Source: Prevotella melaninogenica
Lineage (GTDB): Bacteria; Bacteroidota; Bacteroidia; Bacteroidales; Bacteroidaceae
DNA: 64,000 bases
Direction: 5' to 3'
Assembly: GCF_018127925.1 (NCBI RefSeq)
Contig: NZ_CP072347.1
Span: 994,501 to 1,058,500, forward strand
In this document: positions 1 through 64,000 of the stretch, piece after piece
How positions within the stretch are numbered: position 1 is the stretch's first letter
Layout of the letters: each line of letters starts with the position of its first letter
Notes under the pieces: model-generated
What the model was told of the DNA's origin: nothing
Seen by the model: only the letters and a program-made list of their open reading frames with translations
The model's database searches: none
Made by a program: the position numbers and the translations under genes

Positions 1-936
1 CAGTTTAGTAAAATCAATGTCCCATTCGAAGTGATTGATAACTACATTTCTGCTATTGACGAATGTGAATATGAGCGCTATGCTCCTGGTGACGAGAAAG
101 GTAATATGAAACGAACACTTGATGCAGCAATGAAAGCTATAGCAGATATGGAAGAGGCTGTAAAGAAATTGAAGCCTTCAAGCAAGAAGACTTTCAACTT
201 CTTCTTCCTTATCATATGTATGTCTATTTTCTCTTTGCAGCTGTCAGCACAAACAAAGGCTGATATTGACAAGCTATATCAAAAAGGAAATTACATGCAA
301 GCTGTTAAAGGTTATGAGAAGCTATTAAAGCAGGGCGAATCTGCTGCCTTATATTATAATCTTGGCAATAGCTACTATCGTCTTGATAACATTCCACATG
401 CAGTGTTATCATATGAGCGTGCACAACGTCTTGCTCCAAGCGATGAGGATATTCGTTTCAATCTTCAGTTGGCACAATCAAAGACAATTGATAATTTGAC
501 ACCAGAGCCAGAAATGTTTTTTATAACATGGTATAAGGCACTGGTTAATTATCTTAGTGTTGACATGTGGGCAATTCTCAGTCTTGTTTGTCTATTTATT
601 TCGCTTTTAGCACTTGTTGTGTACTTGTTTGTTGACATTGAGTTCCTTAGGAAGTTGTCAAAGGTGGTATTACCTGTCTTTTTCCTCCTTTTCATTGTCA
701 ACACATTCTTTGCTATACAACAGGTTTATTTGTTAGACTCAGAATCACATGGTATTATCATGACACCATCAGCCGTTGTAAGAAAGACGCCTGATCAGAA
801 GTCTGCCGAGGCATTTATTCTTCATGAAGGTTCTAAAGTCAGAATTACCGATAATAGTATGAGCCAGTGGACAGAAATTAAGTTGAGTGATGGTCGTCAA
901 GGCTGGATTAAGGCTGAAAATGTTGAAGCTATATAA
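1..936 (+). CDS. batE: BatD C-terminus fused in frame to BatE (TPR-SH3 protein), 5' partial
   Basis: The frame is open from base 1 to the stop at 934-936, so the gene starts left of the window. The first ~55 codons (around ECEYERYAPGD) resemble the C-terminus of BatD, the membrane protein of the Bacteroidota Bat operon. They run without a stop into a hydrophobic stretch (about 193-250) that looks like the old BatE signal peptide, ending LSAQ. Then come TPR helices (YNLGNSYYRLDNIPHAVLSYERA), two membrane helices (about 550-640 and 665-725) and a C-terminal SH3-like domain (SAVVRKTP to GRQGWIKAENVEAI). In relatives BatD and BatE are, as I recall, separate proteins linked to stress or oxygen tolerance; here they look fused. 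A BatE start at an internal ATG cannot be excluded. The molecular role is not established. Confidence 0.8.
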   Translation, partial: QFSKINVPFEVIDNYISAIDECEYERYAPGDEKGNMKRTLDAAMKAIADMEEAVKKLKPSSKKTFNFFFLIICMSIFSLQLSAQTKADIDKLYQKGNYMQAVKGYEKLLKQGESAALYYNLGNSYYRLDNIPHAVLSYERAQRLAPSDEDIRFNLQLAQSKTIDNLTPEPEMFFITWYKALVNYLSVDMWAILSLVCLFISLLALVVYLFVDIEFLRKLSKVVLPVFFLLFIVNTFFAIQQVYLLDSESHGIIMTPSAVVRKTPDQKSAEAFILHEGSKVRITDNSMSQWTEIKLSDGRQGWIKAENVEAI

Positions 937-975
937 ATGACAACCTGACAGAAAGTTTCTTATAGAATCCAAACA

Positions 976-1671
976 ATGAATTTAGACGTATTAAGAGAAC
1001 TTGATAAATCAATTTTACTCGCTTTCAATGGAGGCGATAACCTTTTTATTGATTATTTTGTTCTTACAGTGACCAATGCTTTTACATGGATTCCTCTTTA
1101 TGCGTCTTTGCTTTATTTGGTTATAAAGAATAATGAGAAGTGGCAAAAGATAATACTTGTTATTGGAGCAGTGGCATTGGGGCTTCTTATCGTAAATGGT
1201 TTAAATCTTGGTATTGTAAAGCCACTTGTTGCCCGACCACGCCCTCTCAATAATCCAAATTTACAGGGAATTGTTGTGGCTGTAAATCATTATATGGCTG
1301 ATGGGTATAGTTTTTTCTCGTCACATACTGCTAATGCCTTTGTGATAGCAGTATTCTTCTGTTTATTGGTACGTGACCGTATCTTTTCTATTTTGATGAT
1401 AGCATGGAGCATTATGGTATCCCTAACACGTCCATATCTTGGTGTTCATTATCCTTCTGACGTATTTGTTGGAATGATATTTGGCTCAAGCGTCGCTGTT
1501 TTCACTTATTTTTTATACCTTCGCATTTATATTCGTTTTAGTGACAAATTACACTATATTTCGACAAAATATACGCGAACAGGTTATAGCTTTGCAGATA
1601 TAGACGTTGTTATTAGTGTACTTATATTGTCATTTATTTACGCGGCTTTTCGTGCCGTCTTATCAATATAA
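976..1671 (+). CDS. PAP2-family membrane phosphatase
   Basis: This 231-residue integral membrane protein carries the three acid-phosphatase signatures of the PAP2 superfamily. They are KPLVARPRP near residue 76, SFFSSHTANAF near 114 (active-site SxxH, with Ser where many members have PSGH) and TRPYLGVHYPSD near 151. About six hydrophobic helices surround them, which places the active site at the outer face of the inner membrane. Family members remove phosphate from undecaprenyl pyrophosphate, phosphatidylglycerol phosphate or lipid A; the substrate cannot be told here. The gene lies 39 bp after the BatD-BatE gene and 8 bp before queA, so the three are probably co-transcribed. Confidence 0.88.
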   Translation: MNLDVLRELDKSILLAFNGGDNLFIDYFVLTVTNAFTWIPLYASLLYLVIKNNEKWQKIILVIGAVALGLLIVNGLNLGIVKPLVARPRPLNNPNLQGIVVAVNHYMADGYSFFSSHTANAFVIAVFFCLLVRDRIFSILMIAWSIMVSLTRPYLGVHYPSDVFVGMIFGSSVAVFTYFLYLRIYIRFSDKLHYISTKYTRTGYSFADIDVVISVLILSFIYAAFRAVLSI

Positions 1672-1679
1672 ATTAAATT

Positions 1680-2951
1680 ATGTCTGAAGATACAAAACAT
1701 ATTAGCATTTCTGATTACAACTATCCACTCCCCGATGAGCGCATCGCCAAATTTCCGTTGACAGAGCGCGACCATAGCAAGTTATTGCTTTATAAGCATG
1801 GTGATGTATCGGAGGACATTTTTTATAATCTTCCTGAATATTTGCCTAAAGGTGCGTTGATGGTTTTCAATAATACGAAAGTCATTCAGGCACGTATGCA
1901 CTTTCGTAAGGAGACGGGAGCCCTCATAGAGGTATTCCTAATGGAACCAGCACAGCCAACAGATTATGAATTGATGTTTCAAACAAATCACGAGTGTGCA
2001 TGGCTTTGTATGGTTGGCAACCTTAAGAAGTGGAAGGAAGGTGCATTAAAGCGTGCATTCGAAATTAAAGGGCAAAAGCTAACACTCACCGCAACAATGG
2101 ACCGCAGTAAGGTGCAGGAGCAAGCTGGTGGAACCAATCATTGGATTCAATTTGAGTGGGATAATACAAACATATCATTTGCTGAGATTCTGGAAGCCGT
2201 AGGTGAATTACCTATTCCTCCATATCTTAACCGTGCTACAGAGGAAAGTGATAAGGAAACTTATCAAACCGTATATTCAAAGATTAAAGGCTCAGTGGCA
2301 GCGCCTACAGCTGGACTTCACTTTACCAATAAAGTGCTGAAAGCCTTGGATGAACATGGTGTTGATCGTGAGGAACTTACACTTCATGTGGGAGCCGGAA
2401 CTTTCAAACCTGTGAAGAGTCAGGAGATTGAGGGCCATAATATGCACACGGAGTTTGTTGTTGTTCGTCGTCAGACCTTGGAGAAACTACTGAAGCATAA
2501 TTGCCATGCTGTTGCTGTAGGAACAACAAGTGTGAGAACACTGGAAAGCCTTTATTATATGGGTGTTAAGTTGGTGTTGTCTCCAGAAATGGCAGAGAAA
2601 GACCTTCATGTCAATCAATGGGAGCCATATGACTTACCACATAATGAAGAAGGATTGGTCATTGTGAATGGTAAGGCGATAACTGCAGAGGATTCAATCC
2701 GTCATTTGCTTGCCTATTTGGATAAAGACGGATTAAATGTGTTACATTCGAGTACACAGATTATCATTGCTCCTGGCTATACCTATAAGATTGTCAAGGC
2801 GCTCATTACCAATTTTCATCAACCACAATCAACGTTGTTGCTCTTAGTGAGTGCTTTCTTAAAGGGCGATTGGCGTAAGGTTTATGATTATGCGCTCAGC
2901 CATGACTTCCGTTTCCTTAGCTATGGTGATTCTTCGTTGTTGATTCCATAA
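1680..2951 (+). CDS. queA: S-adenosylmethionine:tRNA ribosyltransferase-isomerase QueA
   Basis: QueA transfers and isomerises the ribosyl part of S-adenosylmethionine onto 7-aminomethyl-deazaguanine in tRNA, giving epoxyqueuosine. The 423-residue protein shows the family signatures: YPLPDERIAKFPLTERDHSKLL at the N-terminus (residues about 14-35), MVFNNTKVIQARM, the block AAPTAGLHFT with the following ELTLHVGAGTFKPV, and a C-terminal NFHQPQSTLLLLVSAF. It is longer than the ~350 residues of E. coli QueA because of an inserted stretch near residues 100-150 and one near 300, as is usual in Bacteroidota. It starts 8 bp after the PAP2 gene. No other queuosine gene is in the window. Confidence 0.95.
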   Translation: MSEDTKHISISDYNYPLPDERIAKFPLTERDHSKLLLYKHGDVSEDIFYNLPEYLPKGALMVFNNTKVIQARMHFRKETGALIEVFLMEPAQPTDYELMFQTNHECAWLCMVGNLKKWKEGALKRAFEIKGQKLTLTATMDRSKVQEQAGGTNHWIQFEWDNTNISFAEILEAVGELPIPPYLNRATEESDKETYQTVYSKIKGSVAAPTAGLHFTNKVLKALDEHGVDREELTLHVGAGTFKPVKSQEIEGHNMHTEFVVVRRQTLEKLLKHNCHAVAVGTTSVRTLESLYYMGVKLVLSPEMAEKDLHVNQWEPYDLPHNEEGLVIVNGKAITAEDSIRHLLAYLDKDGLNVLHSSTQIIIAPGYTYKIVKALITNFHQPQSTLLLLVSAFLKGDWRKVYDYALSHDFRFLSYGDSSLLIP

Positions 2952-3170
2952 CATGATGCCGAAAGCTATAGAAATATTAAATTAGTTATTGGAAGAATAA
3001 ATCATTATCGCTAAGATTTAATTTATTGGGCTTATATGTCCAACAAATTGTGCATGGTATTAAAACATATTTAGCGATAGGATAACAAAATTCCCATTAT
3101 TAATTAAGGATGAAATGCAGCTAATTGCCAAGCTATTAGTTGCGTTATCTATAAAGTTAATGAATAAAAG

Positions 3171-4391
3171 ATGAAAATAGGAGATAAAGTAAGATTTTTA
3201 AGTTCTACTGGTGGTGGAGTCATTGCTGGTTTCAAAGGTAAAATTGTTTTGGTTGAAGACGAAGACGGTTTTCAGATACCGACACCAGCCAATGAGGTAG
3301 TAGTTGTTGAAGATGCCGCTACCGACCGTGCAAAACTGCGTATCGACCAGCAACAACGTAAGATGGAGAAAGGTGAGGACACCCGCAGTATCAAGCAACG
3401 TCTGACCGCTACAGGTGCTGAAGAAGAGGAAGTAGGGGAGGATTGGCGTGATGTTGATGCAGATATAGAACCGAATGATGACCCTTCCGTTAATTTTGAA
3501 GCTCCAGTAAGAGAACGTGTTGGTGGTGATGAGTTGTCTATTTATCTTGCTTTCACACCTACCGATATAAAGAACCTCACGACTACACACTTCAAGTCTT
3601 ATCTTGTCAATGATTCAAATTATTATGTTCATTTCTCCTACTCTTTAAAGCAGGAAGATAAGTGGGTATTAAAGGCTGTTGGCGAATTGGAACCAAATAT
3701 GAAGCTGTTGATTGAGGACTTCACACTTGCCGACCTCAACGATATGCTACAGGGATGTGTTCAACTTCACAGCTATAAAAAGGATAAGCCTTTCGCACTC
3801 AAGCCTACTTGTGACCTTCAGGTGAAGATTGATGCCGTGAAGTTCTATAAGCTCAATACTTTCCACGAGAGTGTTTTCTTTGAGCAGCCAGCATTGATAT
3901 ACACGTTGATTGAGAAGGATAAGCCTGCTCAGCACCCGATGTTGGAACCTTTGACAAGAAAGGCAGAGGACGAAGCTACTGAGAAACTAAAGGTGGGATA
4001 TTCTTCCCCAAGCCGTCTGTCAGAAGAAGAGATTGACAAGAAGACGGAGGAACTTGCCAAGCGTTATAAGTTTGAGCGTAAGAAACCTGCTAAACAGATT
4101 CTTAGCGATGACAAAATTATCATAGACCTTCATGCTGATGAATTGCTCGAGACGACAGCGGGTATGACAGCGGCAGATATTCTTGAATATCAATTAGATG
4201 TTTTCCGTCGTACGCTCGAACAATACAAGGCTCATCGTGGCAAGAAACTCATTTTTATCCACGGAAAGGGTGAAGGCGTATTGCGTCATGCTATTATTCA
4301 TGAACTTAATTATAAATACAAACATTATTCTTACCAAGATGCTTCTTTCCGTGAATACGGCTACGGAGCTACTCAGGTAACAATTAAATAA
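3171..4391 (+). CDS. DUF2027 protein with C-terminal Smr domain
   Basis: The 406-residue protein begins with a small beta domain (MKIGDKVRFLSSTGGG, residues 1-45), continues through a charged linker (about 50-115) and a DUF2027-type beta domain (about 120-265), and ends in an Smr domain (about 315-406). The Smr domain carries DLHADELLE and IHGKGEGVLRHAI, the conserved LDxH-like and HGxGxG motifs seen in MutS2, where the domain nicks nucleic acid. No MutS ATPase part is present, so this is a stand-alone Smr protein; its substrate is unknown. It precedes nadE by 14 bp. A full mutS2 with its own Smr domain lies at 38980-41688. Confidence 0.85.
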   Translation: MKIGDKVRFLSSTGGGVIAGFKGKIVLVEDEDGFQIPTPANEVVVVEDAATDRAKLRIDQQQRKMEKGEDTRSIKQRLTATGAEEEEVGEDWRDVDADIEPNDDPSVNFEAPVRERVGGDELSIYLAFTPTDIKNLTTTHFKSYLVNDSNYYVHFSYSLKQEDKWVLKAVGELEPNMKLLIEDFTLADLNDMLQGCVQLHSYKKDKPFALKPTCDLQVKIDAVKFYKLNTFHESVFFEQPALIYTLIEKDKPAQHPMLEPLTRKAEDEATEKLKVGYSSPSRLSEEEIDKKTEELAKRYKFERKKPAKQILSDDKIIIDLHADELLETTAGMTAADILEYQLDVFRRTLEQYKAHRGKKLIFIHGKGEGVLRHAIIHELNYKYKHYSYQDASFREYGYGATQVTIK

Positions 4392-4405
4392 TTTTTTCAT
4401 TCAAT

Positions 4406-6376
4406 ATGAAACACGGACTTATAAAGGTGGCTGCAGCTATTCCTGCAGTGAAGGTTGCAGATACAAAGTTCAACCTTATAGAAACAGAAAAGCAGATTGC
4501 TATTGCTGAAGGTCAGGGCGTAGAGGTTATCGTTTTCCCAGAACTTTCAATAACGGGTTACACTTGTCAGGACCTTTTCCAGCAACAGCTTCTCCTTGAC
4601 GATACTGAGCAGGCAGTCATTGAGCTGCTCGAATTTACTCGCCAATTAGATATCACCGTCATTGTCGGTGCACCTGTAGCTGTGGGAGCATTGCTCCTTA
4701 ATTGCGCATTGGTCATTCAACAAGGAAAACTCTTAGGCATCGTGGCAAAGACCTTCTTGCCTAACTATAGCGAGTTCTATGAGAAACGATGGTTTGCATC
4801 TTCACAAGACTTGCGCCCACAGCACATTCTCTTTGCAGGGAATAATATTCGCGTGACACCAGAGTTGCAGATTTTCCGCACGTCAGAGGGGGCTACCTTT
4901 GCCATAGAAATCTGTGAGGATGTATGGGCACCAACACCACCGAGCAATCATCTTGCCTTGGCAGGTGCTGAGATTATTTTCAACCTCTCTACCAGCGACG
5001 AACTCATCGGAAAGCATACCTACTTGAAGTCACTGCTTGCCCAGCAAAGCGCACGTACTATCAGCGGATACGTTTATAGCAGCAGTGGTTTTGGTGAGAG
5101 TACGCAGGATGTTGTCTTTGGCGGAAATGCATTGATTTTTGAGAATGGCTCACTTGTTAAGCAGTCAGAGCGTTTCCAGCTTGACCCACAGTTAGTTATC
5201 TCTGAAATTGATATTGAAAATTTGCGTAGCGAACGTCGTACCAATAGTACCTTTGTCAACGCACAACGTCCTGTTGCATCAGGATTAGCTGGTGTTACTG
5301 GTCAGATTGATGAACTCGCCTTGCATGTGGATTGCTTGCCACCGCTCAATCCTATGCGTGAGTTTACGCTGACACGCGAGTTCGACCAGCATCCTTTCAT
5401 TCCTAAGACTGAAAATATGCAGGAAGCTTGCGATGAAATCTATAATATTCAGGTGAGTGGATTGGCAAAAAGATTGGTACATACTAATTGCAAATCAGCA
5501 ATTATCGGTATCAGTGGTGGACTTGATTCCACCCTTGCCCTCCTTGTTGTTGTCAAGACTTTTGATAAGCTTGGGCTTGACCGTAAGGGGATTGTTGGTG
5601 TTACCATGCCAGGGTTCGGAACAACGGGCAGAACCTATAAGAATGCAATGGCACTGATGGAACATCTCGGTATCACGATTCGTGAGATTGATATTAAAGC
5701 CTCTGTTTTACAGCATTTTAAGGATATTGGTCATGACCCAGAGGTGCACGATTCTACTTATGAGAACGCACAGGCTCGTGAACGTACGCAGATTTTGATG
5801 GATTTGAGCAATCAGATGAACGGACTTGTCATTGGTACGGGCGACCTTAGCGAACTTGCCTTGGGATGGTGCACCTATAATGGCGACCACATGAGTATGT
5901 ATGCCGTGAATGCAGGTGTGCCAAAGACGCTGACACAATATCTTGTGCGTTATGCTGCCGACACAACTAAGGATGAAAATGTACGTAAGACATTGATAGA
6001 CATCGTGGAAACTCCAATCTCACCAGAGCTGAAACCTGCTGATGATAAGGGAGAAATTGCGCAGAAGACAGAGGACCTTGTTGGACCTTACGAGCTTCAC
6101 GATTTCTTCCTCTATTATGTTCTTCGCTGCGGTTTCCGCCCTTCAAAAATCTATTGGATGGCGCAGAATGCCTTTCGTGGTGTTTACCCCGACAGCGTCA
6201 TTCTTCATTGGATGCGCATCTTCTTCCGTAGGTTCTTCTCTCAGCAATTCAAGCGTTCATGCTTGCCAGACGGACCAAAGGTGGGCAGCGTGAGCCTTTC
6301 GCCACGTGGCGACTGGAGAATGCCGTCTGATGCAATGTCAACCAACTGGCTAAACGAGTTGGAAGGACTGTCATGA
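4406..6376 (+). CDS. nadE: Glutamine-dependent NAD+ synthetase NadE
   Basis: This 656-residue two-domain enzyme amidates nicotinic acid adenine dinucleotide to NAD+ with glutamine as nitrogen donor. The N-terminal nitrilase-type glutaminase (residues ~1-290) shows the Glu-Lys-Cys triad: Glu in VFPELSITGY (about 46), Lys in AKTFLPNYSEFYEKRWF and Cys in AIEICEDVWAP (about 172). The C-terminal synthetase (from ~340) has the ATP pyrophosphatase P-loop ISGGLDSTLAL and GTGDLSELALGW. Length and domain order match the glutamine-dependent NadE type. It follows the Smr protein by 14 bp and overlaps the next gene by 4 bp (ATGA), so translation is probably coupled. Confidence 0.96.
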   Translation: MKHGLIKVAAAIPAVKVADTKFNLIETEKQIAIAEGQGVEVIVFPELSITGYTCQDLFQQQLLLDDTEQAVIELLEFTRQLDITVIVGAPVAVGALLLNCALVIQQGKLLGIVAKTFLPNYSEFYEKRWFASSQDLRPQHILFAGNNIRVTPELQIFRTSEGATFAIEICEDVWAPTPPSNHLALAGAEIIFNLSTSDELIGKHTYLKSLLAQQSARTISGYVYSSSGFGESTQDVVFGGNALIFENGSLVKQSERFQLDPQLVISEIDIENLRSERRTNSTFVNAQRPVASGLAGVTGQIDELALHVDCLPPLNPMREFTLTREFDQHPFIPKTENMQEACDEIYNIQVSGLAKRLVHTNCKSAIIGISGGLDSTLALLVVVKTFDKLGLDRKGIVGVTMPGFGTTGRTYKNAMALMEHLGITIREIDIKASVLQHFKDIGHDPEVHDSTYENAQARERTQILMDLSNQMNGLVIGTGDLSELALGWCTYNGDHMSMYAVNAGVPKTLTQYLVRYAADTTKDENVRKTLIDIVETPISPELKPADDKGEIAQKTEDLVGPYELHDFFLYYVLRCGFRPSKIYWMAQNAFRGVYPDSVILHWMRIFFRRFFSQQFKRSCLPDGPKVGSVSLSPRGDWRMPSDAMSTNWLNELEGLS

Positions 6377-6885
6377 AGCGAATAATCTTTCAACTTATTT
6401 TCTTACTGATTCCTCTGTGCACACCTGCGCAGGGGAATCTTCCTTTACTTCCATTGCCTGTGCTTGAATTATTGCAATATCAGGTACAGAAATGGAAGCG
6501 GGCGGTTGCACCTTATCTTTTCAGTAAGTATGGACTCAGACGAATTCCGACAGAGTTAGTAGCTGATGACACACGTCAGTTGTGGGGGTGGCACGTCGGT
6601 CCTAATGCTGACTTCGACCAATCAAAACAACCTTTCTACAGGCTCTTTGCAAAGAAGGATAATTCAAGCCTTGCTGTCATTGACGATAGGGGAGGAGCGT
6701 TGCAAATCGTCTTTTGGGACAAGGGATATTATCATACATTGGCGTCTGGTCTTCGGGCACATGGCTACCAGCTGCAGCAAGTCAAGCCTGCGACTAATGT
6801 TCTTCGTTTTCAGCGTGAGGGCAGTTCTGTGATAGCAGACGTGACGGTGTGGGCAGATATGTACGTCTTAGAGCTTCATAACTGA
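6373..6885 (+). CDS. Small secreted protein of unknown function
   Basis: The 170-residue product has a signal peptide (MKRIIFQLIFLLIPLCTPAQG, cleavage likely after PAQ), so it is exported and probably periplasmic. The mature part is rich in aromatics (WGWHVGP, FWDKGYYH) and has no motif I recognise. Its start codon overlaps the nadE stop as ATGA, which argues for a real, coupled gene rather than a chance frame. It is the last gene before the insertion sequence and has no clear terminator behind it. Confidence 0.7.
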   Translation: MKRIIFQLIFLLIPLCTPAQGNLPLLPLPVLELLQYQVQKWKRAVAPYLFSKYGLRRIPTELVADDTRQLWGWHVGPNADFDQSKQPFYRLFAKKDNSSLAVIDDRGGALQIVFWDKGYYHTLASGLRAHGYQLQQVKPATNVLRFQREGSSVIADVTVWADMYVLELHN

Positions 6886-6933
6886 TAACGACTTGTTTTC
6901 TACTTTCTTCTCTTGTTTTTCATTTTGACGATA

Positions 6934-6964
6934 CAAAGATAAGTTTTAATTTCTAAGATTGCAA
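6934..6964 (-). promoter_or_regulatory. Minus-strand promoter candidate facing the nadE operon 3' end
   Basis: On the minus strand TTG (6962-6964) is followed after 20 bp by TATCTTTG (6934-6941), close to the Bacteroidota -33/-7 pair. It points leftward into the 3' ends of the small secreted gene and nadE. No minus-strand coding frame of note lies downstream; the first ATG opens only a 7-codon frame (MKNKRRK). Confidence 0.4.
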
Positions 6965-7161
6965 GAAAAGCGAGTGTTATAAAATGTTATTTTAGTTATA
7001 ATGTGCTATTAGTCAGTGTTTTACAAAATGATTAGCAGTTATCGCATAGGCTAATAACAATACGCTCATTATTTATTTTTTTCGCATAGAGGTTCTCTCT
7101 AAGCTTCTTTGATGCCATATCTATACGATGCAGATGCGCCTTCCACCGTGAATAGATAGGC

Positions 7162-7169
7162 TAAAAACT
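7162..7169. repeat. Left copy of 8-bp target-site duplication
   Basis: TAAAAACT directly abuts the left inverted repeat of the insertion sequence and is repeated exactly at 8476-8483. Eight base pairs is the duplication length typical of ISL3-family transposition. Confidence 0.9.
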
Positions 7170-8475
7170 GGTTCTTCCGTTAAATGGATAGATATCTCTG
7201 ATTAGTTATATATAAAAAGCTGGTATTATGTATCTTTGTAGTGACCAAACTTCAAGAACATGAATACCAGCATAATGCAAAACGCCTTAGGCGTCTCCCA
7301 ACAAGATTGTCAGAATCTGCGCTACGAAGGTAATAACTTAGTTTTAGAAATCCAAACTCCAAAGGAAAAACTTTGTTGTCCTGTATGTGGAAGTCATAAT
7401 ATTAATCGTAACGGCAGTCATATTCGTCGCTTTGTAAGTGTTCCCATAGGTCTGAGCAAGACCTATCTGGACATGCGTGTACATCGTATTCAATGTCACG
7501 ACTGCGGCTGTATCAAACAAGAAAACATCGACTTTGCGAAAGGAAAACGTCGGCACACTATAGCTTTTGCAAATATGGTGTTTGACCTGTCTCGCTTTGC
7601 AACAATTCAAGATATATCATGGTTCCTACAGGTATCCTGGGATGTAGTACGTAATATACAGATGGAGTTTCTACAGTCAAATTACTCTAACCCAGACCTT
7701 TCCATGTTAAGGCGTATTTCCATTGATGAGTTTGCCACTCATAAGGGGCATGTATACAAGACCATAGTTGTAGATTTGGATAATGGTCATATTGTTTATG
7801 TCGGTGATGGTAATGGCAAGAATGCTCTTGATGGATTTTGGGAACGGCTCGGCAAAGACAAAGAGCATATACAAGCAGTATGTACAGACCTTTCTGCCGC
7901 ATATACACGAGCTGTAAGTGAGCATCTTCCCAATGCAGCACTTGTAGTAGACCACTTTCATGTAACCAAGCTTATGAACGAAAAGCTGGACTTGCTAAGG
8001 AGACAGTTATGGCATGAGGAAAAGGACATCAACAAGCGTAAAGTAATCAAAGGAACACGTTGGTTGTTACTCAGAAATGGAAATGATATCTTTGATCATG
8101 CACACAGAAATAGACTGGAGAACGCACTAAGCCTAAACCGTCCGCTAATGATTGCCTATTATCTCAAAGAAGATCTTAAGGAAATATGGAATCAGTGTAG
8201 TAAGCAAAAGGCTAAAGCTGTGTTGGATGAATGGGTAAAGCAAGCTATAGAATCCAAAATACAACCATTAATGAAAATGGCGTCAACTATTAGAGCATAC
8301 AAGACATACATATTAGCATGGTATGACCATTATATAACAAACGGAACAATAGAAGGAATTAACAACAAAATAAAAGTTTTGAAAAGACAGATATATGGGT
8401 TCAGAAATGAAGAATACTTCAAATTAAGACTATATGCACTGCATGATAGGAGTCTACGCATTTAACGGAAGAGCC
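7170..8475 (+). mobile_element. Intact ISL3-family insertion sequence, 1306 bp
   Basis: The element is bounded by imperfect inverted repeats of about 24 bp. The left end begins GGTTCTTCCGTTAAATG at 7170; the right end, read inward on the opposite strand from 8475, begins GGCTCTTCCGTTAAATG. About 20 of 24 positions match. Both ends are flanked by the same 8-bp sequence TAAAAACT, showing a simple insertion that has not been rearranged since. A single full-length transposase gene fills the element, and its stop codon (8463-8465) lies inside the right inverted repeat. The insertion is in an intergenic region, so no recognisable gene was broken. A copy with intact ends and an intact transposase is probably recent and may be mobile. 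Confidence 0.95.
7260..8465 (+). CDS. ISL3-family DDE transposase
   Basis: The 401-residue enzyme is complete. An N-terminal zinc-binding domain has Cys39/40 and Cys43, then Cys79, Cys82 and Cys84 (CCPVCG and CHDCGC). A helix-turn-helix follows (FATIQDISWFLQVSWDVVRN, about 113-132). The catalytic core supplies Asp156 (SIDEFATHKG), Asp210 (CTDLSAAY) and Glu365 (NGTIEGINNKIK), matching the DDE triad of the family; VVDHFHV (229-235) is a further signature. A -7 box TATCTTTG at 7231-7238 sits 22 bp before the ATG inside the element, so the element carries its own promoter. It binds the terminal repeats and performs cut-and-paste transposition. Confidence 0.95.
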   Translation: MNTSIMQNALGVSQQDCQNLRYEGNNLVLEIQTPKEKLCCPVCGSHNINRNGSHIRRFVSVPIGLSKTYLDMRVHRIQCHDCGCIKQENIDFAKGKRRHTIAFANMVFDLSRFATIQDISWFLQVSWDVVRNIQMEFLQSNYSNPDLSMLRRISIDEFATHKGHVYKTIVVDLDNGHIVYVGDGNGKNALDGFWERLGKDKEHIQAVCTDLSAAYTRAVSEHLPNAALVVDHFHVTKLMNEKLDLLRRQLWHEEKDINKRKVIKGTRWLLLRNGNDIFDHAHRNRLENALSLNRPLMIAYYLKEDLKEIWNQCSKQKAKAVLDEWVKQAIESKIQPLMKMASTIRAYKTYILAWYDHYITNGTIEGINNKIKVLKRQIYGFRNEEYFKLRLYALHDRSLRI

Positions 8476-8483
8476 TAAAAACT
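8476..8483. repeat. Right copy of 8-bp target-site duplication
   Basis: TAAAAACT immediately follows the right inverted repeat and exactly matches 7162-7169. Confidence 0.9.
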
Positions 8484-8600
8484 TCCTTTTATTTATTGTA
8501 TAAGACGTTAAGACCTAACTTTTTACAATAGTGAGAGTGAGAACAATACTTCTGTTCTGATTGATAATCAGTAACATAACTTCTTTGTTACTTTCCTCCG

Positions 8601-8833
8601 ATTACAAAATTACAAATTACATATTACATTAAGGACCATCAGACTTTTCGTATGGTGCCGAATAGGTGAAAAATGATAGTTTTATAATGAATAAAATAAT
8701 AATTTATAATATAAATATTTTTATTATTATATATAATATTTATATTATATATAATAATAAACTTTTGTTCCTTAGCTGCTGGCAGACATACCCCCACGAC
8801 CTTAATGTAATTTGTAATTTGTAATTTTGTAAT
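8601..8833. repeat. Nested inverted-repeat element with AT-rich palindromic core
   Basis: The arms are 34 bp with one mismatch: 8601-8634 (begins ATTACAAAATTACAAATTAC, ends ATTAAGG) and 8800-8833 (its reverse complement, begins CCTTAATG). Nearly concentric inside them is a second perfect 14-bp pair, 8706-8719 (ATAATATAAATATT) and 8735-8748, in a run of almost pure A and T. The whole 233 bp could fold into one long hairpin. It has no coding frame of its own, and I found no flanking target duplication. Confidence 0.75.
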
Positions 8834-9038
8834 TTTGAGAAATGATAATACAACCATAAAGTGTCCGTATACATAAGGGAGGATACTTGCTCAATAAAAG
8901 ATAACTCATGATATATCAAAAAGTTAGACTTAAAATAACATTTTTTAAAGTAATAGATTCTTGGAATCACAAAGATTTGTTCGTAACTTTACACGTATAT
9001 AAAAGAAACTTCTACATAGAAATCTACTTACATCTTCC

Positions 9039-9069
9039 TTGCTTTTTTATCAGATATTCTTTATCTTTG
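9039..9069 (+). promoter_or_regulatory. Promoter candidate for the outer-membrane protein gene
   Basis: TTG at 9039-9041 and TATCTTTG at 9062-9069 with a 20-bp spacer fit the Bacteroidota primary-sigma promoter. The start codon lies 62 bp downstream. Confidence 0.55.
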
Positions 9070-9131
9070 CATGCACCATTTGACATTGGACAATCTTTAT
9101 CAAAAATAAATCTATTTCTAAAAAGCATCTT

Positions 9132-11888
9132 ATGAGAAACGGACTAATCTTGTTATTGATGTTGTTTTTCTGCTGTAATAGTGGGCAAGCAAAGAACGAC
9201 AACATTCCTGTACAAGGCAGAGTACTTGATAATATGACAGGGGCAGGAATACCAGGGGCAAAGGTTTACTTGATGACATCAGACAGTGTGGTCATTGATA
9301 GTACGATTACCTATCCTACAGAGGCTGAAGAATATGTGGGATTCTACCGCTTTGAACACTTGACAAAAGTTGGGAATTATATCGTGCGTGCAAGTGCTGA
9401 GGGGTATGAGGACAGCTATATGCACTGTGTGTGGAGGAGTAAGCGTGAGTTTTTTGTATCTGTAAAGCCTATACGATTGGCAAAGCCGCACGAATTGGCA
9501 GAAGTGACCGTAAAGGCTACAAAGGTTAAGATGATTGTTGCGGGCGATACGATTGTTTATAATGCTGATGCTTTCAACCTTGCAGAGGGGAGCATGCTCG
9601 ATGCGCTAATTAGCAAGTTGCCAGGCGCACGACTGACCAAAGATGGGCAAATATTTGTCAATGGCAAATATATTCAGAGTCTTTTAGTCAACGGACGAGA
9701 GTTTTTCAGTGGAAACCCAATGTTGGCATTGGAGAATCTACCTGCCTATACGGTTAATAAAATCAAAGTTTTTAACAAGTCTGGAGCAGCTTCAAAGTTG
9801 GCAGGACGTGATATGGGCGACAAGAACTATGTGATGGATGTAAAGCTGAAGAAGGAGTATGCCGTAGGCTATATGGGTAACGTTGAAGCTGGTGCAGGTT
9901 CGAACAACAGATATAAGCTACGTGGCTTAGCCATAAAGTTCTCTGACAAAGAACGCATCGGAATATTTGCCAATAGCAACAACCTTAACGACAATCAGCG
10001 AGCAGCACTTAATGGTGAGTGGAGCCCACAAGATGTAGGGAGTGGATTGCAGACGACTAAAACGGTTGGTGCTCAATATATGCGCTTTTTAGGAAATGAA
10101 TTTTCTTGGTTCGACCTTAGTAGTCTTTGGAATCATACAAATACTGACAACGAGTCTCACACGTCTAAACAAATATTCTTGTATGGTGGAGATTCATATC
10201 AGCATAGCAGGTATAAGTCGTTAGGAAGCTCTGATAATTGGACAGCGGGTAGCAATTTATGTATCCAAAAAGATAAATATTATACGATTAATAATCTTTC
10301 CTTTTCCTATGCCCATAGCCATGGCCTGAACAACAGCAATATCGAAACGTCTGACAATCAATCGTTGCTTAACCGTATGTTGTCGGCAAATAGCCTTGAA
10401 TCGAGGAATGTTGATTTTAATCTTCAAAATAGAAATGGTATCAGCATTATTGCTGATATGATTAGGTGGAACTTTGGAATCAATTATAATCGTAACACGC
10501 AAAAGACCTTTTCTCTACAGGATTTGACCTATCTACAGCATAGTCTTCCACGTGATTATCGTAATCAATATATAAACCGCCTTAATCAAAACCTTAAGTT
10601 ATCAGCTGGTATCAGTTATAATTGGGCTTTTAGAAATATCAGCTTGCAACCTGAGTATAATTACGCATATTCTTATATAAAAACGGATAATCCACTCTAT
10701 CGTCTTGATAAGATTTCTGGACGTGATAGTAGTTTGTTCGATAGATTGCCCTCTGCCACAAGCATCTTGGCTACAGTCCTTGATAATGGGAATACTTATC
10801 ACTTTACTGAGTATCAAAATAGTCATCAATTTAACTTCTGCTATAGAGACTTGTATAGTAAACTCTTGAAGTGTGAGCTAAGTGTCAATCTGCCTGTTCG
10901 TATAGCTCATGCCAACCTTTATTATCAACGCATGGGACGACACGATGTGTCTCGACAGAGCATATTCTTCGAACCTAATATATGGTTAAAGGGTAAGTCA
11001 TGGGGTATTAAAGCTAAGGTGAATTCTGAATTCCCTGACCTCACAACAATGGTTAATTATCGTGATGACAGCAATCCTATGAATATCATATTAGGCAATA
11101 CACAGCTTCGTAATATTCATTATTATGACATAGAAGGTGGTAAGACATTTGAGGGAAAGAAACATAGTCGCCTTAACATTAATACGGGTTATCATCAGAC
11201 GGATAATGCTGTGGCTTATAGTCTTGTATTTGATAAACAAACAGGTGTTTCAACCGTTCAGCCCATTAGCGTAAATGGTAACTATCGCATTGATTTAGGA
11301 ATAGGATATACCCGTCCGCTGGATAAAAAAGAGAAATTAAGTATTGATAATCAAGCATCCTTTAACTATAATCATAACGTTGACATGGCAATGGTACAAG
11401 GGACTACACAAAGTCAACGAAGTATTGTAAATAACTGGAAGATAAGTAACGTCTTGAAACTTAATTATCGTCCCGATGATAACTATGAGTTCACACTTCA
11501 TGGCGGAGGTACATATTATCTTATCAAGAGCCAGCGTGAGGGATTTAGTAATATTCATGCAGGAGATTATAATATAGGTATGAATGCGCAAATAACTTTG
11601 CCTTGGAAACTACAATTAACAACCGACCTAACAATGTTTGCTCGCCGTGGTTATCAGCTCTCAGAGATGAATACTACTGACTGGATATGGAATGCACAAC
11701 TTAGTCGCAGTTTCATTAATAAGAAACTTTTAGTTAAGTTGCAAGGCTTTGATATGCTCTGTCAGCTCTCTAATACTCAATACTTAATGAACGCACAAGG
11801 AAGAACGGAAACATGGAATAATAGTATTCCACGATATGTAATGTTGTCCCTGTCATGGCGATTTAATGTAAATCCTAAAAAGAAATAA
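9132..11888 (+). CDS. Outer-membrane beta-barrel protein with N-terminal regulatory-like and plug-like domains
   Basis: The 918-residue protein has a signal peptide (about residues 1-20, ending SGQA) and a carboxypeptidase-regulatory-like beta-sandwich (PVQGRVLDNMTGAGIPGAKVYL, about 26-115). A plug-like segment follows (VKATKVKMIVAGDTIVYNADAF, LPGARLTKDGQIFVNGKYIQ, about 125-225). The rest is a long region of alternating hydrophobic residues rich in Asn, Tyr and Ser that fits a large barrel, ending in aromatic YVMLSLSWRFNVNP. This is the TonB-receptor-like family often named outer membrane beta-barrel family protein. No SusD partner lies beside it and no TonB box is obvious, so its cargo is unknown. 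It stands alone between the IS region and gyrA. Confidence 0.85.
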   Translation: MRNGLILLLMLFFCCNSGQAKNDNIPVQGRVLDNMTGAGIPGAKVYLMTSDSVVIDSTITYPTEAEEYVGFYRFEHLTKVGNYIVRASAEGYEDSYMHCVWRSKREFFVSVKPIRLAKPHELAEVTVKATKVKMIVAGDTIVYNADAFNLAEGSMLDALISKLPGARLTKDGQIFVNGKYIQSLLVNGREFFSGNPMLALENLPAYTVNKIKVFNKSGAASKLAGRDMGDKNYVMDVKLKKEYAVGYMGNVEAGAGSNNRYKLRGLAIKFSDKERIGIFANSNNLNDNQRAALNGEWSPQDVGSGLQTTKTVGAQYMRFLGNEFSWFDLSSLWNHTNTDNESHTSKQIFLYGGDSYQHSRYKSLGSSDNWTAGSNLCIQKDKYYTINNLSFSYAHSHGLNNSNIETSDNQSLLNRMLSANSLESRNVDFNLQNRNGISIIADMIRWNFGINYNRNTQKTFSLQDLTYLQHSLPRDYRNQYINRLNQNLKLSAGISYNWAFRNISLQPEYNYAYSYIKTDNPLYRLDKISGRDSSLFDRLPSATSILATVLDNGNTYHFTEYQNSHQFNFCYRDLYSKLLKCELSVNLPVRIAHANLYYQRMGRHDVSRQSIFFEPNIWLKGKSWGIKAKVNSEFPDLTTMVNYRDDSNPMNIILGNTQLRNIHYYDIEGGKTFEGKKHSRLNINTGYHQTDNAVAYSLVFDKQTGVSTVQPISVNGNYRIDLGIGYTRPLDKKEKLSIDNQASFNYNHNVDMAMVQGTTQSQRSIVNNWKISNVLKLNYRPDDNYEFTLHGGGTYYLIKSQREGFSNIHAGDYNIGMNAQITLPWKLQLTTDLTMFARRGYQLSEMNTTDWIWNAQLSRSFINKKLLVKLQGFDMLCQLSNTQYLMNAQGRTETWNNSIPRYVMLSLSWRFNVNPKKK

Positions 11889-11935
11889 ACACTTCAAAAT
11901 AATAGGTCTTGATAACATTTTTTCGTTATAAGCCC

Positions 11936-11966
11936 TTTGTGGTATCAAAAAATGTTCGTATCTTTA
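11936..11966 (+). promoter_or_regulatory. gyrA promoter
   Basis: TTTG (11936-11939), a 19-bp spacer and TATCTTTA (11959-11966) match the Bacteroidota -33/-7 consensus almost exactly. The gyrA ATG is 119 bp downstream, leaving a long 5' untranslated leader of about 110 bases. Confidence 0.75.
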
Positions 11967-12084
11967 CACCTTGAAAAAGTGCGAAAACGGCTCAGAAAGG
12001 AAATAAAGGCTATTGTGGGCAATTTTAGTCTTTCAAAGAAGAGCTCGTTAAAGTGATAGAAATTTATAACAGAAAAAATATATA

Positions 12085-14667
12085 ATGGACGAAAATCAGA
12101 CAATTGATCAGGACAGAATTATGAAGATCAACATCGAGGAGGAGATGAAAAGCTCCTACATCGACTACTCAATGTCGGTGATTGTGGCACGTGCCCTCCC
12201 TGATGTTCGTGACGGTTTTAAGCCTGTTCACCGCCGTATTCTCTTCGGTATGCGCGGTATTGGTAACTTTAGCAACCAGCCTTACAAGAAGTGTGCCCGC
12301 GTTGTTGGTGAGGTACTTGGTAAGTATCATCCACATGGTGACTCTTCTGTCTATGGTGCACTTGTGCGTATGGGACAGGAATGGAATATGCGCTACAAGT
12401 TGGTTGACGGACAGGGTAACTTTGGTTCTGTCGATGGTGACTCTGCTGCTGCGATGCGTTATACGGAGTGCCGCCTCTCAAAGATGGGTGAGCACGTTAT
12501 GGACGATATCGAGAAGGATACGGTTGACATGGTCAACAACTTCGACGATACGCTGCGTGAGCCTGCTGTGATGCCTACAAAGATTCCTAACTTGCTTGTA
12601 AATGGTGGTAATGGTATCGCTGTGGGTATGGCAACGAATATCCCTACGCATAACCTTGGAGAAGTTATTGATGGTTGCTGTGCTTATATTGACAATCCAG
12701 AGATTTCTAACGATGGTTTGATGGAGTTTATTCCTGCTCCAGACTTCCCAACAGGTGCATATATTTATGGTCTTCAAGGCGTAAAAGATGCCTATGAGAC
12801 TGGTCGTGGTCGCGTCGTAATGCGTGCCAAAGCTGAGATTGAGAGCGATGAGAACCATGATAAGATTGTTGTGACAGAGATTCCTTACGGAGTTAATAAG
12901 CAGCAACTTATTGAATATATTGCTGACCTCGTGAAGGAAGGAAAGTTGGAGGGTATCTCTAACGTTAATGACGAAACGGGCCGTCAAGGTATGCGTATCG
13001 TTGTTGATGTGAAGCGTGATGCCAATGCAAACGTCATTCTGAATAAGCTTTTCAAGATGACAGCATTGCAGAGTTCTTTCTCAGTAAACTGTATCGCATT
13101 GGTAGCGGGTCGTCCACGTCTGTTGAGCCTTCGTGAGTGCATTAAGTACTTTGTTGAACATCGTCACGATGTCACTATCCGCCGTGCACAATTCGACTTG
13201 AAGAAGGCACAGGAGCGCGCACATATCTTGGAGGCATTGATTAAGGCTTGTGACAATATTGATGAGGTTGTACGTATTATTCGCGCCAGCAAGACACCTT
13301 CAGATGCCCAAAGAAACCTTGAGAAGCGTTTTGAATTCGATGAGCTTCAATCAAGAGCTATCGTTGATATGCGTTTGTCACAGCTGACTGGTCTTCGTCT
13401 TGATCAGTTGCATCAGGAGTTTGAGGAATTGATGCAAACCATCAAGGACTTGCAGGAGATTCTTAATAATCCTGAGCGTTGCAAGGAGGTAATGAAGGAA
13501 GAGCTGCAGGAGGTGAAGGAGAAGTATGGCGATGATCGTCGTACAGAGATTATCCCTGACGAGCATGAGTTTAATGCTGAGGACTTCTATCCTAATGACC
13601 CAGTTGTTATTACTATCAGCCACCTTGGTTATATCAAGCGCACACCACTTGCAGACTTTAAGGAGCAGGCTCGTGGTGGTGTAGGTTCAAAGGGTGCTCG
13701 TACTCGTGAGAAGGACTTCACCGAATATATCTATCCAGCAACAATGCACCAGACAATGTTGTTCTTCACTCGTAAGGGTCGTTGCTACTGGATGAAGTGT
13801 TATGACATCCCAGAGGGCGACAAGAACTCAAAGGGCCGTGCTATTCAGAATATGCTCTCACTTGAGCCGGGCGATTCTGTTAATGCGTTCTTGCGTATTC
13901 AGGGCTTGGACGATGATGACTTCCTTGATTCTCACTATGTAGTATTTGCAACAAAGCAGGGTATCGTTAAGAAGACCTCTCTCCGTGCTTACTCTCGTCC
14001 TCGAACGAATGGTGTGATTGCTATCAATATCAATGAAGGTGATGAGGTAGTAGATGTTCGCTTGACAAATGGTCATAACGAACTTATCATTGCTGACCGC
14101 AATGGTCGTGCTTGCCGCTTCGACGAGTCAAATATCCGCACTATGGGCCGTGTTTCTACTGGTGTACGTGGTATGCGATTAGACGATGACGGACAAGACG
14201 AGGTTGTTGGTATGATTGTTGTAAATGACCCAGTCAAAGAGACCGTTATGGTTGTGTCAGAGGAGGGCTATGGCAAGCGTTCACAGGTAGAAGACTACCG
14301 ATTGACCAATCGTGGTGGTAAGGGTGTTAAGACGCTGAATATCACGGATAAGACTGGTAAACTTGTTGCTATTAAGAACGTTACCGATGATAACGACTTG
14401 ATGATTATCAACAAGAGTGGTATTGTTATTCGTATGTCAGTTGCTGAATGCCGTGTTATGGGTCGTGCAACACAAGGTGTGCGCCTAATAAACCTCGCTA
14501 AAAAGAATGATGTCATCGCATCAGTATGTAAGGTGATGAGTTCTGAGATGGAGTCACAGGTGGAGGATGATAGTCGTGAAGACCTTCCAAACACTGATGA
14601 GGATATCAAGGGAGATGCATCATCCGCAGCAGATAATACAGAGGTGACACCTGTTGATTTCGAGTAA
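12085..14667 (+). CDS. gyrA: DNA gyrase subunit A
   Basis: GyrA is the DNA-breaking subunit of gyrase. The 860-residue protein has the breakage-reunion domain with catalytic Tyr126 in AAMRYTECRLS, the dimer-gate coiled coils (about 360-510) and a C-terminal beta-pinwheel. The pinwheel holds a GyrA-box-like TNRGGKGVKTL (about 738), which supports GyrA over ParC. The tail is acidic (last ~35 residues), as in many gyrases. In the quinolone region the sequence is HPHGDSSVYGALVRM (82-96): the Ser equivalent to E. coli Ser83 is present (Ser87), while the position equivalent to Asp87 is Gly91. The gene has its own promoter; a tandem octamer array begins at the base after its stop codon. Confidence 0.97.
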   Translation: MDENQTIDQDRIMKINIEEEMKSSYIDYSMSVIVARALPDVRDGFKPVHRRILFGMRGIGNFSNQPYKKCARVVGEVLGKYHPHGDSSVYGALVRMGQEWNMRYKLVDGQGNFGSVDGDSAAAMRYTECRLSKMGEHVMDDIEKDTVDMVNNFDDTLREPAVMPTKIPNLLVNGGNGIAVGMATNIPTHNLGEVIDGCCAYIDNPEISNDGLMEFIPAPDFPTGAYIYGLQGVKDAYETGRGRVVMRAKAEIESDENHDKIVVTEIPYGVNKQQLIEYIADLVKEGKLEGISNVNDETGRQGMRIVVDVKRDANANVILNKLFKMTALQSSFSVNCIALVAGRPRLLSLRECIKYFVEHRHDVTIRRAQFDLKKAQERAHILEALIKACDNIDEVVRIIRASKTPSDAQRNLEKRFEFDELQSRAIVDMRLSQLTGLRLDQLHQEFEELMQTIKDLQEILNNPERCKEVMKEELQEVKEKYGDDRRTEIIPDEHEFNAEDFYPNDPVVITISHLGYIKRTPLADFKEQARGGVGSKGARTREKDFTEYIYPATMHQTMLFFTRKGRCYWMKCYDIPEGDKNSKGRAIQNMLSLEPGDSVNAFLRIQGLDDDDFLDSHYVVFATKQGIVKKTSLRAYSRPRTNGVIAININEGDEVVDVRLTNGHNELIIADRNGRACRFDESNIRTMGRVSTGVRGMRLDDDGQDEVVGMIVVNDPVKETVMVVSEEGYGKRSQVEDYRLTNRGGKGVKTLNITDKTGKLVAIKNVTDDNDLMIINKSGIVIRMSVAECRVMGRATQGVRLINLAKKNDVIASVCKVMSSEMESQVEDDSREDLPNTDEDIKGDASSAADNTEVTPVDFE

Positions 14668-14707
14668 ACGAGTTGACGAGTTAACGAGTTGACAAGTTGA
14701 CGAGTTG
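14668..14707. repeat. Octamer tandem repeat, family D (five units)
   Basis: Five consecutive 8-bp units of ACGAGTTG (variants ACGAGTTA and ACAAGTTG) start directly after the gyrA stop codon. A degenerate copy on the other strand lies at 38941-38976, after mutS2. Confidence 0.85.
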
Positions 14708-14734
14708 CTTGTTTCAAAGTTCATAGAAACAACG

Positions 14735-14800
14735 GTAATCATAATTATGAATTATGAATTCTGAATTAAGAATTAACATAGAATTCTGCATTATGAATTA
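14735..14800. repeat. AT-rich intergenic repeat, family C
   Basis: The segment is built from ATAATTATGAATTATGAATT-like words. It is the reverse complement of the repeat copies around 52487-52612 and similar to 52760-52805. It lies in the 170-bp gap before the first TPR gene. Confidence 0.75.
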
Positions 14801-14837
14801 AAATAGATTTATAAACCTTTTAATAAAGATCACTAAT

Positions 14838-16100
14838 ATGAAGAAGTTAATGTTCGCAGCATTGATGTTACTCAGTACATCTGCTGCATTCGCTGGTGAC
14901 AGCGAGCCACTGAAGGCAATCCTTAAGGCACAGAGCTACGCAGAGGCTGCTGAGCTCATTAAGGCTAACCTCGGCCAACTTACAGACAATGCTGAGAAGG
15001 CAAAGGCTTACGACAAGCTCTATCAACTTGCTATGAAAAAGGTAAGTGCAGAGCAGGGTGTTCAGCTTGAGAACCAGACTAACCAGCAAATGGGTAAGGA
15101 AGGTAACAAAGCTGTTGATGAGAAAGGTCTCTACGAGGCTGTAGGTCAAGCTTTCGATGCTGCTGAGGAGATTGTTAAGTATGACAATATGCCTAACGCA
15201 AAGGGTAAGGTTAAGCCTAAGTATACAGGTATTGCTGATGAGCTCTATCCACTCCGTGGTCAGCTTATCAATGGTGGTATCTTCTATCAGGGTGCTAAGG
15301 ATGATGCAAATGCTTATAAGTATCTTGCTCGTTACGTAGACTCTGCTGATGAGCCAATGTTCTCAAAATTTGATAAGTCTAAGGATGAAAACTTGAATGA
15401 GATTGCTTACTTCGCAACTTATTATGCTTATCAGAATAAGGACTATAAAAAAGCTGAGAAATATGCTGAATACGCTGTAAAGAGTAAGGACCGTGGTAAG
15501 GATGCTAAGCAGTTGCAGTTGGCTATTATGGGTGCACAGCTTAATAGTCGCCAAGACTCTGTAGCTTATGCAGATAAGCTCGCTGGTATCTATGCTCAAG
15601 ATCCTGATAATGATGCCGTATTGACAACTTTGACATCTATCTATAGCTCACTTGGTATGCAGGACAAGGCAGAGGAAATCGTAAACGCTGCCCTTGCAAA
15701 GAACCCTAACAGCTATGGAGCGTTGGTAATGCTTGGTCAGTTTGCAAGCCAAAAGAAGGAATACGAGAAGGCTGCTGACTACCTTTCTAAGGCATTGGCA
15801 TTGGTAAAGGATGATAATGCAAAGATTGCTATCAATGCATCTATAGGTCAGTGCTGGTTCTATAAGGCACAGGACCGTGTAGCATCTGTGAAGGGTGTAT
15901 TGTCACCAGCTGCACGTGCTCAGTTTAACGAAGTTTACAATAAGGCAATTTCATACCTCGAGACAGCTAAGAATCTCGATGTTATGAAAGAGCATAAGAG
16001 CTCATGGGCTTACCCACTTTACGGTTGCTACTATTTCGTAAAGGGTGCACAAGCTCCTGAGACATTGGAAGCTGCAGCTATTGCTGGCGTTCAGCAGTAA
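14838..16100 (+). CDS. Secreted TPR protein, first of three paralogues
   Basis: The 420-residue protein has a signal peptide (MKKLMFAALMLLSTSAAFAG, cleavage after AFA) and is built of tetratricopeptide helices, clearest near 230-345 (NAVLTTLTSIYSSLGMQDKA, PNSYGALVMLGQF). A block shared with the next two genes lies at about residues 115-165: MPNAKGKVKPKY followed by INGGIFYQGAKDDANAYKYL. Unlike its neighbours it is rich in Lys/Ala and common codons, suggesting high expression. A periplasmic scaffold or adaptor role is likely from the fold; the partner is unknown. A hairpin at 16115-16158 separates it from the second copy. Confidence 0.85.
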   Translation: MKKLMFAALMLLSTSAAFAGDSEPLKAILKAQSYAEAAELIKANLGQLTDNAEKAKAYDKLYQLAMKKVSAEQGVQLENQTNQQMGKEGNKAVDEKGLYEAVGQAFDAAEEIVKYDNMPNAKGKVKPKYTGIADELYPLRGQLINGGIFYQGAKDDANAYKYLARYVDSADEPMFSKFDKSKDENLNEIAYFATYYAYQNKDYKKAEKYAEYAVKSKDRGKDAKQLQLAIMGAQLNSRQDSVAYADKLAGIYAQDPDNDAVLTTLTSIYSSLGMQDKAEEIVNAALAKNPNSYGALVMLGQFASQKKEYEKAADYLSKALALVKDDNAKIAINASIGQCWFYKAQDRVASVKGVLSPAARAQFNEVYNKAISYLETAKNLDVMKEHKSSWAYPLYGCYYFVKGAQAPETLEAAAIAGVQQ

Positions 16101-16114
16101 GTCGACTTTAATAT

Positions 16115-16158
16115 TCCCCTCTTATATGAATTATTAGGTTAAATCATATTAGAGGGGA
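16115..16158 (+). terminator. Hairpin terminator or attenuator between TPR genes
   Basis: Arms 16115-16129 (TCCCCTCTTATATGA) and 16144-16158 pair with one mismatch and are followed by TTTTG. The hairpin ends 25 bp before the next start, so it may only reduce read-through. Confidence 0.65.
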
Positions 16159-16182
16159 TTTTGTGTTACTAAAATATAGCCG

Positions 16183-17295
16183 ATGAAAAGAGTACTAATA
16201 CTGATTATTTCTATTTTTACAAGTTGGAATATCGCAGAGGCACAAGAAGCATATCAGCAGGCAGAGTCTTTTAACCGCCTCGCAAAAGAAGCTTTCACCC
16301 GTGTTGAGAAACATTCGAATAGGGATTCTGTAGCCATTTTCAATGCTGTTGTTGATGGTGTGGAATATTCATTGAAAAGTGATGAATTTGACAGAATGCC
16401 TAATCGAAAGGGGAAAGTTAACCCAAGATTTGAGGAGGAGAACAAGAATCGTCTTGCTGTTCTGCATCCAATGTTGATAGATGCTGGTAAGTATTTTACC
16501 AAAGGAAGTTATACGAGAAATGAAGGACTTGATGCCTTACAATTATATCTAAAAGCTCGTAAATCTCCATTGGTAAAGGATAATATCGATGAGTCAGGTG
16601 TTGCTGCTTATTACATTGCTTATTATTATTTAAAAGCTCACAACTTAGAGAAAGCTGATAAATATGCTGATATTGCTATGCAATACGATGAAACGGCACA
16701 AGCAGCAGCAGAAATTAAAGCTCAGTGTATGCACGGTAAGATGGTGACAGAGGAAGACTCTTTACGTTATCTTTCTGTAATACAACGACTTTATCGTACT
16801 GACCCTACTAATGAGACTTATTTCTCATGGATAATGAAGTTCTATCAGAATCCTACACGTAAGTTCAATATTGAAGACTTTATTGATAGAATTCTTGAAG
16901 AGAATACAAATTCAGCAGTGCCATGGATTCTTAAAGGTGAAATTGCCATGCATGCTGAACGTTGGGAAGAAGCTATAGACGCTTACAAACAAGCGGATGA
17001 AATAGACCCAAGTAGTATTCCTGTTGCCTACAATATCGGTGTATGTCTAAACACTGTTGGTATGGCTGCACGTGAGGCTGTTGCTGAACGAAGAAAGAAA
17101 AAGGAAGACGTATCAGATAATGAGTATATGAAATATTTTGCAGAAGCACGTACTTATCTTGAACGTGTGAGAGCAAAAGACCCTCGTAGGAATAGAGTAG
17201 ATTGGGTAGCTCCTCTCTATTTGGATTATACAATATTGAATGATAAAATAAAGGCTGAAGAACTTGAACCTCTTGTAACAAATTTTAAAAAGTGA
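16183..17295 (+). CDS. Secreted TPR protein, second paralogue
   Basis: The 370-residue protein has a signal peptide (to about IAEAQ, residue 21) followed by TPR helices, clearest at SAVPWILKGEIAMHAERWEEAIDAYKQADEIDP (about 246-278). The signature block of the family appears as RMPNRKGKVNPRF (about 72-84) and then GKYFTKGSYTRNEGLDALQLYL. Its stop overlaps the next start as GTGA. The three copies differ greatly in sequence but keep the same order of blocks, which fits old duplication rather than recent copying. Confidence 0.85.
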   Translation: MKRVLILIISIFTSWNIAEAQEAYQQAESFNRLAKEAFTRVEKHSNRDSVAIFNAVVDGVEYSLKSDEFDRMPNRKGKVNPRFEEENKNRLAVLHPMLIDAGKYFTKGSYTRNEGLDALQLYLKARKSPLVKDNIDESGVAAYYIAYYYLKAHNLEKADKYADIAMQYDETAQAAAEIKAQCMHGKMVTEEDSLRYLSVIQRLYRTDPTNETYFSWIMKFYQNPTRKFNIEDFIDRILEENTNSAVPWILKGEIAMHAERWEEAIDAYKQADEIDPSSIPVAYNIGVCLNTVGMAAREAVAERRKKKEDVSDNEYMKYFAEARTYLERVRAKDPRRNRVDWVAPLYLDYTILNDKIKAEELEPLVTNFKK

Positions 17296-18497
17296 AGTCT
17301 ATAAAATTATTTTTAATATACATCTGCCTGCTCTTTCCGCTTACTGGTGTTGCTCAGAAGAAGCAACTCCAGACTGTGCGTGATCAGATAAAGTCGGGAA
17401 AAGAACTCACAAAAGCAGAAAACACACTTCGTGGATTATTGGTTGATTCGGCTTCTAAGAAGAATAATAAAATATGGCTCCTTCTCTGTGATGTATTAAC
17501 AAAACAATATGAGCAGGGAAATGAAAAATTATATTTGAAACAAAAGTATGACACGGCAGCCCTTTTTACTGTAACAAGGAAGTTGTATGATGTAATGTCA
17601 CGCTTTGATTCTCTTGATGCTCAACCAGATGCTAAAGGAAGAGTACGTGCTAAATATAGAGCTAAGCATGCAGACTTCCTAAACTCTATTCGTCCTAATC
17701 TATTCAATGGAGGTTCATATTTTATCCATAAGAAAGATTATAATACGGCCTTTGATTATTATAGCGATTACTTGCTATCAGCAAATCATCCTCTGTTTGA
17801 AGGTTATGACTATATGCAGAAAGATGCTCTTATTCCGCATGCTGCTTATTGGGCTATGTTCTGTGGCTATAAGCTTAGTGATGCTGATAAGATTATGCAG
17901 TTTAAAGAGCAGGCAGAGCGTGATACCTCTATGCTAAACTTTGTAAGGCAGTATGAGGCTGAAGCATATTTGATAAAAAAGGATACTGCCATGTATGTAA
18001 AGTCTCTACAAGCAGGGTTCGAACAATATCCTAATTTTGCCTACTTCTTCCCACGATTGGTTGAATATTATGCTAAGATTGGAGAACATCAGAAAGCATT
18101 AGAAATCACGGAGCGTGCTTTGAAAGCTGATTCCACAAGTCTTTTGTTTCGTTTTGCTAAAAGTACAGCATTGCTGAACCTTGGTAGATACAATGAATGT
18201 ATTGAGATTTGTAAGCAGCTGATAAAAGATAAAGACACTTATGCTGATGCTTATTATAATATAGGACTTGCATATTTCAATCAGGCGATAGAATTAAATA
18301 AAGATAGGCAGAAGTATCGTGCCAACAAGGAAAAGATTATAACATTATATCAGCGCTCTAAACCCTACATGGAGAAATACAGAGAGCTTGCTCCTACCGC
18401 TAAGAGTAAATGGTTAGCACCTTTGTATACTATTTACCTTAATTTGAATATGGGTAAGGAATTCGATGAAATTGATAAGTTGAGAAAGGAAAGATAA
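17292..18497 (+). CDS. Secreted TPR protein, third paralogue (GTG start)
   Basis: The 401-residue protein starts at GTG (17292), overlapping the previous stop by four bases; the signal peptide MKSIKLFLIYICLLFPLTGVAQ follows at once, which decides this start. The family block appears as QPDAKGRVRAKY and FNGGSYFIHKKDYNTAFDYY (about 115-160). C-terminal TPR helices run to about 355, including TYADAYYNIGLAYFNQAIEL. The helicase gene starts two bases after its stop, so at least these two TPR genes and the helicase form one operon. Confidence 0.85.
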   Translation: MKSIKLFLIYICLLFPLTGVAQKKQLQTVRDQIKSGKELTKAENTLRGLLVDSASKKNNKIWLLLCDVLTKQYEQGNEKLYLKQKYDTAALFTVTRKLYDVMSRFDSLDAQPDAKGRVRAKYRAKHADFLNSIRPNLFNGGSYFIHKKDYNTAFDYYSDYLLSANHPLFEGYDYMQKDALIPHAAYWAMFCGYKLSDADKIMQFKEQAERDTSMLNFVRQYEAEAYLIKKDTAMYVKSLQAGFEQYPNFAYFFPRLVEYYAKIGEHQKALEITERALKADSTSLLFRFAKSTALLNLGRYNECIEICKQLIKDKDTYADAYYNIGLAYFNQAIELNKDRQKYRANKEKIITLYQRSKPYMEKYRELAPTAKSKWLAPLYTIYLNLNMGKEFDEIDKLRKER

Positions 18498-18499
18498 AG

Positions 18500-19813
18500 A
18501 TGAATAATAATATTCTTAATAAACTTGGCATCACGCTCAATGCAATGCAGGAGGCTACGGCTGATGCAGTATTGCATACGGGTAAAGATGTTGTAGTGAT
18601 GTCACCGACAGGTTCAGGTAAGACTTATGCTTACCTCCTACCATTAATTCAGCGGTTAGATGCTTCGTCAGATGCACTGCAGGCTGTAGTGTTGGTACCT
18701 GGACGTGAATTGGCATTGCAGTCAGCTAATGTTCTTAAGGATATGGGTAGTGGCTTACGCTCTATGCCTTTATATGGTGGACGTCCAACAATGGAAGAGC
18801 ATCGTGTATTGAGAGATGTAAAACCTCAGATAGTCTTTGCTACTCCAGGACGTTTAAACGATCATCTTGATAAGGCTAATATTAATGCAGAAACGATAAA
18901 GTGGCTTGTCATTGATGAGTTTGACAAGTGTCTTGAATTTGGTTTTCAAGACGAAATGATGAGTATTCTCTGTAAGTTACCAAATATAGAAAGACGAATC
19001 CTACTTTCAGCAACAGAGTCTGAAACTATTCCTAATTTTGTATCAATGGGTAGGACCGTTCATTTGGATTATCGTACAGAAGATGAGAATATTCCTGATC
19101 GTATACGTCTCTACACAGTTACAAGTCCCGAAAAGGATAAACTTGAGGTATTGAAGAAACTTCTCCTTTCTTTAGGTGACAAAAGTAGTATTGTATTCTT
19201 GAATTATCGTGACTCCGTAGAACGCACAGCTTTATTCTTAAAGGAGAATGGTTTTACAATCAGTTGGTTCCATGGTGGCTTAGACCAGCGTGAACGTGAA
19301 GCATCTCTGTATCGTTTCTCAAATGGTTCTGCACCAATACTTGTTAGTACCGACTTAGCTTCACGTGGGTTGGATATACCAGATGTTGACAATATTATTC
19401 ATTATCATTTCCCTGAAACTGAAGATAGCTATGTGCATAGAGTAGGGCGTACAGCACGTTGGGACAAGGAAGGAAGAACCTTCTTCATTCTTGGTCCAGA
19501 AGAACATTTGCCAGAGTATGTTACCAATGAGCATGAAGAATATAAGATACCAGAGACTTTACCAAAACCAGCTCAGCCTCGTATGGCAACAATATATATA
19601 GGTAAAGGAAAGAAAGATAAAATCTCAAAAATAGATATTGTAGGCTTTCTTTGTAAGAAAGGCGGATTAAAGTCTTCTGAAATTGGAAAGATTGATGTGA
19701 AAGATCGTTTTACTTATGTAGCAGTTTCACGCACAAAGATTAAAGAAATAATTTCATTGACTAAAGGTGAAAAAATAAAGGGTATTCGTACCGTTGTGGA
19801 AGAGGTAAGGTGA
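18500..19813 (+). CDS. DEAD-box-type ATP-dependent RNA helicase with DbpA-like C-terminus
   Basis: The 437-residue helicase has two RecA folds with Q17 of the Q motif, the Walker A motif SPTGSGKT (35-42), PGREL, TPGRL, SAT and HRVGRTAR. Motif II reads DEFD (139-142) instead of DEAD, a conservative change at the Ala position that leaves the Mg-binding acids intact. The C-terminal ~75 residues (ATIYIGKGKKDKISKIDIVG onward) resemble the DbpA RNA-binding domain that targets 23S rRNA, so a role in ribosome assembly is plausible. It follows the third TPR gene by 2 bp, and its stop codon lies within a strong terminator. Confidence 0.92.
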   Translation: MNNNILNKLGITLNAMQEATADAVLHTGKDVVVMSPTGSGKTYAYLLPLIQRLDASSDALQAVVLVPGRELALQSANVLKDMGSGLRSMPLYGGRPTMEEHRVLRDVKPQIVFATPGRLNDHLDKANINAETIKWLVIDEFDKCLEFGFQDEMMSILCKLPNIERRILLSATESETIPNFVSMGRTVHLDYRTEDENIPDRIRLYTVTSPEKDKLEVLKKLLLSLGDKSSIVFLNYRDSVERTALFLKENGFTISWFHGGLDQREREASLYRFSNGSAPILVSTDLASRGLDIPDVDNIIHYHFPETEDSYVHRVGRTARWDKEGRTFFILGPEEHLPEYVTNEHEEYKIPETLPKPAQPRMATIYIGKGKKDKISKIDIVGFLCKKGGLKSSEIGKIDVKDRFTYVAVSRTKIKEIISLTKGEKIKGIRTVVEEVR

Positions 19814-19836
19814 CACATTATACAATGTGTCACCTT
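19807..19836 (+). terminator. Rho-independent terminator after the TPR-helicase operon
   Basis: Perfect 13-bp arms 19807-19819 (AAGGTGACACATT) and 19824-19836 with a 4-base loop are followed by a T tract. The helicase stop codon TGA lies in the left arm. Confidence 0.9.
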
Positions 19837-19905
19837 TTTCTTTAACATCCCTCTCCACGTGTATAAAACGCATACTATCTTGCAAATAAAAAAAATGATA
19901 TTTTA

Positions 19906-19937
19906 TTTGGAAGTATAAAAATAAAAGCGTATCTTCG
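19906..19937 (+). promoter_or_regulatory. Promoter of the serine operon
   Basis: TTTG (19906-19909), a 20-bp spacer and TATCTTCG (19930-19937, one change from TAnnTTTG) lie 85 bp before serC. Confidence 0.65.
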
Positions 19938-20021
19938 CATCGTAGACCATCAAAACCTATTACATATTTAATACTGATAATAACTACAAAACATAAGTCA
20001 AACTTAAACTAAACAATCGAG

Positions 20022-21092
20022 ATGAAAAAGTACAATTTTGGTGCAGGTCCATGTATCCTTCCACGTGAAGTAATCGAAAAGACAGCAAATGCCATTTTAG
20101 ATTTTAATGGAATTGGTCTCTCAATTGCAGAAATCAGCCATCGTTCAAAGGATTTCCAGCCAGTAATGGACGAAGCTATGGCTTTAGTAAAGGAAGTATT
20201 AAATGTCCCAGAGGGCTATTCAGTGCTTTTCTTGGGTGGTGGTGCATCACTTGAGTTCTGCATGATTCCTTTCAACTTCTTGGTAAAGAAGGCTGGTTAT
20301 TTAAATACTGGTGTTTGGGCAAAGAAGGCCATGAAGGAAGCTAAGTTGTTTGGAGATGTTGTTGAAGTTGCTTCATCTGCAGATGAAAACTATACATATC
20401 TTCCAAAGAACTTCGATGTTCCTACAGACTTGGATTATTTGCACATCACAACCAATAACACAATTTATGGTACTGAATATCACAAAGATTTAGATGTACC
20501 AGTTCGTTTGATTGGTGATATGTCTTCAGATATCTTTAGCCGTCCAGTTGATGTTTCTAAGTACGACTGCATCTATGGTGGTGCACAGAAGAATCTTTCT
20601 ATGGCAGGTGTGACATTCATCATTATTAAGGATGAAGTTCTTGGTCGTGTACAACGTGAAATCCCAACAATGTTGGATTATCGTACACATATCAAGAAGG
20701 GTTCTATGTTCAATACTCCTCCTGTAGTGCCTATCTATACCGCTTTAGAGAACCTTCGTTGGATTAAAGCGAACGGTGGTGTTGAAGCAATGGAGAAACT
20801 TGCTAAGGAGCGTGCTGATATTGTTTACGGTGAAATCGATCGCAATAAGTTGTTCCGTGGTACAGTTAAGTGTGAGGAAGATCGCTCTTACATGAACATC
20901 TGCTTCGTTCTCAACGATGAGTATGCAGAATTACAAGATGAGTTCTTTAAGTTCGCTACTGAAAGAGGAATGGTTGGTATCAAGGGGCACCGCGATGTTG
21001 GTGGTTTCCGTGCAAGCTGCTACAACGCTATGACAGTTGAAGGCTGCAAGGCTCTTGTTGAAACAATGAAGGAGTTTGAAGCTAAACACTAA
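20022..21092 (+). CDS. serC: Phosphoserine aminotransferase SerC
   Basis: SerC converts 3-phosphohydroxypyruvate and glutamate to O-phosphoserine, the second step of serine synthesis; it also acts in the pyridoxal phosphate route of some bacteria. The 356-residue protein starts [21 protein letters not shown] and carries ISHRSKDFQ, the PLP lysine in [15 protein letters not shown] (about 193) and the C-terminal [15 protein letters not shown], all diagnostic. Length is that of the family. It is the first gene of the locus and is separated from serA by 90 bp that include a hairpin. Confidence 0.97.
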
Positions 21093-21103
21093 ATATATAA
21101 AGA

Positions 21104-21144
21104 TTAGACTTAGCAGTGGTGTACATGCCACCTGCTGAGTCTAA
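21104..21144 (+). other. Hairpin between serC and serA
   Basis: TTAGACTTAGCAGTGG (21104-21119) pairs with CCACCTGCTGAGTCTAA (21128-21144) with one bulge and a G-T pair. No T tract follows, so a processing or stability element is more likely than a terminator. Confidence 0.55.
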
Positions 21145-21182
21145 ACGATAACTTTACTATATCTAACCAAAACATTAAGGCT

Positions 21183-22100
21183 ATGAAAGTTTTAATTGCA
21201 ACTGAAAAACCATTTGCACCATCTGCAGTGCAAGGTATTACAACCGAACTTAAGAATGCAGGACATGAGGTTGTTCTGCTTGAAAAATATACAGAGAAAG
21301 CTGAATTGCTTGAAGCAGTAAAAGATGCTGATGCAATGATCGTACGCTCTGACAAAGTTACACCAGAAGTACTTGACGCAGCTAAGCAGTTGAAGATAGT
21401 TGTTCGTGCAGGTGCTGGTTATGACTCTATTGATACAGCCTATGCAAAGGAGAAGAATGTTGTTGTAGAAAATACTCCTGGACAGAACTCTAATGCTGTT
21501 GCTGAACTTGTATTTGGTTTGTTGGTATATGCCGTACGTAGTTTCTATAATGGCAAGGCTGGTACAGAATTGATGGGCAAGAAACTTGGTATTCTTGCTT
21601 TCGGTAATGTTGGTCGTAATGTAGCTCGTATCGCCAAAGGCTTTGGTATGGAAGTGTACGCATACGATGCATTCTGCCCTGCAGAGGCTATTGAAGCAGC
21701 GGGTGTTCATGCTTGTAAGATACAAGATGAATTATTCCAGACTTGTGACGTTTTGTCACTCCATATCCCTGCAACTCCACAGACCGTTAAGAGTATTGAT
21801 TATCGTTTAGTTAACCTTCTCCCAAAGAAGGGTATCCTCATTAATACTGCCCGCAAGGAAGTTATCAATGAGGAGGAACTTCTGAAGTTGATGGCTGAGC
21901 GTGAAGACTTGAAGTTTGTGACAGATATTATGCCTGATGCTGATGCTGAATTCAAGAAATTTGAAGGACGTTACTTCTCTACTCCAAAGAAGATGGGTGC
22001 ACAGACAGCTGAAGCTAATAATAATGCTGGTATTGCTGCAGCAAAGCAGATTAATGCTTTCTTTGCTACAGGTGATACTAAATTCCAAGTAAATAAATAA
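21183..22100 (+). CDS. serA: D-3-phosphoglycerate dehydrogenase, short lysine-type
   Basis: This enzyme oxidises 3-phosphoglycerate to 3-phosphohydroxypyruvate, the first step of serine synthesis. The 305-residue protein has VRAGAGYDSID (about 74-84), the NAD-binding motif AFGNVGRNVA and INTARKEVINEE with the catalytic Arg region. It lacks the C-terminal ACT domain, so feedback control by serine through that domain is absent. At the usual catalytic His (TPHxGA in other dehydrogenases) it reads TPKKMGAQT, with Lys269-Lys270. From memory, this lysine form is shared by Bacteroidales and by an Entamoeba enzyme of similar length. Position after serC and before DUF1015 supports a serine role. Confidence 0.93.
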   Translation: MKVLIATEKPFAPSAVQGITTELKNAGHEVVLLEKYTEKAELLEAVKDADAMIVRSDKVTPEVLDAAKQLKIVVRAGAGYDSIDTAYAKEKNVVVENTPGQNSNAVAELVFGLLVYAVRSFYNGKAGTELMGKKLGILAFGNVGRNVARIAKGFGMEVYAYDAFCPAEAIEAAGVHACKIQDELFQTCDVLSLHIPATPQTVKSIDYRLVNLLPKKGILINTARKEVINEEELLKLMAEREDLKFVTDIMPDADAEFKKFEGRYFSTPKKMGAQTAEANNNAGIAAAKQINAFFATGDTKFQVNK

Positions 22101-22188
22101 CTTTCTAATACATAAGGGTTGATTGTCTTAATCTACTAAGTGAGGTTGTGACTTTCAATCCTTTTATTTTTATTTAAAAACTAACACT

Positions 22189-23436
22189 ATGGCAGTAATA
22201 AAACCTTTTAAAGGTATCCGCCCTCCAAAGGACTTGGTTGAGTCTGTCGCAAGTCGTCCATACGATGTTTTGGATTCTGAAGAAGCTCGTGCAGAAGCTG
22301 GAGACAACGAGAAGAGTTTATATCATATCATCAAACCAGAAATCAACTTTGAAGTTGGCACAAGTGAATATGATCCAAGAGCTTATAATAGTGCTGTTGA
22401 ACAATTCCAGAAGTTCCAAAATGAAGGTTGGTTAGTCCAAGACGATAAGGAACATTATTATATCTATGCACAAACTATGAATGGCAAAACTCAATATGGT
22501 CTTGTTGTTGGAGCATATGTTAATGATTATCTGACTGGTAATATCAAGAAGCATGAGCTAACTCGTAGAGATAAGGAAGAAGACCGTATGAAACATGTTC
22601 GCATTTGTAATGCTAATGTTGAACCAGTGTTCTTTGCTTATCCTGATAATCAGGTACTTGATACTTTGTTGGCTCGATATGCTGCAACAAAACCTGAATA
22701 TGATTTTGTTGCACCTGATGATGGTTTCAGACATCAGTTCTGGGTTATTACAGATGAAGCTGACATCAAGACTATAACTGAAGAGTTTAAGAAGATGCCA
22801 AGTCTTTATATTGCAGATGGACACCATCGTTCTGCTGCAGCTGCTTTAGTAGGTGCAGAGAAGGCTAAGAACAATGAAAATCATAAGGGTGACGAGGAGT
22901 ATAACTACTTTATGGCAGTATGCTTCCAGGCAAGTCAATTAACGATTCTTGACTATAATCGTGTTATCAAGGATTTAAATGGCATGGAAGTTGCTGAGTT
23001 CTTAAAAGCTTTGGAGAAGAACTTTACTGTTGAGCTGAAAGGACAAGATGAATATCGCCCAACAAAGTTGCATGAATTCTCTATGTACCTTGACGGCAAC
23101 TGGTATAGCTTGGTTGCTAAACCTGGTACATACGATGATAATGACCCTATTGGTGTTCTTGATGTTGACATCTCAAGTCGATTAATTTTGGACGAACTAA
23201 TGGGCATTAAAGACCTCCGTTCAGACAAACGTATTGATTTCGTTGGTGGTCTGCGTGGTCTTGGAGAACTGAAGCGTCGTGTTGATAGTGGTGAAATGCG
23301 TTGGGCATTGGCACTCTATCCTGTATCAATGCAGCAGATTATGGATATTGCTGATAGTGGAAAGATTATGCCACCTAAGGCAACATGGTTTGAACCAAAA
23401 CTTCGTTCTGGTCTTGTCATCCATAAGCTGGATTGA
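22189..23436 (+). CDS. DUF1015 protein of the serine operon, candidate phosphoserine/serine enzyme
   Basis: The 415-residue cytoplasmic protein belongs to DUF1015: it begins VIKPFKGIRPP, has ASRPYDVLDSEEA (21-33), KHELTRRDKEEDR (121-133) and IADGHHRSAAA (208-218). The GHHR block resembles the nucleotide-binding block of ParB/sulfiredoxin-fold proteins, some of which are free-serine kinases (SerK, SbnI, from memory). It lies third behind serC and serA, and no serB phosphatase is nearby. A role in interconverting phosphoserine and serine is therefore attractive but is inference. It precedes yigZ by 21 bp. Confidence 0.85.
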   Translation: MAVIKPFKGIRPPKDLVESVASRPYDVLDSEEARAEAGDNEKSLYHIIKPEINFEVGTSEYDPRAYNSAVEQFQKFQNEGWLVQDDKEHYYIYAQTMNGKTQYGLVVGAYVNDYLTGNIKKHELTRRDKEEDRMKHVRICNANVEPVFFAYPDNQVLDTLLARYAATKPEYDFVAPDDGFRHQFWVITDEADIKTITEEFKKMPSLYIADGHHRSAAAALVGAEKAKNNENHKGDEEYNYFMAVCFQASQLTILDYNRVIKDLNGMEVAEFLKALEKNFTVELKGQDEYRPTKLHEFSMYLDGNWYSLVAKPGTYDDNDPIGVLDVDISSRLILDELMGIKDLRSDKRIDFVGGLRGLGELKRRVDSGEMRWALALYPVSMQQIMDIADSGKIMPPKATWFEPKLRSGLVIHKLD

Positions 23437-23457
23437 TGCAAGATTAACATAAATTGA

Positions 23458-24051
23458 ATGGATAGCGATAAATATAAGACAATAAAAGAGAAAGCGATTA
23501 GCGAGGGATATTACTCTGAAAAGCGGAGTAAGTTCCTCGCTTTTGCGCATCATGTTGATTCTGTCGAAGAGGCGTTAGAGATAGTAAAAGAATATCGAAA
23601 GAAGTATTATGATGCTCGCCATTGCTGCTATGCTTATAGAGTAGGTTTTGATGGTACTGAATTCCGAGCAAATGATGATGGAGAACCGTCTTCAACAGCA
23701 GGTAAGCCTATTCTTGGACAGATTGACAGTTACGGATTAACAAATACACTCATTTGTGTTATTCGGTATTATGGAGGTATAAACCTCGGTACTGGTGGTT
23801 TGATTGTTGCTTACCGTGAGGCTGCAGCAGATGCATTATCAAATAGCGAGATAGAAGAAAAATTCATTGAGGAGGAAGTGAAATATACATTTACTTATCC
23901 GATGATGAATGATGTTATGCGAATCATTAAGGAAATGAATCCTCGCATTGTTAATCAAGTATTTGACAATACTTGTGAAGTTGTTCTTTCTATCAGAAAA
24001 GGGCAGGCAGAAGAACTACGCACTCGACTGAAGAAATTGTCTTTTGATTGA
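23458..24051 (+). CDS. yigZ: YigZ/IMPACT-family protein
   Basis: The 197-residue protein has the IMPACT N-terminal domain (KRSKFLAFAHHVDSVEEAL, about 21-39; ARHCCYAYRVG; DDGEPSSTAGKPIL; VIRYYGGINLGTGGLIVAY) followed by a DUF1949-like C-terminal domain (about 140-197). Length and motif order match bacterial YigZ. The family is related to a regulator of translation in eukaryotes; its bacterial role is unresolved. It follows DUF1015 by 21 bp and is probably in the same transcript. Confidence 0.93.
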   Translation: MDSDKYKTIKEKAISEGYYSEKRSKFLAFAHHVDSVEEALEIVKEYRKKYYDARHCCYAYRVGFDGTEFRANDDGEPSSTAGKPILGQIDSYGLTNTLICVIRYYGGINLGTGGLIVAYREAAADALSNSEIEEKFIEEEVKYTFTYPMMNDVMRIIKEMNPRIVNQVFDNTCEVVLSIRKGQAEELRTRLKKLSFD

Positions 24052-24165
24052 TACGCAATTTAGGAAAGATAAAAATATAGGACACAAAATCTATTATTAA
24101 TACTACCAAGGTTAGATAACAGAAAGATTATACAATGACAGAATTGAATAAAAAAACAGACTGAT

Positions 24166-24978
24166 ATGACTTTACATGAAGCTATTATTTACGTATTAGA
24201 AGGCTATGGTTCCGCGATGAGCTCTGCTGAAATAGCCCAGGAAATATTTGACAAGAAATTATATCTGCAACAGGCAGGTTCTATGGCTCCAGCCAAACAG
24301 ATAAGAGATCGTGCAAGAAAATATCCACAGCTTTTTATTATTGAAGACGGTAAAATACGCCTTAAAACATCTTTAGACTTCACTGATAGTCAAAAGAATA
24401 AATCGTCAATTAATCTTTGTCAGTTTACCTCTTCACCATTTCCCAAAAGCAAATGTAAAGAAAATTTGCCATCAGTTTCTCAAGATATGTCTTCTAATTT
24501 TAAACAGGGACTTGTTCCATGGGTAAATGAGAAAACCAAGGTACTCATCTTAGGTACTATGCCTGGAGATATTTCTATCCAGCAGCAGTCCTACTATCTT
24601 AATCCACGCAATACGTTTTGGAAGATTATCAATAATCTTTTCAATTCAACAAGTAGATTAGAAAAGAGCCGTTCATTTCTTAACAAAATCGGTATAGGGC
24701 TGTGGGATGTTTATAAGGAAGGTTTAAGAAAAGGTAGTCTTGATACAGGCTTCATCGGCAATCCTTCTACTAATGAGATAAAAGACCTACTGAATCAATA
24801 TCAATCCATTAAATACCTTATCTTTAATGGTCAAAAAGCATATAAGGCTTTCCTAAAGGCAATTGGCAAAGTTAATATACCATGTTATGTCTTTCCATCA
24901 ATGTCTTCTGCCTATAGCCGAATGACATTCGAAGAGAAGTTGAAAGTATGGACTAAACTAAAGGAGTTGCTGAAATGA
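24166..24978 (+). CDS. Winged-helix (HARE-HTH-like) domain fused to a family-6 uracil/hypoxanthine-DNA glycosylase
   Basis: Residues 1-68 form a winged helix of HARE-HTH type: LHEAIIYVLEGYGSAMSSAEIAQEI, then PAKQIRDRARKYPQLF and IIEDGKIRL. After a polar linker (about 69-117), residues 118-270 are a DNA glycosylase of the COG3663 type: LILGTMPGDISIQQQ, then YYLNPRNTFW with the characteristic Asn (motif I), GLWDVYKEGLRKGS and the C-terminal PSMSSAYSRM. Such enzymes remove deaminated bases such as hypoxanthine or uracil. The usual stand-alone enzyme is ~160 residues, so the N-terminal reader-like domain is an addition. It lies 114 bp after yigZ. Confidence 0.85.
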   Translation: MTLHEAIIYVLEGYGSAMSSAEIAQEIFDKKLYLQQAGSMAPAKQIRDRARKYPQLFIIEDGKIRLKTSLDFTDSQKNKSSINLCQFTSSPFPKSKCKENLPSVSQDMSSNFKQGLVPWVNEKTKVLILGTMPGDISIQQQSYYLNPRNTFWKIINNLFNSTSRLEKSRSFLNKIGIGLWDVYKEGLRKGSLDTGFIGNPSTNEIKDLLNQYQSIKYLIFNGQKAYKAFLKAIGKVNIPCYVFPSMSSAYSRMTFEEKLKVWTKLKELLK

Positions 24979-25600
24979 AATTCTAACAAGTTGACATCAG
25001 GCTTTCATTCATCTATTTTTTCGGACGTCAAGCTACGTAGTGTTTGTAAACTATTTTCACGCAATTCAAAACCAAAACATGCCCTTTTAGCTTCTAAAAG
25101 ATGCCTAATTGGCTTGTAAAAGGTGCCCTATTGAGATCTTACTAACGCCCTTTTGAAGTCTAATTAAGCACCTTTTAAAACACATCTTTATAACCAGCTG
25201 ATTTACTGTTTGTTGTAGACTTTCTTTTTGGTAGCATTTTTATCATTACTTATATGTGTTTATTATATTTTTTTGTAAATATAATATCATCCCTTTATCT
25301 GTATTTTCGGGGTATAATAATGAATCGGTTTTTAGTATAGGAAGATATAGGGAAAAAAACTAATTAACAATATTGGCTATTTGTTTGTTTTATATCTAAT
25401 TTCCGTTTTTCTATTAAAGCAATACGAAAGGCGATTAGACAATAATCAGGAGAACCTTATTTTATCCCATTCTCTTTTTGCTTTTTTACCTTTTTAAACT
25501 CTTCTATTCCATTTTTTTTGTGTTACTTTGCAGGTAATTATATGAGTTTACTAACGTATTAATCCTACTTATTAAGGATATTTTCTCGAGAAAGTTGTTA
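24979..25600. other. Gene-free region before tamB with a family A repeat
   Basis: About 620 bp with no credible coding frame. It contains a reverse copy of repeat family A (25067-25220) and then about 300 bp of very AT-rich DNA. No clear promoter with both elements was found for tamB; TTACTTTG at 25523-25530 is a weak -7 candidate. Confidence 0.6.
25067..25220 (-). repeat. Dispersed 22-bp-period repeat, family A copy 1 (reverse)
   Basis: Read on the minus strand, five consecutive 22-bp units fill 25176 down to 25067. Units begin AAAAGGTGCTTA, AAAAGGGCGTTA, AATAGGGCACCT, AATTAGGCATCT and AAAAGGGCATG. A ~45-bp leader (25177-25220, with GGTTATAAAGATGTG) precedes them and resembles the leader of the other copies. 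A conserved tail (GTGAAAATAGTTTACA) follows below 25067. Confidence 0.85.
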
Positions 25601-28600
25601 ATGACTAACATTTTAAATATGAATAGGAGCTTGAAATGGCTGGTTGCAATTGTAGCAATACCTGTCATTCTGTTTCTTATCCTCGCAGCTTTACTATATT
25701 GTCCACCCGTTCAAAATTGGGCTGTAAAGCATGTGGCAGCCTATGTTTCAGACAAGACTGGAATGGAGGTAAGCATCGATAGGGTCAATCTATCTTTTCC
25801 TTTAGATCTTCAGTTAGATGGTCTAAAGATGCTTCGCCCGAATGATTCTATCCCTAATAAGAAAGATACGGTGGCAGATGTACATCGCTTGGTGGCTAAT
25901 GTAGACCTATTGCCATTGCTTAAAAGTAGGGTAGAAGTAAACGAACTAACCTTTACAAAACTCAAAGCAAATACCGTCAACTTTATTGGTGACCTGCGTA
26001 TTCGTGGTGATTTGCAACGCTTGCATATTGTTAGCCATGCAGTTAACCTTGTTGGTGATTCTGTTCGTGTAAATAAAGCAGATATAGAAGGGGGATGGGT
26101 TGATATTGCTTTGGGCGATACTGTACCCGAAGATCCAAACAAACAGAAGCCACTTTGGCGTATTAATATAGATAAACTTAATCTTACAAAAACAGATTTT
26201 CGCCTCCATATGCCTGGCGACACAATGAGTGTTCGTGCTAACTTCAAGAAAGCAGCAGCTAACGGAGCAGAACTTCTATTACATGACAACATATACAAGG
26301 TTGCAAACGTAGATTGGCAAGGCGGTGATTTTAGTTATAATCAAAACTATGTACGCCATGCAAAGACAGGTTTTGATGCAGCACATATAGCCATGCAAGA
26401 TGTTAATTTGGGTATAGATTCCTTCCTATATGCTGCTCCAAAGATTCGATTACGTGTTCGTACAGCTAATATGAAGGAAAAGAGTGGACTGATAGTAAAG
26501 GATTTCAGTGGACCATTTTCTATGGATTCTACAAGTATCAATCTACCTGATTTGTATTTCCGACTACCTAACACTGAGCTTTCTGGACGGTTTACGATGG
26601 ATATGAATGCCTTTGCTGATAAGAATCCAGGGCAGATATCTACTCAGTTAGATGGTTTTCTACGTCTGGAAGATTTGCACCCGTTCCTAACCTCCGTACC
26701 AAAGAATATTTATCAGGCTATTCCTAATCAAAGTATCATCATAAAGGGTCAACTGGATGGAAATCTTCGTTCAGCAGCTTTTAAACAGCTTCGTTTAGCT
26801 ATGCCAGGCTATTTTGACATTACAGGAACAGGATGGATAGCTGATATGATGTCTGGAGTTAGTCATCTTCGCAGCGACTTAAAACTTAAAGGAACAGCAA
26901 GTAATCTTAGTTTTGTTTCTAAATTATTACCACGTGATGTGCGCAAGACAATAGCTTTCCCACATGGAGTAGGTATAAATGGTGATATTCATGTGCGTAA
27001 AACACTGTACACAGGTAGCATACAGTTGACACAAGGTGGCGGACGTATTCGATTGAATGGTGCTTATAATACAGCAACAGAACTATATCGTATTACAGCA
27101 GATGCAACTTTATTCCCTGTTCATCGTTTCTTACCCCATATGGGTTTATCAGCTTTCTCCGGAACAATAAAGATGCAAGGACGAGGCACAGACTTCTTAA
27201 ATCCAAAATCATCAACCAATCTCAGCCTTCGTATTCGTAGTTTCAAATATGGTAACTACGTATTGGATGGCTTGAATGGAGACATTTCAAAACATGGAGA
27301 GCAACTTTCGGCTCATGTAAAGAGTACGAACCGAATGATAAGTGGCGACTTCACTTATAAAGGCAGAGTTAATACAAAACTTGTGGATGGTCATCTACGT
27401 GGTTGGTTACGTCGTGTTGACTTGCACGCCATGGGCGTAATGAATCAAAGATATGTAGTTTCTACATGGGCTGATGTTGATGTACGCTCTGATATGAAGA
27501 ACATTCATCATGTCAGTGGTCTACTTCGTTCGTTCCGCCTTCTGCAAGAAGGACGAAAGAAAAGTAGACTTTTAGCAGCTGGAAACTTTGATATGCGAGC
27601 TGATGTACGCCCAGGTAGCCTTGACACTCACATAAAAGGAAATCTATCAGAAGCTGATTTGCAGGCTTTTGGATTTATAGATAAGCATTATATAACATCT
27701 GCTAATACAGACATTACGCTTCGTTCAGATATGAAGAAGTACTATACTGTAAGTGGAAATGTGGGTAATTTATTACTAAGCGAACAACGTAAGGGAGAGC
27801 GTTTACCATTAGCTGAAGGTAATTTCAATCTTGATGCAACCATGCGTGGTGATCAAATTGAAGGTTCAATAAATGGTGTTTTCCCACGTGTAGACCTTTA
27901 CCAATTAGGAATTGTAGACAAAGCGATGACAAGTAGTTTCTCTACTAACACCTCATTTGCAATGTCTGGCAAAGATAATTTGAATGTTCGTGGTTTGATT
28001 GGCAATCTTCGTGTTACCGAAAAAGACCGTACTTATACTCCTGGTGATGTAAATGTTGACCTTATGAGTCGTCGTGATACAGTGCATGCAGTTCTGAATG
28101 GTGGAGACTTCCATCTCAGTACAGCTTTTAATAGTAGTGTCAACCAATTGGCAGAAAGTGGAAAGCGAATCTATAAGACTGTACGTGAGCAATTGACTAA
28201 TCGTCGTATAGATCAGTCTGCTATACTCCGTCAGTTACCAACAGGACACTTTACGCTCCGCAGTGGACGTGATAATTTATTCTCTAACTTGTTAGCACGA
28301 GATGGATATGCCTTTAGTCAGGCAGATATTAACCTGACATCATCACCAACAAAGGGACTCGATGGAAGAATTAGTATTGATTCTTTGGTATATAATGATA
28401 TTCTTCTCGACAGTATTAGGGCTGACCTTAACAGTATTGATGGACAGTTGAACTATACGCTATCTGTAATAAATAGCCCTAATAATACATATCCTTATCA
28501 TGGATCTTTGCAGGGTGCGCTCTATGAACATGGTTTGAAGACACATGCAACCATCCTTGATAATAAGGGTAAGACTGGTTTCGACTTAGCGATGAAGGCT

Positions 28601-30745
28601 GCTATGAAGGGTAGGGGAATAGAACTTTCTATTACTTCTCCTCAATCTATCTTAGGTTATAAGTCATTTACTGTCAATGATTCCAACTATATCTACATTG
28701 GACGTGACCGTCGTCTATCTGCCAATCTTCGTCTGGAAGCAGCTGACGGAACTGGTATGCTCGTATCAACAGAAGATAATGATTCTACTTCATTACAAAA
28801 TGTTACACTCTCAATGAACCACTTTGAGTTGGGTAGTTTGTTTGAAGTCTTACCATTTACGCCGAAGTTGTCGGGTATGCTGGACGGTGACTATCACCTT
28901 GTTCAGACTGAAAAGGAACTCACGATATCAAGCGATATGACTATTAAGAAGCTTGTTTATGAGAATAGTCCTATGGGAGATGTGGGCACACAGTTTGTTT
29001 ATATGCCTAAGGGAGATGGTACTCACTATGTTGATGGTATAATAACACAAAACGGAAAGGAAGTCGGTTCACTTTCGGGTACCTATAATAATGAGGGGGC
29101 TGGAGAACTTGATGCTACTTTAGAGATGAATCGTTTCCCACTGAATTACGTCAATGGCTTTGTTCCTGACCAAATTGTAGGCCTCGATGGAGTAGGAGAA
29201 GGAACGTTAACAGTAAAAGGGCCGCTGAAGAAGTTGGATATCAATGGTGAAGTTTATCTTGATTCAACTTATTTGGTGAGTGCACCTTACGGCATAAGGA
29301 TGCGCTTTGCAGATGATCCTGTCCAAATACACAATAGCCATATTCAGTTTGAAAACTTCGAACTCTTTGCAAGTAATGGTTCACCACTCGACATATCGGG
29401 CTACTTAGATTTCTCTAATCTTAATAAGATGCAGCTTGATGCGCAAATGAGAGCTAAGGACTTCCAGATTATTGATGCGAAGAAAAATCCTCGTTCAGAA
29501 GTTTATGGAAAGGCTTTCGTTGACTTTACAGGACGAATAAACGGCCTTTTAAACAACTTACAGTTAGTTGGAAAGCTTGATGTCTTAGGTAATACAGATG
29601 TCACATACGTAGTACGCGATGGTACATTATCTACTGATGACGATTTGAAAGACCTCGTTCAGTTCACTAACTTCAATGATTCTACGGTTAATGTTGTCAA
29701 ACGTCCAGATATTACTGGCTTTACAATGGGGCTTAGTGTAAATATTGATGAGCAGGCACATGTATTATGTGCGTTGAATGCTGACCAGTCTAATTATGTC
29801 GATTTTGTAGGTGGTGGCAATCTACTTCTTAACTATGACCCAACCAATGGTGTGCAGGTTCGAGGTAGATATACGTTGAGTGATGGTAAGATGAAATACT
29901 CTCTGCCAGTTATTCCACTCCGCACTTTCAACATTAAAGACGGAAGTTATCTTGAATTTACGGGTGATCCTATGAAGCCTACACTTAAAATTACAGCAAC
30001 AGAAGTAGTAAGAACAAGTGTTTCCAGTGGTTCTGGGGAAGGTAGAATCATTGATTTTGAATGTGGTGTAAGCCTTAGCAAGCAATTCCCTAAACCTGGA
30101 GTTGAGTTTATCATCACCGCCCCAGAGGATCAAGAGATGCAGAATATTCTTAATATCAAGAGTGTTGAGGAACGTTCAAAACTTGCAGTTATGATGTTGG
30201 CATCGGGTATGTATTTTGATGGCAATAACTCAGCAAGCGCCAATACAGCCATGAATGGTGCATTAGCAGGCTTCCTACAGACACAGGTTAACTCTATTAC
30301 GGGTAAAGCCCTTAACTCTATGGGACTTGACTTGACTGCCAATATGGAAAGTGCTGCCGATGTGAATGGCAACTTACACACCGACTATACCTTCAAGTTC
30401 TCAAAACGTCTGTGGAATAATCGCCTACGTATCATTATGGGTGGACGAGTTTCAACAGGTTCACAGTTCTCTGAAGATAATGGTGCTTACTTCGATAACT
30501 TCTCGCTTGAATATCGTCTAAACCAAAAAGAAACCAAGTATTTGAAACTCTACTATGAGCGTGAGGCATACGATTGGTTAGAAGGTAACTTGAGTGAGTT
30601 TGGTGCTGGCTTCATGTGGCGTCGTAAGTTACGTCATTTCAAGGATATCTTCCGCTCTAAAGAAGATAATCCAGTAGTAGCACCACAGACTGAGAAGCCT
30701 AAACGAGATACATTAATAAACTTTGTAAATGACAAAAAGAAATAA
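25601..30745 (+). CDS. tamB: TamB-like translocation and assembly module protein
   Basis: This very large protein (about 1714 residues) has one N-terminal membrane helix (LVAIVAIPVILFLILAALLY). A long run of repetitive beta-strands follows, and the C-terminus carries the conserved DUF490/TamB domain (GGNLLLNYDPTNGVQVRGRY, then FKFSKRLWNNRLRIIMGGRV). TamB spans the periplasm as a beta-taco and works with a BamA-like partner in outer-membrane assembly or lipid transport. That partner, tamL, overlaps its 3' end by 17 bases. ATG at 25601 is taken here; ATG at 25619 (MNRSLKWLV), right before the membrane helix, is an equally good start. Confidence 0.93.
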   Translation: MTNILNMNRSLKWLVAIVAIPVILFLILAALLYCPPVQNWAVKHVAAYVSDKTGMEVSIDRVNLSFPLDLQLDGLKMLRPNDSIPNKKDTVADVHRLVANVDLLPLLKSRVEVNELTFTKLKANTVNFIGDLRIRGDLQRLHIVSHAVNLVGDSVRVNKADIEGGWVDIALGDTVPEDPNKQKPLWRINIDKLNLTKTDFRLHMPGDTMSVRANFKKAAANGAELLLHDNIYKVANVDWQGGDFSYNQNYVRHAKTGFDAAHIAMQDVNLGIDSFLYAAPKIRLRVRTANMKEKSGLIVKDFSGPFSMDSTSINLPDLYFRLPNTELSGRFTMDMNAFADKNPGQISTQLDGFLRLEDLHPFLTSVPKNIYQAIPNQSIIIKGQLDGNLRSAAFKQLRLAMPGYFDITGTGWIADMMSGVSHLRSDLKLKGTASNLSFVSKLLPRDVRKTIAFPHGVGINGDIHVRKTLYTGSIQLTQGGGRIRLNGAYNTATELYRITADATLFPVHRFLPHMGLSAFSGTIKMQGRGTDFLNPKSSTNLSLRIRSFKYGNYVLDGLNGDISKHGEQLSAHVKSTNRMISGDFTYKGRVNTKLVDGHLRGWLRRVDLHAMGVMNQRYVVSTWADVDVRSDMKNIHHVSGLLRSFRLLQEGRKKSRLLAAGNFDMRADVRPGSLDTHIKGNLSEADLQAFGFIDKHYITSANTDITLRSDMKKYYTVSGNVGNLLLSEQRKGERLPLAEGNFNLDATMRGDQIEGSINGVFPRVDLYQLGIVDKAMTSSFSTNTSFAMSGKDNLNVRGLIGNLRVTEKDRTYTPGDVNVDLMSRRDTVHAVLNGGDFHLSTAFNSSVNQLAESGKRIYKTVREQLTNRRIDQSAILRQLPTGHFTLRSGRDNLFSNLLARDGYAFSQADINLTSSPTKGLDGRISIDSLVYNDILLDSIRADLNSIDGQLNYTLSVINSPNNTYPYHGSLQGALYEHGLKTHATILDNKGKTGFDLAMKAAMKGRGIELSITSPQSILGYKSFTVNDSNYIYIGRDRRLSANLRLEAADGTGMLVSTEDNDSTSLQNVTLSMNHFELGSLFEVLPFTPKLSGMLDGDYHLVQTEKELTISSDMTIKKLVYENSPMGDVGTQFVYMPKGDGTHYVDGIITQNGKEVGSLSGTYNNEGAGELDATLEMNRFPLNYVNGFVPDQIVGLDGVGEGTLTVKGPLKKLDINGEVYLDSTYLVSAPYGIRMRFADDPVQIHNSHIQFENFELFASNGSPLDISGYLDFSNLNKMQLDAQMRAKDFQIIDAKKNPRSEVYGKAFVDFTGRINGLLNNLQLVGKLDVLGNTDVTYVVRDGTLSTDDDLKDLVQFTNFNDSTVNVVKRPDITGFTMGLSVNIDEQAHVLCALNADQSNYVDFVGGGNLLLNYDPTNGVQVRGRYTLSDGKMKYSLPVIPLRTFNIKDGSYLEFTGDPMKPTLKITATEVVRTSVSSGSGEGRIIDFECGVSLSKQFPKPGVEFIITAPEDQEMQNILNIKSVEERSKLAVMMLASGMYFDGNNSASANTAMNGALAGFLQTQVNSITGKALNSMGLDLTANMESAADVNGNLHTDYTFKFSKRLWNNRLRIIMGGRVSTGSQFSEDNGAYFDNFSLEYRLNQKETKYLKLYYEREAYDWLEGNLSEFGAGFMWRRKLRHFKDIFRSKEDNPVVAPQTEKPKRDTLINFVNDKKK

Positions 30746-33152
30746 ATATATAAGAACAACAGGTGGAAAAGGAGTCATAGAACTATTTGCTTTTATGGCA
30801 TTCTTATTCATACTTGTTGCCTGTAGTACGACTTCTGCCATCCCTAATGGTGAATACTTATATACAGGTATGGAGCCGACAAAATACAGTAATTACAAAG
30901 AAAATCAACACTTCAATGATGTGAAAGAAGAGTTGGATCTTGTGTTAGCAACTAAGCCTAATGCCGCTTGGTTGGGTAGCCCCAGTATGCGTTCTCCTTT
31001 CCCTATCGGGTTATGGATATGGAATGCTTTCTCACAAGATACAACTGGACTCAGTCGTTGGTTAGTACGTGCATTTGGCTCTTCACCGGTATTAATGAGT
31101 TCAACAACACCTGATTTGCGCGTAACGGTTGGTGAAAATCTCTTACGTAAACGTGGTTATTTCAAAGGAAAGATAAGCTATGAGAAGCTTGCACAGAGTA
31201 ATCCAAAGAAGATGCGACTACAGTATGCTGTTGATATGGGACGTCTGTGGTTGCTCGATAGCGTACAATACACCAACTTTCCACCTTCAGCAGATAGTTT
31301 GATAAGAACCAATCTTGATAAAGCAATTATCCGCAAGGGAGATGGTTTTGATGTAGCAACACTTGAACAAGAACGCAAGCGAATAACTGATTTGTTCCGT
31401 AATAATGGTTATTATTATTATCAGAATAACGATGCGAGTTATCTTGCTGACACAACGAAGGCTTATGGCTTAGCTTCTATTCGTCTGCAGATGGCGGATT
31501 CAGTAAGTGATAAAGCATTGAGAAAATGGACAATAGGAACCATTAACATCAACCTACAGCGTCAGATGATAGATTCTCTTACTCAGCACAAGCGCTTCCG
31601 TGATGTCATTGTGAATTACAATGGTTCGCACATGCCACTCCGTCTACGCGCCATAGCTAATGATTTAAAGATATGGCCGGGTACTGTGTATAATAACGAA
31701 CTATTTGAAAAAAGCCAGCAGCAATTGAATAGTAGTGGACTATTCTCTGCTACGAACTTTACATTCACTCCACGTGATAGTACTGATTCATGTAATATTT
31801 TAGATATGGTCATTAATTGTATCTTTGATAAGCCTTATGACTTCTATATTGAGGCTTACGGAAAAGGGAAAACAAGTGGCAGATATGGTCCAGAGGCTAT
31901 TATTGGTCTGACAAAACGTAATGTATTCCGTGGTGGTGAAAAACTTAACCTACGCGTACATGGCTCTTATGAATGGTCTGCAAGCACTGATGATAATGGC
32001 AATGACCGTCTTGGATTGAATAACTACGAGTATGGTGCTGAAGCCAGTTTACAGTTTCCTCGCCTTGTCAATCCATTCGTTACACCGCCACGAAAGCGTT
32101 GGGAACGTGAAGAAAGGAAGACTGCAGAAGCTGCAGAAAAGGGACTTGTATATATTCCTAAGGGACCACGCATCTATTTTACAACACCATCAACGACCCT
32201 TAAAGCTTCTGTTGATGTGTTGAACCGTTCTCAGTATTTCAAGCGTCATGTTGTGTCAGGCGAGTTAACATACCAGTGGCAGCCAAACGAGCGTAATAGC
32301 TATTCGTTCTCTCCTTTGACACTGACTTATGAGTATATGCATAACGTGACCGACCGTTATCTTGAATTGATAGATAGTGTTCCTTATCTTGAGGTATCAT
32401 TGGCAGACCAGTTCATTCCAAAGATGATGTTCCAACATACGTTTATGAGCCCAGCACGTTATAAGAGTCCAATTAAAATATGGACAACGGTTAGTGAAGC
32501 TTCAAACATCTTGTCTGCAGGTTACGCTGCCTTTGGTAGACGTTGGAGCGAAAAAGACAAGAAACTCTTTAAGAATCCATTTGCACAATTTGTGAAGATT
32601 GATGCTAATCTTACAAAAGTATGGAGTCTTGGAGAGAAGAGTGGTATTGCAGCCCACGTCAATTTAGGAACGTTATGGGCGTATGGCAACAGTAGATTTG
32701 CACCTTATACAGAACAGTTTTATGTAGGTGGAGCCAATAGCATCCGTGCGTTTAATGCCCGCCAGATTGGTCCAGGACGCTATCGCTCAACACAGCGTCG
32801 ACGCTCATACGTAGAACAGACAGGTGATATCAAAATACAGCTCAACCTTGAGTATCGTCCTCACCTTATGGGCTCCCTCTATGGTGCCGTTTTCCTCGAT
32901 GCTGGTAATGTATGGACAATGCACTATGATGAGGGTCGACCAGAAGGACATTTCAAGTTTAAGAATATATTAAATGAAATGGCACTCGGTACTGGAGTTG
33001 GTTTACGCTATGATATTGGCTATTTCATGATTCGTCTTGATTGGGGACTTGGCTTACACGTACCTTATGAAACTGGCAAGACTGGTTTCTATAACATATC
33101 AAAATTTAAGGATGCACAAGCCTTCCACTTAGCGATTGGTTTGCCATTCTAA
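30729..33152 (+). CDS. tamL: TamL-like BamA-family outer-membrane lipoprotein
   Basis: The 807-residue protein has a lipoprotein signal (ILVACSTTSA, lipobox Cys near residue 32) followed by POTRA-type domains (about 100-330). A C-terminal 16-strand-type BamA barrel carries YVGGANSIRAFNARQIGPG and ends in AIGLPF with terminal Phe. The strand-6 loop motif, VRGF/Y in BamA, is IRAF here. A lipid-anchored BamA homologue next to tamB matches TamL of Bacteroidota. The 17-base overlap with tamB argues for coupled synthesis. A second, shorter homologue lies at 57822-60086 without a tamB. Confidence 0.93.
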   Translation: MTKRNKYIRTTGGKGVIELFAFMAFLFILVACSTTSAIPNGEYLYTGMEPTKYSNYKENQHFNDVKEELDLVLATKPNAAWLGSPSMRSPFPIGLWIWNAFSQDTTGLSRWLVRAFGSSPVLMSSTTPDLRVTVGENLLRKRGYFKGKISYEKLAQSNPKKMRLQYAVDMGRLWLLDSVQYTNFPPSADSLIRTNLDKAIIRKGDGFDVATLEQERKRITDLFRNNGYYYYQNNDASYLADTTKAYGLASIRLQMADSVSDKALRKWTIGTININLQRQMIDSLTQHKRFRDVIVNYNGSHMPLRLRAIANDLKIWPGTVYNNELFEKSQQQLNSSGLFSATNFTFTPRDSTDSCNILDMVINCIFDKPYDFYIEAYGKGKTSGRYGPEAIIGLTKRNVFRGGEKLNLRVHGSYEWSASTDDNGNDRLGLNNYEYGAEASLQFPRLVNPFVTPPRKRWEREERKTAEAAEKGLVYIPKGPRIYFTTPSTTLKASVDVLNRSQYFKRHVVSGELTYQWQPNERNSYSFSPLTLTYEYMHNVTDRYLELIDSVPYLEVSLADQFIPKMMFQHTFMSPARYKSPIKIWTTVSEASNILSAGYAAFGRRWSEKDKKLFKNPFAQFVKIDANLTKVWSLGEKSGIAAHVNLGTLWAYGNSRFAPYTEQFYVGGANSIRAFNARQIGPGRYRSTQRRRSYVEQTGDIKIQLNLEYRPHLMGSLYGAVFLDAGNVWTMHYDEGRPEGHFKFKNILNEMALGTGVGLRYDIGYFMIRLDWGLGLHVPYETGKTGFYNISKFKDAQAFHLAIGLPF

Positions 33153-33166
33153 TCTTTTTGATTTTC

Positions 33167-33209
33167 AACTATTCAGCCCTGCTAATCAGATTAGCAGGGC
33201 TGAATAGTT
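33167..33209 (+). terminator. Terminator after tamB-tamL
   Basis: Perfect 21-bp inverted arms 33167-33187 (contains TTCAGCCCTGCTAATC) and 33189-33209 about one central base. It starts 15 bp after the tamL stop. The short downstream T content is modest, so strength is uncertain. Confidence 0.8.
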
Positions 33210-33266
33210 CTAATTATATCTTATTATTCCTTAAGATGATAACTATAATATGATGTAACATCAATT

Positions 33267-33360
33267 CTTACTTACGTGTTTATGCCAGACACATATAGTG
33301 CTAATGCTTAACACATATGGTGTTGATGCCTAACAAATGTAGTGTTAATGGTAAGTACAC
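33267..33360 (+). repeat. Dispersed 22-bp-period repeat, family B copy 1
   Basis: Units of 22 bp start at 33267 (degenerate), 33289, 33311 and 33333, each with a core like ACACATATGGTGTTGATG. The period is kept without insertions or deletions. Confidence 0.8.
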
Positions 33361-33517
33361 ATATTCTTTAATATCAAACACATTGAATATTACCGTTTCA
33401 AAGAAAGCTGTAGAGAGTCAGAAAAGTACTTTTAAACGACTATGAGCAAACAAAAAGACTTTACAAAAATAATCAAAGTAGAGAATGTTTTTTAATCAAA
33501 AAACACTTCTTTCTTAT

Positions 33518-33674
33518 GCGTTTGTAACTTACAGCAATACAGATAAGTTATAAACTTGTATTTTAAAAGGTGCTTAGTAAGGGCTCAAAAGGGCGTTAGT
33601 TAGCATTCAAAAGGGCATCTATTGAAAGGCAATTAGGCATCTTTTAGAAGCTAAAAGAGTATGTATTAGAATTA
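33518..33674 (+). repeat. Dispersed 22-bp-period repeat, family A copy 2
   Basis: A 47-bp leader (33518-33564, with GTTATAAACTTGTATTTT) is followed by five 22-bp units starting at 33565, 33587, 33609, 33631 and 33653 (AAAAGGTGCTTA, AAAAGGGCGTTA, AAAAGGGCATCT, AATTAGGCATCT, AAAAGAGTATGT). A tail TGGAAAATAT follows. Confidence 0.88.
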
Positions 33675-33726
33675 CAACTATGGAAAATATCAGACAAATA
33701 GTAAGATGGAAACAAACTTTTATACA

Positions 33727-33751
33727 AAAAGCTCCTATGTTAGGAGCTTTT
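33727..33751 (-). terminator. Terminator of the thyA-folA genes
   Basis: AAAAGCTCCTA (33727-33737), loop TGT and TAGGAGCTTTT (33741-33751). On the minus strand a T run follows. It lies 92 bp after the folA stop and may work in both directions. Confidence 0.8.
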
Positions 33752-33843
33752 AAAAATGAGTTATCTTGTATATTTAGTTATGTTACTATACAACTCAATT
33801 CTTGTTATTCTCCTCTCTGGAGGACAGGAGTTTGGGGTGAAGA

Positions 33844-34329
33844 TTATTTCCTTACATAGTTTACAAACGCATATGCAGGATTGTCATCAGCAGCAGGATG
33901 TTCCTCACATGATTCTACAACCCACGTACCATCATTATATTCTGGGAAGAAAACATCTGCTTGTGGAGGAGTAGCAGCTATCTCTGTGAGGTAGAGATGG
34001 TCTGCTATAGCAAGCGCCTCTTTATAAAGACTGGCTCCACCAATGATAAATGCCTTTTCTTCTGTCCCAATATGTTTAAGCGCTTCTTCAAGCGAAGAGT
34101 AGACATCGCAGTTAGGGAAATCTGTTTCCGTTCTACTGAGTACAATGTTTCTACGATTAGGCAGAGCACCTTTTGGTAATGAATGGAAGGTCTTACGCCC
34201 CATGATAACAGTATGTCCTGTTGTTAGTTGCTTAAAACGCTTAAGGTCTTCTCTAATGAAATAGACCATATCATTCTGATAACCAATGGCACGATTGGCT
34301 GCTACTGCAGCAATGATATTTATTTCCAT
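33844..34329 (-). CDS. folA: Dihydrofolate reductase
   Basis: DHFR reduces dihydrofolate to tetrahydrofolate with NADPH. The 161-residue protein starts MEINIIAAVAANRAIGYQNDM, has the substrate acid in the YFIREDLKRFKQLT helix, GHTVIMGRKTFHSLPKGALP and FIIGGASLYKEAL, all family motifs; length is standard. It follows thyA on the same strand. ThyA consumes methylene-tetrahydrofolate and yields dihydrofolate, which this enzyme recycles. The 174-bp gap to thyA holds a GC-rich inverted pair. Confidence 0.96.
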   Translation of the reverse strand: MEINIIAAVAANRAIGYQNDMVYFIREDLKRFKQLTTGHTVIMGRKTFHSLPKGALPNRRNIVLSRTETDFPNCDVYSSLEEALKHIGTEEKAFIIGGASLYKEALAIADHLYLTEIAATPPQADVFFPEYNDGTWVVESCEEHPAADDNPAYAFVNYVRK

Positions 34330-34344
34330 AATGGTGTTTTGGGA

Positions 34345-34496
34345 CCTCCCCCAACCCCTCCAAAGGAGGGGAGTACTGATTTAACAATCAATTTGGTGAA
34401 GGGTTTAACGTTCTTGACTAATATACTTTACTACAAAGTTAATAGAATAGCTACTTCCTATTTGCACTCCCCTCCTTTCGGAGGGGTTGGGGGAGG
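34345..34496. repeat. Pair of inverted GC-rich hairpin repeats between thyA and folA
   Basis: CCTCCCCCAACCCCTCC then AAAGGAGGGGAG (34345-34373) recurs inverted at 34467-34496 (starts CTCCCCTCC, ends GGTTGGGGGAGG). Each copy is itself a small hairpin, and the two together form arms of ~29 bp around a 93-bp AT-rich loop. The words are like those of REP-type intergenic repeats of Bacteroidota. Confidence 0.85.
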
Positions 34497-34503
34497 CTAT
34501 CTT

Positions 34504-35298
34504 TTACACTGCAACTACTCCCGGAATGTGGGGCAACGGATCGTAACCAATCAGTTCAAAATCTTCATACTTAAAATCAAAGATATCCTTTACATCAGGA
34601 TTAATCTTCATCTTTGGCAGTGGACGTGGCTCACGAGTAAGCTGGAGTTTAGCCTGCTCGAGGTGGTTTAGATAGAGATGTGTATCACCTGTTGTATGGA
34701 TAAACTCACCCGCCTCAAGACCTGTAACCTGTGCAATCATTTGCAACAGGAGAGCATATGACGCAATGTTAAAAGGTACACCGAGGAAGCTATCTGCCGA
34801 ACGCTGATAGAGTTGGAGAGATAGTCTACCATCTGCAACATAGAATTGGAAGAGACAGTGGCAGGGTGGGAGAGCCATATCATCCACCTCAGCAGGGTTC
34901 CATGCTGTGACCAACATACGACGTGAGTCAGGATTATGCTTGATCATATCCACCACATTCTTAATCTGATCGATTGTACCTCCCTTGTAATCAGGCCATG
35001 AACGCCACTGATGACCATAGACTGGACCCAATTCACCATTCTCATCAGCCCACTCATTCCAAATCCTTACACCATGTTCTTGTAGGTAGCGCACATTCGT
35101 ATCACCACGTAAGAACCAAAGTAATTCATAAATAATACTCTTCAGATGAAGTTTTTTAGTTGTCAACAGTGGAAAACCATCGCGCAAGTCAAAGCGCATC
35201 TGATGCCCAAAAATGGACAAAGTTCCCGTTCCTGTTCTATCACCTTTCTGTGTTCCTTCTGTGAGGATGCGGTTGAGTAGGTTTAAATATTGTTGCAT
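34504..35298 (-). CDS. thyA: Thymidylate synthase
   Basis: ThyA methylates dUMP to dTMP with methylene-tetrahydrofolate. The 264-residue protein has the full family signature: [19 protein letters not shown] near the N-terminus, [14 protein letters not shown], the catalytic Cys in [12 protein letters not shown] (about 146), [20 protein letters not shown] and the C-terminal end PHIPGVVAV. Length matches the E. coli enzyme. It lies between the rRNA methyltransferase (70-bp gap) and folA. Confidence 0.97.
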
Positions 35299-35368
35299 AA
35301 TTGTTTGTTTATTTCTAAGATATTGTAGGGATATATTGCTTTCAAGTTTTTTATTGTTGAGATTTACA

Positions 35369-36772
35369 TTATAAAAGTACCATAGGTTCCTCTGGTATAT
35401 GTGTACTCTTTATGCGCCATTCTTGTGGATAAAGATTGTTTGCACGGTTTCCGAGGTTCTTTGCAAAGCCTATTGGATAGCCTTTGTAAGTAAGCAGAAC
35501 AATACCACGTGGAGCATCAGAAGATAGTACAATAGCCTCATGACGAAGATAAGCGATAGCTGTTTGATAATCAACCTCTACATTAGGATAAGCCGATTTA
35601 TCAGTTGAAAAGGAGAGTGCTAATGTATGGTCAGGGATAACATTCTTCCCTTTTTGCATTCCTTCTTTTACACCATGCGAGAGAATACGAAGATGTTTAC
35701 GAGCTTCTGTGATTGCTTTATCAACATCAATAGTTGTCTTATTGATAAGCGCCTCGTTCTCTCCATGCTTACGAATGATAGCCATAAAGATTCCTTCTCC
35801 ATGTGTCTTACCAGGGATGAAGCGGTAGACGGGGAAATCCCGACCGTCTTTAAGTGGGTTATCAATGAGTGAACCTGTTATATTCCATGTCTCTTCTGTA
35901 GGCACAGATAGGAGTTCAGCATCATATTCGTTGAGAATCCACGCAATATTCTCTTCATCTTCATGTGCATTAAAAGTACAAGTTGAATAAATAAGAATAC
36001 CTCCAGGTTTTAAGTTGTCCCATATATCAGCAATAATACTACGCTGAAGTTGCCAACAGTTCTTTACATTCTGTAGACTCCATTCCTCTATTGATTGTGG
36101 ATCTTTACGAAACATTCCTTCACCAGAGCAGGGTACATCGGCTATAATAACATCAAAACCAAGCTTTGTCTTTTTGTAATCACGAGGGTAATTGTTCGTA
36201 ACAGCGACACCCTCATGACCAAACTTTTGAACGTTCTCTGCCAATATTTGTGCACGTTTCCCTATCGGCTCGTTAGAGAAAAGAAAGGAACCTGCAGGTA
36301 AGGATGCACGTGCGCAAGTTGTTTTACCACCTGGTGCAGCACAGAGATCGAGTGCCATAACTGGCTGTTTTACCAAGTGTTGTAATACATGAGATAGAAA
36401 CATAGATGATGCTTCTTGCACATAATAAGCCCCAGCATGAAGTAGTGGGTCAAACGTAAAGTTAGGTCTTGTATCCAACCAATAGCCATCCTTGCACCAA
36501 GGAATAGGATGAGGATTCAACTCTGGATTAACTTTATGAGTTCCATCTGCCAACTTAAAGGGATTAAGACGTATACTCACCGGTGCTGTTTCTCCCAATC
36601 CTTTTAGGAATGTATGATAAAGGTTATCACCAAAAAGACTACGAGTATAATCAGTAAAGGCAAGAGGAAGTCTTTCTTCAACTTCTTCTATAGTCCTTAC
36701 TTCTTGCCCGTCTGGCTCTAAGGAACAAGGAGATTGTGCTGCCTGACATTGTCGGCTCTTATCTTTTATCAT
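35369..36772 (-). CDS. rRNA cytosine-C5 methyltransferase, NOL1/NOP2/Sun family (RsmF-like)
   Basis: The 467-residue enzyme has the SAM-binding motif [13 protein letters not shown] (about 140-152), [13 protein letters not shown] and the catalytic YSTCTFN, all of RNA m5C methyltransferases. A C-terminal ~150-residue extension (from [14 protein letters not shown]) resembles the RsmF/YebU tail with a PUA-like part near the end. The N-terminal 30 residues before [13 protein letters not shown] are polar and unusual, but no later Met offers a better start. It begins 4 bp after the PorE-like gene, so both are co-transcribed. The exact rRNA position cannot be assigned. Confidence 0.9.
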
Positions 36773-36776
36773 ATGT

Positions 36777-38870
36777 TTAGGGAATGTTAATGATAATCAT
36801 TCCATCATCATCAAGACTTTCTTTTTTCTTTGTTTTTGGCTGTTGCTTAAGGTTTCCCTTCTCATCAAACATACCATATGTGGTTCGAAGCACTGTAAAC
36901 TCAGTACGGCGGTTCAATTGATTGGCTATTTCTTGCTTCTCCTTATCGAGTTTCTTGATGAAATCTTCAGTGAGAACATCGTTTTCCTTTAGCCAAGGGT
37001 ACTTCTCGGTAACCTTCTTACGAATCTTTTTTGGACGTTCTTTACCATATCCAACTGGTGTAAGGCGGTCACGAACGATACCATGTGCAGTGAGATAAGC
37101 CACTACGGCATCTGCACGTCGTTGTGAAAGACGTTTATTATAATCAGCAGAACCAAGGTAATCGGTGTGAGCCGAGAGTTCTATTGTTACGTTAGGATTC
37201 TCCTTGAGAAGATTGACAAGAGCGTCCAAAGCCTTCTCTGATTCTGGTCGAAGCGTCGCTTTATCAAAGTCATAGAAGATATTGTCTATCAACACAGGTA
37301 CGTTTATACCTGCTAAAGCAAACTGAAGGGTATATACTTTAGAATCATCTACATTCCCAACCTTAATCTCCTCCTTATGATTTAGGTAGCCGTTGCAGGT
37401 CGCAAGGAAGATATAATTAACGCCAGGCTTTATCTCTTGTTCAAAAGAACCATCACCTTTGACAGCTAACTTCTTGTTAGTTCCATCATCACCAACCATA
37501 AATATCTGTGCAGCTGGCAACTCATAACCATCCATTTCATAGACCCATCCCTTCACTGTCTGAATGACTTCAGGGAGTTCAAAGCTATAGATATGATCCC
37601 AACCTCGACCATCACCACGGTTTGAAGAAAAGAAACCGCGATTATGAATGCCCTCGAAAGTCATACCAAAGTCATCACCTTGTGAGTTTAGAGGATATCC
37701 TGGATGTTCCAAGTGGTAGCGACGATCGTTGCCAACCTTAGCTATAAAGATATCAAGACCACCCAAACCACCATGTCCATTACTTGAGAAATAAAGGTCA
37801 CCGTTTGGTCGGAAAGTAGGAAATTCTTCATCTCCTGGGGTGTTGATTGGTTCTCCGAGGTTCTCAACACCTCCCGTTGTACCGCCTGTCAGACGTACAC
37901 GCCAGATATCAAGACCACCTTTTCCACCAGGCATATCACTGGTGAAATAAAGCCAATTACCATCTGGTGAGATAGCAGGATGTGCAAAACTCGATAGCGT
38001 ATCACGACTAATTTCCAACTTATTAGCCTTTCCCCAAGCTGCATCAGAGCGATTACTTACTGAAATTTGGGCATAGCGAGGATTGCTTGGTTCAGTTAAA
38101 CACTGTGTAATATACATTTCCCTCCCATCGACAGAGAAAGCAGGCGTACCCTCATCAGCCTCTGTATTCAATGCAGACTCTATAGCCTTCGGTGTACTCC
38201 ATTTGCCTTTATCATCCTTTTCACTAAGAAAGATGTCACCAGCCTTTGCACCAGTAATACCGCTCAATTCGTCACCTTTGGCTTCATTTCGTGTAGAAGT
38301 AAAGTAAAGCTGTTCGTATTTATCGCCGAAAAGCATTGGCGAATAATCCTGTCGACGTGAGTTAAACACGTCCATACGCTTCACAATATACTTTGAACCA
38401 CGCTCTTTTACGCTTGCAGCTATTGATGCAGCCTGAAGTTCTTGAGCTATCAATTGATTGTTAGGCATTGAATCAAGCGCAATGCGATACTCCTTAACAG
38501 CCTCCGAATAACTACCTTCCTTCATTAGATTATCAGCCAAACGCTTATGCGTCTCACCATTATCCAGTTTATAGCGGATAACATTTCTATAAGCTGATAT
38601 TGCTCGTTGAGAGGACGAAATACGCTCATAACACTCAGCTATCTTCAAAGAAAGTTCTCCACGTTGGCGTCTATCCTTAGGCGAAGTACGTTGATAAGCT
38701 GTTTTAAATTGGTTCGCAGCGTCATAATACTCGCCCAAGGAAAGGTGTTTCTCGCCTTTCTTTATATTTCTATCTATTCCGCATGACATTAGTATCAAGG
38801 TGATACCAACAGCTAACAGAAGATTCTGTCGATGTTTGCGAAGTATATGTAAAAGCCTTAGGTTGTTCAT
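36777..38870 (-). CDS. porE: PorE-like lipoprotein: TPR, beta-propeller, regulatory-like and OmpA domains
   Basis: The 697-residue protein has a lipoprotein signal (ILMSCGIDRN, Cys near 30), TPR helices (about 35-165) and a PD40/WD40-like propeller (about 185-430; repeats such as HPAISPDGNWLYFTSDMPGGKGGLDIW). A carboxypeptidase-regulatory-like domain (about 440-530) and an OmpA peptidoglycan-binding domain (about 550-660; FDKATLRPESEKALDALV, LSAHTDYLGSADYNKRLSQRRA) complete it. This order matches PorE of the type IX secretion system of Porphyromonas, where it links the OM complex to peptidoglycan. Other Bacteroidota proteins share the architecture, so the assignment is probable. Its stop is 4 bp before the methyltransferase start. 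Confidence 0.75.
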   Translation of the reverse strand: MNNLRLLHILRKHRQNLLLAVGITLILMSCGIDRNIKKGEKHLSLGEYYDAANQFKTAYQRTSPKDRRQRGELSLKIAECYERISSSQRAISAYRNVIRYKLDNGETHKRLADNLMKEGSYSEAVKEYRIALDSMPNNQLIAQELQAASIAASVKERGSKYIVKRMDVFNSRRQDYSPMLFGDKYEQLYFTSTRNEAKGDELSGITGAKAGDIFLSEKDDKGKWSTPKAIESALNTEADEGTPAFSVDGREMYITQCLTEPSNPRYAQISVSNRSDAAWGKANKLEISRDTLSSFAHPAISPDGNWLYFTSDMPGGKGGLDIWRVRLTGGTTGGVENLGEPINTPGDEEFPTFRPNGDLYFSSNGHGGLGGLDIFIAKVGNDRRYHLEHPGYPLNSQGDDFGMTFEGIHNRGFFSSNRGDGRGWDHIYSFELPEVIQTVKGWVYEMDGYELPAAQIFMVGDDGTNKKLAVKGDGSFEQEIKPGVNYIFLATCNGYLNHKEEIKVGNVDDSKVYTLQFALAGINVPVLIDNIFYDFDKATLRPESEKALDALVNLLKENPNVTIELSAHTDYLGSADYNKRLSQRRADAVVAYLTAHGIVRDRLTPVGYGKERPKKIRKKVTEKYPWLKENDVLTEDFIKKLDKEKQEIANQLNRRTEFTVLRTTYGMFDEKGNLKQQPKTKKKESLDDDGMIIINIP

Positions 38871-38940
38871 ATTAATATTCTAACGCTTGCTTTTTCAATT
38901 TATTGCCTATATTCTTTATCTGTCTTCTAATAACAGAAAT

Positions 38941-38976
38941 AACTCGTAAACTCCTCAACTTGTTTACCTGTCAACC
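38941..38976. repeat. Degenerate octamer repeat, family D second copy
   Basis: AACTCGTA, AACTCCTC, AACTTGTT, TACCTGTC and AACC follow in 8-bp register just behind the mutS2 stop (minus strand). It is the reverse complement of the array after gyrA, with more substitutions. Confidence 0.6.
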
Positions 38977-38979
38977 ACC

Positions 38980-41688
38980 TCACAGTTCTACAACCGTGAT
39001 ACCTGCACCGCCAAACTGTACATGTTCATCGCGATAGTTTGTAACATTAGGAACACTGCCAAGATACTGTCGGATTAGCTGACGAAGTATACCATTGCCT
39101 TTACCATGAAGAATACGCACCTGACTTGCCCCAACAAGGATAGCATCATCTATAAAGTATTGCACCTGATTTAAGGCTTCATCAGCCCTCATACCACGTA
39201 CATCCAACTCTTGTCGGAACTGGTTACGATGCTTATCAATGGTTTCACGAGTCTCACGACTATAGTTATAAGCTTGAAATTGCTTCTGTTCTGACTGAAT
39301 AGTTGCCGCATCAACATGCTCCAAACGACTAATAGCCATCTTTGTTCTCATACCACCAAAGATAACAGTTGCCTGCTTTCCTTCAATTGATTCCACCTTA
39401 CCAACAGACGTTAGACCCTTTATACGTACAGAATCACCAGCCATAACGAGTCCACCTCCTTGCTGTTTACGTACGGCATTCTTCAATGCTTCAGCAGCTG
39501 CTTGCTGCTTACTTGCCTTTTCTTTCAGATGCTGTTCGTGGCGTTCCTTACGACTCTTAATCTTGTCAACCTTCTTTTGGAAATCGTCATCAGAGAGTAA
39601 TCCGCTACTTTTTAGTTTCTTCTTATTCGAGGTTTCAGGCTTATCATTCTTACTTCCATCCAATAATCCTACCTCATAAGCAGCCAATTCCTGACGAATA
39701 CGCTTGGTTTCTTCCTTCTCAGCCTGCTTCTCTCTGATTTCACGGATAGCATTTTCTATACGTCGATTACTCTCCTTGATAATCTCTTCTGCTTGTGCCT
39801 TGGCACGGTTGAGAATCTCCTTACGACTTTGTTCTAACGCTGCAATATCCTTTTCATATTGACTAATACGTTTCTCCAATTCCTTCTCATGGCTGTGAAT
39901 GGTTTGACGCTTATTCTCCCAATAACGTTTATCTCGAACAATATCCTGTAAGTACTTATCACTCTGAATATAATCAGAACCAACAATCTCTGATGCATCA
40001 CGGATTACTTCTTCTGGTATTCCCGTCTTTCGAGCAATCTCAATAGCAAACGAACTACCGGGTCTACCAATTGCCAACTGAAAGAGTGGGCGCATTTCAT
40101 GGCGGTCATAGAGCATCGCACCATTGACTGTACCAGGATGTTCTTCCGCAAAATGCTTAAGGTTTTGATAGTGGGTTGTTATCACAGCCCAAGCATGCTT
40201 CTTCCAGAACTGACGTAAAACAGACTCGGCAATTGCTCCACCAATCTGTGGTTCCGTACCAGTTCCAAACTCATCAATGAGGATAAGCGTAGACTCTGAA
40301 GCACGACGCATCATCACCTTCATATTCATCAAGTGAGAAGAATAGGTACTGAGGTCGTTCTCTATACTCTGCTCATCACCGATATCTATCATAATATCTG
40401 TAAAAATGCCAGTGGTTGAGCGGTCACCAACAGGGATTGAAAGACCGCACTGAAGCATATACTGAAGTAAACCCACAGTCTTCAAACAAACCGATTTACC
40501 ACCAGCATTCGGACCAGAAATAATCAGAAGATGCTTATCTTTTGTGAGTTGAATATCGAGAGGAACAACACTTGAAGGAACATTACGCGTATCGTTCTCT
40601 TCTTCTAATACCGTGTCGTAATCTTGTGTATTATCAACTTCATTAGAAACTTTATCTATTTCGTTATTATCATCAGATAATGAGGTGTTTAACTTATTAT
40701 TATTTTTTCTTTCTAATGAAAGTTGAAGTAGGGGATGAATAGCTCTTATCCAATCAATGTGAGGTTCCTCTGCCACCTGTGGTTCAAAACTCTTAAAGAG
40801 TCGAGCCAGCTCAGCCTTTGCACGAATAAAGTCTACTGCTGCCATAAGATTGTATGAATCGAGAATCTCACGCACATTCGGTCGTACCTTCTTAGCAAAG
40901 TCCGTGAGAATTCGAATCATCTCTCTACGCTCCTCATTCTCAAGTTCGCGAACCTTATTATTAGCCTCTACAACCTCAGTAGGCTCAATATATACCGTCT
41001 TACCCGTAGCACTTTCATCGTGTACAATACCCGAAATCTTACGTTTCAAGCCTGGTGCAACAGGGATAACCAGTCGACCATCACGCAAGGTAGGTGTGAC
41101 ATCCTTCTCAACAAGTCCTTCTCCCTGCGCAGCACGCAAGATACCATATAAAGTACGTGAGATACTTCCCTCGATGCGCGCCAACTCACGGCGTATCTGA
41201 AGTAGTTCTGGAGAAGCATTGTCACGCATTTTACCGAATTTATCGATAATCTGTGAGATGCGCTGAACAAGTAATGGGAATGTTGCAACACCATCAGCAA
41301 GATTATAGAGAGCAGGGTAGTAATGGCGTATTTCTCCCTGTTCTGTCTCTTCTCCACGACTTAAAAAGTTTACAATAGCAATAATTGTCTCTAATGAACG
41401 CTTCAAATCAAAGAGTTCCTCAACCTCCATGTGGGTTCCTTCCAAGCGGATTCGTGCCACACTTTCGCGTACATCAAAGAAATTATCTAAAGGAAAGTCG
41501 TCTTGTCCCTCTTGTATTCTACGAAACTCTCTAATCTCTTCCATCCAGGTATTCACCTGTACGGCATCGGTTGAGAAACTCATTGCATCAACTCGTTCCT
41601 TACCTAAAGGCGACAAACAGCGTGCACGCAGAAGTGAGCGCACCTCTGTGAAACCAATCTTTTGCTCAAAGTTCTTGGGATATATCAT
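38980..41688 (-). CDS. mutS2: Endonuclease MutS2
   Basis: The 902-residue protein has the MutS core and clamp helices, the Walker A motif SGPNAGGKSV (about 390), LIDEFGTGTEP (Walker B) and the HYQNLKHFA switch. A long coiled coil (about 510-690), a small KOW-like beta domain (MAGDSVRIKGLTSVG) and a C-terminal Smr nuclease domain (LDVRGMRADEAL, ILHGKGNGILRQLI) follow. MutS2 lacks the mismatch-binding domain and acts on recombination intermediates or stalled ribosomes in other bacteria. Between about residues 325 and 368 there is an Asn/Asp/Glu-rich insert (DDNNEIDKVSNEVDNTQDYD) just before the ATPase core. It is followed by the PorE-like gene. Confidence 0.95.
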   Translation of the reverse strand: MIYPKNFEQKIGFTEVRSLLRARCLSPLGKERVDAMSFSTDAVQVNTWMEEIREFRRIQEGQDDFPLDNFFDVRESVARIRLEGTHMEVEELFDLKRSLETIIAIVNFLSRGEETEQGEIRHYYPALYNLADGVATFPLLVQRISQIIDKFGKMRDNASPELLQIRRELARIEGSISRTLYGILRAAQGEGLVEKDVTPTLRDGRLVIPVAPGLKRKISGIVHDESATGKTVYIEPTEVVEANNKVRELENEERREMIRILTDFAKKVRPNVREILDSYNLMAAVDFIRAKAELARLFKSFEPQVAEEPHIDWIRAIHPLLQLSLERKNNNKLNTSLSDDNNEIDKVSNEVDNTQDYDTVLEEENDTRNVPSSVVPLDIQLTKDKHLLIISGPNAGGKSVCLKTVGLLQYMLQCGLSIPVGDRSTTGIFTDIMIDIGDEQSIENDLSTYSSHLMNMKVMMRRASESTLILIDEFGTGTEPQIGGAIAESVLRQFWKKHAWAVITTHYQNLKHFAEEHPGTVNGAMLYDRHEMRPLFQLAIGRPGSSFAIEIARKTGIPEEVIRDASEIVGSDYIQSDKYLQDIVRDKRYWENKRQTIHSHEKELEKRISQYEKDIAALEQSRKEILNRAKAQAEEIIKESNRRIENAIREIREKQAEKEETKRIRQELAAYEVGLLDGSKNDKPETSNKKKLKSSGLLSDDDFQKKVDKIKSRKERHEQHLKEKASKQQAAAEALKNAVRKQQGGGLVMAGDSVRIKGLTSVGKVESIEGKQATVIFGGMRTKMAISRLEHVDAATIQSEQKQFQAYNYSRETRETIDKHRNQFRQELDVRGMRADEALNQVQYFIDDAILVGASQVRILHGKGNGILRQLIRQYLGSVPNVTNYRDEHVQFGGAGITVVEL

Positions 41689-42358
41689 TACTTTTATCTT
41701 CTCAATGTGTTATTTGTAGGCTTTAATATCAGTATCGATTCCACTGATAAATTACTAAATCAACAATCCTTTTTTGCTAATATATGAAACAGCCTATCGA
41801 ACTGCAAATTTACAAAATGTTTCTGTAATATGGATAGTATAAGTGCAGAACCTTTGACGCTAAGTTGATTATTAATCCACATCTGACTGTTATTTCAATT
41901 CATACTATTGTCTTTTGAATCAATGTTTTTATTGTTTCCCAACAATACATTGCTCAAGCAGATGAGTTGTTTGTAGCTTATTCACCTTATAACAACTTCT
42001 ATAAGAGTTCTAACTTCCCATTTCCTACTAACAGATTACAGCTTATCACATAGAGTATGAATGCTCCGCACATGTGGTGTTGATACTCCGCACCAATAGT
42101 GCTGATGCTCCGCACCATTGGTGCTAATGGTTAACACCACTACACTTTACGTTTAAAACATAAGTAATTTGTAGTTTGAAAAACATTATAACACCCTAAA
42201 CAGACAAAGAATACAAGTTTTTCAATGTTAATGTATGGTTTTTCTATTTTTGAACCTATTATTTAATATTTTTGTGTAAGTTTGCATATGATTCTACGGA
42301 AGATTATCTTTATTGCTGAAAGTCTATTACATAAACTCATTCACTGAGGTCTATCTAT
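41689..42358. other. Divergent gene-free region between mutS2 and the MG2/plug gene
   Basis: About 670 bp. It contains a family B repeat (42043-42145). A minus-strand -7 box for mutS2 (TAAATTTG, as CAAATTTA at 41805-41812) and a plus-strand box TAAGTTTG near 42277 precede the two genes. No coding frame was credible. Confidence 0.6.
42043..42145 (+). repeat. Dispersed 22-bp-period repeat, family B copy 2
   Basis: Units start at 42043 (degenerate), 42065, 42087, 42109 and 42131 (partial). The typical unit reads TCCGCACCATTGGTGCTAAT and its core CACCATTGGTG is palindromic apart from the centre. This is the clearest copy. Confidence 0.88.
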
Positions 42359-44377
42359 ATGAGAAAACTACTATTCATAATATTTCTAACATGTTTTCAA
42401 ACATCATTGTATGCTCAGACTAACAATGTGTTACTGAGTCGTATCCTACGGCAGGTACAGCTATTCCCGCAAGAGAAGACCTACGTATTTACCGATGCAG
42501 ATAGTTATCAAGCAGGACAGCGTATTAACTTGCGTGTCTTCTTAGTGAATGCAGTAGTTCATCAGGCGGATAGTGTGAGCCGTTATGTATACGTAGAACT
42601 TCTTAATCCAGAACGTCTCGTTGTGAAACGAGTACGTCTAATACGAAGCGATCAAGGTTTTGTTGGACATATTGATATTCCAGAGGGAGTTGCAAAAGGA
42701 CGTTATTTGTTACGTAGTTATACGAAGAATATGTTGAACCTCAGTCGCTATGAGAGTCTTAAAAGTATCTTTATTGGTGGTCATGGAAAGCTATTACATT
42801 TTAAGTATAGGGACACTACTGATATTATCAATAGAAATTCGAAAATAAAACTATCTATCAATAAATTAAACAAGAATATTAAAGTAAGAATTAATAATCC
42901 GTCAGATAGCTTAAATAGTAGCTATAGACTATTTGTTCACTGTCGTTCAATCCCTCTTTACTTTGGGAAAATAAGCCAAGGAAAAGATATTATTCTGAGT
43001 TATGATAGTCTTTCTCAAGGTGGTATTTATTCTTTCCAGCTCTTGGATTCCAACTTAAAAACAGTTGTAGAAAAACTGAAATTCTTATATCCAGAGAAAG
43101 AACAGTGTCCGATTTCTGTAAGATGGATGGCGACAGAGAAATCAAATGATGAGCAAATACCTTTTATTATTAAGGCTGATAGCTTACGAGAGGGAGAGAC
43201 AATGGACGTTTCTCTACGTGTAGAATATGCCAGAACTGACGATTTAACAGGACAATCAAACATTCTTTCTCATTTATTATACGATATGGATGTAGCAGCT
43301 TGTCCAGAAGAACCAACATCTGTTCTTTCTGATAATCAATCAGAACGATTGCTTGACAGCTGTAGTTGGAATCGGTATCGAATGGTAGATGTAATCAGAG
43401 GGGAATGTAAGAAGGGTAAGATTGGTATCGAAAAGTCTGCTGTAATACGTGGACGAGTTGAGATATTGGTAGGGCATAAAGCTATAAAAGAAGGAATTGT
43501 AAATCTTATTTCACCCGATAAAGGTTTTTATGCTGTTACTAAAACCGATGCACAAGGTCGTTTTTCATTTGAAGGAATAGATTTTCCTGAAGGTACACAG
43601 TATGTTCTTAATGCCTTTACAAAAGCTGGAAAATCGTGGGTAAAACTGCTATTAGATGAAGAGGAGTTCCCTGCTTATAAAGGTCAACTTCCGCCGTTTG
43701 AATGGACGAGTAATGATACTACACGCGTAGATGCAACATTGGCACTTCCTAAAGGTGGCATACAAATGGAAGAAGTGAATGTTTTTAGCCATCAACCTAC
43801 CTATTCTTCTCGTTCTGACGCTTATGCACGCACTGCTGACTTTTCCTTTGGTCTACGTGATATAGAGAGTATTGGTGCAACTTGTTTGCATGAATTGTTG
43901 CGTAGAGTACCGAGTGTTACTGTCGAATTGGGGAAATGCTATGTACGTGGAGGTACGGCTGTGGATGGAAAAAGACCTGCCGCTATTGCCATAGATGGGA
44001 TATTTGTCAATGATGATTACGACTTAGACAATATCCAGATGTCTGATGTTGAGAGAGTAGATGTCTTTAAGGGCGGCTCAACAGTTATCTGGGGAGCGAT
44101 TGGTGGTATGGGTGTTATCTCTATAACAACGAAGAAAGGGGATTTCAAAGCGGCTTCTGTACCACTGACAAATACGAAGACTTTTACTACATTAGGCTAT
44201 CAAATTCCACAAAGTTACACTCCTAACGCACATACTCCTGTGTGGTTACCTTCATTACGTGGTAGCTCTTTCCGTCTACTTTTACCTACAGAATATCGTT
44301 CAAACTATCGTATTATAATTGAAGGTGTGACAAGTGAAGGGAGAATTATCCACTATGTGGGAGAGTTAGGGAAGTAG
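42359..44377 (+). CDS. Secreted MG2-like protein with a barrel-less TonB plug domain
   Basis: The 672-residue protein has a signal peptide (to about LYAQ, residue 20). An MG2-type macroglobulin beta domain follows (KTYVFTDADSYQAGQRINLR, about 39-58 onward). A regulatory-like beta-sandwich lies near 365-440 (KTDAQGRFSFEGIDFPEG). A TonB plug domain spans about 495-600: LHELLRRVPSVTVELG, AIAIDGIFVNDDYDL, VERVDVFKGG, MGVISITTKKG. After the plug only ~70 residues remain, so there is no barrel. Family relatives in Bacteroidota are known as plug-domain proteins, but their job is unknown. It is monocistronic, ending in a long hairpin region. Confidence 0.8.
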   Translation: MRKLLFIIFLTCFQTSLYAQTNNVLLSRILRQVQLFPQEKTYVFTDADSYQAGQRINLRVFLVNAVVHQADSVSRYVYVELLNPERLVVKRVRLIRSDQGFVGHIDIPEGVAKGRYLLRSYTKNMLNLSRYESLKSIFIGGHGKLLHFKYRDTTDIINRNSKIKLSINKLNKNIKVRINNPSDSLNSSYRLFVHCRSIPLYFGKISQGKDIILSYDSLSQGGIYSFQLLDSNLKTVVEKLKFLYPEKEQCPISVRWMATEKSNDEQIPFIIKADSLREGETMDVSLRVEYARTDDLTGQSNILSHLLYDMDVAACPEEPTSVLSDNQSERLLDSCSWNRYRMVDVIRGECKKGKIGIEKSAVIRGRVEILVGHKAIKEGIVNLISPDKGFYAVTKTDAQGRFSFEGIDFPEGTQYVLNAFTKAGKSWVKLLLDEEEFPAYKGQLPPFEWTSNDTTRVDATLALPKGGIQMEEVNVFSHQPTYSSRSDAYARTADFSFGLRDIESIGATCLHELLRRVPSVTVELGKCYVRGGTAVDGKRPAAIAIDGIFVNDDYDLDNIQMSDVERVDVFKGGSTVIWGAIGGMGVISITTKKGDFKAASVPLTNTKTFTTLGYQIPQSYTPNAHTPVWLPSLRGSSFRLLLPTEYRSNYRIIIEGVTSEGRIIHYVGELGK

Positions 44378-44456
44378 GATAGGGTGGTTACATCATTGAT
44401 TTGGAGTTCCCATTAATGTATTCCACATTATATTAAGAGCCACTCAAGGAAAATAA

Positions 44457-44537
44457 TTAGAGGAGTTAAATAATTACCTTTTACTTTTATCATTCGTTTT
44501 TCAATACGAATAATAGGTAATTATTTAACTCCTCTAA
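44457..44537. terminator. Long hairpin between convergent genes
   Basis: Perfect 23-bp arms 44457-44479 (begins TTAGAGGAGTTAAATAATTA) and 44515-44537 enclose 35 bases with a smaller nested pair (ATTCG and CGAAT). It lies between two convergent genes and could end transcription from both sides; the AT-rich stem is longer than in normal terminators. Confidence 0.65.
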
Positions 44538-44570
44538 CTGCTTATAACGCTTGATAAGTATAAAATTGCA

Positions 44571-45170
44571 TTAATCATCAAGCAATGTTGACGAACGAAC
44601 ACGGCTTAATGTTTCTGGTGTCATCTGCAGATAGCTGGCAATATAAACCAGCGGTGCACGCAAAATAACCTGTGGACTTAGCTTACACATTCTCTTATAA
44701 CGAGCCTGTGCAGTCTCAAAACGTACAAGGTCAGCATGTACCTGTGAAGTGATAAGACTCTCTTCTAATATCTTACGATAGAGAATCTGAATATTAACAT
44801 TATGAAGTGCCACCTGCTCCAACTTCTGTTTTGGCAGCGCATAAACCCATGTTGGCTCTAAAGCCTCAACCTGTAGTTTGGTTGGCTCCTCACGGAAAAG
44901 ACTTTCTATACACATAAAGATACTTCTATCCTCTCCTAAGTGTTCAGTAATCTGTTTACCGTTCTTAAAATAGAATTGACGAATTAAACCTCTTTCTATA
45001 TAATAAACGTGCTTGCAGATTTCACCTTCACTGAGAATCATCTGTCCTTTTGCGAATTTCATTGGTACGAGGATACTTTCAAGTACATCCAACTCATCAT
45101 GAGTCATCGTACTATATTTACGTGCCAATTCACGCGCTATATCTCTTGAATCGTTCACCAAATCTTTCAT
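44571..45170 (-). CDS. Crp/Fnr-family transcriptional regulator
   Basis: The 199-residue protein has an N-terminal cyclic-nucleotide-binding-like beta-barrel (ILSEGEICKHVYYIERGLIRQF, about 41-62; ITEHLGEDRSIFMCIESLF) and a C-terminal winged helix (LVYIASYLQMTPETLSRVRS, about 174-193). No cysteines for an Fe-S cluster are placed as in Fnr, and the cAMP-binding Arg-Ser pair is absent, so the signal is unknown. It lies 28 bp behind lepA on the same strand and is probably read through from it. Confidence 0.88.
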   Translation of the reverse strand: MKDLVNDSRDIARELARKYSTMTHDELDVLESILVPMKFAKGQMILSEGEICKHVYYIERGLIRQFYFKNGKQITEHLGEDRSIFMCIESLFREEPTKLQVEALEPTWVYALPKQKLEQVALHNVNIQILYRKILEESLITSQVHADLVRFETAQARYKRMCKLSPQVILRAPLVYIASYLQMTPETLSRVRSSTLLDD

Positions 45171-45198
45171 TTTCCTTTCCTTTCTTAACTCTTTGATA

Positions 45199-46980
45199 TT
45201 AATCTAACTTCAATACTGCAAGGAATGCTTTCTGTGGAACCTGTACGTTTCCAATCTGTTTCATACGCTTCTTACCCTTCTTCTGTTTCTCAAGAAGTTT
45301 ACGCTTACGGCTGATATCACCACCATAACACTTGGCTGTCACGTCCTTACGTACCTGCTTAACGGTCTCTCGTGCAACAATCTTTGCTCCGATAGCAGCC
45401 TGAATAGCGATATCAAACTGCTGACGTGGGATTAAGTCTTTTAGCTTCTCGCATATTCTTCGACCAAAAACAACAGCATTACTCTCATGTGTCAGTGCTG
45501 ATAGGGCATCAACAGGCTCTCCATTCAAAAGAATGTCAAGCTTAGCTAACTTAGAAGGACGGTAAGAATCGATATGATAATCAAATGAAGCGTAACCCTT
45601 TGAAATACTCTTCAGCTTATCATAGAAATCTATCACTATCTCACCCAATGGAATCATAAAGAGGAGTTCCAAACGATTTCCACTCACATAGTTCTGACTG
45701 ATGAGTTCACCACGCTTATCAAGACAAAGCGTCATGATAGGACCAATGTAATCACTGGAGGTGATAATAGAAGCTTTAATATAAGGTTCTTCAATATGAT
45801 CAATCATTGTCTGATCTGGTAGACCAGATGGATTATGAACCTCCTTTTCATTTCCTTGCTTGTCATATACCATGTAACTTACGTTAGGCACAGTGGTAAT
45901 GACATCCATGTTGAACTCACGATCCAAACGTTCCTGTATAATCTCCATGTGAAGCAGACCTAAGAAGCCACAACGGAAACCAAAGCCCAAAGCCTGAGAA
46001 CTCTCTGGCTGGAAGGTTAGTGAGGCATCATTCAACTGCAGTTTCTCCAATGAAGAACGCAATCCTTCGTAATCATTTGGGTCAACAGGATAGACACCAG
46101 CAAAGACCATAGGCTTTACTTCTTGGAATCCTTCAATAGCTTTCTCACAAGGATTGACTATATGGGTAACAGTATCACCCACCTTCACCTCTGTGGCAGT
46201 CTTGATACCAGAGATGATGTATCCCACCTCTCCTGTTGAGAGCTGTTGGGTAGGCATCATATCCATCTTCAATACGCCCACTTCATCAGCAGCGTATTCC
46301 ATTCCTGTCTGTACAAACTTAACTTTATCACCCTTCTTGATGACACCATTCTCAACCTTACACAGTGTGATAATACCACGGAAAGAGTTGAAGATAGAGT
46401 CAAAAATAAGCGCCTGCAACGGAGCTTTGGTATCACCTGTTGGTGAAGGGATACGCTTAATGATTGCTTCAAGTATGTCTGGTACACCCTCACCAGTCTT
46501 TCCACTGGCACGAATGATGTCCTTTGGGTCACAACCAATGAGGTCAACAATCTCGTCTTCAACCTCTTCAGGCATAGCATTTGGCATATCAATCTTGTTG
46601 ATAACAGGGATAATCTCCAAGTTATGATCAATAGCCATATAGAGGTTAGAAATCGTCTGAGCCTGTACTCCCTGTGTAGCATCAACGATAAGCAATGCAC
46701 CTTCACACGCAGCAATGCTTCGTGACACCTCATACGAGAAGTCTACATGGCCCGGAGTATCGATAAGATTAAGAATATATTTCTCCTTATCCAATGTGTA
46801 CTCCATTTGGATAGCATGACTCTTGATAGTAATACCACGTTCACGCTCCAAGTCCATATCGTCAAGCATCTGTCCACCAGTAATCTTTATCGTCTGAGTA
46901 TATTCAAGGAGACGATCCGCCAAGGTTGATTTACCATGGTCAATATGGGCAATAATGCAGAAATTTCTTATATGATTCAT
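45199..46980 (-). CDS. lepA: Elongation factor 4 (LepA)
   Basis: LepA is a ribosome-bound GTPase related to EF-G. The 593-residue product from ATG at 46980 begins [20 protein letters not shown], the usual LepA N-terminus with the P-loop; [15 protein letters not shown] and NKIDMPNA complete the G domain. The C-terminus has [16 protein letters not shown] and [20 protein letters not shown], specific to LepA. An upstream in-frame ATG at 47007 would add nine residues, but the -7 box TATATTTG at 47005-47012 overlaps it, so transcription starts after it; the shorter start is chosen. Confidence 0.97.
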
Positions 46981-47004
46981 CAGTTTGTCTATATTTTCAA
47001 AGTG

Positions 47005-47012
47005 CAAATATA
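47005..47012 (-). promoter_or_regulatory. -7 box of lepA
   Basis: On the minus strand the sequence reads TATATTTG followed by C, the Bacteroidota -7 form. It covers the upstream candidate ATG at 47007 and so supports the lepA start at 46980. Confidence 0.65.
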
Positions 47013-47066
47013 GTCATAATTATTGAGAATTAAGAACCTTAAAATAAGAAATTGCCTATTTTTTCT

Positions 47067-47074
47067 TATCTTTG
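47067..47074 (+). promoter_or_regulatory. -7 box of the small lipoprotein gene
   Basis: TATCTTTG followed by CAAC lies 77 bp before the start at 47152. No good -33 element was found at the normal spacing. Confidence 0.5.
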
Positions 47075-47151
47075 CAACGGATATATGGTTAGGGTGAAGA
47101 TAAAAAGTGTTATCTTTACATAAAGCCCTTACGAAATTAATATTAACTTGA

Positions 47152-47550
47152 ATGAGAATGAAACACTTACTTTATGCAGGCGTACTGCTGCTTTCTCTTT
47201 CTGCTTGTCATAAAAGTCTGGAGGACAGAGCAGCACAAGAATGTAAAGAATATACAGAAAAGAAGTGTCCTACACCCGTAGTAAATGACACAAGAATGGA
47301 CAGTATGGTCTTTGAACCTTCGTCTCGAACCATCCATTACTATTACTCACTTGTAGGAAATGCAGATAACGAACAGGCTGTTAACGCAAAGAAGTCTGAG
47401 TTAAGAAAAGCTTTGCGTGATGCTTTGAAAGCTGACACTGGCACAAAAGGTTATAAGGATGCTGGCTTTAACTTCCGATATACTTATCGTTCAGGCAAAT
47501 CTCCTTCAAAGGTGTTGCTGGATGAGCAATACACTGAAAAGGACTATTAA
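47152..47550 (+). CDS. Small lipoprotein of unknown function
   Basis: The 132-residue protein has a clear lipoprotein signal (MRMKHLLYAGVLLLSLSAC, lipobox Cys19), so it is anchored to a membrane after cleavage. The mature part is polar, with a Cys pair (Cys35 and Cys44: ECKEYTEKKC) and an aromatic strand region TIHYYYSLVGNA. No family was recognised. It is divergent from lepA with its own -7 box and is followed by a long hairpin at 47572-47650. Confidence 0.75.
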   Translation: MRMKHLLYAGVLLLSLSACHKSLEDRAAQECKEYTEKKCPTPVVNDTRMDSMVFEPSSRTIHYYYSLVGNADNEQAVNAKKSELRKALRDALKADTGTKGYKDAGFNFRYTYRSGKSPSKVLLDEQYTEKDY

Positions 47551-47571
47551 AAGCATAGAACAAGGATATTG

Positions 47572-47650
47572 GAGAGAGTTAGTGAAGTAAGGTATGATTC
47601 TAATTTATCTATAAAAGAGGATTGATGCTTGACTTCATTAACTCTCTTTC
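47572..47650 (+). terminator. Imperfect long hairpin after the lipoprotein gene
   Basis: GAGAGAGTTAGTGAAGTAAG (47572-47591) pairs imperfectly with CTTGACTTCATTAACTCTC (about 47629-47647), followed by TTTC. It sits 21 bp behind the stop. Confidence 0.55.
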
Positions 47651-47713
47651 ATCGTCTTTTGATTCCTGCAATACTATTCTATAAAACTTTTAAACACCTA
47701 TCCCTTCCGCAAA

Positions 47714-49234
47714 ATGTCTTCATCAAGAAAACCATCTACTAAGACTTACATTGCCATAGACCTTAAATCGTTCTATGCCAGTGTGGAATGTGTAGAGCGT
47801 GGACTTGACCCAATGACAACCAACTTGGTTGTAGCGGATAAAGGAAGAACAGAAAAGACTATTTGTCTTGCCGTCTCACCATCTCTGAAGGCACACGGAA
47901 TTCCTGGCCGTGCACGTCTTTTTGAAGTGATACAATGCTTGAGAGAGGTTAATGAGGAACGTTGTCTCTTAGCAGGAAAAGCACTTACAGGAAAATCATA
48001 CAACGCGAAAGAACTCGAACAACATCCTGATTGGGCTGTTGATTATCTTACGGCAATCCCCCGTATGTCTCATTATATCAAGCATAGCGCAAAGATTTAC
48101 AATATTTACCTGCGCTATATTGCCCCAGAAGACATACATGTTTACTCCATTGATGAGGTCTTTATTGATGCTACAGCTTATCTCTCCAGCTATCGTATGA
48201 CAGGTCACGAATTGGCAAGGAAGATGATAAGCGACGTGCTACGTGAGACTGGTATAACAGCAACTGCGGGCATTGGTACGAATATGTATCTGTGTAAAGT
48301 GGCTATGGATATCGTTGCAAAGCATATTCCTGCTGACAAAGATGGAGTGCGTATAGCCGAATTAGATGAACAAAGCTATCGTGAAAAGCTTTGGGATCAT
48401 CGTCCACTTACAGACTTCTGGCGTGTAGGAAGAGGAATTGCGCAGCGTCTATATTCCTATGGGATAGACACGATGGGGAAAATTGCACGCTGCTCTATTC
48501 ATCAAGAAGAGCTTCTTTATAAACTTTTCGGAGTCAATGCAGAATTGCTTATTGACCATGCTTGGGGTTGGGAGTCTTGTACGATGGAGATGGTTAAGGC
48601 ATACCGACCAGAGCATAGCTCAATGAGTAGCGGTCAAGTTCTTCAAGAACCATACAGCTTTCGTAAAGCAAGAGTTGTCGTGCAGGAGATGATTGATGCG
48701 ATAGCCTTAGACTTAGTTGAGAAACGTTGCGTTACAGATCAACTCGTTTTATACGTTGGCTATGACCGTGAAAGCCTGAATTCACCTGCAGGAAAGGGAT
48801 ATACTGGTCGCATTACTGTTGACTGGTATGGACGGAAAGTGCCAAAGAGTTCACACGGAACAGTCAATCTTCATCGATTTACGTCATCAACTCGCCTAAT
48901 AGCAAAGGCTGTTCTTACACTTTATGATGATATTGTCGATAAAAGGTTATTAGTCAGAAGATTGGGTATATCAACTAATCATGTCATTAGTGAAGAGCAA
49001 ATGAAGCAAAAGGCACATAACCCTGTTGAGCTCGATATGTTTACAGATTATGAAGCAGTAAGGCGAGAAAAGCAGGTTGAAGATGCAGAGTTGAAACGTG
49101 AAAGAAAGATACAAGAAACGATTATCAATATTAAAAAACGATTTGGTAAGAACTCTATGCTCCGTGGTTTGAACTTTGATGAAGGTTCGACAGCAAGAGA
49201 ACGAAACAAACAGATAGGAGGACATAAGGCATGA
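47714..49234 (+). CDS. Y-family DNA polymerase (UmuC/UvrX-like)
   Basis: The 506-residue protein has the Y-polymerase palm: YIAIDLKSFYASVECVERG (about 12-30, first catalytic Asp) and VYSIDEVFIDATAY (about 142-155, SIDE motif with catalytic Asp-Glu). HhH-type ATAGIGTNMYLCKVAMDIVA and the RVGRGIAQRLYSYGIDTMGK segment follow. The little-finger region comes after, and a charged ~70-residue tail ends the protein. Such polymerases copy damaged DNA with low fidelity. The type resembles YqjW/UvrX more than DinB. It overlaps a YolD-like gene by 4 bp (ATGA), a pairing known from Firmicutes. Confidence 0.92.
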   Translation: MSSSRKPSTKTYIAIDLKSFYASVECVERGLDPMTTNLVVADKGRTEKTICLAVSPSLKAHGIPGRARLFEVIQCLREVNEERCLLAGKALTGKSYNAKELEQHPDWAVDYLTAIPRMSHYIKHSAKIYNIYLRYIAPEDIHVYSIDEVFIDATAYLSSYRMTGHELARKMISDVLRETGITATAGIGTNMYLCKVAMDIVAKHIPADKDGVRIAELDEQSYREKLWDHRPLTDFWRVGRGIAQRLYSYGIDTMGKIARCSIHQEELLYKLFGVNAELLIDHAWGWESCTMEMVKAYRPEHSSMSSGQVLQEPYSFRKARVVVQEMIDAIALDLVEKRCVTDQLVLYVGYDRESLNSPAGKGYTGRITVDWYGRKVPKSSHGTVNLHRFTSSTRLIAKAVLTLYDDIVDKRLLVRRLGISTNHVISEEQMKQKAHNPVELDMFTDYEAVRREKQVEDAELKRERKIQETIINIKKRFGKNSMLRGLNFDEGSTARERNKQIGGHKA

Positions 49235-49656
49235 CAGATAATTACGACGATATTATTCACCTTCCTCGTCACGTCTCAAAGCGGCATCCGCAGATGAGTC
49301 TGTATAACCGTGCTGCTCAATTTGCTCCTTTTGCTGCCCTCACTGGTTATGGTGCAGCGATTGCAGAGACAGCCCGACAAACAAGTCCTAAGATAGAAAT
49401 GATGGAAGACGACCGTCAATTGATGGACCGAAAGCTCTCAATTCTTTCCTCTCATTTAGAAGAAGAGCCGACTATCTCTATTACCTTTTTCCAGCCCGAT
49501 GGACGTAAGACAGGTGGACATTATCTTACGATTACTGGTGTTGTCAAGGCTATTCGTACCAATGAACGCATCATTATAATGAAAGACAGAAAGAAAATAA
49601 GCATTGACGCTATTGTTGGTTTGGAAGGAGAGCTGTTTTCTCCCAATAAACTTTAG
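49231..49656 (+). CDS. YolD-like partner of the Y-family polymerase
   Basis: The 141-residue protein carries the YolD-type motif RAAQFAPFAALTGYGAAIAE (about 28-47) and a C-terminal beta half (SITFFQPDGRKTGGHYLTIT). In Firmicutes YolD-like genes sit beside umuC-type polymerases and are thought to replace UmuD as a regulator or cofactor. Here the start overlaps the polymerase stop (ATGA), which supports the same link. It lies at the end of its transcript, before the convergent repeat region. Confidence 0.8.
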   Translation: MTDNYDDIIHLPRHVSKRHPQMSLYNRAAQFAPFAALTGYGAAIAETARQTSPKIEMMEDDRQLMDRKLSILSSHLEEEPTISITFFQPDGRKTGGHYLTITGVVKAIRTNERIIIMKDRKKISIDAIVGLEGELFSPNKL

Positions 49657-50057
49657 ATATCTATCATAGGAATTAAGACCTAAAAAGATTCCACTGTGGT
49701 AACTTTATATAAGGTATTTAGCACTCGCACCATTCGTGTTTACCATTCGCACCACAGGTGTTTACCAACAACACGACGTGTGCTTAGTAACAACTTTATA
49801 CCTATGAGTGATATTTTCATTCTAAAATCATCACGAGAAGATTTAGAAAATAGTTTACATAAAATTCTAATATAACACCTTACGACGATAAGAAAACAAC
49901 GTTTTAAATCGCCTTTGTAACTAAAAGCATATCAAACGATTACAAACTTGTACAAGAAAAGGTGCTTAATAGGAGTCTTAAAGGGCGTTAGTAAGGCTTC
50001 AATTAACGCCCTTTTACACCTCAATTAAGCCTTAATTCAAATCGAAGTAAGCCTTAA
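49657..50057. other. Convergent gene-free region with family A and B repeats
   Basis: About 400 bp with one family B copy (49724-49789) and one family A copy (49910-50066) and no credible gene. Confidence 0.65.
49724..49789 (+). repeat. Dispersed 22-bp-period repeat, family B copy 3
   Basis: Three units start at 49724, 49746 and 49768; the first two read CTCGCACCATTCGTG and TTCGCACCACAGGTG, each followed by TTTACCA. The third is degenerate. Confidence 0.8.
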
Positions 50058-50066
50058 TTATTTTTC
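49910..50066 (+). repeat. Dispersed 22-bp-period repeat, family A copy 3
   Basis: A 47-bp leader (CTTTGTAAC to CAAACTTGTACAAG) precedes five 22-bp units starting at 49957, 49979, 50001, 50023 and 50045. Units 2 and 3 form an inverted pair (AAAGGGCGTTA and TAACGCCCTTT). The last unit and the tail overlap the 3' end of the minus-strand lipoprotein gene. Confidence 0.85.
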
Positions 50067-50504
50067 AATCTTATAATTTTCTTTACAAAACCGTAGATTA
50101 CTTTTCCAGTAATTTATATCATCTTCCTTCATAGACATCCTCCAATCTTCAATGTCTCTATGATATAATAAAACTATTGCATCACGATTGTAAAGGGAAT
50201 ATAACAAGGCATTAGCTGCATAATCAGTTGCCGAATTCTGCAAAAGTTGCATCCATTGTTCTTTCTTAATAGTTCTTATAAGGCTATCCTCATCGGCGGA
50301 TAACTTTACACGTACACGATAACCAATATCGTGAATAGGAAAACAGGAATCGCAAGCCACCTTCAAGATATCAAAATGAATATCTCGGTTATTAATAAAG
50401 CTAATATCAGTTCTATGCTTCTTCACTTCAATAGGCTTTCTAAGAGTACAAGAAAATACCATCAAAGATAAGATAGTTAATAGACCTAATTTACTCGTAA
50501 CCAC
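50058..50504 (-). CDS. Putative lipoprotein of unknown function (GTG start)
   Basis: The start is set at GTG 50504, giving 148 residues beginning MVTSKLGLLTILSLMVFSC, a good lipoprotein signal with Cys19. The frame is open further upstream, but that part overlaps the preceding gene and places the hydrophobic stretch too far inside. From GTG the overlap with the upstream gene is 14 bases. The mature part has a Cys pair (ACDSCFP) and no family I recognise. Its last codons (KIEK and stop) lie inside a family A repeat, so the C-terminus may have been shaped by that element. Confidence 0.65.
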   Translation of the reverse strand: MVTSKLGLLTILSLMVFSCTLRKPIEVKKHRTDISFINNRDIHFDILKVACDSCFPIHDIGYRVRVKLSADEDSLIRTIKKEQWMQLLQNSATDYAANALLYSLYNRDAIVLLYHRDIEDWRMSMKEDDINYWKSNLRFCKENYKIEK

Positions 50505-51210
50505 ACGTAGCCCGCAAGTAAAGACGTGATAAAATTTGTCCTTTAGATGAATCTTTGTCATAAGTAACTTGATAACTCTTTCCGTTGTAAGTAAATATAG
50601 TCCAAGATCCAATAGGCTCTATCCTTTTAGTTTTAACGTCAACTAAAGCAAAGCCCTTTGAAGCAATATGTTTCTTGTCATAAAACTTCTTAATAAAAAT
50701 TATGCTGTCTGCTGTTGTGTAGTTAAAGAAAGGGATGTTTTCCTTCTCACTTTTTGTAACGTTGCTACGTACTGAGGTTGTGAGTTTATTTGAAGACTCT
50801 GCTAATAGATATTTTTTATAAAGTGGTTCTGTAAGCTGTTTGATAAATTCAGCCCTGTTGACACTAACCCATTTTTCGGCAAGTGAATAGTAAGTAGGGG
50901 AGTCCTTGCCACCTCCAATTTCCAAATCAAAGTCACACTCACTTTGTCTTGTATAATAATAACAGGTACCTTTATACTCCACATACTCACCTAATTCTGC
51001 CTTTGGAAAGCCTATAGGCTTCAATGTTTCCGGGTATTCTCCGTGCTGTTTTTTATAAGTTTCTAATCTTTCTATCAGCTCCTTAGCCCGCAGCTTTCCT
51101 ATATAGATGTTATATACAGGGATATATTTAATGACACAGAGTACAACCAAAATAATCTCCGTAACAACAGAAATATAGATAACTACTCGATTCCTTTTCA
51201 TAGCTTTCAT
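50491..51210 (-). CDS. Membrane-anchored protein of unknown function, pseudopilin-like N-terminus
   Basis: The 239-residue protein has one N-terminal membrane helix (VVIYISVVTEIILVVLCVIKYI, about 9-30). ELIERLETYKKQHGEYPETL follows at about 44-63, a pattern like that after the helix of type II pseudopilins (helix, then HGxYPxxL). No prepilin cleavage site is obvious. The rest is polar and aromatic with no family match. It overlaps the downstream lipoprotein gene by 14 bases and follows the LolC/E-like gene by 20 bp, so the three may be co-transcribed. Confidence 0.7.
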   Translation of the reverse strand: MKAMKRNRVVIYISVVTEIILVVLCVIKYIPVYNIYIGKLRAKELIERLETYKKQHGEYPETLKPIGFPKAELGEYVEYKGTCYYYTRQSECDFDLEIGGGKDSPTYYSLAEKWVSVNRAEFIKQLTEPLYKKYLLAESSNKLTTSVRSNVTKSEKENIPFFNYTTADSIIFIKKFYDKKHIASKGFALVDVKTKRIEPIGSWTIFTYNGKSYQVTYDKDSSKGQILSRLYLRATCGYE

Positions 51211-51230
51211 TATGAAGGGGATAAATGTTA

Positions 51231-52478
51231 TTACTCGTAGTGCATTGACTTAGCTGGATGAATGCGACTGATAAGATAGCTTGGTGCAATCAGAACTGCA
51301 ACACATACCAACAATGTAGCAAGGTTAAGAGCAATAATAAGTGGAAGGTTGACTTCTACTGGTACCGTACTTACATAATAAGTTTGTGGATCGAGCTTTA
51401 TAAGTCCAGTCCACTTCTGCAAGAAGATAATGCCAAATCCTATGATGTTACCAATAAGCAGACCTCTACCAATAATAAAGGTAGCAAACCAAAGGAAGAT
51501 ATGACGTATCTGACGATTACGTGAACCAAGTGCCTTTAAGATACCAATCATCTGGGTACGTTCGAGAATGATAATCAATAAACCTGATATCATCGTGACA
51601 CCAGCAACCGCTACCATAAGTGCAAGAATAATCCATACGTTTAAGTCCATTAAATCAAGCCAAGAGAATATCTGCGGATTTTGATCTATGATATTCTCTG
51701 CGGAGTAAGTTTCTCCGTAATGGTCAGTCGTATTCTTCACTTTATTGAGTACGCGAAGAGTTATATTGTTCAGTTGTGAGAAGTCGTTAACAAGTAATTC
51801 AACTCCGCTATATTGATCTGCTTCCCAGCCATTTAGCTTATTAGCAGTATATAAATCAGTGAAACAAATCTGAGAATCAAACTGCTTCATATTTGTTTCA
51901 TAGATACCAGCGATAGTAAACTTACGTGTACGAACACCTTGGTCGTTGATAAAGTAGGCAAAAAGACGTTGTCCCACCTTCAGATTAAGTTTGTCTGCAA
52001 TCGTTTTAGAGATAACTAACTTTTGTTGATTCTCTGTAGCAGAGAAATGGGGGAGACTTCCTTCTACCATATTGTTATGTATAAAGGTAGAGTCAAAGTC
52101 TGGTCCAACACCTTTCAACATAACACCTAAGAAATCATTGTCGGTCTTTAATATACCCTGTGTATAGGCATAACGCTGCACATGCTTTACACCAGGTACC
52201 CCCTTAAGTTCCTTTATTAGTGAATCGTTTACTGCTATTGGATATTGCTCAGAGCCCTGCAATGTAAGGAAGTTAGCTACAGTTATATGACTTCCAAAGC
52301 CCACCATCTTATCACGGATAGTATGCTTAAAGCCCAATACAACACACACAGACACAATCATTACAGCCAAACCGATTGCTACACCAATAGTAGCAATAGT
52401 AATAGCAGGCTTCGACACCTTTCGTGTCTTGTCTCCTCCGTTATATATTTTACGAGCAATAAAAAGCGGATAGTTCAT
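51231..52478 (-). CDS. FtsX-like ABC permease, LolC/E type
   Basis: The 415-residue protein has an N-terminal membrane helix (ITIATIGVAIGLAVMIVSVCVV), a periplasmic MacB-like domain (about 60-265) and three C-terminal helices (from about 275). The motif MIGILKALGSRNRQIRHIFLW near 310-330 is typical of LolC/LolE. LolCDE-type transporters extract lipoproteins from the inner membrane for delivery to the outer membrane. No LolD ATPase gene is adjacent, so the ATPase must be elsewhere. It is followed by the two unknown envelope genes. Confidence 0.88.
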   Translation of the reverse strand: MNYPLFIARKIYNGGDKTRKVSKPAITIATIGVAIGLAVMIVSVCVVLGFKHTIRDKMVGFGSHITVANFLTLQGSEQYPIAVNDSLIKELKGVPGVKHVQRYAYTQGILKTDNDFLGVMLKGVGPDFDSTFIHNNMVEGSLPHFSATENQQKLVISKTIADKLNLKVGQRLFAYFINDQGVRTRKFTIAGIYETNMKQFDSQICFTDLYTANKLNGWEADQYSGVELLVNDFSQLNNITLRVLNKVKNTTDHYGETYSAENIIDQNPQIFSWLDLMDLNVWIILALMVAVAGVTMISGLLIIILERTQMIGILKALGSRNRQIRHIFLWFATFIIGRGLLIGNIIGFGIIFLQKWTGLIKLDPQTYYVSTVPVEVNLPLIIALNLATLLVCVAVLIAPSYLISRIHPAKSMHYE

Positions 52479-52486
52479 TGTTTTAA

Positions 52487-52805
52487 TTTATAATTCATAG
52501 TTCAGAATTCATAATTATGATTACTTCTTTAATTCAGAATTCATAATCCATAATTCATAATTATGGTTACTTCTTTAATTCAGAATTCATAATTCATAAT
52601 TCATAATTATGACTACCTTCATTCTGTACGAGTATATTCTATTCCAATATATTAATTATACAAGCTTATTCTTATTCCTTGCTTACAGTTATTTGCCTAT
52701 CTTCAACCTATAATACTCTCCTAAATAAAATTGAGAAGGGGATTAACGAAAACAAATATCAGTAATCATAATTATGAATTATGAACTATGAATTGTGAAT
52801 TATAA
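52487..52805. repeat. AT-rich intergenic repeats, family C (several copies)
   Basis: Tandem copies with a 46-bp shift (TTACTTCTTTAATTCAGAAT at 52521 and again at 52567), each followed by TCATAAT words, and an inverted copy at 52760-52805. The segment fills most of the 334 bp between the aminotransferase and the permease; no gene is present. The reverse complement of the same repeat is at 14735-14800. Confidence 0.8.
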
Positions 52806-52812
52806 ACAGACT

Positions 52813-54018
52813 TTACTCTTCATCTACACGTCCTGGATATGCCTCCAAAGCTTTTTGAAGAACAATCAAAGCACGCTGTAAGTCTTCACGTTTGAGTACG
52901 TAAGCAATGCGAACTTGGTTATGTCCAGCACCTGGCGTTGTATAGAAGCCACTGGCTGGAGCCATCATTACAGTCTCACCTTCATAATTGAATTCCTCCA
53001 AACACCAACGACAGAACTTATCTGAGTCGTCAACAGGGAGTTTAGCTACAGTATAAAAGGCGCCCATAGGGATAGGAGAGTAAACACCCGGAATACGATT
53101 TAGTCCGTCAATAAGACATTTACGACGCTCCACATATTCATCATAGACATCACGATAGTAAGAAGCAGGTGCATCAAGACTTGCTTCAGCAACAATCTGA
53201 CCAATCAGTGGGGGAGAGAGACGTGCCTGACAGAACTTCATTACAGCCTTACGTATCTCTTCATTCTTTGTTATCAACGCACCAATACGAATACCGCACT
53301 CACTGTAACGCTTTGACACAGAATCAATAAGAACCGTATTATTCTCAATTCCCTGTAAGTGCATTGCAGAGATATAAGGCGACCCTGTATAGATATACTC
53401 ACGATAAACCTCATCCGAGAAGAGATAAAGATCGTACTTCTTAACGAGGTCACGAATCTGATTCATCTCCCTTCTTGTATACAGATAACCAGTAGGGTTG
53501 TTTGGATTACATATCATGATAGCACGTGTCTTCTCGTTGATAAGTTCCTCAAACTTCTCAACCTTAGGCAGTGCAAATCCTTCTTCTATAGAGGTTGCAA
53601 TCGTCTTTATCTTTGCACCAGCTGATATAGCAAATGCCATATAATTAGCATATGCAGGCTCTGGAACGATGATTTCATCTCCAGGATTTAGACATGCCAT
53701 AAAAGAATACAGCACAGCTTCAGAACCACCAGCAGTAATGATGATATCGTCTGGTGTAACGTTTATGTTGAACTTCTCATAAAAGTCACAGAGTTTTTCC
53801 CTATAAGAAAGATAGCCTTGAGATGGTGAGTACTCTAAAAGTTTACGATCAATCTTTTTCAGAGCGTCCAGTCCGCATTGCGGTGTTGGAAGATCTGGTT
53901 GACCGATATTCAAATGGTAAACTTTAATACCACGTTTCTTTGCTGCAACGGCAAGTGGAGCCAGTTTTCTAATAGGTGACTCCGGCATTTCAAGTCCACG
54001 AACTGATATTTCCGGCAT
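52813..54018 (-). CDS. Class I/II pyridoxal-phosphate aminotransferase
   Basis: From ATG at 54018 the protein has 401 residues, beginning MPEISVRGLEMPESPIRKLA. It shows NIGQPDLPTP, ITAGGSEAVLYSF, the substrate-binding PNNPTG and the PLP lysine in LIDSVSKRYSECGIRIG. This is the fold-type I aspartate aminotransferase family; the exact amino acid is not certain. An open frame reaches 54093, but the -7 box at 54091-54098 lies there, so the first 25 codons are not in the message. The gene is divergent from the DUF4494 gene. Confidence 0.9.
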   Translation of the reverse strand: MPEISVRGLEMPESPIRKLAPLAVAAKKRGIKVYHLNIGQPDLPTPQCGLDALKKIDRKLLEYSPSQGYLSYREKLCDFYEKFNINVTPDDIIITAGGSEAVLYSFMACLNPGDEIIVPEPAYANYMAFAISAGAKIKTIATSIEEGFALPKVEKFEELINEKTRAIMICNPNNPTGYLYTRREMNQIRDLVKKYDLYLFSDEVYREYIYTGSPYISAMHLQGIENNTVLIDSVSKRYSECGIRIGALITKNEEIRKAVMKFCQARLSPPLIGQIVAEASLDAPASYYRDVYDEYVERRKCLIDGLNRIPGVYSPIPMGAFYTVAKLPVDDSDKFCRWCLEEFNYEGETVMMAPASGFYTTPGAGHNQVRIAYVLKREDLQRALIVLQKALEAYPGRVDEE

Positions 54019-54090
54019 AATGACTTTATTTATTCTCCCGATAATGAATGAGAGTAGAAGATATCTGCTCTTATATTCTTTACTATGATG

Positions 54091-54098
54091 CAAAGATA
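54091..54098 (-). promoter_or_regulatory. -7 box of the aminotransferase gene
   Basis: Minus-strand TATCTTTG followed by C. It overlaps the longest open-frame start and so favours the start at 54018. A plus-strand TACTTTTG at 54152-54159 serves the divergent DUF4494 gene. Confidence 0.65.
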
Positions 54099-54242
54099 GA
54101 CATTTTTTTTATTTTAACCGCACTTTTAGCTGATTAACGCAGATTTTTTACTACTTTTGCACATCTATAAAACCGCCTATTGCTCTTCATTTTGTCTTTA
54201 TTTGATAGCTGAAAAGCAGGGCTTAAAACTTAAAGAATAATT

Positions 54243-54722
54243 ATGAGAAGTAGAACAAGCACTTGGTTTGAGACACGAGTTAGATATGACAAGACCATGG
54301 AAGATGGTCAGAACAAGAAAGTCATTGAACAATATGTGGTTGATGCATTCAGTTTCTCTGAGGCTGAGGAGTTTATCACAGAGGAAATGTCACACTATGT
54401 TAGTGGTGAGTTTGACGTAAAAGCCATTTCTCCAGCACCATTCGGTGAGATTTTCTTTAGCGATATTGATACTGACGACAAGTGGTTTAAGGCAAAGCTT
54501 TCTTTCATCACATTGGATGAAAAGACAGATAAGGAAAAGCGTACTTCAGTAACTTATCTTGTTCAGGCACATTCTGTAAGCGGTGCTGTTAAGCATGTAG
54601 ACGAGGTGATGGGTTCTACTATGATCGATTACGAGATTGCAGCTATCACTGAAACAAAGATTATGGATGTCTTTGAGCATCATGCTGGAAAGAAGAACGA
54701 GAAGCCTGAATTCGAACAATAA
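54243..54722 (+). CDS. DUF4494 protein
   Basis: The 159-residue cytoplasmic protein begins RSRTSTWFETRVRYDKTMEDG and continues with EQYVVDAFSFSEAEEFITEEM and TVTYLV-like strands (RTSVTYLVQAHSVSGAVKHV), as in the DUF4494 family common in Bacteroidota. It has no signal peptide, and no catalytic motif is visible. It sits 33 bp before yggS. The function is unknown. Confidence 0.85.
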   Translation: MRSRTSTWFETRVRYDKTMEDGQNKKVIEQYVVDAFSFSEAEEFITEEMSHYVSGEFDVKAISPAPFGEIFFSDIDTDDKWFKAKLSFITLDEKTDKEKRTSVTYLVQAHSVSGAVKHVDEVMGSTMIDYEIAAITETKIMDVFEHHAGKKNEKPEFEQ

Positions 54723-54755
54723 CCTAATAAGTAAACAAGAAAGAAACTTACAGTT

Positions 54756-55427
54756 ATGTATGATGTAGCAAATAATTTACACGAAGTGCTTGGGAATCTT
54801 CCTGATGGTGTGAAGTTGGTTGCCATCAGTAAGTTTCACCCTAACGAATATTTGGAAGTGGCTTATCGGGAAGGGCAGCGCATCTTTGGCGAGAGTCAGG
54901 TGCAGGAACTATCTCGTAAGTTTGAAACACTCCCAAAGGATATAGAATGGCACTTTATTGGTCATCTACAGACCAATAAAGTGAAATATATTGCTCCCTA
55001 TATTTCTATGGTTGAGGCAGTTGACTCTTTGAAGCTTTTAAAGGAAATCAACAAGCAAGCTGCGAAGTACAACCGTGTCATCAACGTTCTTCTTGAACTC
55101 CATATTGCAGAAGAGGAAACAAAGTATGGCTTCACTCCTGATGCTTGTCGTGAGCTATTGGAAAGCGGTGAATGGAAGGAACTTAAGAATGTACACATCT
55201 CAGGTTTAATGATGATGGCATCAAATGTAGATGACCGTAATCAAATTAAAAAGGAGATGACGTTGGCAGCAGACCTCTTTGACGAACTGAAGGTAAAGTA
55301 TTTTGCAGATGACCCTGAATTCAAAGAGCGTTCATGGGGTATGAGTCATGACTATGATATAGCCGTAGAATGCCGTTCAACAATGGTTCGTGTGGGAACA
55401 ACTATCTTTGGTCCGCGTGTTTATTAA
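54756..55427 (+). CDS. yggS: YggS-family PLP-homeostasis protein
   Basis: The 223-residue protein has the PLP lysine Lys26 in LVAISKFHPNEYL, GESQVQELSRKFETL, WHFIGHLQTNKVKYI, LLELHIAEEETKYGF and GMSHDYDIAVECRSTMVRVGT, which define the YggS/PLPBP family. The family binds PLP but has no known catalysis; it balances vitamin B6 pools. Length is the family's. It follows DUF4494. Its stop codon lies within the first, degenerate unit of a family B repeat. Confidence 0.95.
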   Translation: MYDVANNLHEVLGNLPDGVKLVAISKFHPNEYLEVAYREGQRIFGESQVQELSRKFETLPKDIEWHFIGHLQTNKVKYIAPYISMVEAVDSLKLLKEINKQAAKYNRVINVLLELHIAEEETKYGFTPDACRELLESGEWKELKNVHISGLMMMASNVDDRNQIKKEMTLAADLFDELKVKYFADDPEFKERSWGMSHDYDIAVECRSTMVRVGTTIFGPRVY

Positions 55428-55486
55428 CCATTCGCACCATTGGTGTTAACCGTCCGCACCATTGGTGCTGGGGCTTAACACCATCC
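55409..55486 (+). repeat. Dispersed 22-bp-period repeat, family B copy 4
   Basis: Units start at 55409 (degenerate, overlapping the yggS stop), 55431, 55453 and 55475 (partial). Units two and three both hold GCACCATTGGTG. It lies between convergent genes. Confidence 0.85.
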
Positions 55487-55648
55487 TAAAAAGGCATTAG
55501 AATAATGTCTTATTACCACCATGAAATAGGTAAGACATTGCTAAATTATTTATACGAAGACGTTTTATCGTATAATACTAAACTAAAAAAATCGATTATC
55601 TATAAGTTGATGCTTTAATAAAGCAACATCAACTTATAGACTTTAAGA

Positions 55649-56698
55649 CTATTTTGATGGCTTATAATATCTAAGTATTCCAAGGATCTCTGCGTTTTCA
55701 GCCTTAGAACCAATTGTTATACGCAAGCAATTACCGCATAACGAAACATTAGAACAGTTCCTAACATGAATACCTTTTTCACACAGATAATCATACACAC
55801 TTTGTGCATCTCTCATCTTTGCTAAGAAGAAATTGGCATTCGATGGATAGACTTTCTCACAACAAGCTAAACTCTCGAAGGCAAGAATCATACGCTTACG
55901 CTCTAATAAGAGTATCTTTATCCAATCTTCGATATCATAGCGATGCTTAAGCGCATCAAGCCCCTGCGCTTGTGTCAGTTGGCTGATATGGTAAGGACTA
56001 CTCACTTTGTTGAAGATATTTATAATAGCTTCTTGTGCATAAACCACACCTAAACGGATAGCAGCACTTGCCCATGCCTTAGAGAAAGTGTTGAGTACTA
56101 TCATGTTAGGGAATTCTGACAAACGCTCTCGAAAGATTTGCAGACGTGTGAAATCAGCATAAGCCTCATCAATAATAACAATACCATCAAATCCTTTCAA
56201 GACCTTCTCAACTTCTTCAACATTCAACAAATTGCCGCTTGGGGTATTAGGAGAGCAAAGCCATACTAACTTTGTATGCTTGTCACAAGCCTTTAGAAGT
56301 TCTGCAGCATTTAACTGAAACTCCTCATCCAAAAGTACTGAACGGTATTCAATATCATTTAATCTGACAAAATGTTTGTATAGTTCACAGGTCGGTTCAA
56401 TGGCAACAACATTATCAACCTTTGGCTGACAAAAGATTCGATAGCACATATCTATCGCCTCTGTAGAGCCATTGCTTAAGAAAATCTCCTTAGTTCTAAC
56501 ACCTTTTAGCTTGGCAAGTTCTTCTTTCAACTCTATCTGATTGTCAGAAGGATAGCGGTTAAAAGGTTTGTTATATGGATTTTCATTAGCATCAAGCATA
56601 ATATGTTGAGAATCCCTTACATTCTCTTCAGCTTTTGTTTCAGCGCAAGAGATGAGTTCTCTAATATTTGTTCTAATTAGATTTTGTAAGTTTATCAT
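55649..56698 (-). CDS. hisC: Histidinol-phosphate aminotransferase HisC
   Basis: HisC converts imidazole acetol phosphate and glutamate to histidinol phosphate. The 349-residue protein shows MLDANENPYNKPFNRYP, the LSNGSTEAIDMCYR segment, PNTPSGNLL, IVIIDEAYADFT and the PLP lysine in LNTFSKAWASAAIRLG (about 212), and ends with LRITIGSKAENAEIL. No other histidine gene is adjacent. It converges with yggS. Confidence 0.93.
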   Translation of the reverse strand: MINLQNLIRTNIRELISCAETKAEENVRDSQHIMLDANENPYNKPFNRYPSDNQIELKEELAKLKGVRTKEIFLSNGSTEAIDMCYRIFCQPKVDNVVAIEPTCELYKHFVRLNDIEYRSVLLDEEFQLNAAELLKACDKHTKLVWLCSPNTPSGNLLNVEEVEKVLKGFDGIVIIDEAYADFTRLQIFRERLSEFPNMIVLNTFSKAWASAAIRLGVVYAQEAIINIFNKVSSPYHISQLTQAQGLDALKHRYDIEDWIKILLLERKRMILAFESLACCEKVYPSNANFFLAKMRDAQSVYDYLCEKGIHVRNCSNVSLCGNCLRITIGSKAENAEILGILRYYKPSK

Positions 56699-56749
56699 AT
56701 TATGTTTCTTTGTAGGTTGGTAGTTAATTATTCCAAGAATAACAGCCTT

Positions 56750-57472
56750 TTATCGTCTTCTGAACTCAGCACAAACGATAGATGTTGCAATGGCTACATT
56801 CAAAGACTCTGCCGTTTCACGCTCTGGAGGATAGTTTGGAATCAGAAGCTTTCGATTAATCTTCGTTCTAAGCTGCGAAGATATACCTTTTCCCTCATTT
56901 CCCATTACAATCATTCCGTGATGAGAGAGTTCTTGACTATAAATGTTATTGCCATCCAAAAGCGTGGCATAGATAGGGTAGTCAACAGGGAGATGGTCTA
57001 TCAACTCATTCAAGTTTAAGTAATGAAGCTTTACTCTTGCAATACTTCCCATCGTTGCCTGCACAACCTTTGGATTCCAGCAGTCAGCTGTCTCATGCGA
57101 ACAGAAAATGTTTTCAATACCAAACCAATCTGCAATTCGAATGATTGTACCAAGATTACCAGGGTCTTGCACTCCATCAAGGGATAATACAAGTTGATTA
57201 TCAATGTATTCATTGAACAGGTTTAGGTAATCATTGGTTACTTTACAATCTACTTCTGGCATCTTGAAAACGCCCAAAACAGGCTGTGGATGTTGAAGAA
57301 AAGAAACCTTTTTGATATCTTCAATATCTTCTAAAATTTCATCTGCCACAAACCCTTCGTGTAGCAAATCATTGACAACTTTGGGCCCTTCTGCTACAAA
57401 TAATCCTACTTTCTCTCTTCCTTTTTTCGTCTCAAGAGAACGGATAAGCTTTATCTTATTTTTTGATATCAC
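56750..57472 (-). CDS. SpoU/TrmH-family RNA 2'-O-methyltransferase
   Basis: The 240-residue protein has an N-terminal substrate-binding part (KIKLIRSLETKKGREKVGLF, VAEGPKVVNDLL) and the knotted SPOUT domain with motif 1 DGVQDPGNLGTIIRIADW, motif 2 MVMGNEGKGIS and motif 3 ETAESLNVAIATSIVCAEF. The family methylates ribose 2'-OH in rRNA or tRNA; the target cannot be assigned. It lies 51 bp ahead of hisC on the same strand. Confidence 0.93.
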   Translation of the reverse strand: MISKNKIKLIRSLETKKGREKVGLFVAEGPKVVNDLLHEGFVADEILEDIEDIKKVSFLQHPQPVLGVFKMPEVDCKVTNDYLNLFNEYIDNQLVLSLDGVQDPGNLGTIIRIADWFGIENIFCSHETADCWNPKVVQATMGSIARVKLHYLNLNELIDHLPVDYPIYATLLDGNNIYSQELSHHGMIVMGNEGKGISSQLRTKINRKLLIPNYPPERETAESLNVAIATSIVCAEFRRR

Positions 57473-57532
57473 TTCGCAAATTTACAAAAAACTATCCACT
57501 CGCCGACTATTACTTCTTAACTTTTTACTACC

Positions 57533-57796
57533 TTTGCATAAAATAAGCTGCGTTCGGCAAATTGAAAGTCTACTTTCTTTGCGCTCACTTGCATTATTTT
57601 TGCATAAAATAAGCTACGCTCGGCAAATCGAAAGTAAACTTTCTTTGCGCTCACTTGCATTATTTTTGCATAAAATAAGCTGCGTTCAGCAAATAGAAAG
57701 TCAACCTTCTTTGCGATTACGTATATTATTTTTGCATAAAATAAGTTGCGCTCGGCAAATTGAAAGTCTACTTTCTTTGCGATTACGTATATTATT
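57533..57796 (+). repeat. 66-bp tandem array, four units, ahead of a tamL homologue
   Basis: Four units start at 57533, 57599, 57665 and 57731, each beginning TTTGCATAAAATAAGCTGCG (or close). Each holds the small hairpin GAAAGTCTACTTTC-type and ends in TATTTTTG, which resembles the -7 promoter box. The 66-bp period is a multiple of three, so a repeated frame appears but is not a gene. It fills most of the 349 bp before tamL. Confidence 0.9.
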
Positions 57797-57821
57797 TTGG
57801 GATTAACAAATTAGGATATCA

Positions 57822-60086
57822 ATGCTATTTCCAAAGTCACATAGATTTCTCACACCCCTCCTTATCGTTATGACTACACTTGTTGTCATAGCGTGTTCAT
57901 CAGATAAGTTTGTTCCTGATGGGCAATATCTTTTGGATAAGGTAGAGCTACGTTCTGACAGAAAGGACATTAACTCATCACTTCTGATGCAGTATGTACG
58001 TCAAAAAGGTAACTCACGTTGGTTCTCTCTCTTTAAGATTCCATTAGGAACTTACGCTATGGCGGGAGAAGATACTACGAAATGGATTAACCGTACACTA
58101 CGTAGAATGGGAGAGGAACCCGTATTGTATGATTCTGTTCAGGCTCGCCTTTCTTCAGAAGATTTGACGGTTGCTATGCAAAATATGGGGTATATGAATG
58201 CAACAGTAGACATAGAGAAAAAGGTTAAAGGAAAGAAACTGACCCTTAACTACCTACTTCACCCAGGCAATCCTTATATTATTGATCGATTTAACTACGA
58301 GATAGAGGATTCAGTTATTGAAAAAGTACTTGCTCCTCACCTCAAAAAAGATACTGAACGACCACATCAGTTTACCGTTACTTCCTTGGATGACGAGCGT
58401 AAAAGACTGACACATATCTTGAATGACTCTGGTTTTTACAGATTTCATAAGGACTTCATGTATTATACTGCAGACTCTACGCAAGGTAGACAGCATGTAA
58501 ACGTGACCTTACACTTAATGAAATACGTTGAGAATAGCGATGCAGAACCAACATTACACCCACGCTATGTCATCAATAACGTCAATTTTATTCCAGGTGA
58601 TTCAACAGGTTTTCATCTTAGAAAAGGAGTATTGGAAGACAATACACTAATAGAAAAAGGCAAATACTTCTCGGCAACAGACTTACAAAAAACTTATAAC
58701 AACTTCTCTCGACTTGGTGCAGTACGCTATACGAACATCAATTTTAGGGAAGTTCCTCGCTATGACAGTTTGGTGATAGGTAAGACATTTACCTATACAA
58801 CATCTTCTACACATTATTTAGATGCTGATATTCAAGTTTCAAACAATAAGCCAAACACCATCTCTTTCCAACCAGAAGGAACAAATACAGCAGGAGATTT
58901 AGGTGCAGCAGCCGTACTTTCTTATCAGAATAGGAACCTTTTTAGAGGTAGTGAACATTTAAGTTTAGAGTTCCGTGCAGCCTTTGAGGCAATCAAAGGT
59001 CTTGAGGGCTATAAGAATAGTGATTATGAGGAGTATAGTGTACAAGCACATCTACAGTTCCCTCGCTTCTTGGCTCCTTTCATATCAAAGAACTTTAAAA
59101 GAAAGAGTAGTGCCACATCAGAGGTATCTGTGGGCTGGAATCTGCAAAACAGACCAGAGTTCCACCGTCGAGTCTTTTCTTCTGCATGGAAATATCATTG
59201 GTCGGATCCAGTTCGTCACCTGACCTATGACTTTGATCTCCTTAATCTCAGCTATGTATATATGCCCTGGATTAGTGAGACTTTTAAGCATGATTACCTC
59301 GACAATGCGACAACACGCAATGCCATCCTTCGATATAACTATCAAGATTTGTTTATTTTACGAACAGGTTTTGGCGTGAATTACAGTGGTGCAAACCAAG
59401 CTTTCAGAGCAAGAATGGAGTTGGCAGGCAACTTACTGAATGGCTTGAGTGGTGTCTTCAACTTTAAAAAGAATAGCGAAGGGAAACGAACACTTTTCAA
59501 TATTGCCTATGCACAATATGCAAAGTTCGACTTCGATTATACCAAGATACTACGATTTGACGAGCGTAACTCCTTAGCCTTACATGGTGGCTTGGGCATT
59601 GCGATACCTTACGGCAATAGTACTGTACTTCCATTTGAGAAACGTTATTTCTCTGGTGGTGCCAACTCTGTTCGCGGTTGGAGTGTAAGAGAGTTGGGAC
59701 CGGGTAAGTTTAAGGGTGTTGATGGTCGAATAGACTTTATCAACCAGACTGGTGATATGAAGCTTGATTTAAATGCGGAGTATCGTACACATCTGTTTTG
59801 GAAACTTGATGCAGCAGCCTTCATAGATGCAGGAAACATCTGGACGCTGCGTGATTATGCTGACCAACCAGGCGGACAGTTTAGCTTTAAGAGTTTCTAT
59901 AATCAAATAGCGGTTGCATACGGACTTGGTTTACGACTCAATTTCGATTACTTCATACTTCGATTTGATGGTGGTATGAAAGCCATTAACCCTGCTTATA
60001 CAAGTACGGAAGAGCATTATGCTTTATGGCATCCAAATCTAAAACGAGACTTTACGTTCCATTTTGCCGTAGGACTTCCATTTTAG
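57822..60086 (+). CDS. Second TamL-like BamA-family outer-membrane lipoprotein
   Basis: The 754-residue protein has a lipoprotein signal (VVIACSSDKF, Cys near 25), POTRA-like domains (about 90-330) and a BamA-type barrel. The strand-6 motif is YFSGGANSVRGWSVRELGPG, nearer the BamA consensus (VRG) than the copy beside tamB; the protein ends in FAVGLPF with terminal Phe. The family's BamA itself is not lipidated, so this is a TamL-type protein. It has no tamB next to it, and its upstream region is the 66-bp tandem array. Partner and cargo are unknown. Confidence 0.9.
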   Translation: MLFPKSHRFLTPLLIVMTTLVVIACSSDKFVPDGQYLLDKVELRSDRKDINSSLLMQYVRQKGNSRWFSLFKIPLGTYAMAGEDTTKWINRTLRRMGEEPVLYDSVQARLSSEDLTVAMQNMGYMNATVDIEKKVKGKKLTLNYLLHPGNPYIIDRFNYEIEDSVIEKVLAPHLKKDTERPHQFTVTSLDDERKRLTHILNDSGFYRFHKDFMYYTADSTQGRQHVNVTLHLMKYVENSDAEPTLHPRYVINNVNFIPGDSTGFHLRKGVLEDNTLIEKGKYFSATDLQKTYNNFSRLGAVRYTNINFREVPRYDSLVIGKTFTYTTSSTHYLDADIQVSNNKPNTISFQPEGTNTAGDLGAAAVLSYQNRNLFRGSEHLSLEFRAAFEAIKGLEGYKNSDYEEYSVQAHLQFPRFLAPFISKNFKRKSSATSEVSVGWNLQNRPEFHRRVFSSAWKYHWSDPVRHLTYDFDLLNLSYVYMPWISETFKHDYLDNATTRNAILRYNYQDLFILRTGFGVNYSGANQAFRARMELAGNLLNGLSGVFNFKKNSEGKRTLFNIAYAQYAKFDFDYTKILRFDERNSLALHGGLGIAIPYGNSTVLPFEKRYFSGGANSVRGWSVRELGPGKFKGVDGRIDFINQTGDMKLDLNAEYRTHLFWKLDAAAFIDAGNIWTLRDYADQPGGQFSFKSFYNQIAVAYGLGLRLNFDYFILRFDGGMKAINPAYTSTEEHYALWHPNLKRDFTFHFAVGLPF

Positions 60087-60160
60087 TCATTTCATAGATA
60101 CTTTTATGTTTAATTATTCCTAAAAGTAAAGTGTATAATAAGGCAAACATAAACAATAAT

Positions 60161-60191
60161 TTTGTCTATCAAAATACTTTTGTTACATTTG
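60161..60191 (+). promoter_or_regulatory. Promoter of the MBL-fold gene
   Basis: TTTG (60161-60164), a 19-bp spacer and TACATTTG (60184-60191) match the Bacteroidota consensus exactly. The gene starts 17 bp downstream, leaving a very short leader. Confidence 0.75.
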
Positions 60192-60208
60192 CCTAAAATA
60201 AGAAAATA

Positions 60209-61015
60209 ATGCTGAGGTTTTTATCTTTCGGCAGTGGTAGTAGTGGTAATTGCTATCTTTTATATACTGACACAGACTGTCTAATGATTGATTGTGGTGT
60301 TGGTATTCGTTCATTAAAGAAGTATTTCCACAACTATGGTCTGCAATTAAATATGGTTCATAATGTGCTTATCACCCATGATCATGCCGATCATGTGAAG
60401 TCAGTTGGTTCTATAAGTGGTGATTTGCAACTACCTGTATATACAACAGAAGATGTTCATAGAGGAATTAGTCAGAACTGGTGTGTAAGACGTAAAGTCG
60501 ATCAACAATACGTTAGATTCATAAAAAAGGGTGAAGAGATTACTATTGGTGAATTTAAAGTAACGCCTTTCGGAGTACCCCATGATAGCACAGACTGTGT
60601 TGGTTATTCCGTAGAATATGAGGGTATTCGATTTACATTAATCACCGATTGTGGACATATCACAGATGAGATTGCACAGTTTATTTCTATCTCTAATTAC
60701 TTGGTAATAGAGGCAAACCATGAACCAGAGAAGTTGGCTGCAGGTCCATATCCACGCCATTTAAAGGAACGTATCAGTGGACCAAACGGACATCTAAGTA
60801 ATGAGGCCTGTGCAAAAGCACTTGTAGAGAATGCTTCACCTGCTTTACGCCATGTATGGTTATGCCATCTGAGTGACGAGAATAATCATCCAGAATTAGC
60901 TAAGAAGACAATTGAAGCTGTTTTACGTGATAGTGGAATAATCATTGGAAAGGAATTCACACTTGAAGTATTGAAACGTAAAATACCAAGTGAAATGTAT
61001 GAATTAAATCCTTAA
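60209..61015 (+). CDS. MBL-fold metallo-hydrolase, YycJ-like
   Basis: The 268-residue protein has the MBL-fold start LSFGSGSSGNCYLL, the metal-binding THDHADHVKSV (about 60-70), later His in VPHDSTDC and ITDCGHITDE, and WLCHLSDENNHPE near the C-terminus. The pattern fits the YycJ/WalJ group, single-domain hydrolases proposed to act on nucleic acids or cyclic nucleotides. It is preceded by a full promoter and is likely monocistronic. Confidence 0.9.
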   Translation: MLRFLSFGSGSSGNCYLLYTDTDCLMIDCGVGIRSLKKYFHNYGLQLNMVHNVLITHDHADHVKSVGSISGDLQLPVYTTEDVHRGISQNWCVRRKVDQQYVRFIKKGEEITIGEFKVTPFGVPHDSTDCVGYSVEYEGIRFTLITDCGHITDEIAQFISISNYLVIEANHEPEKLAAGPYPRHLKERISGPNGHLSNEACAKALVENASPALRHVWLCHLSDENNHPELAKKTIEAVLRDSGIIIGKEFTLEVLKRKIPSEMYELNP

Positions 61016-61213
61016 AGATTCTTTTTTTACTAAACATACAAGCATTGTATTTACCTATAAATCAATAAGTTTTGAATCTATAAGTAATATCAACCCTTTA
61101 ATTCAATAGCATTTTTTAACTATTTAATTGTGTAATTATTACAAAATACTTGTAACTTTGCAAGCGATATAATTCAAATTAAATTTATTTTTAACATTAT
61201 AAACAGAAGCATT

Positions 61214-61378
61214 ATGAAGAAGTACGAATGCGAGACATGTGGTTATATTTATGACCCAGAACTTGGTGATCCAGATAGTGGCATTGAGCCAGGTACAGCA
61301 TTTGAGGATATTCCAGATGATTGGGTTTGCCCTCTTTGCGGTGTAGGTAAGGATGATTTCACTCCAGTTGAAGAGTAA
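61214..61378 (+). CDS. Rubredoxin
   Basis: A 54-residue protein, [20 protein letters not shown] at the N-terminus and [13 protein letters not shown] near the C-terminus. The two CxxCG pairs (Cys6/9 and Cys39/42) bind one iron. Rubredoxins pass single electrons, in anaerobes often to superoxide reductase or peroxidase systems. A -7 box TAACTTTG at 61153-61160 precedes it, and a rho-independent terminator follows at 61401. Confidence 0.95.
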
Positions 61379-61400
61379 TCAATTTACAACTATAGAATTA

Positions 61401-61435
61401 AAGCCTGCTCATTTTAATGAGTGGGCTTTTTTTTT
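61401..61435 (+). terminator. Rho-independent terminator of rubredoxin
   Basis: AAGCCTGCTCATT (61401-61413) pairs with AATGAGTGGGCTT (61416-61428) except for two positions, followed by a run of T. Confidence 0.9.
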
Positions 61436-61662
61436 GGTATGCTACAAGTAGTTATCTTACCAAAGTTTCCTATTTGCTGTATTATTCCATTCTATACTTA
61501 TCATACCAAGCAGATATACCAGAAAACATTAATAGGAATAGGCCTTTTCATCTATCGAAAACACTCTTTTATTCAAAGAATAATCATATATACGCTTTGA
61601 AAAATATTGACATAAATTCTTATGCTTCGCAGCTAAAAATCATAAGAAAAGTCCCTTTTTTT

Positions 61663-61819
61663 GCGTGTTTATAACCTCCTGTTAATCAGAATGTTGAAAA
61701 CCTCTGCAAAAAAGGTGCTTAGTTGGGCTTCAAAAGGGCGTTACTTTGACATCAAAAGGGCATCTTTTCAAAGCCAATTAAGCCTTAATTCAAGTCCTAA
61801 TGAGCATCAATAGACATTT
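61663..61819 (+). repeat. Dispersed 22-bp-period repeat, family A copy 4
   Basis: A 47-bp leader (61663-61709) precedes units starting at 61710, 61732, 61754, 61776 and 61798 (AAAAGGTGCTTA, AAAAGGGCGTTA, AAAAGGGCATCT, AATTAAGCCTTA, TAATGAGCATCA). The tail GTGAAAAATATTTACA follows. The spacing equals copies 2 and 3 exactly. Confidence 0.88.
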
Positions 61820-61978
61820 GAGCTGTGAAAAATATTTACATATAAGGTCGTTTACTGTCTTCTGCTGTATCTCGTTTTGCTGTTGTCATATTATGTAAGG
61901 TCAATCAGGAAATCCAATTTTTGGAGATAAATAAAAGGAGAAAAAGATCTATTATTTCAGAGAGAAAAAGGTATAGTA

Positions 61979-62012
61979 TTTGTTAATTAATCAAGAAAAA
62001 AGGTTATCTTTG
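61979..62012 (+). promoter_or_regulatory. Promoter candidate for the secreted unknown
   Basis: TTTG (61979-61982) and TATCTTTG (62005-62012) with a 22-bp spacer, slightly longer than usual. The start is 38 bp downstream. Confidence 0.55.
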
Positions 62013-62050
62013 CAAACAAATCATCTTAATATTTAATTTTAATAAACAAT

Positions 62051-63532
62051 ATGAAGAAAACAGTATTAGGCTTCATCGCCAGCTTCATGGTGCTTTCCGC
62101 ACATGCCCAGGATATGAAAATAAAGAAGGGAACGGTATTACTTAATGAAACACCAGTAGCGCTTCTAAAAGAAGAGAAAAGAACGTGCGAATTGTCTACA
62201 CTTGATGGGAAGCAAGTTCTTACGTTTTTCATTACCAATAAGACGAAACAAGGCATCAGCGCGCCAGAAGAGTGGCTTAAGTTTATATCGCCTGAGGGTG
62301 CAGTCTTTGAATTACCTAATCCGCAAGATAGGATAGTTCTGTCCAATACGAAGTTTTTTGCCTACAAACTATTAGATAGCAAGCCCAATCTCCTCGCAGT
62401 GAACGGCATCAAGAAATCTATCATTGATAACCTCTTCGCACAGGGTTCATGCCCTTTCTCTGCAAAATGGGACAGCATCTATACCGTTGTTAAAAAGATG
62501 GAGAAAGCCGATGAAGAATTTACAGCACAGCATCCTTTCTTCATCAATGACGATGGCGACATTATCATCAACAAGGTGATGGTGGGTAAGGTTCTTGTCA
62601 ATGAACCATCATTGGGCAAAAGAAACTATTATATTAAGGACCGCGTGGGCAACCAAGTTGCCGAGATTAAACTGGAATCGTGGACTAACAGCGAGAATTT
62701 CAGCAATATAACAACCTGTGATGATAGGAAACTTCCTTTCTTAGAATACAAGACGGCATTTAAACTCTCTGAGAACGAGATGGCACATCGTATGGTGTCT
62801 AAACTACTTGCAAACGGCTATACATTGGGAGATATGACGGAGGACGTTAAGCAGCGACTGGCTAACAAGGCTAAGGCAGAGGAACAACAGGCTGTTGAGA
62901 AAGAACAACAGTTGGTGAACGATGCTAAAAAAGCTTCCGTGAACATCTATAATATGCCTGGCAAGGTGGTACTTGCTGATGGCACGACACACGAGGGAAA
63001 CATCACCATCATCTATGAATCTATTGAAAAGAAGATGGGTAAAGGCACTAATGGAATTCTCGATCTTGATGCTCCGGCAATGGGTTCTTCTGTAACACTA
63101 ACACACAATGATGCAAACGGCAATACTGAACAGAGGTTCAAGGCTGCTGACAACGTAACCGTCTATGCTGGTGGTAAGACCTATATCGGTACAAAGGGTT
63201 TAAAAGACAGTGCGTTAAGAAATGCTGGTGGTAGCAGTTCTATCAATATCGGAACACGTCATCCGCAGTTCTTCGAGGTTCTCTTTACCGATGGAAAAGG
63301 CAATTATATTCTGCAACATCCATTAGATAAAGACGAACTTTATTTGAAGTTGAAGGACAAAAATGGAGCTATCTATCTTGGCGATAAAGCCTTATTAGGT
63401 ACACGAAGTGAGAAGACAAGAATAAAACTGACGGCTGAATATCTGGATACCCCAAGTATGGATGCCGCTAAGTATGACACTCGTACGAAAGAAGGACTGC
63501 AACAACTTATTGCAGATTATGCAAAAAAATAG
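62051..63532 (+). CDS. Secreted protein of unknown function
   Basis: The 493-residue protein has a signal peptide (MKKTVLGFIASFMVLSAHAQ, cleavage after HAQ). An N-terminal half contains a repeated strand pattern (MKIKKGTVLLNETPVALLK and later INKVMVGKVLVNEP). A basic coiled segment rich in Lys/Gln/Glu lies near 270-298 (KAKAEEQQAVEKEQQLVNDA). A C-terminal half holds GKVVLADGTTHEGNITI and VYAGGKTYIGTKGL. I do not recognise the family. It is preceded by a promoter candidate and followed by a hairpin, so it is probably a single-gene unit. Confidence 0.8.
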   Translation: MKKTVLGFIASFMVLSAHAQDMKIKKGTVLLNETPVALLKEEKRTCELSTLDGKQVLTFFITNKTKQGISAPEEWLKFISPEGAVFELPNPQDRIVLSNTKFFAYKLLDSKPNLLAVNGIKKSIIDNLFAQGSCPFSAKWDSIYTVVKKMEKADEEFTAQHPFFINDDGDIIINKVMVGKVLVNEPSLGKRNYYIKDRVGNQVAEIKLESWTNSENFSNITTCDDRKLPFLEYKTAFKLSENEMAHRMVSKLLANGYTLGDMTEDVKQRLANKAKAEEQQAVEKEQQLVNDAKKASVNIYNMPGKVVLADGTTHEGNITIIYESIEKKMGKGTNGILDLDAPAMGSSVTLTHNDANGNTEQRFKAADNVTVYAGGKTYIGTKGLKDSALRNAGGSSSINIGTRHPQFFEVLFTDGKGNYILQHPLDKDELYLKLKDKNGAIYLGDKALLGTRSEKTRIKLTAEYLDTPSMDAAKYDTRTKEGLQQLIADYAKK

Positions 63533-63544
63533 AAGATAATCGTT

Positions 63545-63574
63545 CTCTAATCCCTTCGAGAGGAGGGATTAGAG
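63545..63574 (+). terminator. Hairpin terminator after the secreted unknown
   Basis: CTCTAATCCCT (63545-63555) pairs perfectly with AGGGATTAGAG (63564-63574) around an 8-base loop. The following T content is modest. Confidence 0.75.
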
Positions 63575-63764
63575 CGAGATACTTGTTGTTTTAGATAATT
63601 GGTTTGTGTTGTAATCTCAACTTTTTTATTCTACAGGCATGAAATCAAATAATTTTATGTAAGTTTGCAAAGTATAAAAATCAATACTTGGCAAATAAGC
63701 TGTATGCTTCTTCTGCCTTGCTCATATAGTTTATTCATTGTTTAAAAATAAAATGATTTGATTA

Positions 63765-64000
63765 ATGATTGACGTCAAAGTAAAAGATAGCGATATACGC
63801 AAAGCCGTTGAAGAAGGAATGGACAGTTTTGTTCAGGTCTTTGTTGATGCCATTGGCAATGCAATAGATAATAAGTTGACATTGGAAGCTATGCAGCAAC
63901 TAAATGCTGATCAGATAACACTATTGGCATGGAGTTATCTTCATCAAGAAGTGATGGATGGCGGTTATGTCCAATTGATATACAATGGTTATGGTGCTTT
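63765..64000 (+). CDS. DMP19-family (DUF4375) protein, 3' partial
   Basis: Seventy-eight codons are visible from ATG at 63765 (MIDVKVKDSDIRKAVEEGMD) to the right end of the window. The segment LLAWSYLHQEVMDGGYVQLI and the following YNGYGAF match the DMP19/DUF4375 fold, whose founding member is a DNA mimic protein; most bacterial members are uncharacterised. A -7 box TAAGTTTG lies at 63660-63667. An ATG at 63753 is closed at once by a stop, so 63765 is the start. Confidence 0.8.
   Translation, partial: MIDVKVKDSDIRKAVEEGMDSFVQVFVDAIGNAIDNKLTLEAMQQLNADQITLLAWSYLHQEVMDGGYVQLIYNGYGA

Follow-up and report, generated by a model that had tools for sequence, protein, structure and literature searches.

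The window analysed here, a stretch of 64,000 nucleotides from Prevotella melaninogenica, contains four copies of a short non-coding DNA element that hardly varies in length and in which five near-palindromes follow each other at intervals of two helical turns. Copy 1 lies on the reverse strand (25045–25288 including both end motifs, with units 1 to 5 running from 25176 to 25067), and copies 2 (33451–33696), 3 (49846–50087, units from 49957) and 4 (61599–61840, units from 61710) lie on the forward strand; strand assignment leans on the match to a leader sequence. Copies 1 and 2 flank a tamB-tamA pair (TamB-like and Omp85-like genes, 25595–33152), and an insertion sequence of the ISL3 family occupies 7170–8475 on the forward strand, with a transposase ORF at 7260–8465 and 17-bp ends reading GGTTCTTCCGTTAAATG and CATTTAACGGAAGAGCC.

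The build of the element can be read from copy 2. Between its end motifs (about 33451–33465 and 33682–33696) lie a leader dyad (33521–33554), formed by TTTGTAAC (33521–33528) and GTTATAAA (33547–33554), and five 22-bp units (33565–33674) starting at 33565, 33587, 33609, 33631 and 33653. Copy 3 shows reverse-complementary segments in units 2 and 3 (AAAGGGCGTTA and TAACGCCCTTT), and copy 4 carries its end motifs, GAAAAATATTGACA (61599–61612) and GAAAAATATTTACA (61827–61840), as a direct repeat 228 bp apart. The original prediction had located all four copies correctly (R1 scores 94–139 bits), but its element of 157 bp was too short, since the distance between the two end-motif copies brings it to about 240 bp (for example 61599–61840). 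Copies 2 to 4, thought to be of exactly equal length, agree within 2 bp; the leader has one extra base in copy 2 and one base fewer in copy 4.

From 97 distinct P. melaninogenica copies, four of them those of the window, we derived a consensus layout of about 240 bp for a full copy: an end motif reading GAAWWWTNWTTACA, free sequence of about 50 bp, the leader dyad (TTTGTAAC-N17-GTTACAAA), five 22-bp units and, after a short tail, a second end motif in the same direction. The leader dyad mostly starts 42–43 bp ahead of unit 1 (44 bp in window copy 2). For comparisons by age, we separated older from younger copies by a cut on HMM bits, set at 200 for the analyses of length, register and MITE ends and at 215 for the analysis of gene context. 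Of 55 older P. melaninogenica copies, 48 have their 5′ end 97–98 bp ahead of unit 1, and 43 of the 44 in which both ends were found measure 227–231 bp from end to end (the remaining one 246). P. histicola elements are 223–225 bp long in all 20 cases measured among 22 arrays. The strict 22-bp register is kept in 94 of the 97 P. melaninogenica copies and in 22/22 P. histicola arrays; the corresponding 20/20 for P. jejuni is not independent, as these arrays were themselves found by an in-register scan. Copy length is held to 1–2 bp while spacers and linkers diverge. Outside the ends of older copies, inspection by eye revealed no common sequence. At one locus (L145, around 2034 and 2584) two arrays share a single intergenic region, the second seemingly one unit short. 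At several others, an IS-like insertion ending in CTGTGTTTTGATAAAAGTACTAACAAACC sits in the end motif (3′ in L021, L141 and L156; 5′, at the same place, in L009 and L049), as if the motif were its target.

The strict 22-bp period noted in the original prediction held up in a five-unit scan of the window, which relies on hand-made letter classes, as do all our unit scans: among steps of 16 to 30 bp, only 22 reached a score of at least 52 out of 60, solely at the four copies, and the best five-unit score in 100 first-order Markov versions of the window was 48. The four copies are, however, far from being the only ones. The P. melaninogenica genome (3.36 Mb, two contigs) holds at least 150, on both strands. 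Among the matches listed, the weakest has an E-value of 3.4e-24, 74 lie on one contig and 76 on the other, and their spacing is near-random along both (CV 0.87 and 0.98), with strands mixed and no even spacing or strand bias along the chromosomes. The selection on spacing that had been proposed from four copies is supported by the register (94/97 and 22/22) and by end motifs at nearly fixed distances, and the genome scan found neither a mere handful of copies nor random unit numbers. We regard the element as real, abundant and strongly constrained. An origin from phages or plasmids was rejected, as the region 33440–33710 of the window had no match in either the phage or the plasmid collection.

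Some copies travel in a larger carrier. Around 12 of the 97 P. melaninogenica copies, the 17-bp sequence GGTTCTTCCGTTAAATG forms inverted ends about 500–780 bp apart; allowing up to four edits, these 12 have such ends on both sides, 29 on one side and 56 on neither, where the one-sided cases may include chance matches, given four edits in 17 bases. The ends are those of the ISL3 insertion sequence at 7170–8475, with one mismatch on the right, which makes this insertion sequence the probable autonomous partner of the carrier MITE; the shared 17-bp ends imply that many young copies hitch-hike in an ISL3-type MITE. An 8-bp target duplication was seen by eye in two carrier cases. Copy 1 of the window sits within a longer degenerate carrier repeat (about 25040–25475) with numerous matches in both P. 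jejuni and P. multiformis, so that it arrived inside this repeat.

Tandem units with a leader and a tail, together with young copies in a MITE with 17-bp inverted ends and two 8-bp target duplications, are also what a neutral minisatellite or a dead MITE similar to BrickBuilt would present. We consider this explanation very improbable: it is contradicted by the nearly fixed number of units and length, by the greater resistance of units than of linkers to change, and by the lack of any MITE end in 46 of the 55 older P. melaninogenica copies. The element itself was likewise rejected as a MITE, its ends being direct repeats in P. melaninogenica and P. histicola and paired target copies not being apparent by eye.

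Each unit opens with a near-palindrome of 15 bp, in which a 7-bp core is bordered on either side by four A/T-rich bases, and closes with a 7-bp linker. In P. histicola the units come close to perfection: they read AAAAGGGC[AT/GT/AC]CTTTT or a related form, and their order varies. In each of the four species sets, the units are more conserved than the linkers, for example with a mean information of 1.68 versus 1.21 bits in P. histicola and 1.65 versus 1.45 bits in G114, a genome to which we return below. For the analyses of conservation and dialects, covariation and inverted neighbours, one of 23 P. histicola and eight of 55 older P. melaninogenica arrays were left out, and for the latter two also nine of 20 P. 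jejuni arrays.

The wording of the units differs between species in a symmetric manner. Position 2 is A in 226 of 235 P. melaninogenica units (47 arrays) and in all 110 P. histicola units (22 arrays), and G in 84 of 100 P. jejuni units (the 20 arrays kept, taken in scan orientation). Position 14 mirrors this, with T in 227/235 and 109/110 units of the former two species and C in 76/100 of the latter; the dialect differences thus fall on symmetric positions of both half-sites. One P. veroralis array reads AAGA..TCTT (L195, score 49, by eye), and distant members of the genus differ in the core (AAAAGGTCATCTTTT in G010, AAAAGGGCTGCTTTT in G012). The AGAA/TTCT and AAGA/TCTT dialects break the A-tracts, for which reason we set aside, on sequence grounds, intrinsic curvature by phased A-tracts.

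The P. jejuni arrays come from a 399-kb sample picked for synteny and long contigs, in which 25 places scored at least 50 in the five-unit scan. We kept the 20 in the local dialect and dropped two AT-rich places as well as three of the AAAA..TTTT carrier type, the presence of which means that two dialects coexist in this species. Units do not seem to occur alone: all nine matches to the strict 15-mer consensus in the 64-kb window fall within the four arrays, and none of the 35 matches in the 399 kb of P. jejuni was isolated by the criterion of our script.

Both flanks of eight of the 97 P. melaninogenica copies are colinear in the P. jejuni sample. Two of these eight are carrier-type copies and are absent from P. 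jejuni, one leaving a clean empty site. Among the six resident copies, three (window copies 2 and 4, and L155) have an array in the same direction at the P. jejuni site, copy 4 being the weaker case of orthology because gene order differs on its right-hand side; the other three (L010, L148, L156) have no array there, which shows that single sites are dispensable. L155 and its P. jejuni counterpart (C38:148893) align unit by unit, with differences at 21 of 35 linker bases and 22 of 75 unit bases. At position 2 the difference is A/G in every one of the five units, and at position 14 it is T/C in three. The same difference in all five sites of one orthologous locus, and in most of a species' set, is the pattern expected of a trans-acting partner.

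Several Prevotella species have arrays next to the tamB-tamA pair, be it on one side or on both. Of four other species, three have an array beside tamB (that of P. veroralis judged by eye, score 49) and three have one beside tamA, where the P. multiformis array is of its carrier-like type. The orientation of these flanking arrays differs in P. histicola, and copy 1 of P. melaninogenica is itself a carrier copy. The other flanks have arrays in 0/4 species (left of copy 1), 1/3 (folA side) and 1/4 (left of copy 3, carrier-like). Gene order relative to other species breaks at or beside window copies 1, 2 and 3: copies 1 and 3 are broken against P. jejuni, and copy 2 is colinear in P. jejuni and broken in P. 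histicola, P. multiformis and P. veroralis. These breaks agree with the rearrangements linked to PINSR, a repeat of P. intermedia, in the available part of its description (PMC4755523). The block around copy 4 (about 61115–64000) is 93% identical to P. veroralis, compared to 71–78% in the other aligned blocks, a difference in sequence identity from which we gather that it may be a recent transfer.

Searches of other genomes with R1, scoring 150 candidates in each, gave at least 150 matches in P. histicola, 138 in P. jejuni, 122 in P. multiformis, 16 in P. veroralis, four in P. corporis and two in Hoylesella timonensis, counts in which a place matched on both strands may appear twice. With R2, a general model for which only 14 candidates were scored per genome, matches came from 91 of 200 genomes in the genus, P. 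melaninogenica among them (48 of the 86 good ones), and none from the other 109. In the rest of the order, five of 246 other genomes matched, weakly, with 11 candidates scored per genome. By eye, 22-bp arrays (AACAGAGCCTCTGTT plus 7 bp, for instance) are present at the loci of one of these, G264 (same family, different genus), and arrays of about 21 bp at the loci of G334 and G400; the loci of G374 and G441 look like chance. At L329, L335 and L339 (G264), L336 (G334), and L331 and L337 (G400), near-palindromic units of about 21–22 bp have a different wording and are often more numerous. The arrays in other genera of Bacteroidales possibly represent a wider class.

None of the 97 P. melaninogenica copies lies inside an ORF of at least 90 aa (greedy ORF call), and the intergenic placement occurs in either orientation. 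Gaps between convergent genes host 34 of the 97, compared to nine of 114 background gaps from the same loci, also based on greedy ORF calls (3/30 for gaps of at least 200 bp). Between tandem genes, orientation shows no clear bias (25 versus 20). The enrichment in convergent gaps is what one would expect of a structured RNA or bidirectional terminator array, in which hairpins of A-tract, GC-core and T-tract stop transcripts from both sides, or which gives rise to a small RNA; at the same time, 18 of the 97 copies lie between divergent genes, which speaks against it. Units 1–4 can indeed fold as an 84-nt hairpin (mean z −4.4 versus single-base shuffles, 43 copies), and RNAalifold, run on 31 copies, gives 22 predicted pairs; many variants retain the pair as G-U, yet changes on both sides that preserve the pair occur in only one of the 22. 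The forward strand is the more stable one in 66 of 97 copies, but since the forward-over-reverse difference of −7.6 kcal/mol compares to −5.3 for dinucleotide shuffles (z −3.2 versus −2.7), this asymmetry is mostly a matter of composition.

Covariation is weak as well. Watson-Crick combinations account for 0/45 of the top covarying columns in P. melaninogenica (background 7%) and 2/45 in P. jejuni (9%); only in P. histicola, with 8/45 (18%), do they exceed the background (11%). Unit cores can be complementary within one array, and inverted neighbouring units, which speak for an RNA or terminator array, are over-represented for units 4 and 5 of P. melaninogenica (11/47 versus 4.2 expected, p 0.0005); for units 1 and 2 of P. 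histicola (14/22 versus 8.7, p 0.0045) the excess is not significant after 30 pair tests, and units 2–5 of this species mostly run in one direction. Rfam had no match, neither for the whole window at the gathering threshold nor for copy 2 at E-values up to 1. Taken together, we judge a function as structured RNA or terminator to be quite unlikely.

Alternatively, the array could be a non-autonomous mobile element in its own right, its end motifs serving as recombinase or transposase sites, its dyads binding that enzyme and its dialects following the specificity of the enzyme. The sites of TnsB and MuA offer a precedent for 22-bp internal sites bound by a transposition enzyme. Such an element would account for the defined ends of older copies, beyond which the sequences are unrelated (by eye), for the at least 150 copies with near-random spacing on both contigs, for the polymorphic presence between species and for score levels and wording that are species-specific. 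It fits less well with the lack of a target duplication, the two ends of one copy being, by eye, no more alike than those of different copies, or with ends that are direct repeats in P. melaninogenica and P. histicola and inverted in G114. Further, a search of nine array-bearing genomes for the Y1 transposase (PF01797, E ≤1e-5) had no match in eight (G000, G060, G061, G062, G064, G114, G012, G003), which include P. melaninogenica, P. histicola, P. jejuni, P. multiformis and P. veroralis, and two in the ninth, G010. We consider a mobile element of this kind unlikely, if slightly less so than an RNA.

The reading we favour, if at somewhat less than an even chance, is that the element offers a platform, of almost constant length, to a specific DNA-binding protein, probably a dimer, that would co-evolve with it and act on one face of the helix. 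Dimeric binding fits best with the two-turn spacing, the dyads, the symmetric dialects and the fact that, at one locus, the five units all differ in the same way. The putative protein would bind each 15-mer as a dimer and cooperatively along one helix face, the dialects would reflect its co-evolution with the sites, and the complex would serve chromosome structure or transcript boundaries. New copies arise in part by hitch-hiking in the ISL3-type MITE. The original prediction had offered two functions, protein binding every two helical turns and an RNA fold; the dialects, the dyads and the lack of isolated units lend better support to the former, support for the latter being weak. Against the platform count the over-represented inverted neighbours and complementary cores, which a pure binding-site model does not predict, as well as the three of six resident copies without an array at the P. 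jejuni site, the 109 of 200 genomes of the genus that were unmatched with few candidates scored, and the coexistence of two dialects in P. jejuni. Taken further, Prevotella might possess a chromosome-wide system made up of about 200 phased arrays of five sites per genome and of a rapidly evolving DNA-binding protein, which rewrites the wording of the half-sites between species, for organisation of the nucleoid or isolation of transcription units; this we see as conceivable but doubtful. Since the pattern is the one expected of a trans-acting partner, synthetic arrays offer a direct way to look for it.

Comparison with known systems places the element in a family that is partly known. Plasmid iterons and the end sites of Tn7 and Mu are phased protein sites of about 22 bp; they belong to a single origin or to transposon ends, whereas here at least 150 intergenic loci are involved. 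REPIN/RAYT populations comprise many intergenic palindromic copies with a genome-specific consensus. The element resembles them, to the extent that the available parts of their descriptions cover (PMC3116915, PMC8049555), in its many intergenic palindromic copies and differs in its five-unit lattice and fixed length; as PF01797 is absent from eight of the nine array-bearing genomes tested, we rejected a REPIN/RAYT system. BrickBuilt, a MITE of Porphyromonas gingivalis, is described in the accessible part of its report (PMC4596501) as having 19 copies, each with 1 to 22.8 units of 23 nt, and inverted ends of the IS5 type. It shares the leader, the tandem short units without spacers, the tail and the strictly intergenic location, but here the units are of 22 bp and five in number, and the element itself lacks inverted ends.

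The closest known system, and very probably a relative, is PINSR, contrary to the original prediction, which knew of no named element of this kind. In the available part of the paper by Naito et al. (PMC4755523), published in 2015, PINSR is a 188-bp intergenic repeat with 177 and 184 copies in two strains of a two-chromosome Prevotella, probably non-coding, without inverted ends and of unknown function; about three quarters of its sites are common to the two strains, some rearrangements occurred between copies, and it is reported solely from the P. intermedia group, by PCR. G114 (2.7 Mb, two contigs) fits this description: after removal of five double-strand matches, the 150 matches listed correspond to at least about 145 places, and among 30 loci that we read, 27 have both ends, 26 of them at 189 bp and one at 190 (three lack a recognised end). 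These 189-bp elements have five 22-bp units in yet another wording and, other than stated for PINSR in that part of the paper, inverted outer motifs. We infer that G114 is a member of the P. intermedia group, with PINSR as one dialect of a wider family, comparing descriptions rather than consensus sequences.

By the same comparison of descriptions, the element of the window is very probably a relative of PINSR within this family, not PINSR itself. Both are intergenic and abundant, with about 180 copies on one side and at least 150, none of 97 inside an ORF, on the other; the window copies differ in their length of about 240 bp and in the wording of their units. Among the literature matches listed, only PMC4755523 uses the name PINSR for Prevotella, and its available part makes no mention of 22-bp units, dyads, a rule of fixed length or dialects; our literature search found no description of the architecture, units or dialects of the family. 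The grammar that this anatomy gives to PINSR-like repeats is an end, a leader dyad, five dyads at two turns and an end. In contrast to the claimed confinement of PINSR to the P. intermedia/nigrescens group, the family of the window is found in P. jejuni, P. histicola, P. multiformis and P. veroralis, which suggests that a repeat seemingly specific to one lineage may be one dialect of a genus-wide family.
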